Assembly: GCA_945906935.1 (NCBI GenBank)
Contig: CAMDSO010000036.1
Coordinates: 1-34,307 of the forward strand
Reading direction: 5' to 3'
DNA length: 34,307 nucleotides
Source: Bordetella parapertussis
GTDB taxonomy: Bacteria > Pseudomonadota > Gammaproteobacteria > Burkholderiales > SG8-41
In this document: piece after piece, positions 1-34,307 of the stretch
How the letters are laid out: each line of letters begins with the position of its first letter
Numbering within the stretch: position 1 is the stretch's first letter
Program-made: the position numbers and the translations under genes
Notes under the pieces: generated by a model
What the model saw: only the letters and a program-made list of their open reading frames with translations
Database searches by the model: none
What the model was told of the DNA's origin: nothing

Positions 1-37
1 GCAGCACCTCCGTTCTACAAGTCCACGAGGAGCACAG

Positions 38-1015
38 ATGCTTGCATGCCGATTCCCGGTTTGGACACTCCCGCTGGCACTCACGGTCCCGGTGTCCGGC
101 CTGACGTACGGTCAGGACTTTCCAGCCAGGCCGGTGCGCATCATCAATCCGGTGACTGCCGGTAGCGTCACCGATGTGATGGCGCGCACCGTGGCGCAGC
201 ACTTCAACACCAGCTTCGGGCAAACCTTCGTCGTCGATAACCGCCCTGGTGCCAATGGCATCATCGGTCTTGATCTGGTTGCCAAATCGGCGGGCGACGG
301 TTACACGTTGGTTGCCGCCTCCAGCGGTATGCTGGTGATGAATGCTGCGATTTTTGAAAAGCTGCCATTTAATGTGATGCGCGACTTTGCGCCGATCAGC
401 ATCATTTTATCTGCGCCGTTTGCGATCTTCGTGCATCCATCCTTGCCTGTAAAAAATACCCGCGAACTGGTGGCGCTGGCGAAAGCGAAACCTACTCAGT
501 TGCCCTACGGGTCGTTCGGCCCGGCGAGCTTTGCGCATATGGCCATGGAGCTATTTATGGCACAGACTGGCACCCGGTTGACGCATGTTCCCTACAAGGG
601 CGGCGCGCCGATGGCCGCCGCGTTGGTGGCTGGCGAGGTGACGGTAGCCTTCGATTCAGTACAAAACGAATTGCCGTATTTGCGCGCAAACCGTGTTCGC
701 GCCATTGCCATTGCCGGCCCCAAACGGGTTGGTTTGCTGCCGGATGTGCCAACACTGGCTGAGTCGGGCGTGATGGGGGCTGAATTACCCGCCTGGTATG
801 CGCTACTGGCGCCAGCTGGAACGCCGCGCGCGATCATCAATCGCCTCTACGACGATATGGTGACGGCTTTTAAATCGACCGAGCTGCGCGAGCGCTTTGC
901 TGCACTCGGCTCGGAGGTTGTGCTGAATACCCCGGATCAGTTTGCGACGCAGCTTCGTAATGATATAGAAGCGATGACGAAAGTCGCCCGCGACGCCGGC
1001 GTCAAAGCGAATTAA
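38..1015 (+). CDS. Bug/TctC-family periplasmic solute-binding protein
   Basis: A 325-residue extracytoplasmic binding protein of the tripartite tricarboxylate (Bug) family, which captures small carboxylates or similar ligands in the periplasm. An N-terminal signal peptide of about 25 residues ends near YGQ before the mature start DFPARPVRII. Family hallmarks are visible in order: VDNRPGANG near residue 68, GDGYTLVAASS near 86, a VHPSLPVKN stretch near 132, and VPYKGGAPM near 185. Length is normal for the family. AGGAG lies about 10 bases before the ATG. No TctA or TctB membrane subunits are nearby, as is usual for the expanded orphan Bug sets of betaproteobacteria. The ligand cannot be read from sequence. 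Confidence 0.93.
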   Translation: MLACRFPVWTLPLALTVPVSGLTYGQDFPARPVRIINPVTAGSVTDVMARTVAQHFNTSFGQTFVVDNRPGANGIIGLDLVAKSAGDGYTLVAASSGMLVMNAAIFEKLPFNVMRDFAPISIILSAPFAIFVHPSLPVKNTRELVALAKAKPTQLPYGSFGPASFAHMAMELFMAQTGTRLTHVPYKGGAPMAAALVAGEVTVAFDSVQNELPYLRANRVRAIAIAGPKRVGLLPDVPTLAESGVMGAELPAWYALLAPAGTPRAIINRLYDDMVTAFKSTELRERFAALGSEVVLNTPDQFATQLRNDIEAMTKVARDAGVKAN

Positions 1016-1070
1016 CGGCTGCGTTGAAGTTTTGATAGCGACGGCAGCGTGCTCGCGGAGCACGCGATGG

Positions 1071-1195
1071 TCAGTGGCTTCCGACCCGGTTCTCCACGAC
1101 CAAGCCATCGTATTTTGTGAAGTTCGCCTCGTTGTTGGTGACCCAGATGACCTCCAATGCGATGGCATGTGAGGCGATTAGTTTATCCAGGGCGT
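1071..1195 (-). pseudogene. PIN-domain (VapC/FitB-like) toxin, C-terminal remnant
   Basis: Read on the minus strand, this stretch encodes about 40 residues that match the end of a VapC/FitB PIN-domain ribonuclease: LIASHAIALEVIWVTNN, then ANFTKYDGLVVEN, ending in a TGA at 1071-1073. The IASHA helix and VTNN strand carry the last acidic and polar active-site positions of the family. The N-terminal two thirds, with the first catalytic Asp, are missing and no start codon is present. The fragment lies head to head with the FitA-type gene at 1312 but on the opposite strand, so it belongs to a different, earlier module. The assignment rests on motif resemblance only. Confidence 0.6.
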
Positions 1196-1311
1196 TCCGG
1201 TTACGTTCTCAAACGCAGGTGTACACCGACATTCATGGGCCTGACTTTATTGCGGGATGCATGCGTTTGGGCATAATGCGCTCATGGCATCCACAACTCG
1301 AAGGCGTCACC

Positions 1312-1566
1312 ATGGCAACGTTAATGATACGAAATCTGCCTGATGCGGTGTACCGTGCGTTGCGGGTGCGAGCTGCTCAACACGGGGCCACTATAGAAGC
1401 CGAAGTTTGTGAAATTCTTGTGGCGGCACTCAATCCCGACGCCCGGGTTCGCATTGGGGATGCGCTGGCGGCATTGGGTCGCAAGATCGGCCTTACCGAC
1501 GAAGATTTTGAGGTGATGCAAGAGGTGAGAGACAAGGCACCCGCCAAGGCGCCGGGGTTCGTGTGA
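1312..1566 (+). CDS. FitA-type ribbon-helix-helix antitoxin (orphan)
   Basis: An 84-residue protein that resembles FitA antitoxins. The N-terminal strand MATLMIRNLPD and the following helices (AVYRALRVRAAQHGATIEAE) form a ribbon-helix-helix DNA-binding and dimerisation unit, and the C-terminal tail with TDEDFEVMQEVRDK is the usual toxin-binding segment. The open frame extends upstream to 1117, but the family start is the ATG at 1312, so I use that. Such antitoxins normally repress their own promoter with the toxin; CATAAT at 1272-1277 could be its -10 element (weak). The toxin that should overlap its stop codon survives only as a stump, so this is an antitoxin without a target in the window. 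Confidence 0.75.
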   Translation: MATLMIRNLPDAVYRALRVRAAQHGATIEAEVCEILVAALNPDARVRIGDALAALGRKIGLTDEDFEVMQEVRDKAPAKAPGFV

Positions 1567-1640
1567 TCGTTCTTGGTACGAAGGTTGATTCTCACACTCT
1601 GTTCGGCGGCTTCGGTGGCGAGCGTGCGGCGTTGTTATAG
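1563..1640 (+). pseudogene. FitB-like PIN toxin, N-terminal stump
   Basis: A GTG at 1563 overlaps the antitoxin stop, exactly where FitB should begin. The first codons read VIVLGTKV, against a family pattern of MIVLDTNV. The catalytic Asp (D to G) and the following Asn (N to K) are both lost. Similarity ends after about eight codons; the frame runs through unrelated sequence to a TAG at 1638-1640. This looks like a deletion that kept only the overlap with the antitoxin. Confidence is moderate because the matching segment is so short; the position is the main support. Confidence 0.5.
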
Positions 1641-1885
1641 CACCTGCCGCGGCGCTTTCCTAACAACTGGCACGGCGGTAGCGAAGGAGGCGGGGGTGTT
1701 GAAGGGGGCTTATTTGAGGAGTGTGCGGTAAGTTAGTCGTAGCCCTGCAATGGCTTGAATTACAATTCACGGCAAGTTTTGTTTCAAGCAAAACCAACCA
1801 GGCATTGGTTTTTCGTATCGTTCATATCCGCCGATAACGTCAATGCGTCGGAACGTGAAAAAACCTGACAGGCGAAATTCCCATA
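1641..1885 (+). other. Leader/intergenic region before the methyltransferase-HNH gene
   Basis: No gene seen in these 245 bases. They contain two overlapping hairpins (listed separately) 75-110 bases before the start codon at 1886. There is no convincing Shine-Dalgarno sequence; GACAGGCGA at about 1868 is the nearest purine-rich stretch. Confidence 0.5.
1776..1813 (+). terminator. Overlapping alternative hairpins, terminator-like
   Basis: Hairpin A pairs GTTTTG (1776-1781) with CAAAAC (1789-1794). Hairpin B pairs AAAACCAA (1790-1797) with TTGGTTTT (1805-1812) around a 7-base loop and is followed by one more T. They share bases 1790-1794, so only one can form. B resembles a weak intrinsic terminator. 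It may simply end transcription from the antitoxin side, or act as an attenuator for the next gene. The stems are AT-rich and the T run short, so this is tentative. Confidence 0.35.
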
Positions 1886-3607
1886 ATGAAAAAATCAATT
1901 GCCTGGTACGACTATCACGCAAAAGATATTACCGTTCAATACGAGCGGGTTTCGCCGGACCTCATTCATGCCTGGTTTGTCGATCTGCTGCCTTCGGGCG
2001 CTGCTTTCGCGCTCGACGTCGGGGCTGGTACTGGCCGCGATGCATCCTGGCTGGCCAGGAAAGGGTATGAGGTTGTCGCGGTCGAGCCTTCGGCTGCAAT
2101 GCGCAATATCGGACAAAGTCTGCATACGGAACCTGGCGTCCAATGGATTGATGATGCGCTGCCGGATTTTAGAAAAGCAGTTCGCCTCGGGCTGAACTTC
2201 GATCTCATTCTCCTGAGTGCGGTATGGATGCACGTGGCAGAGGTTGATCGTTCGCGTGCTTTCCGCAAGCTCATCACCTTGCTGAAGCCGGGTGGATTCA
2301 TGGCGCTCAGTCTGCGCATAGGCTCCATGGGCGATGGTCGTGAAATGCGTCCGGTCACCGAGCAAGAAATAGAAAGACTGGCAAGGGAAAACGGCGCATT
2401 TGTTGAGCGCAGAACAGCAACACCGGATTCCGCGGGACGCACAGAAGTGAGCTGGATCAATTTGGTGGTGCGTCTTCCCGATGATGGCACCGGCGCTCTC
2501 CCGCTTTTGCGGCACATCATTATCAATGACAACAAGTCGTCAACCTACAAACTCGGTTTGCTGCGTGCACTGTGCAGGATCGCCGACGGTGCCGCCGGTT
2601 ATGCGGTCACCGAGAACGAGAGCTTCGTCAGCGTTCCTCTTGGACTGGTGGGGCTCTACTGGTTACGCTTGTTCAAGCCATTGCTCGCTGCCGGTTTACC
2701 GCAGGCACCAACAAACAAGGGGCTCGAGGGCCTGGGTTTTGTGAAAGAGGGTTTTCGTCGTCTTCTGATCGCCGGAACCGATGTTTCGTATCTGGATATG
2801 CGTATCGGCATGACTTTCTCGGGCGATCGTGCCAAAGCATTGCATGCAGCCATTCGTGACGCGTGCACCACCATACAAACCATGCCTGCGACGTATATGA
2901 CCTATCCGAACGGCGGCGCCATCCTGGAAGTGCAGCGGGCCTCGCGTTTGCCAGTGCCAGACAGCATCACCTTGGACGATACCTACCTTGCGAGTTTTGG
3001 CGTGGTTCGTATTCCGCAGAACCTTTGGTCGGCGCTGCAAAAGTTCGAGGTGTGGATCGAGCCGGCGGTCCTCGCGGAGTGGACGCGTCTCATCAAGAGT
3101 TATTGTGCGGCTCAGGGGCGCCCTGTTGAAGATGGCGTGATTGCTTCTGCAATGTTGTGGTTGGAGCCGGGTCGGGACGTCAAGATTGCACGTGAGCAAG
3201 CGGTTCGCTTGATCACAACTGCCGACTTGCGGTGCGTGTGGAGCGGCGCGCGTTTAAACGAGGCCAACCTCGATATCGATCATTGTCTTCCCTGGGTGGC
3301 GTGGCCTTGTGGCGACCTGTGGAATTTGATGCCGGCATCCCGCACCGTAAATCAACACAGGAAGCGGGAAAAAATTCCCGCGGCGTCGGCGTTGAGCGCA
3401 GCGAGAGAACGTATCGAAGAGTGGTGGAGCGATGCCTACTGCAAGGCTCCCAACCTGACTTTGATTGAACAATTCAAACTGCAGGCGCGGGCGAGTCTGC
3501 CGATCGTTTCAAACGATCGCTGTGATCTCGATGAGATATTTATGGGTTTGATGATCCAGCGTATGCGCCTCAAGAATGACCAGCAAGTCGCAGAGTGGGC
3601 TGGATAA
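1886..3607 (+). CDS. Class I SAM methyltransferase fused to HNH endonuclease
   Basis: A 573-residue two-enzyme fusion. Residues 40-190 are a Rossmann methyltransferase: motif I LDVGAGTGRDASWLA (43-57), acidic end of strand 2 VVAVEPS (63-69), and LLKPGGFMALSLR (132-144). The motif IV region reads LILLSAVWMHV and lacks the (N/D)PPY of DNA amino-methyltransferases, so the substrate is more likely a small molecule, RNA or protein. A middle region of unknown role begins INDNKSSTYKLGLLRAL (213-229). Residues 450-497 form an HNH nuclease: C450, the DIDH motif ending at H466, N480 in DLWN, and N489/H491 followed by basic residues. No mobility gene, second subunit or specificity subunit adjoins it. 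It may be a stand-alone defence or modification protein; that is inference. Confidence 0.8.
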   Translation: MKKSIAWYDYHAKDITVQYERVSPDLIHAWFVDLLPSGAAFALDVGAGTGRDASWLARKGYEVVAVEPSAAMRNIGQSLHTEPGVQWIDDALPDFRKAVRLGLNFDLILLSAVWMHVAEVDRSRAFRKLITLLKPGGFMALSLRIGSMGDGREMRPVTEQEIERLARENGAFVERRTATPDSAGRTEVSWINLVVRLPDDGTGALPLLRHIIINDNKSSTYKLGLLRALCRIADGAAGYAVTENESFVSVPLGLVGLYWLRLFKPLLAAGLPQAPTNKGLEGLGFVKEGFRRLLIAGTDVSYLDMRIGMTFSGDRAKALHAAIRDACTTIQTMPATYMTYPNGGAILEVQRASRLPVPDSITLDDTYLASFGVVRIPQNLWSALQKFEVWIEPAVLAEWTRLIKSYCAAQGRPVEDGVIASAMLWLEPGRDVKIAREQAVRLITTADLRCVWSGARLNEANLDIDHCLPWVAWPCGDLWNLMPASRTVNQHRKREKIPAASALSAARERIEEWWSDAYCKAPNLTLIEQFKLQARASLPIVSNDRCDLDEIFMGLMIQRMRLKNDQQVAEWAG

Positions 3608-3633
3608 GAACAGGCCAGTTATTTGGTTTTATT

Positions 3634-4146
3634 CTATGTGCCTGTGCCGTCTGCTTCTTCCGCTGACCGCGGCGTCATAATCTCCAGCCCCCACCTCGCC
3701 GGCAGCACTTCATTCAGCGCTGTGATGATCACGCCCACCGAGGCGGCTAGCCGCCGTTCGCTGATCGGGGTGCGGGCGGTGATGTTCTTCCAGTCCAGAT
3801 AACACTGCATTACCTGCGGTCGTGCGGCTAAGATGTGCAGTGGTTCCTGTTCGGCTTTCACGGCTTTTTTGGGCGGGCGGATGTTGCGCGGGCCGGCGTG
3901 TTGTCCGAGGCGGATGCGTGCCGCACTATCTTCGCCGGTGATGATTTGTGTTTCCATCGTGGTCACACGCGGGCCGTCGGCGTTGTGGCGCGACCAGATC
4001 TGGCTCTGGCCGCCGGCGGCGGGTCGGTGGCGTCGGATGGCGTCGCGAAGGGCGGGTCGGCCTGTGCTTGCATGCGCTGCGAGTGCGGGCGTAGACGCTC
4101 GCGACGTTGGTGGTGGGAGGGTGAACATAGCGGGGTTGGAGCTCAT
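3634..4146 (-). CDS. Hypothetical protein
   Basis: A possible 170-residue protein that I do not recognise. The first 60 residues are Pro/Ala/Arg-rich and look unreliable. From METQIITGED (about residue 64) onward, codon choice looks like real coding sequence, with a basic stretch RPPKKAVKAEQEP and a helical C-terminal half (ISERRLAASVGVIITALNE). The true start may be that internal ATG. It converges on the methyltransferase-HNH gene with 26 bases between stops. No signal peptide, membrane segment or known motif is evident. Confidence 0.4.
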   Translation of the reverse strand: MSSNPAMFTLPPPTSRASTPALAAHASTGRPALRDAIRRHRPAAGGQSQIWSRHNADGPRVTTMETQIITGEDSAARIRLGQHAGPRNIRPPKKAVKAEQEPLHILAARPQVMQCYLDWKNITARTPISERRLAASVGVIITALNEVLPARWGLEIMTPRSAEEADGTGT

Positions 4147-4421
4147 GGGGTGAGCCAGGGTGGCGGTGAGCGAAAAGTGTTTGGGTTGGTCATTCTGCTA
4201 CGGGATGGGAGGCGATTTCGGTCGGCACGTGGCGCTACGCCCCCATCCTGTCCTTCTCCCGCGGGCGGGGGCAGGGACCTGCTAGCCGGCGATTTCGATT
4301 GAAACGGGCGGGGGTGAGGGGCAACGGCGTTGCGTTTTTAGTCAATAAATATTTCAATTGAATTCGCGGTATTCTCGCCGCTTCGCTTGACCTTTTATAA
4401 CAGCCGCCGGAGCGTTCTTAA
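4147..4421. other. Intergenic region with REP-like GC-rich palindrome
   Basis: No gene seen. Around 4250-4278 is an imperfect GC-rich palindrome: outer GTCC/GGAC arms and a CCCGCGGG core, followed at about 4303 by GAAACGGGCGGGGGTGAGGG. The composition resembles repetitive extragenic palindromes. Only one copy is visible here, so the repeat status is unproven. Confidence 0.35.
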
Positions 4422-5876
4422 TTGAAACCTGCCAACACCATTGTCATTCTGTCCGACGAACACAATAAACGCGTCACTGGCTGCTACGGGCACCCGATGA
4501 TCAAGACGCCCAATCTCGACAAGCTCGCCGCACGTGGCACGCGCTTTACCTCCGCCTATACCAACTGCCCGATCTGCGTGCCGGCACGTGCTTCGTTTGC
4601 CACCGGCCAGTATGTGCACAAGGTGCGCTGCTGGGACAATGCCATCGCCTATGAGGGCCAGCCGGCAAGCTGGGGCCACCGCTTGATGGAGCAAGGTCAT
4701 CATGTGACGTCCATCGGCAAACTTCATTATCTCGATGCCGATCCCCGTCGCAACGGTTTTGACGAGGAGATACTGCCTTTGCATATCGTCGATGGTCTTG
4801 GTGATCTGCTTGGTTTGATTCGCGACGAGCTGCCAGTGCGGCCCGGTTCGAAACGACTCGGGCCCGAAGCAGGCCCGGGTGAATCGGAATACACCAAATA
4901 CGACCGCGACATCGCCGCCCATACCGTGCAATGGCTGGCCAATGAAGCACCCAAGCATCGCGAAAAACCGTGGATGCTCTACGTCGGTTTTGTCTCGCCG
5001 CACTTCCCGCTGATCGCGCCGCCCGAGTTCTACAACCTGTATCCGGAAAGCGCAGTACCGTGGCCGCTTATGTACGACAAAGCAGAGCGGCCACGCCATC
5101 CGTTCACCGATGCGATGCGCGGCTGCCTCTGCTTTGACGATGAATTCGATCATCCCATGGTGCGTCGCGCGATTGCCGCTTACTTTGGGCTGACCACCTT
5201 CATGGATGCGAACGTTGGCAAAATACTTGCGGCACTCGAGAGTAACGGTCTCCTCGACAACACACGGGTGATTTATTCGTCCGACCATGGTGACAATCTG
5301 GGCACGCGCGGTATGTGGGGCAAGTCGACCATGTACGAAGAGTCGGCCGGCATCCCGCTGATCATGGCGGGGCCGGACATCCCGGCCGGCCAGGTGTCTG
5401 ATGTGCCGGTGACGCTGGCCGACGCCTTTCAGACTATTGTGCAATCGACCGGTGCCCGCGCTGACGCGCGCGACGCGGATCTGCCCGGGCATTCGTTGCT
5501 CGATATCGCCTGCGGCAAGACGCCCGAGCGCACCATCCTCTCCGAGTATCATGCCGCCGGCGCGATCTGTGGTTCTTACATGATCCGCCATCGCAATTTC
5601 AAATTTATTTACTACGTCGGTCTGCCGCCGATGTTGTTTGATCTCGCCGCCGATCCGCAGGAGTGCAACGATCTTGGTCGCGATCCGGCATTTGAAGCGG
5701 TGCGGCGCGAGTGTGAAGCGGCGCTGCGCAAGGTGGTTGATCCGGAGGCCGCTGATCGTCAGGCCAAGGCTGATCAGGCGGCAAAAATCGCTGCGGTGGG
5801 GGGCAAGGCTGCGATTCTCAAACGCGGCACCTTCCGCTACTCGCCGCCGCCCGGCGTCAAACCTTCTTATTACTGA
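4422..5876 (+). CDS. Sulfatase (formylglycine-dependent, choline-sulfatase-like)
   Basis: A 484-residue type I sulfatase that hydrolyses sulfate esters. The maturation motif CVPAR (C52 to R56) gives the formylglycine residue. Metal-binding acidic residues lie at D12-E13 and in SDHGD (287-291). The C-terminal FDLAADPQECNDLGRDP is the usual sulfatase ending. There is no signal peptide, so it should act in the cytoplasm on an imported sulfate ester. It starts with TTG; GGAG lies about 10 bases upstream. Ten bases after its stop begins a Bug binding protein, which suggests one transcript that imports and desulfates a compound. No formylglycine-generating enzyme is in the window. The substrate is unknown. 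Confidence 0.9.
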   Translation: MKPANTIVILSDEHNKRVTGCYGHPMIKTPNLDKLAARGTRFTSAYTNCPICVPARASFATGQYVHKVRCWDNAIAYEGQPASWGHRLMEQGHHVTSIGKLHYLDADPRRNGFDEEILPLHIVDGLGDLLGLIRDELPVRPGSKRLGPEAGPGESEYTKYDRDIAAHTVQWLANEAPKHREKPWMLYVGFVSPHFPLIAPPEFYNLYPESAVPWPLMYDKAERPRHPFTDAMRGCLCFDDEFDHPMVRRAIAAYFGLTTFMDANVGKILAALESNGLLDNTRVIYSSDHGDNLGTRGMWGKSTMYEESAGIPLIMAGPDIPAGQVSDVPVTLADAFQTIVQSTGARADARDADLPGHSLLDIACGKTPERTILSEYHAAGAICGSYMIRHRNFKFIYYVGLPPMLFDLAADPQECNDLGRDPAFEAVRRECEAALRKVVDPEAADRQAKADQAAKIAAVGGKAAILKRGTFRYSPPPGVKPSYY

Positions 5877-5886
5877 GCCTCTGCGG

Positions 5887-6870
5887 ATGCCTGCCATTGG
5901 TGGACTGCAGTTACTCGGCGCGGGCGCCGTGTTGGCGTTCGCCGCGGTGACAGCCTGCGCGCAACATTTTCCGAGCCGCCCCATCCGCTTGTTGGTTCCG
6001 GGGGCCTCGGGGAGTTCCCAGGATGTGCTCTCGCGCATACTTGCCGGGCGCATGTCGGAACTCATCGGGCAACCAGTGGTGGTGGATGCACGCGCCGGGG
6101 CGAGCGGTCTGATCGGCATTGAGTTGGGTAGAGTCGCCGCCCCCGATGGTTACACGCTGGTGGCCGCAACGGCGACGCTGTTTGCAACGCTGCCGGCGCT
6201 CGGTGCCAGGCTGGGCTATGACCCGGATCGGGATTTTTCACCGTTAAGCCGTATGGCCAGCGTGTCGAACGTGTTGCTCGTCAACGCCGGCCTTGGCGTG
6301 AATTCGGTGCCAGAGCTGGTGAAGCTCGCCAAGGCGCGTGCAGGGCAGCTTAATTACGGTTCGGCCGGCAACGCGACCCCCGCGCATCTGGGCGGGGCGA
6401 TGCTCAATACGCTGGCTGGTATCGCGACCAACCACGTTCCATATAAAGGCGCGGCGCAGGCGTTGACCGATGTGATGGCCGGTCAGTTGCAGTATCTGAT
6501 CACCTCGCCACTGGTGGCGATGCCGCATGCGAGTGGCGGGCGCATCCGTGTGATCGCCAGCACCGGCGCGCAACGCGACCCGTTGTTGCCGCAGTTGCCG
6601 ACGGTGGCGGAATTTCTGCCGGGCTTCGAGATCACGCAATGGTGGGGCATCGTGCTACCGGCGAAAACACCGCAAAACATTAGCGCCCGCCTGCACACCG
6701 TGATGGTTAATGCGCTCAACACGCCCGAGGTGCGCGAGCTGGTCGCCAAACAAGGTGCGACAGTGCGTCCGGAATCTCCGGCTGAATTCACTGCGTTCAT
6801 GCAGCTCGAGCGCAAGCGCATTGCCGCGCTTGGTCGTCAGGCCGGTGTTTCCGCAGATGTTGTGCAGTGA
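5887..6870 (+). CDS. Bug/TctC-family periplasmic solute-binding protein
   Basis: A 327-residue Bug-family binding protein starting at the ATG directly downstream of the sulfatase (10 bases). The signal peptide, about 25 residues, ends at TACAQ before HFPSRPIRLL. Family motifs: VDARAGASGLIG near 56, DGYTLVAAT near 81, VPYKGAAQALTDVM near 180. The frame is open further upstream into the sulfatase, but those codons do not resemble the family and the ATG at 5887 gives a proper signal peptide. The tight link makes it the likely binding protein for the sulfatase substrate or its product (inference). Confidence 0.92.
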   Translation: MPAIGGLQLLGAGAVLAFAAVTACAQHFPSRPIRLLVPGASGSSQDVLSRILAGRMSELIGQPVVVDARAGASGLIGIELGRVAAPDGYTLVAATATLFATLPALGARLGYDPDRDFSPLSRMASVSNVLLVNAGLGVNSVPELVKLAKARAGQLNYGSAGNATPAHLGGAMLNTLAGIATNHVPYKGAAQALTDVMAGQLQYLITSPLVAMPHASGGRIRVIASTGAQRDPLLPQLPTVAEFLPGFEITQWWGIVLPAKTPQNISARLHTVMVNALNTPEVRELVAKQGATVRPESPAEFTAFMQLERKRIAALGRQAGVSADVVQ

Positions 6871-6943
6871 GTGACGCCGCGGCGTTGGATTGTTGGTCGG
6901 GACGGGCTGCCTGAGTGCTGCAACAACTGCGTAGGGAAGCACG

Positions 6944-7918
6944 ATGAATTTTGGATTGAAGCTTGCACGTTACCTGTCCGGCGCTTTGGTGCTGACACTG
7001 GCCACGGTGGTTGCGGCGCAGAATTACCCTTTCAAAAATATCAACTTGGTGGTCGGTTATCCGCCCGGTGGCGGCGCTGATCTATTTGCGCGTGCCATTG
7101 CGCAGGATATGGCGCGTCAGTTCGACAAGCAAATCATCGTCGATAACCGCAGTGGCGCGGCGGGTAATATCGGCACCGAATATGTTGTCAAGGCGCCGCC
7201 TGACGGTTACACGTTGCTGTATACGCCTTCGCCGATTGCCGTGAGCAAGGTGATGTCGAAGAACCTGAGCTTTGACGCGCAGCGGGATCTGCGCCCGATT
7301 TCGATGAGTATCTCGACCCCGCTGGTGCTGGCGGTGCATCCGTCATTGCCGGTGAAAAACGTCAAGGATCTGATTGCGCTTGCCAAGGCGCGGCCCGGCA
7401 CGCTGACCTATAGCTCATCCGGCGTCGGCAACAGCGGGCATTTCACAATGGTTTTGCTCAACGCCAGCGCCAGTATCGATACGCGCCACGTGCCCTACCG
7501 GGGGGCTGCCCCGTCACTGACATCGGTGATCTCGGGTGAGACGCAAATGGCCTTTCTGGTGCCGCCGTTAGTGCTGCCGCATGCGGGCAGCGGCAAGCTG
7601 CATTTGCTCGCCGTATCAAGTCGCAAGCGCGCACCAGTGTTTCCTGATCTTCCGACCATGCAGGAACAGGGCGTGCGTGGCTACGAGGCGCTGCAGTGGC
7701 ACGGCTTTTTTGCCCCGGCGGCAACCGCCGACGCAGTGATTAATACGCTCCACGGTGCGGTGGTCAAAGCGTTGGCCAGACCTGAGTTGAAATCACGTCT
7801 GATTGCCGAGGGCGCCGAGATTGTGGGTAGTTCGCCGACGGCGTTTGCGGCCTTCTTTCAGCAGGAGGTTGTGAAGTGGACCGAGGTGGCGAAATGGGCG
7901 GGTGTGCAGCCGGAGTAA
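6944..7918 (+). CDS. Bug/TctC-family periplasmic solute-binding protein
   Basis: A 324-residue Bug-family binding protein. The signal peptide of about 25 residues ends at VVAAQ before NYPFKNINLV. Family motifs: YPPGGGADLFARAIAQDM near 38, VDNRSGAAGNIG near 66, DGYTLLYTP near 86, VPYRGAAPS near 182. It follows the previous Bug gene by 73 bases. That gap holds a perfect 12-base palindrome ACGCCGCGGCGT at 6874-6885. A GGGAAG sequence 5 bases before the ATG may serve for ribosome binding. It converges on the minus-strand Bug gene, with 29 bases between stops. Confidence 0.93.
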   Translation: MNFGLKLARYLSGALVLTLATVVAAQNYPFKNINLVVGYPPGGGADLFARAIAQDMARQFDKQIIVDNRSGAAGNIGTEYVVKAPPDGYTLLYTPSPIAVSKVMSKNLSFDAQRDLRPISMSISTPLVLAVHPSLPVKNVKDLIALAKARPGTLTYSSSGVGNSGHFTMVLLNASASIDTRHVPYRGAAPSLTSVISGETQMAFLVPPLVLPHAGSGKLHLLAVSSRKRAPVFPDLPTMQEQGVRGYEALQWHGFFAPAATADAVINTLHGAVVKALARPELKSRLIAEGAEIVGSSPTAFAAFFQQEVVKWTEVAKWAGVQPE

Positions 7919-7947
7919 ATAAGTATCGGCAGCGCTGCGATTGACGT

Positions 7948-8916
7948 TTACTGCGGTTTGAATCCGATGTCACGTGTGAGCTTGCCCCATCGTGCGAAAT
8001 CACTGCGGATGGTTTCGGCGAAAAACTCCGGCGACTCGGTGTGAATCTCCAGCCCGTATGACTTCATCTGATTTTGAATTTCAGGCAATGCCAGGGCGCG
8101 GTTGATCTCGCTGTTGAGTAGTTGGATGATTTCCTTGGGCGTATTGGCCGGTGCCACGATCCCGTACCAGCCGCCTGCGGTGTAGCCGGGGATGGTTTCG
8201 GCGATGGTCGGCACGTTGGGATAATCCGCCATGCGTGTGGCCCGTGCAATCGCAAGCATACGCAGGCGGCCGGACGCGGCCAGCGGTTGCATCGAGATAA
8301 ACGAAGCGAGCACCGCATCGATGCGCCCGCCCATCACATCGGTATAGATTTGCGACATGCCCCGATACGGCACGTGCAGATAGCTGTAGCCAGCCTGCAC
8401 ACGCAGCAATTCGAGTGTGAAATGTTGAAATCCGCCCTCGCCCGTGGAACCGAAGGAAAGTTTTCCCGGGTTGGCTTTGGCGAATTTGACCAGATCTGCG
8501 ACCGTCCGAAACGGAACGCTGGGGTGCACCGCCAGCGCCGAGAAGTTCGAGGCAAGAAGGGCGATCGGTGCAAAGTCCTTGGGTGAATCGTAGGCGACTT
8601 TGCGATAGGCCAGTGGGGCGATGACCATGTTGCCGCCCTGTCCGCAGGCGAGGGTATAGCCATCCGGGGATGCCTGCGTCAGTAGTTGCAGGCCGAGTTG
8701 TCCGGCGACACCGGCGCGGTTGTCGATCGTAAAAGGCTGGCCGAGGCGTTCGCTGATTTTTTGTGCGACTAATCGGGTTAGCACGTCGCAGCTGTCGCCA
8801 GGCGTCGCCGGAATGATGATGCGGGGCGGCTTGTTTGGATAGGTTTGCGCAGACGCCGTGCCGCCAATGATGGACAGCAAGAGCAGTCGCAACACCGTGA
8901 AGGGGGAATTCTTCAA
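7948..8916 (-). CDS. Bug/TctC-family periplasmic solute-binding protein
   Basis: A Bug-family binding protein of about 322 residues. I place the start at the TTG at 8916, which gives a compact signal peptide ending at TASAQ before TYPNKPPRII and has GGAG about 11 bases upstream. A longer form could begin at the TTG at 8985, overlapping the previous gene, but its first 23 residues are not signal-like. Family motifs are present: IPATPGDSCDVLTRLVAQ, IDNRAGVAGQLG, DGYTLACGQGG and VPYRGMSQIYTDVM. Downstream of 9968-8982 on the same strand, and probably co-transcribed with it. The cysteine in GDSC at the ligand-facing loop is unusual for the family. Confidence 0.92.
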   Translation of the reverse strand: MKNSPFTVLRLLLLSIIGGTASAQTYPNKPPRIIIPATPGDSCDVLTRLVAQKISERLGQPFTIDNRAGVAGQLGLQLLTQASPDGYTLACGQGGNMVIAPLAYRKVAYDSPKDFAPIALLASNFSALAVHPSVPFRTVADLVKFAKANPGKLSFGSTGEGGFQHFTLELLRVQAGYSYLHVPYRGMSQIYTDVMGGRIDAVLASFISMQPLAASGRLRMLAIARATRMADYPNVPTIAETIPGYTAGGWYGIVAPANTPKEIIQLLNSEINRALALPEIQNQMKSYGLEIHTESPEFFAETIRSDFARWGKLTRDIGFKPQ

Positions 8917-8981
8917 AACGCTGTACGCTCCAATACGCGAGGCGAAACGGTGCAGGGTTGCCACGCGGGTCGAGGCACGGT

Positions 8982-9968
8982 TCAATCGAATTTCAGATTC
9001 GCAGATTTGACCACCTGCAGGTTACTGACAACCTCCTGTTTCAACAGCGCCTCAAATTCGGTTGGTGAAAGCGGAAGCGGCTCAACCCCGAGCGGCGCGA
9101 GTTTTTCCACAACGCCAGGCAGCGACATCGAACGCATGATCTCTCGATGCAGGCGCTCGATCACCGCCCTGGGTGTTTTTGCCGGAACGAACACACCGTT
9201 CCAGAATAAATAGTCCGAATCCGGGTAACCCAGTTCCAGCGTAGTCGGGACGTCCGGCAGTGCGGGGGTGCGCTTGGGCGTGCTGACTGCAAGCGCCAGA
9301 AGGCGCCCCTCGCGTATGTACGGCAGTACGCTGGCGAGACCGAATGACATAAAGTCCACGCGCCCCGGCACCACCTCGCGTATCGCGTCGGGGCCGCCCT
9401 TGTAGGGAATGTGCACGGCATCGAAGCCGGCGCTGAGGCGCAGGCGCTCCACCGACCAGTGGCTCGAGGAGCCAACACCTGATGACGCGAAGCTCAGCTT
9501 CTCCCTTTTTGCCAGTGTTACCAGTTCCTTCAGGGTTTTAACGCCTTTGGATGGTGCGATGACGGTAATGCTCGGCACGCTGCCCAGCGTGGCGACGGCG
9601 GAAAAATCCTTCAACGTGTCGTAGGAAGCCTTGGGGTAGACCGCGGGTGTCAGCGTATGCGCGGAGGAGTGGGCGAGCAGCGTATGGCCGTCGGCCTCGG
9701 CTTGAGCCACCGCCGCCGCACCGATGGTGCCGCCGGCGCCGCCGCGATTATCAATCGCAATCGGTTGGCCCAGTTGCGCGGACACGGGCTCCAGCACCAG
9801 GCGTGCAATGATATCGATAGCACTCCCCGCGGAAAACGGCACGACCGCCCTGATTGGTTTTTGTGGCCAGTTTTGTGCGCCTGCCGGTTTGATCGTTGCC
9901 GCAGCGATGCCGCAAACAATAAAAAACCCCGAGCGCGCACGTGCGACGTCAATAATAAAATTTTTCAT
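8982..9968 (-). CDS. Bug/TctC-family periplasmic solute-binding protein
   Basis: A 328-residue Bug-family binding protein and first gene of a two-gene minus-strand unit. The signal peptide (about 31 residues) ends at KPAGAQ before NWPQKPIRAV. Family motifs: VPFSAGSAIDIIARLV near 42, IDNRGGAGGTIG near 72, DGHTLLAHS near 92 (H replaces the usual Y), VPYKGGPDAIREV near 187. It is divergent from the PQQ-dehydrogenase gene across about 300 bases. No membrane transporter subunits accompany it. Confidence 0.92.
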   Translation of the reverse strand: MKNFIIDVARARSGFFIVCGIAAATIKPAGAQNWPQKPIRAVVPFSAGSAIDIIARLVLEPVSAQLGQPIAIDNRGGAGGTIGAAAVAQAEADGHTLLAHSSAHTLTPAVYPKASYDTLKDFSAVATLGSVPSITVIAPSKGVKTLKELVTLAKREKLSFASSGVGSSSHWSVERLRLSAGFDAVHIPYKGGPDAIREVVPGRVDFMSFGLASVLPYIREGRLLALAVSTPKRTPALPDVPTTLELGYPDSDYLFWNGVFVPAKTPRAVIERLHREIMRSMSLPGVVEKLAPLGVEPLPLSPTEFEALLKQEVVSNLQVVKSANLKFD

Positions 9969-10270
9969 GTTGAACAGTTATGTGAGGTGACGATTGTTTT
10001 TTTATTTATGTCAATCGAGTAAAAAGTCTGACAGTGCTGGCGGGGCCTGTCAAATAGATTCGCCCTGGCAACCCTGGTATTAAACGATAGGCAGAGGCCG
10101 GCAGGCTGATGCGAATTTTTTTGCCTACCTATATGACAAAGGCAAGGTGATATATTGAGCTCAATCAGGCAGCAAAAAGACGGAATCTGCAGGTGTTTTA
10201 GTCGCGGCCGTTTCAAATAATAAAGCCGGCACAGCCGGCGCCGGCCGATTTTCAACAGGGAGGAGTCAAA
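9969..10270. other. Divergent intergenic region
   Basis: A 302-base gap between the divergent Bug and PQQ-dehydrogenase genes, expected to hold both promoters. The central part is AT-rich (runs of T near 10003 and 10110). No promoter is clear enough to call. GGAGGAG at 10259-10265 is a strong ribosome-binding site for the gene at 10271. Confidence 0.45.
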
Positions 10271-11986
10271 GTGATCAACATCAAAAATGTGATTGGTTCA
10301 ATCGCGATTGCGCTTTTGGCTGGCTGCGCGGCCGTCGATACGGGGCCGCTGGTGCTATCGAGTAAAACCGGCGTCGGCCCAACGGCTGCGGAGCTGGTCG
10401 GTGATCAGTCCACCACTGATAACGTGCTGACCTATGGCATGGGCTACGATCAGAATCGTTACAGTCCGCTGCGTCAGATCAACAAGAGCAACGTCAAGCA
10501 ATTGAAACCGGTGTGGTCGGCCGGCCTTGAGAACGAGTTCGGCGAGCAGGCGCAGCCGATGATTTATGACGGCGTGATGTATATCAGTAACGCCAAATGG
10601 ACCTACGCGATCGATGCCTTGAGCGGCAAGCAGATCTGGCGCACGCCCACCAACTTCACCCCGGAAACGCCGCGCGTGGTTTGCTGCGGCATTTCCAACA
10701 AGGGTGTGGCGCTCTACATGGGCAAGGTGTTCCGCACTACGTTGGACGCTCACGTCGTCGCAATGGATCAAAAAACCGGCAAGGTGATCTGGCGTCAGAA
10801 GGCCGCCGAATGGACCGAGGGATACTCGCAAACCGTCGCGCCACAAATTGCCAACGGTGTGCTGATCACCGGCATCAGCGGGGCCGAATACGGTATCCGC
10901 GGCTTCATTGACGGCTGGGATCCGGAGTCCGGCAAAAAACTCTGGCGGCGTTACACCACCCCGGGCCCCGGCGAAAAAGGCCATGAGACCTGGGAGCCGC
11001 GTGACGCCTACAAGACGGGCGGGGCCAGCACCTGGATCACCGGGTCGTATGATCCGGAACTCGATCTCGTGTATTGGGGCACCGGCAACGCTGGGCCGTG
11101 GAATCCGGCTTATCGCAAGGGCGATAACCTCTACGCCGCCTCGTTGATTGCGATCCGTCCGAAAACCGGCGAGATCGCGTGGCACTATCAGTTCGTGCCG
11201 AACGATTCCTTCGACTGGGATTCGCTGTGGGAATTTATTCTTACCGACATGACCATCGACGGACAGAAGAAAAAAGTCCTGATGCAGATGCATCGCTCCG
11301 GGTTCTTGTATGTCATCGACCGCACCAACGGCAAGCTGCTCTCCGCCAAACCGTTCGGCAAGGTGAACTGGGCGACGCACGTGGATATGGCCACGGGGCG
11401 TCCGGTTGAATCGGCGGAGGTTAAAAAGCTGCGCGCCGGCGAGACCATTGAAATGTGGCCCAGCGTGCGCGGTGCGAAGAACTGGCCGCATGCCGCTTAC
11501 AACCCGGAAACCGGTTTGTTGTATGCCAACACCAACCATCAGGGTTCGATCTATCGTTTTGTGCCGGTCGACTACAAGCCGGGGCAACGCTATACCGGCA
11601 TGGAGAACATCCTGATCACGGTGAAGGAAGGCGAGCCCTACGGCCACGTCGAAGCGATTGAACCGCTCACCGGCAAGGCGCGCTGGCGCGTGCCGCTGAC
11701 TGACAACCAGAACTGGTCGGCGATGCTGGCGACCGGCGGCGGCTTGTTGTTCAACGGCCGGCACACTGGCGAGTTTTACGCGATGGATGCCGAGACGGGC
11801 AAAACGCTGTGGGAGTTCCAGACCAGCTCGGGGGTGAATTCACAACCGGTGACCTGGACGCACAACGGCAAACAATACGTCACGGTGTTGTCCGGCCTCG
11901 GCGGGCTCTATGGGCAGGCGCATCGCACGCGCGTGCCCAATGTGCCGCTGGGCGGCTCGGTGTGGACCTTTGCGCTGGGCGATTAA
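10271..11986 (+). CDS. PQQ-dependent alcohol dehydrogenase-type lipoprotein
   Basis: A 571-residue eight-bladed quinoprotein dehydrogenase, oxidising an alcohol or aldehyde in the periplasm with PQQ and a metal ion. The GTG start follows a strong GGAGGAG. The N-terminus has a lipobox (ALLAGC, Cys19), so it should be membrane-anchored. The adjacent-cysteine pair C138-C139 in VVCCG is the typical disulfide over PQQ. Metal and PQQ ligands visible are E206 (GAEYG), N273 (GTGNAG) and catalytic D315. D317 two residues later gives the D-x-D pattern of lanthanide-dependent XoxF-type enzymes rather than D-x-A of calcium enzymes. There is no cytochrome c domain (no CxxCH) and no cytochrome gene beside it. 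The substrate is unknown. Confidence 0.88.
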   Translation: MINIKNVIGSIAIALLAGCAAVDTGPLVLSSKTGVGPTAAELVGDQSTTDNVLTYGMGYDQNRYSPLRQINKSNVKQLKPVWSAGLENEFGEQAQPMIYDGVMYISNAKWTYAIDALSGKQIWRTPTNFTPETPRVVCCGISNKGVALYMGKVFRTTLDAHVVAMDQKTGKVIWRQKAAEWTEGYSQTVAPQIANGVLITGISGAEYGIRGFIDGWDPESGKKLWRRYTTPGPGEKGHETWEPRDAYKTGGASTWITGSYDPELDLVYWGTGNAGPWNPAYRKGDNLYAASLIAIRPKTGEIAWHYQFVPNDSFDWDSLWEFILTDMTIDGQKKKVLMQMHRSGFLYVIDRTNGKLLSAKPFGKVNWATHVDMATGRPVESAEVKKLRAGETIEMWPSVRGAKNWPHAAYNPETGLLYANTNHQGSIYRFVPVDYKPGQRYTGMENILITVKEGEPYGHVEAIEPLTGKARWRVPLTDNQNWSAMLATGGGLLFNGRHTGEFYAMDAETGKTLWEFQTSSGVNSQPVTWTHNGKQYVTVLSGLGGLYGQAHRTRVPNVPLGGSVWTFALGD

Positions 11987-12002
11987 CCTGCGTCAACCCG
12001 AT

Positions 12003-12056
12003 ACCCCTGGCAACGCCGGGGTAAACAAACAGCCTCCGTATCGGGGCTGTTTGTTT
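12003..12056 (+). terminator. Hairpin pair after the PQQ dehydrogenase gene
   Basis: A perfect 12-base inverted repeat, AAACAAACAGCC (12023-12034) with GGCTGTTTGTTT (12045-12056), forms a strong hairpin 37 bases after the stop. A second, GC-rich hairpin (TACCCC...GGGGTA, about 12003-12023) precedes it. There is no separate U tract beyond the stem, so termination is likely but not certain. Confidence 0.6.
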
Positions 12057-12221
12057 GGTGTCGCGAAAGTTTGTGGCGGGCGGGGCTTCGGCGGAGCTGT
12101 GCGGCCGTGATGATTACAGTGCCAGGTCATCTTTTGGCCAAGATTCTCTGGCGGGTTTTGTGGCTTGCATTGGTTGCAAGAGCGGGCTAGATTTGTGCAG
12201 TAAACAGAACAGGTATAAGCC

Positions 12222-12477
12222 ATGCGCGTTGTAAATTTTTCTGATGCCCGTAACCACTCTCAAATCAATCATCGAACAGGTGTGCGATGATGCCAACTAC
12301 ACGGTGATCAAACGGCGTGACGCCTCTGACGCGGTTGTGATGTCGCTCGACACTTTCAACAGCCTCATGGAAACCGTGCACCTGCTGAAGTCTCCGGCCA
12401 ATGCGGCGCATCTGGCGCGCTCAATTGATCAATACCGCAAGGGAAAGACCAGGACGCGGAAGCTGGTCGATGCCTAG
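12222..12477 (+). pseudogene. yefM: YefM/Phd antitoxin, frameshifted
   Basis: An ATG at 12222 opens a frame reading MRVVNFSDARNH, a classic YefM N-terminus. It then breaks: the family continuation LKSIIEQVCDDANYTVIKRR resumes one base out of frame from 12259. A single extra base in the CACTCTC run explains it. From there the frame is intact to the TAG at 12475-12477 (about 84 codons in total if repaired), including AVVMSLDTFNSLMET. A shorter product could start at the ATG at 12244 but would lack the DNA-binding strand. It overlaps the toxin gene by 8 bases, as in intact yefM-yoeB pairs. A sequencing error is possible. Confidence 0.8.
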
Positions 12478-12736
12478 TCGTATTACCTGGACGCTTGCCG
12501 CCTGGGAGTACTAGTAGTACTGGCAGGGGCGGGATCGCAAAACCTTAAAGCGCATCAATGCGGTGATACGTGACTGCCGGCGCGGCGCCTTTGATGGGAT
12601 CGGCAAGCCCGAGCCTCTGCGAGAGAATCTGTCGGGATTCTGGTCGCGCCGGATCGACCATGCCAATCGTCTTGTCTATTGTGTTGATGGTGACGATCTG
12701 GTGATCATCGCGTGCCGATATCATTACGAGAAATAG
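12470..12736 (+). pseudogene. yoeB: YoeB mRNA interferase toxin, inactivated by two stops
   Basis: An 88-codon YoeB homologue with two consecutive TAG codons at positions 15-16 (12512-12517), where the family has the AWEDYLYWQ helix. Downstream the protein is well kept, including all catalytic positions of this ribosome-dependent RNase: E48 (KPEP), R67 (HANRLVY), H85 and Y86 (CRYHY). The stops lie in AGTACT-AGT-AGTACT (12507-12521), two self-complementary AGTACT units around three bases, which suggests a local duplication. Restarting inside could not give a full fold. It forms a decayed operon with the frameshifted yefM. Confidence 0.85.
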
Positions 12737-12795
12737 GGCGCCGGCTCTGAATGTTCAACCTGTTTCGGGCCGTGCGAGTCAAATTGCCGTTGCGC

Positions 12796-13025
12796 TCAAA
12801 GGGGGATGTCCTCATCCCCGTAGAGAGGGGAGCGACGCATAAAGTCGACCAGCGACTGTTCGGAGCCAGTAAGTTGCTCAAACATGACCGTTGAGATCAC
12901 CACTGCGACAGGCTCCCCGTGAAGTGGGATTAGAGGGGCGGTTGAGGTGTAGTTGCTTTGGAGAAAAATAGCCAGCGAGTGGCCTCGCCGACCGCTTGCG
13001 AAGTGCTTGCTGATGCGGCCCTCAC
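12796..13025 (-). pseudogene. Phd/YefM-family antitoxin relic
   Basis: The clear part is the C-terminal 50 residues on the minus strand: LIPLHGEPVAVVIST, FEQLTGSEQSLVDFM, then RRSPLYGDEDIPL and a TGA. This is the usual Phd pattern of an xxxHGxPVAVVIS strand followed by a toxin-binding tail. The N-terminal helix-strand is split: QAVGEA lies in one frame, SLAIFLQ in another, with the break near 12985-12995. A GTG at 13025 is a possible former start. No toxin gene lies downstream on this strand. The family call is from motif pattern. Confidence 0.55.
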
Positions 13026-13184
13026 GCAGCACGACCTAACCGGTGTGCCTTTGTGCCGGCGCTTGCCGTTGCGATGGCTGCCGGCACATATACAACATGT
13101 AAAATATCCGCCTGTATCGTGCAGCGGAGGGTATGTCCTGCGAACGCTGCGTGACCCATCAATCAATCATCAAAAGGAGCGCTT

Positions 13185-13754
13185 ATGTCAGGAGCAGGTG
13201 ACGGATATGGTGGCGCTAATAAAAAGGTGTCGCTCTGGTGATCGCGGTACTGGCGCTGGTGCTGGCGTTTTCGGAAACGCTGGGCAACGGCGCGCAGACG
13301 TTGGCGTTGAACAAGAATGTTGAAGCATCCAACTTGTGGTCTTTTTTTCAGGCCAAGACGATACGCATGACGGTCACCCGCACGGCGGCCGAGGAGGGCG
13401 AACTGGTGATGACGCATATCGCACCGGCCAAGGCACGCGGCGCGTTTGAGCAGCGTATCGCAGCCTGACGCAAAGCGGCCGATCGTTATGATTCGGAGCC
13501 CGATACTTGCGAGGGGCGCAAGGAGCTTGCCGCGCGCGCCAAGCAGGCCGCGGTGAGTCGTGATCGCGCGCTCGCTGCTTATCATCACTACGAACTCGCG
13601 TCGGGCGCGGTGCAGAGCGCTATTGTGCTGGCGTCGGCGTCGATTATTACCGGCATGACGGTGCTGGTCTGGACGGCTGTTGGGCTGGGCGTGGTCGGGA
13701 TAGTGTTTTGCAGCATTGGTTTTTTTTGCGCCGCTGGTCGTGCATTTGTTTTAA
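13185..13754 (+). pseudogene. DUF4337 membrane protein, multiply inactivated
   Basis: A DUF4337-family gene of about 190 codons with three lesions. It has a good ribosome-binding site (AAAGGAGC) and starts MSGAGDGYGG. A one-base loss near 13238 (GG for GGG) shifts frame before the first membrane helix VIAVLALVLAF. The family core SNLWSFFQAKTIR follows. A TGA at 13466-13468 interrupts the frame after EQRIAA. The coding sequence then continues through YHHYELASGAVQSAIVLAS and a second membrane region. A run of eight T near 13720 (seven expected) shifts the ending APLVVHLF, with a TAA at 13752-13754. Its role is unknown in any organism I know of. Confidence 0.72.
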
Positions 13755-13768
13755 GCCGGCTGGCCGCA

Positions 13769-13797
13769 CGCGCCGCCCGCACTTGCGGGTTGGCGCG
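13769..13797 (+). terminator. GC-rich hairpin upstream of accA
   Basis: Nested stems CGCGCC (13769-13774) with GGCGCG (13792-13797) and CCCGCA (13776-13781) with TGCGGG (13784-13789). Very stable, but with no T run after it. It may end transcription from the decayed upstream gene or lie in the accA leader. Confidence 0.4.
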
Positions 13798-13844
13798 GCG
13801 TTCTGCGGTATCATATGCGCCAACGCGTAAGACGATATGAGTGC

Positions 13845-14813
13845 ATGAAAACCACATTTCTGGATTTCGAACAGCCGGTCGCCGAGCTCGAGTCGAAGAT
13901 CGACGAGCTGCGATTTGTGCAGGACGATTCGGCTTACGATATTTCGGAGGAAATATCGCGGCTGCAAAAAAAGAGCCAGACGCTGACCAAGGATATTTAT
14001 GCCAAGCTCAACGCCTGGCAGATTTCACAGGTCGCGCGGCATCCGCAGCGCCCTTACTCACTCGATTACATTCAAACGCTGTTTACGGGTTTTGAAGAAT
14101 TGCACGGTGATCGTGCGTTTGCCGATGACGCGGCGATTATCGGTGGCATGGCGCGTTTTAACGACCAGCCGGTGATGGTGATCGGGCACCAGAAGGGGCG
14201 CGACACCAAGGACAAGATCTATCGTAATTTCGGCATGCCCAAGCCCGAGGGCTATCGCAAGGCGATGCGCCTGATGAAGTTGGCGGAAAAATTCGGTATG
14301 CCGGTGTTTACGTTTATCGACACGCCGGGCGCCTATCCGGGCGTCGGCGCCGAGGAACGCGGACAATCCGAGGCGATCGGGCGCAGTCTCTATTTAATGG
14401 CGGATTTGCGCGTGCCGATCATTTGCACCGTCATCGGCGAGGGCGGTTCCGGAGGCGCACTGGCCATTGCGGTGGGCGACGCCCTATTGATGCTGCAATA
14501 CTCGACGTATTCGGTGATTTCGCCCGAGGGTTGCGCGTCGATTTTGTGGAAAAGTGCGGGGTATGCCGCGGAGGCCGCCGAAACGTTGGGCATCACCGCG
14601 AACCGTCTCAAGACCCTGGGCGTCATTGATCGCATCGTCCCCGAGCCAGTGGGCGGCGCGCATCGAGATTATGACGGCATGATGCAAAACATGAAGAAAG
14701 CGCTGCTGGAAACATGGCGGCCCCTGCACAACAAGCCGGTGAATGAATTGCTCGAGGCGCGTTTCGAAAGGCTGATGAGCTATGGCAAATTCAAGGAAGT
14801 TGCCAGTAAGTAA
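13845..14813 (+). CDS. accA: Acetyl-CoA carboxylase carboxyltransferase subunit alpha
   Basis: The 322-residue alpha subunit of the heteromeric carboxyltransferase, which with AccD moves the carboxyl group from biotin to acetyl-CoA to make malonyl-CoA, the first step of fatty acid synthesis. The start [16 protein letters not shown] is the family N-terminus, so the ATG at 13845 is preferred to the upstream one at 13815. Landmarks: [11 protein letters not shown] (about 122), [18 protein letters not shown] (about 157), [15 protein letters not shown] (about 194) and [11 protein letters not shown] (about 227). The gene overlaps tilS by 32 bases, as accA and tilS often adjoin in betaproteobacteria. 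Confidence 0.98.
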
Positions 14814-16173
14814 TCGACTGCCCGAACGGGTTGCAGCGGCGGTCGGCAGGCATCTGCGGCGCGGCGCGCGACTGACCGTTGGTTTGAGTGGCGGCATCGA
14901 CTCGGTGGTGTTGCTCGATGTGATGCGTGAGGCCGCGGTGAGCTGCGGTATCGAACTCTCGGCCGTGCATGTCAATCATCAGATCAATCCATTGGCCGAT
15001 ACGTGGGCCGGCTTTTGCCGTGATCTTTGCGATGGCTGGAACATTCCCTTACAAATCGAAAAGGTCGTCGTGCCGGCGGGCGATAGTCTGGAGGCGTCGG
15101 CGCGGGCGGTGCGTTATGCAGTCTATGCGGCGCTCACCAGCGATGCCGTGGTGCTCGGCCACAATCAGGACGATCAGGCGGAAACACTCTTGCTGCAACT
15201 GCTGCGCGGCAGCGGCGTCAAGGGGGTGAGTGCAATGCCCGAATACCGGGCCGGCGAAGAGGGCAGGTCTGCACTGGCGATACTGCGTCCGTTACTTGAC
15301 GTGACGCGTACCGAGATCAGTGCTTCCGCCGCCGCACGCCAGTTGCAGTGGATTGATGACGACAGCAACGCCGACACCCGCTTCGATCGCAATTTCATCC
15401 GGCACCGCGTGTTGCCGCTGATCGCCGAGCGCTACCCGGCCTGTCGTAACACTCTGGCGCGGGCCAGCAGTCATTTTGCCGAGGCGGCCGAACTGCTCGA
15501 CGCGGCTGCAGTCGCGGATGCGGACGATGCGGTCTATGAGGGGCATGGGGGGCATGGCGGCCATGCTAGGGATACGCTCGCGCTGGCGCGTCTGCGCGCA
15601 TTGCCGGTTGCGCGGGTGAAAAATGTGCTGCGTCATTTTTTGTGGCGGCATGATGTGTTGATGCCCAATACCCGCCGGCTCGATGAGTGTGTGCGGCAGT
15701 TGCTGCGCCGCGAACCGGAGGCGCGGATCGGCGTCAGGCTCGAGGCGCATGAGCTGCGATCATACGAGGGACGTTTGCATCTGGTGCCGATGGTCAGCCG
15801 CTGCTGCGGGCGGTTTGAGGTGGTGCGTTGGCAGGGCGAGGCGCGCCTGCCTCTGCCACCATTGGGGGGCGTACTCGTTATGGAGCCCTGCTGCGGCCGT
15901 GGCATCAGCGTGGAGAAGCTCGCTGGCCGGGTTGTAACGCTGAGGACCAGGCAGGCTGGGTTGCGCTTGAGGCTGGACGCCGCACGACCGAGCCGTACGC
16001 TGAAGAACTTGTGGCAGGAGTCCGCTACGCCGCCATGGCGTCGTCTGACAACTCCTTTGGTGTTTGCTGACGATGAACTGGTTTGCGTGCCCGGGATCGG
16101 TGTTGCGGTGGCGTTTCGTGCCGCCGGCAGTGAGGCGGGCATCGACCCGGATTGGCGTCCTGACCGGGGCTGA
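14782..16173 (+). CDS. tilS: tRNA(Ile)-lysidine synthetase
   Basis: A 463-residue TilS, which attaches lysine to C34 of the CAU-anticodon tRNA(Ile) so that it reads AUA codons. The ATP-binding PP-loop is [14 protein letters not shown] (SGGIDS at 36-41), with [19 protein letters not shown] following near residue 132. The [20 protein letters not shown] segment near 193 is also typical. The C-terminal third is diverged but contains [18 protein letters not shown] of the TilS C-domain. Between the domains is a short Gly-His tract (residues 254-261). The start lies inside the end of accA. Confidence 0.96.
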
Positions 16174-16270
16174 ATGCGCATGCCAGGATGCCGCGAAAAC
16201 TCTTTATTGCAATGCCTTATCGTGGTACACTAAAAAATTAACCTTAATATTCATGTACAAAGGAACTGTC

Positions 16271-16696
16271 ATGGCAGTTGAACGCACTCTTTCGATCATC
16301 AAACCCGACGCTGTTGCCAAAAATGTCATTGGTGAAATTCTGGCCCGCTTTGAAAAAGCCGGGCTGCGCATCGTCGCTTCACGCATGATTCACCTGTCGC
16401 GCCAGGATGCCGAAGGTTTTTACGCCGTGCACCGCGCGCGTCCTTTCTTTAAGGACCTGGTCGAATTCATGATTTCCGGACCGGTGATGGTGCAGGCGCT
16501 GGAAGGCGAAGATGCGATTCTGAAAAATCGTGAACTGATGGGCGCCACCGATCCGAAGAAAGCCGATAAAGGCACGATACGTGCTGATTTCGCCGAGAGT
16601 ATCGATGCCAATGCGGTTCACGGCTCCGACGCGGTCGAGACGGCGCAACATGAAATCGCCTATTTCTTCCCGTCGCTGAATATTTATTCGCGTTGA
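16271..16696 (+). CDS. ndk: Nucleoside diphosphate kinase
   Basis: A 141-residue NDP kinase, which transfers the gamma phosphate from ATP to nucleoside diphosphates through a phosphohistidine. The N-terminus [15 protein letters not shown] and the active-site [12 protein letters not shown] (His117) are exact family features. Length is normal. The ATG at 16271 follows AAAGGAAC at a good distance. The open frame upstream back to 16064 is only the tail of tilS read in another phase. It is the first gene of a closely packed run through rlmN and beyond. Confidence 0.98.
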
Positions 16697-16709
16697 TGCA
16701 ATAGCTATC

Positions 16710-17792
16710 ATGACCGTCAATCTGCTCGAATTTGAACAGCAAAGGTTCGTGCAGTTTTGTGCGGAGCTGGGGGAAAAGCCATTCCGTGCGCGGCAGTTGA
16801 TGCGCTGGATCCATCAGTCTGGAGTCGGTGATTTCGACGCCATGACTGACATGGCAAAGTCTTTGCGCAGCGTGCTCAAGCGCGATTGCGAAGTGCTGCC
16901 GCCGAAAGTGATCAGCGATCACACCGCCGGCGACGGTACGCGCAAGTGGTTGCTGGATGTCAACGCCGGCAACGCGATCGAAGCCGTTTTTATACCTGAA
17001 CGCACGCGGTCCACACTCTGCATCTCGTCGCAGGCCGGCTGTGCGCTTGAATGCTCGTTTTGTTCGACCGGGCGGCAGGGCTTTAATCGCAATCTGACGC
17101 TGGGCGAGATCATTGGCCAGTTGTGGTTGGCCAATCATAGTCTGGCCGCCGACGGCGAAGATGCCCGCCGCGTCACCAATGTGGTGATGATGGGTCTGGG
17201 CGAGCCGCTGGCGAATTTCGATAACGTGGTGGCGGCGATGCAGTTGATGCTTGACGACAATGCCTACGGTTTGTCGCGTCGCCGGGTCACGCTGAGTACT
17301 TCCGGTCTGGTGCCGCAGATGGACCGTCTCGGTGATGCCTGCCCGGTGGCGCTGGCGGTTTCGTTGCATGCGCCCAATGACGAATTGCGCGACAAGCTGG
17401 TGCCGATAAACCGCAAGTATCCGCTCAAAGAATTGATGGCGGCCTGCCTGCGTTATATTGAAAAGGCGCCGCGGGATTTTGTGACGTTTGAATACGTGAT
17501 GCTCGACGGCGTTAACGATTCGGTGGCGAACGCGCGCGAGTTGATCCGGCTTGTGTCGCCTGTGCCGTGCAAAATCAATCTGATTCCGTTTAATCCATTT
17601 CCGAATTCCGGCTATACGCGTTCGAGCGTGCCGGCGATCGAGCGCTTCAAGGAAATCCTGATTACCGCGGGGCTGATTGTGACGGTGCGCCGTACGCGCG
17701 GTGATGATATCGATGCCGCCTGCGGGCAACTGGCCGGGCGTGTACAGGATAAAACCCGCCGTCGCGAGCGGCGGATTGCTGAAACTGGTTAG
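16710..17792 (+). CDS. rlmN: Dual-specificity 23S rRNA/tRNA adenine-C2 methyltransferase
   Basis: A 360-residue radical-SAM enzyme that methylates C2 of A2503 in 23S rRNA and A37 in some tRNAs. The iron-sulfur motif CxxxCxxC is C111-C115-C118 (CALECSFC). The mechanistic methyl-carrying cysteine is C338 in DAACGQLAG near the C-terminus; C104 lies just before the cluster. [12 protein letters not shown] and [12 protein letters not shown] are further hallmarks. It starts 13 bases after ndk and ends a few bases before pilF, in the gene order common to beta- and gammaproteobacteria. Confidence 0.98.
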
Positions 17793-17809
17793 TGGCGATG
17801 GGGGGCGTG

Positions 17810-18583
17810 ATGAAAAAGCTGCTGATTGCAGGGCTGGTCATACTCCTGCAGGGTTGTATTTCGCGAGCGCCCGACCAGGCGGGCTATGCACCGCGGCCGG
17901 TCGATACCGATGTGCAGGCACGTGCGCGTATTCACGCAGAGCTGGCGGCCGGTTACCTTGAATTAGGCAGTCTCGGCGTTGCATTGCAAGAGGCCAATGA
18001 AGCGCTCAAGGCAGACCCCAAACATGTTTCGGCGTACAACGTGCTGGGGCTGGTCTATATGGAACTCAACGATGATCGTGCCGCCGAGAGCAGTTTTCGC
18101 CGGGCGTTGCAGATCAACGGTATGGACTCCGACACCAACAATAACTATGGCTGGTTTTTATGCCAGCGCAAGCGTGAGAAAGAGTCGATTCAATACTTTC
18201 TCGATGCCCTGCGTAATCCGCTCTATACAACGCAGGAAAAGTCGTGGGTGAATGCCGGTATCTGTTCGCGTCAGGCGGGCGATCTGGTTAATGCCGAGGA
18301 TTATTTTCAACGCGCCCTGAAATTGCGTCCTAATCAGCCGCAGGCCTTACAGCAGCTTGCCGATATTACTTTCAAGCGTAACGATTTCGCCGGTGCGAAA
18401 TCCTTTCTGGCGCGCTTGCAGCGTGACGCAACCTCACAGTCGGTCGAAGTGTTGTGGCTGGCGTTGCGGGTAGAACGCCGGCTCGGGGATCGCAATGCGG
18501 AGCGCAGTCTCGCCTTTCAGTTGCAAAAGAATTTTCCGGGTTCGCGCGAGGCGCGCTCTCTGGCAGAGGGTATATACGAATGA
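17810..18583 (+). CDS. pilF: Type IV pilus assembly lipoprotein PilF/PilW
   Basis: A 257-residue outer-membrane lipoprotein with tetratricopeptide repeats, the pilotin needed for assembly of the PilQ secretin ring in type IV pili. The signal peptide with lipobox LLQGC (Cys16) follows the ATG at 17810, which has a G-rich ribosome-binding site; a GTG at 17792 is possible but would add six residues before the signal. TPR units run from about residue 42 to 190, for example NVLGLVYMELNDDRAAE and NYGWFLCQRKREKESI. It lies between rlmN and rodZ, as in related genomes, and its stop overlaps the rodZ start (ATGA). Confidence 0.93.
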   Translation: MKKLLIAGLVILLQGCISRAPDQAGYAPRPVDTDVQARARIHAELAAGYLELGSLGVALQEANEALKADPKHVSAYNVLGLVYMELNDDRAAESSFRRALQINGMDSDTNNNYGWFLCQRKREKESIQYFLDALRNPLYTTQEKSWVNAGICSRQAGDLVNAEDYFQRALKLRPNQPQALQQLADITFKRNDFAGAKSFLARLQRDATSQSVEVLWLALRVERRLGDRNAERSLAFQLQKNFPGSREARSLAEGIYE

Positions 18584-19512
18584 GTGAAGAAGCCCCCATG
18601 GTTGAAGTCGTGCCGGTTGCACCGGTCATAATATCGGCGGGCAGTCGTTTGACCGCCGCGCGAACGGCGGCCGGGCTGTCGATCGCCGAGGTTGCGCGTC
18701 ATTTGAAGTTGTCGCCCTTGCAGGTCGAGGCTTTGGAAACAGGCGACCACAAAAAATTGCCGGGCCCGGTATTTGTGCGTGGGTTCATGCGCAATTACGC
18801 GCGTCTGGTGAATCTGGATCCGGTGCCGTTGATTGCCGATGTGGTTGCGGCGCAGAATCAGGAAGCGGCGGCGTTAGTTGCGGCGGCAGAGCCCGAGAAG
18901 GCTATACCGTTTCCAGGGCAGGCCAGTTGGAATTGGAAGCCGTATGCCATCGGCCTGGTGCTGGTCGTTGCCGGTCTCGCGGTGTATGAATTTTTCGACG
19001 GCGTGCTGGACGCAGCGGTTCTGGCCCCGGCCGTACCGGCGGTTGATGCACCGCAATCCAAGGCGGTTGTGCCGCCCGAATCTGCGACCGAAACCAAGAT
19101 AGAAAAAAACGAGAACGCGGCGGTCGCAGCGCCGGCAATGATGGGCGGCGCCAACGGTATTACATCGATGCCGTCTGCGCCGACCAAGGTGGCCACGGTA
19201 GAACGCGGCGCCAACGGTATGACATCGATGCCGTCTGCGCCGACCAAGGTGGCCACAGTAGAACGCAGCGCCAACGACAAGGTCTTGCGCTTTAGCTTTG
19301 CGCGCGAGGCCTGGGTTGAGATTCGTGACGCCAAGAGCCGCGTCATCTTTTCGCAATTGAATGCGGCTGGTAGTAACCCCGTCGTTAGCGGCGAGCCACC
19401 GTTTAATATGGTGATCGGCAACGCCAGTGGCGTGAAGCTGGTGTTTGGTGAACGTGCGGTTGATCTGGCGCCTTATACGCAGGTCGATGTGGCCAGATTG
19501 ACGCTGGAGTAG
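18580..19512 (+). CDS. rodZ: RodZ-family helix-turn-helix membrane protein
   Basis: A 310-residue RodZ-like protein, a cytoskeletal adaptor that links MreB to the elongation machinery. Domains: N-terminal HTH_25 (about 22-85, [20 protein letters not shown] to [15 protein letters not shown]), one membrane helix (about 126-146, [18 protein letters not shown]), a low-complexity periplasmic linker, and a C-terminal DUF4115 domain (about 234-310, [19 protein letters not shown]). The linker carries two copies of a 20-residue repeat (190-229). The start at 18580 overlaps the pilF stop. It is the usual neighbour of ispG. Confidence 0.93.
19147..19266 (+). repeat. 60-bp tandem repeat inside rodZ
   Basis: Two direct copies, 19147-19206 and 19207-19266, differ at 2 of 60 bases. 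A third partial copy (GCGCCAACG at 19268 on) follows. In frame, each encodes GANG(I/M)[15 protein letters not shown], so copy number can change without a frameshift. It lies in the periplasmic linker of RodZ. Confidence 0.95.
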
Positions 19513-19514
19513 GC

Positions 19515-20735
19515 ATGTACGGGGCGATGCAAAGGCGCGTAGCGCGCCGGGTGATGGTCGGTGACATTGCGATTGGTGGTGGTGCGCCCATCGTTGTGCA
19601 GTCGATGACCAACACCGACACCGCAGACATTGCGGGGAGCGTGGCGCAGGTAGCCGCATTGGCACGCGCCGGCTCGGAGATGGTGCGGCTGACGGTAAAT
19701 ACAGCGGAAGCCGCAGCTGCAATACCGCACATCAGGGATCAGCTGGCGGCCAAGGGCGTTGACGTGCCGTTGGTCGGTGATTTTCATTTCAACGGCCATC
19801 GTTTGTTGACGCAGCATCCTGCGTGCGCCGAGGCTTTGTCCAAGTTACGTATCAATCCGGGTAACGTCGGTCAGGGCAGCAAGCGCGACGACCAGTTTGC
19901 AACGCTGATTGAATTTGCCTGTCGTTACAACAAGCCGGTGCGTATCGGCGTCAATTGGGGCAGTCTTGATCAGGCCCTGCTCGCCCGCATGATGGACGAG
20001 AACGCGCGGAGTGCGGCCCCTGATGATCTGCAGGTAATGACGCGCCGTGCGCTGGTGCAGTCGGCGTTGGAGAGTGCGGCCCAGGCCGAGCAGTTGGGCC
20101 TGCCGGGTGAACGCATTGTGCTGTCGTGCAAAGTGAGCGGGGTGCAGGATTTGATCGCCGTCTATCGCGATCTGGCAACGCGTTGCGACTATGCATTGCA
20201 TCTGGGTTTGACCGAAGCCGGTATGGGCTCGAAAGGCATTGTTGCGTCGACCGCGGCCATGTCCGTTCTATTGCAGGAGGGTGTTGGTGACACCGTACGG
20301 GTGTCACTGACGCCAGAACCCGGCGGCGATCGCACCCGCGAAGTGGTGGTTGCGCAGGAAATTCTACAGACCATGGGCTTGCGTTCGTTTGCGCCGATGG
20401 TCATCGCTTGTCCGGGCTGCGGACGTACCACCAGTACGTTTTTCCAGGTGCTGGCGGACAAAATCCAGATTTACCTGCGCGCGCAAATGCCGGTCTGGCG
20501 CGCCCATCATCCCGGCGTTGAAAACATGCATGTCGCGGTGATGGGCTGCGTGGTTAACGGGCCGGGAGAGAGCAAACACGCCAACATCGGCATCAGTCTG
20601 CCGGGTTCGGGCGAAAACCCGGTTGCCCCGGTTTTTATCGACGGCGTCAAGGCGGTGACCCTTAAGGGCGACAATATCGCCGGCGAATTTCAGGCGCTGA
20701 TCGACCGTTACGTGCAAGAACATTACACAAGTTGA
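19515..20735 (+). CDS. ispG: 4-hydroxy-3-methylbut-2-enyl diphosphate synthase (flavodoxin)
   Basis: A 406-residue IspG (GcpE), which reduces methylerythritol cyclodiphosphate to HMBPP in the non-mevalonate isoprenoid pathway. The TIM-barrel N-terminus includes [12 protein letters not shown] and ADFHFNGH-like VGDFHFNGH. The [4Fe-4S] cysteines are in CPGCGRTTS (about residue 300) and [11 protein letters not shown] (about 342), the latter being a family signature. It follows rodZ by two bases and precedes hisS by one. Confidence 0.97.
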
Positions 20736-20736
20736 T

Positions 20737-21996
20737 ATGAGCGAACGAATACAGGCGGTGCGCGGGATGAACGACGTCCTGCCGGACCAGGCGCAGTGGT
20801 GGCAACGCTTTGAAGATACGGTACGCGATTGGCTCTACGCTTATGGCTATCGCAATATTCGTATGCCGGTGCTGGAGCGCACAGATTTGTTTGTGCGTTC
20901 GATCGGCGAAGTTACGGATATCGTCGAGAAGGAGATGTACACCTTTGTCGACCAGATGAACGGCGAGAGCCTGACCTTGCGACCCGAGGGCACGGCGTCC
21001 TGCGTGCGTGCGGCGATTGAGCACAATTTGCTCTACCCGGGCCCGCAGCGTCTTTGTTACTCGGGGCCGATGTTCCGTCACGAGCGTCCACAAAAAGGGC
21101 GCTACCGCCAGTTTCATCAGGTCGGAGTGGAGGCCTTGGGTTATGTCGGTCCCGACATTGATGCCGAGCACATCGTGATGTGCGCACGCCTGTGGCGTGC
21201 CTTGGGTATCGGCGACGTGGCGCTTGAACTTAATACGCTTGGTGACAGCGAGTCTCGCGGCCGTTTTCGCGAACGTCTGGTGAAATATTTTGAGCAGCAC
21301 GCGGCAGTGCTGGATGCCGATTCGCAGCGCCGCTTGCAGGCCAATCCGTTGCGCATCCTAGACAGCAAAAATCCGCAGATGCAGGAATTGATCGCCGCCG
21401 CGCCGCGCATGATCGATGATATCGACGACGCATCAAGATTGCATTTTGAGGGCGTCCAGACCTTGCTGCAGGCGGCGCAGGTGCCGTTTACGATTAATAC
21501 GCGGTTGGTGCGCGGGCTCGATTACTATAACCGCACGGTTTTTGAGTGGGTTACCGCCAGTCTAGGCGCGCAGGGAACGGTGTGTGCTGGCGGACGTTAC
21601 GACGGTCTGATCGAACAGATCGGCGGCAAGGCGGCACCGGCCTGTGGTTTTGCCATGGGTGTTGAGCGCCTGCTCGAACTGATGCAACATGGGCCGCAGG
21701 CGGCGGCACGGGCGACGGATGTTTACCTTGTGCATCAAGGAAGCGCAGCGGCGCAATATGCATTCGCCGTTGCCGAAGCGCTGCGTGACAGCGGTTGTTC
21801 GGTGGTGCTCGACTGCGGCGGCACCAGTTTTAAATCGCAAATGAAAAAAGCCGATGGCAGCGGCGCGATGTTTGCCGTGATCATCGGTGATGACGAAGCG
21901 GCGGCGCAGCAGTTGACGGTCAAGCCCTTGCGCGGCAATGGTGAACAGACGCGCTGTGCGCCCGCACAGGCGGTGGATTTGATACGGGGGAAATGA
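20737..21996 (+). CDS. hisS: Histidyl-tRNA synthetase
   Basis: A 419-residue class II aminoacyl-tRNA synthetase for histidine. Motif 2 appears as [18 protein letters not shown] (about 112-129), the histidine-specific loop as [15 protein letters not shown] (about 255-269), and motif 3 ends in [12 protein letters not shown] (about 305). The anticodon-binding domain follows. Length matches family. It is adjacent to ispG and overlaps the next gene by four bases. The histidine-related paralogue hisZ lies 7 kb downstream. Confidence 0.98.
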
Positions 21997-22634
21997 TGGC
22001 GGTTTACGATCTCGAAGAGCAGGAACAGATAGACGAAATCAAGGCGTGGTGGAAGCGATATGGCAACGCATTGCTGTTGCTGGTGATTGTCGCCGCGCTG
22101 ACGGTTGCTGCTGTCTTGGGCTGGCGCGCCTACAACGATCGTCAGGGCTTGGAGGCGGGCGAGCTGTATGTTCAGCTGCAGGCCGCGGTATCCTCCAACG
22201 AAAACAAAAAGGTTCAGGATATCAGCGCGACGATGATCGATCGCTATCCACGCTCAGGCTACACGCAATTCGCGGCTCTGGCAGCGGGGAGGGCGGCGTT
22301 TGAGACGGGTAGTCTGGCCGATGCGCGAACCTCGCTCAAGTGGGTGGTGGAACACGCCAAGGATGACGGCACGCGGGATCTGGCGCGGTTGCGTCTGGCG
22401 ACCGTTGCTCTCGACGAGAAGAAATACGATGAGGCATTGGCTGCTTTGCAGGCGGCGCCAGTGGAAGCCATGGCCGCTTTGTTTGCCGACCTTAAGGGTG
22501 ACATTCTTGCGGTGCAGGAAAAAACCACTGAAGCGCGCAGTGCCTATCAGCTGGCACTCGATAAAACCGAGGCTAAGAGCGGCTATCGCAACGTCATTCA
22601 GGGCAAGTTGGATTCCCTGGGGACGGCAAAGTGA
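21993..22634 (+). CDS. yfgM: YfgM-family tetratricopeptide membrane protein
   Basis: A 213-residue inner-membrane protein with a short cytoplasmic N-terminus ([20 protein letters not shown]), one membrane helix (about 26-48, [19 protein letters not shown]) and a periplasmic TPR-like domain (TPR_21). In E. coli YfgM associates with PpiD and the SecYEG translocon as an ancillary chaperone. It overlaps hisS by 4 bases and bamB by 4 bases, matching the hisS-yfgM-bamB-der order of E. coli. Confidence 0.92.
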
Positions 22635-23791
22635 AACTGCTGCGTAATCTCGCGGCGGTTTTGCTGGCTGTAGCGGCCAGTGGTTGCTCTACTCCTCTTG
22701 GCGATTATTACGATCGCTGGTTCGGCAGTGATCCGGCGATTAAACCGGCTGAACTCGTCGCGCTCAAAGCTACCGCAACCGCCAAACTGCTGTGGCAGGG
22801 CGGGGTTGGTTCGGCTGAGCGTTTTGTTTTTTCGCCGTTGCTGGCCGAGACGGCCGTGGTGGCGACCGGTGTCAACGGGCAGATGACGCGCTTTGATCCA
22901 GTGAGTGGAAAAACGCTGACGCGGATTGACGTCAAGGCGGCTCTCTCGGGTGGTGTTGGCGGCAACGATAATATGATGGTTGTCGGCACGCCCAAGGGTG
23001 AAATTTTTGCCTACGATGTTGCAGGGAAAATGTTGTGGAAGGCGCAGATCAGCAGCGATGTTCTGGGCGCACCGCAGATCGAACAAGGTGTGGTGGTTGT
23101 GCGGGCCGGTGATGGTCGTTTGTTTGGATTGGACGCGGCCACCGGTGCGCGCAAGTGGGTTTATCAACGCACGCTGCCGCCGCTGACGTTGCGTACTCAC
23201 GTTACGGTCAAGCCGTATCGTGGTGCGATTTTTGCAGGGTTTCCTGGCGGTCGTTTGGTTGCGGTGTCGGCTGCCAACGGCAACCTGATCTGGGAAGCCA
23301 CCGTGGCGCTACCGAAGGGCACCACCGAACTCGAGCGGGTGGCCGATGTGTTAAGTGTGCCTGTCACCGACGGCCGGCAGGTATGCGCCGCCGCGTATCA
23401 GGGACGTGTTGCATGTTTTGGTGTGCTCAAGGGCGAGTTACTTTGGGCGCGCGATTTTTCCAGCATTTCCGGGCTAGCCATGGATACACTCGGGGTTTAT
23501 GCGGCGGACGAAAAAAGTGCGGTCGTAGCGTTTGACCGCAGCAGCGGGGCGAGTCTGTGGAAGCAGGACAAGTTATACGGCCGCAACGTCACGGCGCCGG
23601 CGCTGGCCGGGCGTTTTATTGCGGTTGGCGATTTGCAGGGCTTTGTGCATTTTCTATCGCGTGAAGACGGCTCTTTTGTTGCCCGCCTGCCCACCGACGG
23701 CAGTCCGATTGTCGCGCAGCCGGTTTCTTTGGACGACTATGTTATCGTGCAGACCTTGAAGGGCGGTGTGTTTGCAATGGCAATACAGTGA
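22631..23791 (+). CDS. bamB: Outer-membrane protein assembly factor BamB
   Basis: A 386-residue lipoprotein subunit of the BAM complex that inserts beta-barrel proteins in the outer membrane. The GTG start overlaps the yfgM stop. The lipobox is AASGC (Cys19). The rest is an eight-bladed PQQ-like beta-propeller with blade-end motifs such as VFAYDVAGKMLWKA, FGLDAATGARKWVYQR and VAFDRSSGASLWKQD. The PQQ-like repeats here are structural; no PQQ-binding residues are present, unlike the enzyme at 10271. Confidence 0.95.
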   Translation: MKLLRNLAAVLLAVAASGCSTPLGDYYDRWFGSDPAIKPAELVALKATATAKLLWQGGVGSAERFVFSPLLAETAVVATGVNGQMTRFDPVSGKTLTRIDVKAALSGGVGGNDNMMVVGTPKGEIFAYDVAGKMLWKAQISSDVLGAPQIEQGVVVVRAGDGRLFGLDAATGARKWVYQRTLPPLTLRTHVTVKPYRGAIFAGFPGGRLVAVSAANGNLIWEATVALPKGTTELERVADVLSVPVTDGRQVCAAAYQGRVACFGVLKGELLWARDFSSISGLAMDTLGVYAADEKSAVVAFDRSSGASLWKQDKLYGRNVTAPALAGRFIAVGDLQGFVHFLSREDGSFVARLPTDGSPIVAQPVSLDDYVIVQTLKGGVFAMAIQ

Positions 23792-23864
23792 CCGCGGCGT
23801 CTGACGCCACCAATTGCCCAACGGATTTCAGCGCGACAACGATTTTCTTTTTACAGCACAGGCC

Positions 23865-25220
23865 ATGATCCCGACTCTAGTAATCATCGGCCGTCCAAAC
23901 GTCGGCAAGTCGACGCTTTTCAACCGCCTCACGCGCAGCAGAGACGCCATCGTCGCGGATATGCCGGGACTGACCCGCGACCGCCATTATGGCCGTGGAC
24001 GTCTGGGCGATAAACGTTATCTGGTGGTTGATACCGGTGGCTTTGAGCCGGTTACCGAGGACGTGATCCGGCGCTCGATGGCACGACAGACATTGCAGGC
24101 GATCGATGAGTCCGACGGTGTTGTCCTGCTGGTCGACGGCCGCCAGGGACTGACTTCGCAGGACCGCATCATTGCCGATCAATTGCGCAAGATTGGCCGT
24201 AAGCATTGGGTGGTCGTCAACAAGGCAGAGGGTATGCGACCCGAGCATGTGGCGGCTGAGTTTCACGAACTCGCGCTGGGCGACCCGCTGGTCATCTCCG
24301 CCGCTCACGGCGAGGGCGTCAGCGAGCTCGCCGATTTGATTCTGGCCGAATTCCCGGATGCGCCGTTGCAACGTCCGGCCGAAGAAGTCGAAGAAACTTC
24401 GAAGCATCCACGCATCGCGGTGGTGGGCCGGCCCAATGCTGGCAAGTCGACCCTCGTTAATCGCATTCTTGGCGAAGACCGCGTGGTGGTGTCCGACGTG
24501 CCGGGCACCACGCGCGACAGCATCTATGTCGACTTTGAGCGCGGCGGACGGCCCTATACGTTGATTGACACCGCGGGCATGCGGCGCCGGGGGCGTGTTG
24601 ATGACGCCGTTGAAAAGTTTTCAGTGGTGAAGACGATGCAGGCGATCGAAGACGCCAACGTTGTTGTATTGGTGCTCGATGGCAGTGAAAAAATCGTTGA
24701 CCAGGATGCGCATATCGCCGGCTACGTGCTGGATGCCGGGCGCGCGCTGGTGGTGGCCGTCAACAAGTGGGACAACCTGACGATGCAGCAACGTGAATGG
24801 GCGAAACAGACCCTCGCACGTACGCTCAATTTTATGGATTTTGCCGAGGTTCATCATATTTCGGCACTGGCAGGCACCGGTCTGCCGCAGTTGTTTGTGT
24901 CGATTGAGCGCGCTTATCAGTCGGCCATGGCCAAGCTCTCGACGCCCAAGCTAACACGAGCGCTAATGGCGGCGATCGCGAAGCAGGCGCCGCCAAGGAG
25001 CGGCATGTTTCGACCGAAAATGCGTTATGCGCACCAGGGCGGCAGTAATCCGCCCCGCGTCATCATTCACGGCAGCGGACTTGAGAAGGTGCCGGAAACC
25101 TATCGCCGCTATCTTGAACATTACTTGCGCGATGCGTTCAAACTGCGCGGGGCACCGCTAAAAATTGAATTCCGGCAGGGCATGAATCCCTACGAGCGGC
25201 GGCATGCCAAAAAACGCTAG
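23865..25220 (+). CDS. der: Ribosome biogenesis GTPase Der
   Basis: A 451-residue protein with two tandem GTPase domains, needed for 50S subunit maturation. P-loops are GRPNVGKST (about 9-17) and GRPNAGKST (about 188-196); G3 motifs are DTGGF and DTAGM; G4 motifs are NKAEG and NKWDN. The KH-like C-terminal domain ends in NPYERRHAKKR. The ATG at 23865 gives the canonical N-terminus IPTLVIIGRPNVGKS; the open frame upstream is not conserved-looking. It follows bamB by 73 bases. Confidence 0.97.
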   Translation: MIPTLVIIGRPNVGKSTLFNRLTRSRDAIVADMPGLTRDRHYGRGRLGDKRYLVVDTGGFEPVTEDVIRRSMARQTLQAIDESDGVVLLVDGRQGLTSQDRIIADQLRKIGRKHWVVVNKAEGMRPEHVAAEFHELALGDPLVISAAHGEGVSELADLILAEFPDAPLQRPAEEVEETSKHPRIAVVGRPNAGKSTLVNRILGEDRVVVSDVPGTTRDSIYVDFERGGRPYTLIDTAGMRRRGRVDDAVEKFSVVKTMQAIEDANVVVLVLDGSEKIVDQDAHIAGYVLDAGRALVVAVNKWDNLTMQQREWAKQTLARTLNFMDFAEVHHISALAGTGLPQLFVSIERAYQSAMAKLSTPKLTRALMAAIAKQAPPRSGMFRPKMRYAHQGGSNPPRVIIHGSGLEKVPETYRRYLEHYLRDAFKLRGAPLKIEFRQGMNPYERRHAKKR

Positions 25221-25310
25221 ACGCCGCCCCAAACCTGCTTCCGCTATGGCGTATCGCTGTGAAATGCAGTACAGTATCGCTGCTTGAATAATTTACCTGA
25301 TGGAGTCGAC

Positions 25311-25550
25311 ATGAGTACAAAAGGGCAGCTTTTACAAGACCCGTTTCTGAACGCCCTGCGCAGGGAGCATGTTCCGGTGTCGATCTATCTTGTAAACGGT
25401 ATCAAACTGCAGGGGCAGGTCGAGTCTTTCGATCAATATGTCGTCTTGCTGAAGAATACCGTTACACAAATGGTCTACAAGCATGCCATTTCGACCGTGG
25501 TACCGGCACGCGCCGTCAACATGTCGGCCGACGCCCCCGCTGAAGGTTAG
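25311..25550 (+). CDS. hfq: RNA chaperone Hfq
   Basis: A 79-residue Sm-like protein that forms a hexameric ring and pairs small RNAs with mRNAs. The Sm1 motif is [21 protein letters not shown] and Sm2 ends in the diagnostic [10 protein letters not shown]. The N-terminal [13 protein letters not shown] is canonical; the ATG at 25311 is preferred to the upstream in-frame start at 25284. GGAG lies 7 bases before. It is followed by hflX after 29 bases, the usual hfq-hflX-hflK-hflC order. Confidence 0.98.
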
Positions 25551-25579
25551 TTCTTTCACACTTCCTCAACGACTGCCTG

Positions 25580-26701
25580 ATGTTTGACCGTCCAGGAGCG
25601 GATACGCAGGCGGTTCTCGTCAGCCTTAATCTCGGCGAGCCGGGATACACAGAGTCGACCGAAGAGCTGGTTCAACTCGCGCACAGCGCACGTATTGATC
25701 CAAGAATCGTTTTGCGAGGTCGCCGGCAGCGTCCGGACCCGGCGCTGTTCGCTGGTTCGGGCAAAGTTGATGAAATCGCCGCAGCGCTCGCCGAGCACAA
25801 GGCCGGACTGGTCATTTTCAATCATGAATTGTCGCCTGCCCAGGAGCGCAATCTTGAGAAGAGGCTGCAGGTGCGTGTGGTTGATCGCGTCAGCTTGATC
25901 CTCGATATTTTTGCCCAGCGCGCGAGAAGTCATGAAGGCAAGTTACAGGTGGAACTGGCGCAGCTTGAACACCTGGCCACGCGGCTGGTTCGAGGCTGGT
26001 CGCATCTGGAGCGGCAGAAGGGCGGGATCGGTATGCGCGGCCCTGGTGAAACCCAGCTGGAAACAGACCGCCGTTTGCTCGGCAAGCGGGTCAAGGTGCT
26101 AAAGGATAAGCTGGCACGCCACGCCAGTCAGCGCGATGTGCAGCGCCGCGCGAGGCGGCGGGCGAATCTGCTGTCGGTGTCGATTGTGGGTTATACGAAT
26201 GCAGGCAAGAGCACCTTGTTTAATGCTTTGACTCGTTCCGCTGCCTATGCGGCGGACCAGCTGTTTGCGACTCTGGATACGACGACGAGGCGGGTTTTTC
26301 TGGCGACCGGTGGACAGGTCGTGATTTCAGACACGGTTGGCTTCATCCGCGAACTGCCACACACCCTCGTGGCGGCATTTCGCGCGACTTTGGAAGAGGC
26401 GGTGCAGGCGGATTTGCTGCTACACATTGTGGATGCGAGTAGCCCGATGCGGGCCGAACAAATAGCGGCGGTTAATGCGGTTCTGGCAGAAATTGGCGCA
26501 TCGGACTTGCCACAGGTTCTGGTTTACAACAAGATTGACCTCTGTGACGACCGCGCAAGGGTTGAGCGCGACGAATATGGTAAGATTTCAGCTGTCAGGA
26601 TCAGCGCCCAGACTGGGGCCGGACTTGATTTGCTCCGTTTAACTTTAGATGAATCTGCCGCCGAAACCCGCACTACAGTTGCGCGTTTTGCGGCGGCTTG
26701 A
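25580..26701 (+). CDS. hflX: Ribosome-associated GTPase HflX
   Basis: A 373-residue GTPase that splits stalled 70S ribosomes. The N-terminal nucleotide-binding domain and coiled region include GGIGMRGPGETQLETDRR (about 148-165). The G domain has P-loop GYTNAGKSTLFNAL (about 205-218), G3 DTVGFIRELP, and G4 NKID (about 313). Length is at the short end of the family. It lies between hfq and hflK. Confidence 0.97.
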   Translation: MFDRPGADTQAVLVSLNLGEPGYTESTEELVQLAHSARIDPRIVLRGRRQRPDPALFAGSGKVDEIAAALAEHKAGLVIFNHELSPAQERNLEKRLQVRVVDRVSLILDIFAQRARSHEGKLQVELAQLEHLATRLVRGWSHLERQKGGIGMRGPGETQLETDRRLLGKRVKVLKDKLARHASQRDVQRRARRRANLLSVSIVGYTNAGKSTLFNALTRSAAYAADQLFATLDTTTRRVFLATGGQVVISDTVGFIRELPHTLVAAFRATLEEAVQADLLLHIVDASSPMRAEQIAAVNAVLAEIGASDLPQVLVYNKIDLCDDRARVERDEYGKISAVRISAQTGAGLDLLRLTLDESAAETRTTVARFAAA

Positions 26702-26718
26702 CACAGGATTAATTCAGC

Positions 26719-27981
26719 ATGACTTCCTACTGGCGCTCATTCCGCGGCTTTTTCGGCGCGCGCGTTTCGCGCGCTCTGATTGTGCTGATGTCGATTAACG
26801 ATCCGCAGTGGGGCAAGCGTGGTGGAAATCAGGGGCCACCTGATCTCGACGAGCTCATGCGCAATTTCAACCGCAAGATCGGCGCGATGTTCGGTCGCAA
26901 AGGCGGTGGCAACGGAACCCCTTCTGGCAATGGCCCTGCTATGCCATCCATCGGCGGCGGTGCCGGCGTGATGGCCGGTCTGGTTTTTGCCGTTTGGCTG
27001 GCAAGCGGTTTTTACATTGTTGATGCCAGTCAGCGTGGCATCGTGTTGCGTTTTGGCAAATTTATCGAGGAAACCCCGCCCGGTCCGCGCTGGCACTTTC
27101 CTTATCCGTTCGAGACCGCTGAAGTGGTGAATGTTTCGCAGGTGCGTACCGTTGAAATCGGTTATCGCAACTCGGTCAAGAGCAAGGTGCCGAAAGAAGC
27201 GTTGATGCTGACCGATGACGAAAATATCATCGACATCCAGTTCGCGGTTCAATACTTGTTGAAGGAGCCGCGTGATTATCTGTTTAATAACAGGTCTCCT
27301 GACGACTCGGTGCTGCAAGCGGGTGAGACCGCAATACGTGAAATTGTCGGCAAGAGCACGATGGATTTTGTTCTGCAGGAAGGTCGCGCCCAAATCACGG
27401 TGCGCGCGCAGAAATTGATGCAGGAAATTCTCGACCGTTATAAGACCGGTATCAGTATCAGCAAGGTGACCATGCAGAACGCCCAGCCACCGGAGCAGGT
27501 GCAGGCGGCTTTTGACGATGCGGTGAAGTCCGGTCAGGATCGTGAGCGTCAGAAAAATGAAGGGCAGGGGTATGCCAACGACGTGATCCCGAAGGCGCGC
27601 GGCACCGCTTCCCGTCTGCTGGAAGAGGCGGAGGGTTACAAGCAGCGTGTGATTGAGCGTGCGGAGGGTGATGCCAGTCGCTTTCGCCAGATCGTTGCGG
27701 AATACAACAAGGCGCCGGGCGTGACAAGAGATCGCCTCTATCTTGATGCCGTCCAGGAAATCATGAGCAATACCAGTAAAATCGTCGTCGATCAGAAGGG
27801 TGGAAACAATCTGCTTTATCTGCCGCTCGACAAGATCATGCAGATGGCGGCGCCGACCGTAGCGCTACCAGTGGATGCGATGAGTCGTCCCGCTGAGGCC
27901 AGTCCGGGGGCAGAGGTGGTTCCTCCTGCGGCCAGCAGGTCGCGCGAGGGTTTGCGCAGTCGTGAAAGGGAGCCGCGTTAA
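26719..27981 (+). CDS. hflK: FtsH modulator HflK
   Basis: A 420-residue membrane SPFH/stomatin-type protein that with HflC forms a large cage around FtsH and modulates its proteolysis. One membrane helix (about 76-98, GVMAGLVFAVWLASGFYIVD) is followed by the SPFH domain (SQRGIVLRFGKF on) and a coiled-coil with GYANDVIPKARGTASRLLEEA. AGGA lies 11 bases before the ATG at 26719. The conserved N-terminus of relatives, however, begins at MSINDPQWGKRG (ATG at 26788), which lacks a ribosome-binding site; the start is therefore uncertain by 23 residues. The stop overlaps the hflC start. Confidence 0.95.
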   Translation: MTSYWRSFRGFFGARVSRALIVLMSINDPQWGKRGGNQGPPDLDELMRNFNRKIGAMFGRKGGGNGTPSGNGPAMPSIGGGAGVMAGLVFAVWLASGFYIVDASQRGIVLRFGKFIEETPPGPRWHFPYPFETAEVVNVSQVRTVEIGYRNSVKSKVPKEALMLTDDENIIDIQFAVQYLLKEPRDYLFNNRSPDDSVLQAGETAIREIVGKSTMDFVLQEGRAQITVRAQKLMQEILDRYKTGISISKVTMQNAQPPEQVQAAFDDAVKSGQDRERQKNEGQGYANDVIPKARGTASRLLEEAEGYKQRVIERAEGDASRFRQIVAEYNKAPGVTRDRLYLDAVQEIMSNTSKIVVDQKGGNNLLYLPLDKIMQMAAPTVALPVDAMSRPAEASPGAEVVPPAASRSREGLRSREREPR

Positions 27982-28856
27982 TGAAGAATAATATGGCAGG
28001 TGTTCTGGCCGGGGCCTTTGGCGTCCTGATCTTGCTCTCGTTGTCACTGTTTGTGGTGGATCAGCGGCAAAACGTGATCGTTCTGCGCTTTGGTGAAATC
28101 GTCAACGTGATCAAAGAGCCCGGTCTGGCCTTCAAGATGCCCCTCATCGACAACGTGCGTTATTTTGATGTGCGCGTTCTCACCATCGACACGCCCGAGC
28201 CTGAGCGTTTCCTGACTTCGGAAAAGAAGAACGTTCTCGTTGATCTTTTTATCAAATGGCGGATTGCCGAGGTGGAGAAATATTACATCAGCGTGGGCGG
28301 CGACGAGATGCGTGCGCAGACGCGGTTGCTACAGACTATCAACGATGGTCTGCGTGCCGAATTTGGCAATCGCACGGTGCACGACGTGGTCTCCGGTGAA
28401 CGTGACAAGATCATGGAGTTTATGCGCGAGAAGGCCAATGAGGACGCGCAGAAGATCGGTGTCGAGGTGTTGGACGTCCGCTTAAAGCGCGTCGACCTGC
28501 CCAATGAGGTCAGTGAATCCGTCTATGGCCGTATGAAGGCGGAGCGTACCCGCGTCGCCAACGAGTTGCGCTCGACTGGTGCTGCCGAATCCGAAAAGAT
28601 CCGTGCGGATGCCGACAAGCAGCGTGAGGTGATCATTGCGCAGGCTTACCGTGAGGCGCAGCGCAAGAAGGGCGAGGGGGATGCCAAGGCTTCGGCGATC
28701 TATGCGCGTGCCTACGAACAAAATGCCGAGTTCTACTCTTTTTATCGTAGCCTCGAGGCTTACCGCCAGAGTTTCAAGAGCAAGAGTGACGTGATGGTGC
28801 TCGAACCTAACTCGGAATTTTTCAAGTACTTTAAAAATAGCAAGCCGCAGAAATAA
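27981..28856 (+). CDS. hflC: FtsH modulator HflC
   Basis: A 291-residue partner of HflK. An N-terminal membrane helix (about 5-25, GVLAGAFGVLILLSLSLFVVD) precedes the SPFH domain (QRQNVIVLRFGEI on) and a charged helical region (SEKIRADADKQREVIIAQAY). The C-terminus SKSDVMVLEPNSEFFKYF is typical. The start codon overlaps the hflK stop (TAATG), suggesting translational coupling and equal amounts of the two subunits. Confidence 0.97.
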   Translation: MKNNMAGVLAGAFGVLILLSLSLFVVDQRQNVIVLRFGEIVNVIKEPGLAFKMPLIDNVRYFDVRVLTIDTPEPERFLTSEKKNVLVDLFIKWRIAEVEKYYISVGGDEMRAQTRLLQTINDGLRAEFGNRTVHDVVSGERDKIMEFMREKANEDAQKIGVEVLDVRLKRVDLPNEVSESVYGRMKAERTRVANELRSTGAAESEKIRADADKQREVIIAQAYREAQRKKGEGDAKASAIYARAYEQNAEFYSFYRSLEAYRQSFKSKSDVMVLEPNSEFFKYFKNSKPQK

Positions 28857-28877
28857 CCTGCCGGATTTTTCATAAGT

Positions 28878-29072
28878 GTGCTCTGCGTGGCTGACAATCT
28901 GCTCGTTGCAGTTGCCTTGATGCTTGTCATTGAGGGAGCATTGCCTTTCGCTGCTCCAAAGGTGTGGCGTGAGACTTTCAGGCGGGTCACAGAAATGTCG
29001 GATGGCCAGATTCGTTTTATCGGGCTGGCCTCGATGTCTGCCGGATTGCTGGCACTGGCGCTGTTTTGGTAA
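28878..29072 (+). CDS. DUF2065 (YjeT-like) small membrane protein
   Basis: A 64-residue protein with two hydrophobic helices (DNLLVAVALMLVIEGALPF and IGLASMSAGLLALALFW) separated by a short basic loop WRETFRRV. This is the DUF2065/YjeT family, found between hflC and purA in many proteobacteria including E. coli. The start is a GTG at 28878, or the GTG three codons later. The function is unknown. Confidence 0.85.
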   Translation: MLCVADNLLVAVALMLVIEGALPFAAPKVWRETFRRVTEMSDGQIRFIGLASMSAGLLALALFW

Positions 29073-29140
29073 GCCGACATCGCCGCCGGACTGTTTCAAG
29101 TCTATATTCTTCCCCGTTTTTCCTAACCTTCTGACTTCCC

Positions 29141-31638
<2,498 letters not shown>

Positions 31639-31684
31639 AGCAGGAAAGTTTGTTTAGGATCAAATGCGGTGAGGTTAATCGGAC

Positions 31685-31704
31685 GCGAACGACTTGTTCG
31701 CTTT
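31685..31704 (+). terminator. Putative purA terminator hairpin
   Basis: GCGAAC (31685-31690) pairs with GTTCGC (31696-31701) around a 5-base loop, followed by TTT. The stem is short, so this is a weak terminator at best; it lies 47 bases after the purA stop. Confidence 0.4.
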
Positions 31705-31728
31705 CGTTGCATTATCTTGTATTGCTGG

Positions 31729-31865
31729 TGCCCCACAAGAGGCACCCCTAAGCTAGTATTGGCGCGGCTTTCAGGTACTTTTGTCGCAAATTTGTCGTAC
31801 GAAATTTAAATTTTAATGCGCGAAAAAGAGGACTCGAACGACCATTCGTGGCGTTTTGTGGGGCA
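31729..31865. repeat. Inverted 10-base repeat pair
   Basis: TGCCCCACAA at 31729-31738 and its exact reverse complement TTGTGGGGCA at 31856-31865 enclose about 117 bases of AT-rich, non-coding sequence. They might be a relic of a mobile-element boundary or a chance match; a 10-base pair at this distance is not strong evidence. Confidence 0.4.
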
Positions 31866-31936
31866 GTCATAATCGCCTTGCACGTGTTCTCAAAAAGCTC
31901 TCCGGGCACCTCAATGTCCGCCAAAAAATAAGTAAA

Positions 31937-32326
31937 TCAGTCTGGCCCCGCCAGACGCTTTGCAACGGATGGGTCGATTTCCTTCCTGTTGCGCAGTTCT
32001 CCAATCGTTGATTGTCGCGACTTCATTGCCTCTGCAACAAACCCGCGTCGTTCTTCGATGACGGGCAGCACTTTCTCTCGTAGAAAATCCCGCTCGATTG
32101 GTAATAGCCGTTCGTCCCTGATGATTCCCGAGATCGCCTCTGGCAGTTCTGTGCTCATCCGCGACAAGATGCCGCGAACCAGTCTTGGTGCCACACCGGC
32201 CTCATAGGCCATTGCATCCCAGTGCAGCCCCTCAACCCAGCCCGGCTTGTTCTCGCCGGCGATAGACATGGACATGGATTGCCTTGGCAGATATGACCTC
32301 GGCAGGAACGCTGCCGGGCGATTCAT
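31937..32326 (-). pseudogene. HipA-family kinase, C-terminal fragment
   Basis: A 129-codon minus-strand frame. From about residue 17 (SMSMSIAGENKPGW) it resembles the C-terminal helical lobe of HipA-type serine/threonine kinases: HWDAMAYEAGVAPRLVRGIL, LPEAISGIIRDE and LREKVLPVIEERRGF. The N-terminal lobe and the catalytic and ATP-binding residues (some 300 residues) are absent. A stop lies just upstream in frame, and no HipB-type repressor is adjacent. The first 16 residues do not fit and may be chance sequence. Most likely a truncated toxin-kinase gene; a stand-alone small protein cannot be excluded. Confidence 0.5.
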
Positions 32327-32554
32327 GATGGCTCAGCGGACTCCTGCGCGACTATCACCGCACGGTGGTCTGAGCGTTTGACGCGGTAGGGAAGGGCGGG
32401 GCTGCATTGCGCCCACTCGTTTCGGCGGTGTTGGCGCGTGGCGTGTGCGCAGTAATTTCGCTGTATTTTTACGCAGACGAGATCGCGGCAGAGAAGGTGC
32501 TGTTGTTTTTCCGGAAATCGGCCGCGATGAATATTTCGACCATACGAGGTAGAT
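32327..32554. other. Gap with no recognisable gene
   Basis: About 230 bases between two minus-strand genes. Short open frames exist on both strands, but none resembles a known family. I see no HipA N-terminal sequence or HipB here, so the missing part of the kinase gene has been deleted rather than frameshifted. Confidence 0.4.
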
Positions 32555-33289
32555 TCATTCCGCTGACTCTTCTGCGTTCGATGCTTTTGTGCGGTTGAGC
32601 GGCCGCATGACGTGCATCACAGCTACCGTGAGCAAAATATGTCCTGCAGGGCAGTAGAGACGGTTATGTAGCCATCCCCAACTGCCGCCCTCCTCAGTTG
32701 TTGAGAGAGCGTCCGCAGGCACGGATTCGTTACAGGCCAGGCATCGGATCCCGGCACGCCCTTTTCGGACGAGATCGTTGGCAATAAATTCAAATCGCTG
32801 CCATGCCCTTGGCACGGGCGTTGGGGTATCGATTGACGTATCACGCTGCAATAACCAGTTCATGATCGCCCCCTCATGCTCTTTTTGGAGCGCGGGCGAC
32901 TCTTTCAACCGGCGTGCGAGGTTTTCAAGAACGTCGTTCGCCAAAAAAACAAACTCCCCAACGGTCTCTTCCGAGTAACCGGGCGCAGGACGATAAAGAA
33001 TGAGATCGCCGCAGGCCGGTGGAGAAGTGCGTAGACGGGTTTCCTCGCGCTGACGCTCTGCTTGACCGTAAGGGCTTTCAAAGCAGGGGGCCGGGTTGAT
33101 CAACAAGCGCCACCGAAATATTAAAACCGGCCACACGATGACCAGCGTCAGGTATTGCGTCCAAAGATCAGATTTTCCGTAATGCCAGTCAAGGTAGTCC
33201 AGTCGATAGAACAGATGCCAGCCGAACCGCAGAGCGACGAGCAGCATGACCAGCAGATAAAACCAGTAAAAATCGGATAGGGCCAACAT
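32555..33289 (-). CDS. Membrane-anchored zinc-ribbon protein of unknown function
   Basis: A 244-residue protein I do not recognise. The N-terminus has two hydrophobic segments (YWFYLLVMLLVALRFGWHLF and LTLVIVWPVLIFRW), then a soluble part with a helical region (ANDVLENLARRLKESPALQ). Near the C-terminus CLACN and YCPAGH about 30 residues apart could bind one zinc. I use the ATG at 33289; a TTG two codons earlier overlaps the upstream stop. The adjoining stop and start suggest translational coupling to the 111-residue gene. Last gene of a minus-strand accessory operon. Confidence 0.7.
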   Translation of the reverse strand: MLALSDFYWFYLLVMLLVALRFGWHLFYRLDYLDWHYGKSDLWTQYLTLVIVWPVLIFRWRLLINPAPCFESPYGQAERQREETRLRTSPPACGDLILYRPAPGYSEETVGEFVFLANDVLENLARRLKESPALQKEHEGAIMNWLLQRDTSIDTPTPVPRAWQRFEFIANDLVRKGRAGIRCLACNESVPADALSTTEEGGSWGWLHNRLYCPAGHILLTVAVMHVMRPLNRTKASNAEESAE

Positions 33290-33291
33290 GG

Positions 33292-33627
33292 TCAAGCGGT
33301 GACCTGTTTGACGAAATAGCTGCGGCCGCTATAGGCGTCCCAACCGCCAATACATACCAGGCGCACATGCTTATTTCTGTATTGATGCAGAAAACCCCGT
33401 TGATCGGCCGGCACATCATAAAGGCAAGCCTGCCCTTTACGCGTGAGGTCATAGTCCCGGCAGTCGCCGGTAAAGTGCTTATAGCGATGTTTGGCGAGTA
33501 GTTTTTCGAGCGTTTCGAACAACTGCTGTTTCTCAAGATCCCATGTGCGTCGCGCCTTGAGCGGCACCAACACCTTTGATATTGGGTCTTCAATGCTATC
33601 GGGTAACTTGTGCTGAGCGGTGAGCAT
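33292..33627 (-). CDS. Hypothetical protein (111 residues)
   Basis: A 111-residue protein that I cannot assign. It has a helical, Lys-rich N-terminal half (DLEKQQLFETLEKLLAKHRY) and a beta-rich C-terminal half with aromatic and charged residues (HVRLVCIGGWDAYSGRSYF). No signal peptide or membrane segment. Its stop abuts the start of the zinc-ribbon gene, so the two are probably made together. It starts 116 bases after the VWA-type gene ends, a gap large enough for a promoter. Confidence 0.65.
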   Translation of the reverse strand: MLTAQHKLPDSIEDPISKVLVPLKARRTWDLEKQQLFETLEKLLAKHRYKHFTGDCRDYDLTRKGQACLYDVPADQRGFLHQYRNKHVRLVCIGGWDAYSGRSYFVKQVTA

Positions 33628-33743
33628 TTAGGTCACTCCACAAATTTTGATCTCTAAAATCCCAGGGTGGTGCGACGGCGTGCCGCCATAAACCGATATT
33701 CGTCCAATCAGATTAGGCCTTGTATGGCTAAGGAGTCGTCGGT

Positions 33744-34307
33744 TTAATGGCCGGATTTTCGACCTTGTTCAGATTTGCGTCGCAGGAAAGATGGTTTTTC
33801 AGCTTCCTCCGCTAAACAAAATGAGACGGGTTCATCAATGCTGTTTATTCGCCGGTTGAAAGCGGAGGATTTGTAGGCCATCTCTTTGCTCATACGTTCC
33901 TGGTCGCGTTGTGCGAGCAGCTTTTTGAGGAACGCAATTGAGGCTGCAATCCATGGATTTTCCTTCCCCAACTCGTTTAGTTCTTCAATTAAGCGTCCTA
34001 CTTCTACCCAATCCCCTTTGCGGGCGGCAACGGCGGCGCGCGCTTGGATTACGGCGGCTTCCAACTCGCGGCTACGGCGGTTGGTGAGTTCGTCTTCAAC
34101 TAACGCCTCGTAAGCGTTAAGGTCTACCAACGGTAACGTGGGCAACGGCGCAGTAAAACGTTGGGTTTGCCCTTCGCAGTCTTCTGCCTCTATTTGAATA
34201 GAAACTTGTTCGCGGCCAGCGGTCAATTCGATCGCAAGTTTCATCGGTATGCGAAGCAGCGCCCACGCCTCTGAGCCGACCGCAATCGAGGGAAGGCGCC
34301 ACGCGTG
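33744..34307 (-). CDS. Probable VWA-domain protein, C-terminal part (runs off the window)
   Basis: The frame is open from the TAA side at 33744 to the window edge, so the gene is cut off here. An ATG at 34244 exists, but 21 further in-frame codons upstream (SIAVGSEAWALLRIP) look like coding sequence. Visible parts are a beta-rich segment (LAIELTAGREQVSIQIEAED), a long helical region (RSRELEAAVIQARAAVAARK to LKKLLAQRDQERM) and a tail with FNRRINSIDE and PSFLRRKSEQGRKSG. This resembles the C-terminal half of bacterial von Willebrand A-domain proteins; the VWA domain would be outside the window. The family call is from memory of the pattern and is tentative. Confidence 0.5.
   Translation of the reverse strand, partial: HAWRLPSIAVGSEAWALLRIPMKLAIELTAGREQVSIQIEAEDCEGQTQRFTAPLPTLPLVDLNAYEALVEDELTNRRSRELEAAVIQARAAVAARKGDWVEVGRLIEELNELGKENPWIAASIAFLKKLLAQRDQERMSKEMAYKSSAFNRRINSIDEPVSFCLAEEAEKPSFLRRKSEQGRKSGH

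Follow-up and report, generated by a model that had tools for sequence, protein, structure and literature searches.

The gene at positions 1,886 to 3,607 of the window (the whole 34,307-nucleotide stretch of DNA that was analysed) encodes a single chain of 573 residues in which a class I SAM-dependent methyltransferase is joined to an HNH nuclease, and this architecture is best filed as a restriction-type nuclease whose attached methyltransferase falls outside the DNA-amino type. We consider it likely that the window gene encodes a bacterial defence protein. More tentatively, with a little less than even confidence, we favour a single-chain restriction or defence nuclease that keeps type IV-like company and whose cutting is controlled by the non-DNA methyltransferase domain. 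The features of the window that bear on this proposal are as follows.

1312..1566, + strand: orphan FitA-like ribbon-helix-helix antitoxin, a neighbour only (PF22513, E=1.7e-16)
1886..3607, + strand: methyltransferase-HNH fusion gene, 573 aa (P0001, the window protein); intact open reading frame with an ATG start; relatives in named species
1886..2500, + strand: class I SAM-dependent methyltransferase domain, residues 1-205
2012..2056, + strand: methyltransferase motif I, residues 43-57, LDVGAGTGRDASWLA; D44, G46 and G50 invariant in 23/23 aligned fused proteins, G48 in 22/23
2216..2233, + strand: SAVWMH at the position of motif IV, residues 111-116, instead of [DNS]PP[YFW]; H116 in 23/23 and W114 in 21/23 fused proteins
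2501..3205, + strand: middle domain, residues 206-440, opening with a D.K..TYKLxLLRAL motif; aligns with stand-alone HNH proteins
3233..3385, + strand: HNH nuclease core, residues 450-500; D465, H466, N480, N489 and K493 invariant in 23/23 aligned fused proteins
3386..3604, + strand: C-terminal helical tail, residues 501-573; aligned in fused relatives and helical in both models

The single-chain fusion, first proposed from a sequence-only reading of the window, is borne out: the chance of 573 open codons at this composition is about 1e-10, and named species have proteins that are 36-55% identical to it along almost the entire chain. Its GC3 (0.62) differs mildly from that of three other window genes (0.67-0.78). 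The gene is flanked by a TctC receptor, the FitA-like antitoxin and a sulfatase, and these ordinary metabolic genes and antitoxin count against the reading that we favour. By eye, a run of TctC/Bug-type receptors (38-1015, 5638-6870, 6944-7918, 7948-8985 and 8982-9968) surrounds the sulfatase and a PQQ-dehydrogenase-like gene, the Pfam check having covered the first receptor and the sulfatase. The island of decayed toxin-antitoxin genes that had been proposed here is supported by the antitoxin itself, but the evidence is otherwise thin: a 45-aa stretch at 1071-1208 on the minus strand has no Pfam match and may, from its resemblance to the C-terminus of VapC, be a remnant opposite the antitoxin.

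The N-terminal domain combines a SAM-binding motif I, located exactly where it had been predicted, with a Rossmann-like fold, and is thus a class I SAM-dependent methyltransferase; the general family Methyltransf_11 of Pfam spans residues 43-140 (E=1e-13). As the sequence-only reading also held, the motif IV of DNA amino-methyltransferases is lacking: [DNS]PP[YFW] occurs nowhere in the window protein, nor within residues 1-215 of any of the 23 aligned fused proteins. The residues W114 and H116 of the SAVWMH segment found in its place are invariant in 16 methyltransferases taken from the main subgroups of the family. No cytosine PC motif occurs in the methyltransferase domain of the window protein, its sole PC falling in the HNH part. 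Fold matches include 3e23, UbiG, ChlM, METTL6, CmoM and TehB, and none of the best 50 fold matches listed for the domain bears a DNA methyltransferase label. The modelled fold thus points away from DNA methyltransferases but appears to fit small-molecule, tRNA and peptide enzymes alike and offers no choice among them. The family also shows weak kinship to TehB and TPMT.

These observations make it quite improbable that the protein is a single-chain restriction-modification enzyme of type IIC/IIG, whose methyltransferase would mark host DNA while the HNH nuclease would cut unmarked DNA. Such an enzyme would indeed hold both activities in one chain, and in split forms of the fusion the methyltransferase gene immediately precedes that of the nuclease, as in many restriction-modification pairs. 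However, motif IV is missing from every aligned fused protein, no DNA methyltransferase label appears among the 50 fold matches, a methyltransferase domain of about 200 residues leaves little room for a target recognition domain, and the nuclease half is also found without any methyltransferase.

The HNH residues are present as originally claimed (DIDH at 463-466, LWNL at 478-481 and NQHRK at 489-493), so that the window protein carries the complete D-H, N, N..K catalytic signature of the HNH_4/Cas9 type with its metal-site residues intact. Pfam HNH_4 spans residues 456-498 (E=6e-4, 20.2 bits), just below the 22-bit cut-off that two stand-alone relatives exceed, and when the nuclease half and its relatives are made into a profile, the first matches are the HNH domains of Cas9 (E=2.3e-7). 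Between the two catalytic domains, the middle segment opens with INDNKSSTYKLGLLRAL at residue 213, again as described; it has no Pfam match in the window protein, and a search with a model of the middle and HNH part, itself of moderate quality (pLDDT 64, pTM 0.60), returned no known fold above noise, which weighs against the favoured reading. We nevertheless reject the view of the middle as a mere linker: residues 206-440 can be aligned to the N-terminal half of HNH proteins that stand alone in other phyla and measure about 380-393 aa (Deinococcus, Nostoc, Hymenobacter and Leptolyngbya; 24-28% identity over the matched parts), and D.K....K..L.R plus a later W are invariant in nine rows. Because the middle also occurs with HNH alone, it belongs to the nuclease half. 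When the Nostoc stand-alone protein was used as query against 299 sampled proteobacterial genomes, all 11 hits fell on fusion loci, including the broken copy of genome G627. In G615 the methyltransferase gene is followed by a separate HNH gene that starts similarly (TATYKFALLHAL), and the pair is possibly a natural, very divergent split of the fusion.

We read 40 fused loci, window included, the near-copy plasmid locus L052 being left out as a duplicate. A tblastn search of plasmids gave 60 records, in nine of which a single place accounts for at least 80% of the query; the product names in plasmid records are generic (e.g. 'class I SAM-dependent methyltransferase'). A scan of genome contigs gave ten loci (one Alcanivorax and nine Marinobacter). 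Whole-genome searches, in which bare methyltransferases are counted too, were positive for 25 genomes out of 399 from the order (E<=1e-10) and for 35 out of 398 from the phylum (E<=1e-15). The alignment reaches 500 residues or more in 15 of these 35, among them the window's own genome, and a further one, G627, has its copy split between two frames. Among named hosts the fusion occurs in alpha- and gammaproteobacteria, in collections that may omit records close to the window's genome. No NCBIfam or PADLOC model with a hit at E<=1 covers the whole architecture and no description of it was found in the open literature searched, so that identity to a characterised family did not materialise.

The alignment of 23 fused proteins used throughout was picked from the 40 loci as unbroken copies, with three broken and 14 other loci outside it. 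In the methyltransferase half, D44, G46, G50, D52, E67, H116, R152, R185 and W190 are invariant in 23/23, and R144 is kept in 20/23. Both halves appear to be under selection because the SAM-binding residues and the HNH catalytic residues are nearly all invariant across these 23 sequences. Decay is seen elsewhere: L009 is truncated, L021/L058 has lost the HNH signature, L035/L072 and L125 are split, and L143 is probably the remainder of a fusion. The nearest copy by its methyltransferase, L062, is 63% identical over 170 residues and stops at residue 171, with an HsdM gene and an HNH_2 gene close by.

Could the protein be an ordinary metabolic or tRNA methyltransferase with an incidental, inactive HNH tail? 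The small-molecule/tRNA-type fold and the loss or breakage of the HNH half in some fused copies would agree with this, as would the many bare methyltransferases of the family that stand among housekeeping genes (neighbours named by eye; L067, L127, L142 and others). By reading of the sequences, such loci lie for instance near rplI and dnaB, or near tsf and pyrH. Since family members in these neighbourhoods, L067 and L127, have the same invariant residues, the methyltransferase alone is no marker of defence. The fused relatives, however, do not sit mainly in housekeeping operons, the HNH catalytic residues never vary among the 23 aligned fused proteins, alpha- and gammaproteobacteria alike retain the fusion among named hosts, and its neighbours are rich in defence genes. 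We therefore regard this explanation as very improbable. In Streptomyces a methyltransferase of the same family is fused to a GNAT acetyltransferase domain (L013, 5959-7089).

The genes beside the fusion provide the type IV-like company. A bait search, in which one locus of each kind supplied the bait, found a restriction or helicase neighbour in 13 of the 40 fused loci: SauUSI-like in nine, SBD-nuclease-like in two and a Schlafen-type helicase in two. The remaining 27, window included, have no adjacent restriction or helicase partner by the baits used, a count that tells against the favoured reading. The earlier assertion that the gene has no companions thus holds for the window copy but not for the family. 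The nine SauUSI-like cases are adjacent PLD-SF2-DUF3427 genes, the layout described for the type IV enzyme SauUSI; seven belong to a single Marinobacter lineage and lie on the same strand, G629 is also same-strand and G520 is convergent. That seven of the nine come from one genus is a further argument against the proposal. In G737 a gene of this layout lies 5 kb from the fusion. Of the 92 neighbour proteins scanned, three are matched by the type IV mREase models of PADLOC (best E=7.5e-228); these may be the three PLD-SF2-DUF3427 proteins present among the 92. In two Marinobacter loci the neighbour resembles an SBD-NOV_C nuclease, on the same strand in one (the bait) and on the opposite strand in the other, and two distant fusions follow a Schlafen-group (SLFN-type) helicase, one of them the bait. 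In Marinobacter fuscus a gene just upstream of the fusion (L006, 6614-7930) joins a weakly SBD-like N-terminus (NF045808, 20 bits) to NOV_C; from its sequence, this may be a new make-up of a phosphorothioate-dependent nuclease.

Co-occurrence with defence genes was a check proposed at the outset. Genome-wide, 7 of the 22 genomes with a fusion have DUF3427, and so do 11 in a sample of 200 (Fisher p ~5e-4, uncorrected for kinship; the window's genome lies outside the 22 and at least one genome is common to both sets). At E<=1e-8, the neighbours of 24 of the 40 fused loci (92 proteins) drew 133 PADLOC models, and those of 14 non-fused methyltransferase loci (82 proteins) drew 5. Models rather than proteins are counted, with the gene calls of this analysis, and two genes per side were taken for fused and three for non-fused loci; the fused set left out seven plasmid loci, eight of the ten genome-contig loci and the window. 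PADLOC confirms BrxL, RT-Toprim, AbiEii, DpdE and WYL among the fusion neighbours. Neighbours named partly by eye are PglZ, BrxL and a reverse transcriptase (G270), AbiE with an integrase (G380) and WYL regulators (G520, G704 and G713), and the fusion of Roseomonas haemaphysalidis has annotated neighbours mcrC and VapC. The defence-type surroundings proposed for the gene are therefore those of part of its relatives, but not of the window gene, whose flanks are metabolic apart from the antitoxin; the window's genome has no DUF3427, no DndC and, at 1e-8, no match to NF045808.

The bare methyltransferase also keeps other partners. It adjoins PLD-helicases (G413 and G715), an SF2 helicase (G744), the separate HNH gene of G615 and, in G494 and G724, SBD-HNH-like genes lying 3' of it, whose NF045808 scores (72 and 46 bits) are below the 180-bit cut-off. 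In a quick methyltransferase tree, the SBD-HNH-like and split-HNH partners nest within a clade of fusions (SH-aLRT 97), and partners thus seem to have been exchanged during the history of the family. A homologous 2-TM protein occurs in nine loci, fused to the methyltransferase (Rhizobium phaseoli, G642 and G621) or encoded just 5' of it (phi458, two E. coli prophages, one of them of phi458's own kind, Sphingomonas, G389 and G151).

Such exchange would suit a guard, or abortive infection, system in which the methyltransferase senses SAM, SAH or blocked methylation and, once SAM is destroyed or methylation blocked by a phage, releases a held-back effector that damages the cell's own DNA. The effector would be the HNH nuclease in the window protein, and other nucleases or the 2-TM protein in its relatives. 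That members of one methyltransferase family are fused to or neighbour HNH, SBD-HNH-like, PLD-helicase, SLFN helicase and 2-TM proteins, that the partner switches to SBD-HNH-like or separate HNH within the fusion clade, and that the SAM site is nearly invariant all argue for a guard. However, SauUSI and the SBD-HNH enzymes, which some of the neighbours resemble, attack foreign DNA directly and need no guard, and overall we judge this scheme unlikely, if worth keeping in sight.

All nine 2-TM loci (9/9) contain at least one phosphorothioation-type gene by the baits used (Dnd genes, DUF4007 and/or its ATPase, a PAPS-reductase relative or a desulfurase), three of the nine having supplied baits; the weakest cases are G389, whose desulfurase is nearer NifS than DndA, and G621, with the ATPase only and no DndC. 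The Rhizobium phaseoli locus has Dnd genes, the methyltransferases of G642 and G657 lie about 5-7 kb from dndC, the Sphingomonas locus has DUF4007, ATPase, desulfurase and PAPS reductase genes, and G151 has relatives of DUF4007 and the ATPase. Among 19 viral methyltransferase loci (several are near-copies and some end at contig ends), 12 have the 2-TM protein, the methyltransferase and a PAPS-reductase relative, three the methyltransferase and the PAPS-reductase relative, one the 2-TM protein and the methyltransferase, and three neither partner. In E. coli prophages and viral contigs (L056, 2336-4775; L080, 4431-6858; L170-L184) the 2-TM and methyltransferase genes are accompanied by a convergent gene of the PAPS-reductase family. 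In L078 (49-6603) and L069 (9084-15009) they are divergent from DUF4007 and ATPase genes, with a desulfurase and a PAPS reductase also present in L078; from reading the sequences we take these gene sets to be of the BREX4/Ssp type.

It is tempting to speculate that the window protein is a modification-dependent enzyme acting on phosphorothioated or otherwise modified DNA, the methyltransferase attacking the modified group (for example by a destabilising S-methylation of the phosphorothioate) and the HNH nuclease cutting there. The family members in phosphorothioation-type loci (Rhizobium phaseoli, G642, G657, Sphingomonas, G151 and the E. coli prophages), the PAPS-reductase relative in 15 of the 19 viral loci, the weak, below-cut-off NF045808 matches that adjoin the methyltransferase in G494 and G724 or the fusion in M. 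fuscus, and the kinship to TehB and TPMT point in this direction. Against it, no phosphorothioate synthesis gene was found in the 40 fused loci by the baits used; DndC is absent from the window's genome and passed the cut-off in none of the 23 fused genomes searched (weak matches in G056, 106 bits, and G078, 20 bits); a profile comparison of the middle domain with SBD (five SBD rows) was not significant (probability 0.3%); and methyltransferases of the housekeeping type have the same invariant residues. The absence of DndC is compatible with such a role because type IV enzymes live in phosphorothioate-free hosts. On balance we find this reading improbable. A broader version is a long shot: the methyltransferase family would serve DNA-modification-linked immunity as a portable module for control or processing. 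Its effectors (Cas9-like HNH, SBD-HNH, PLD-helicase, SLFN helicase and 2-TM membrane protein) would be interchangeable, and it would act on the modified group or on the nucleotide precursor of that group. It might, for instance, erase or destabilise DNA phosphorothioate by S-methylation, the window protein holding this chemistry and a nuclease in one chain.

We thus return to the single-chain nuclease under methyltransferase control, for which the following mechanism may be suggested. The middle domain would position the HNH nuclease on foreign, perhaps modified, DNA, and the HNH nuclease would nick or cut the bound DNA. The methyltransferase would write no sequence-specific DNA mark; its acceptor may instead be a small or general one, or the protein itself. 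Whether it has SAM bound or is methylating would decide if the HNH nuclease may cut, comparable to SAM gating in type IIG enzymes. A precedent for SAM control exists in RM.BpuSI, where the methyltransferase domain and SAM are reported to facilitate cutting. In some lineages the fusion may have a type IV (modification-dependent) enzyme or a helicase as its working partner, whereas in the window's genome it would work alone. If this is true, the fusions add to the restriction factors a family that is widespread in proteobacteria and has a non-DNA methyltransferase built in. It would also show that one methyltransferase family accompanies several restriction nucleases, some of modification-dependent kinds, as well as phosphorothioation-type loci, and this makes two questions testable: the role of the methyltransferase in type IV and phosphorothioate systems, and the enzymatic processing or erasure of DNA backbone sulfur.

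How does the protein compare with known systems? One defence profile matched by its methyltransferase is mad2 of MADS (PADLOC PDLC04134): residues 21-183 of the window protein match positions 273-430 of 492 (E=1.6e-15). The cover is only partial, no other MADS gene was recognised beside the window gene, whose checked flanks are metabolic or antitoxin genes, and the window protein has an HNH domain; we do not assign it to MADS. RPA2492 (PDB 3e23) is 17% identical to the methyltransferase in the fold alignment and has no nuclease. By profile, the nearest solved relative of the nuclease is the HNH domain of Cas9 (E=2.3e-7), and the window protein matches no other part of Cas9 in Pfam. The phosphorothioate-dependent SBD-HNH enzymes (EcoWI and SprMcrA; NF045808) also combine a reader domain with an HNH nuclease, a similar short motif starts their reader domain, and their relatives lie 3' of a methyltransferase of the same family in G494 and G724. 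The window protein nonetheless appears to fall outside this class: NF045808 is not among its NCBIfam hits at E<=1, and the HNH of the window protein is of the HNH_4 and not the HNH_2 type. RM.BpuSI and other type IIC/IIG enzymes likewise hold methyltransferase and nuclease in one chain; the window protein differs from them in using HNH and in having neither motif IV, nor a cytosine PC in its methyltransferase domain, nor an evident target recognition domain, and is probably not a member of that group. Finally, the type IV enzyme SauUSI is a separate protein, and at E<=1 the window protein matches neither PLD nor helicase nor DUF3427 families. Genes of the SauUSI layout are the commonest restriction neighbour of the fusion (9/40 loci).
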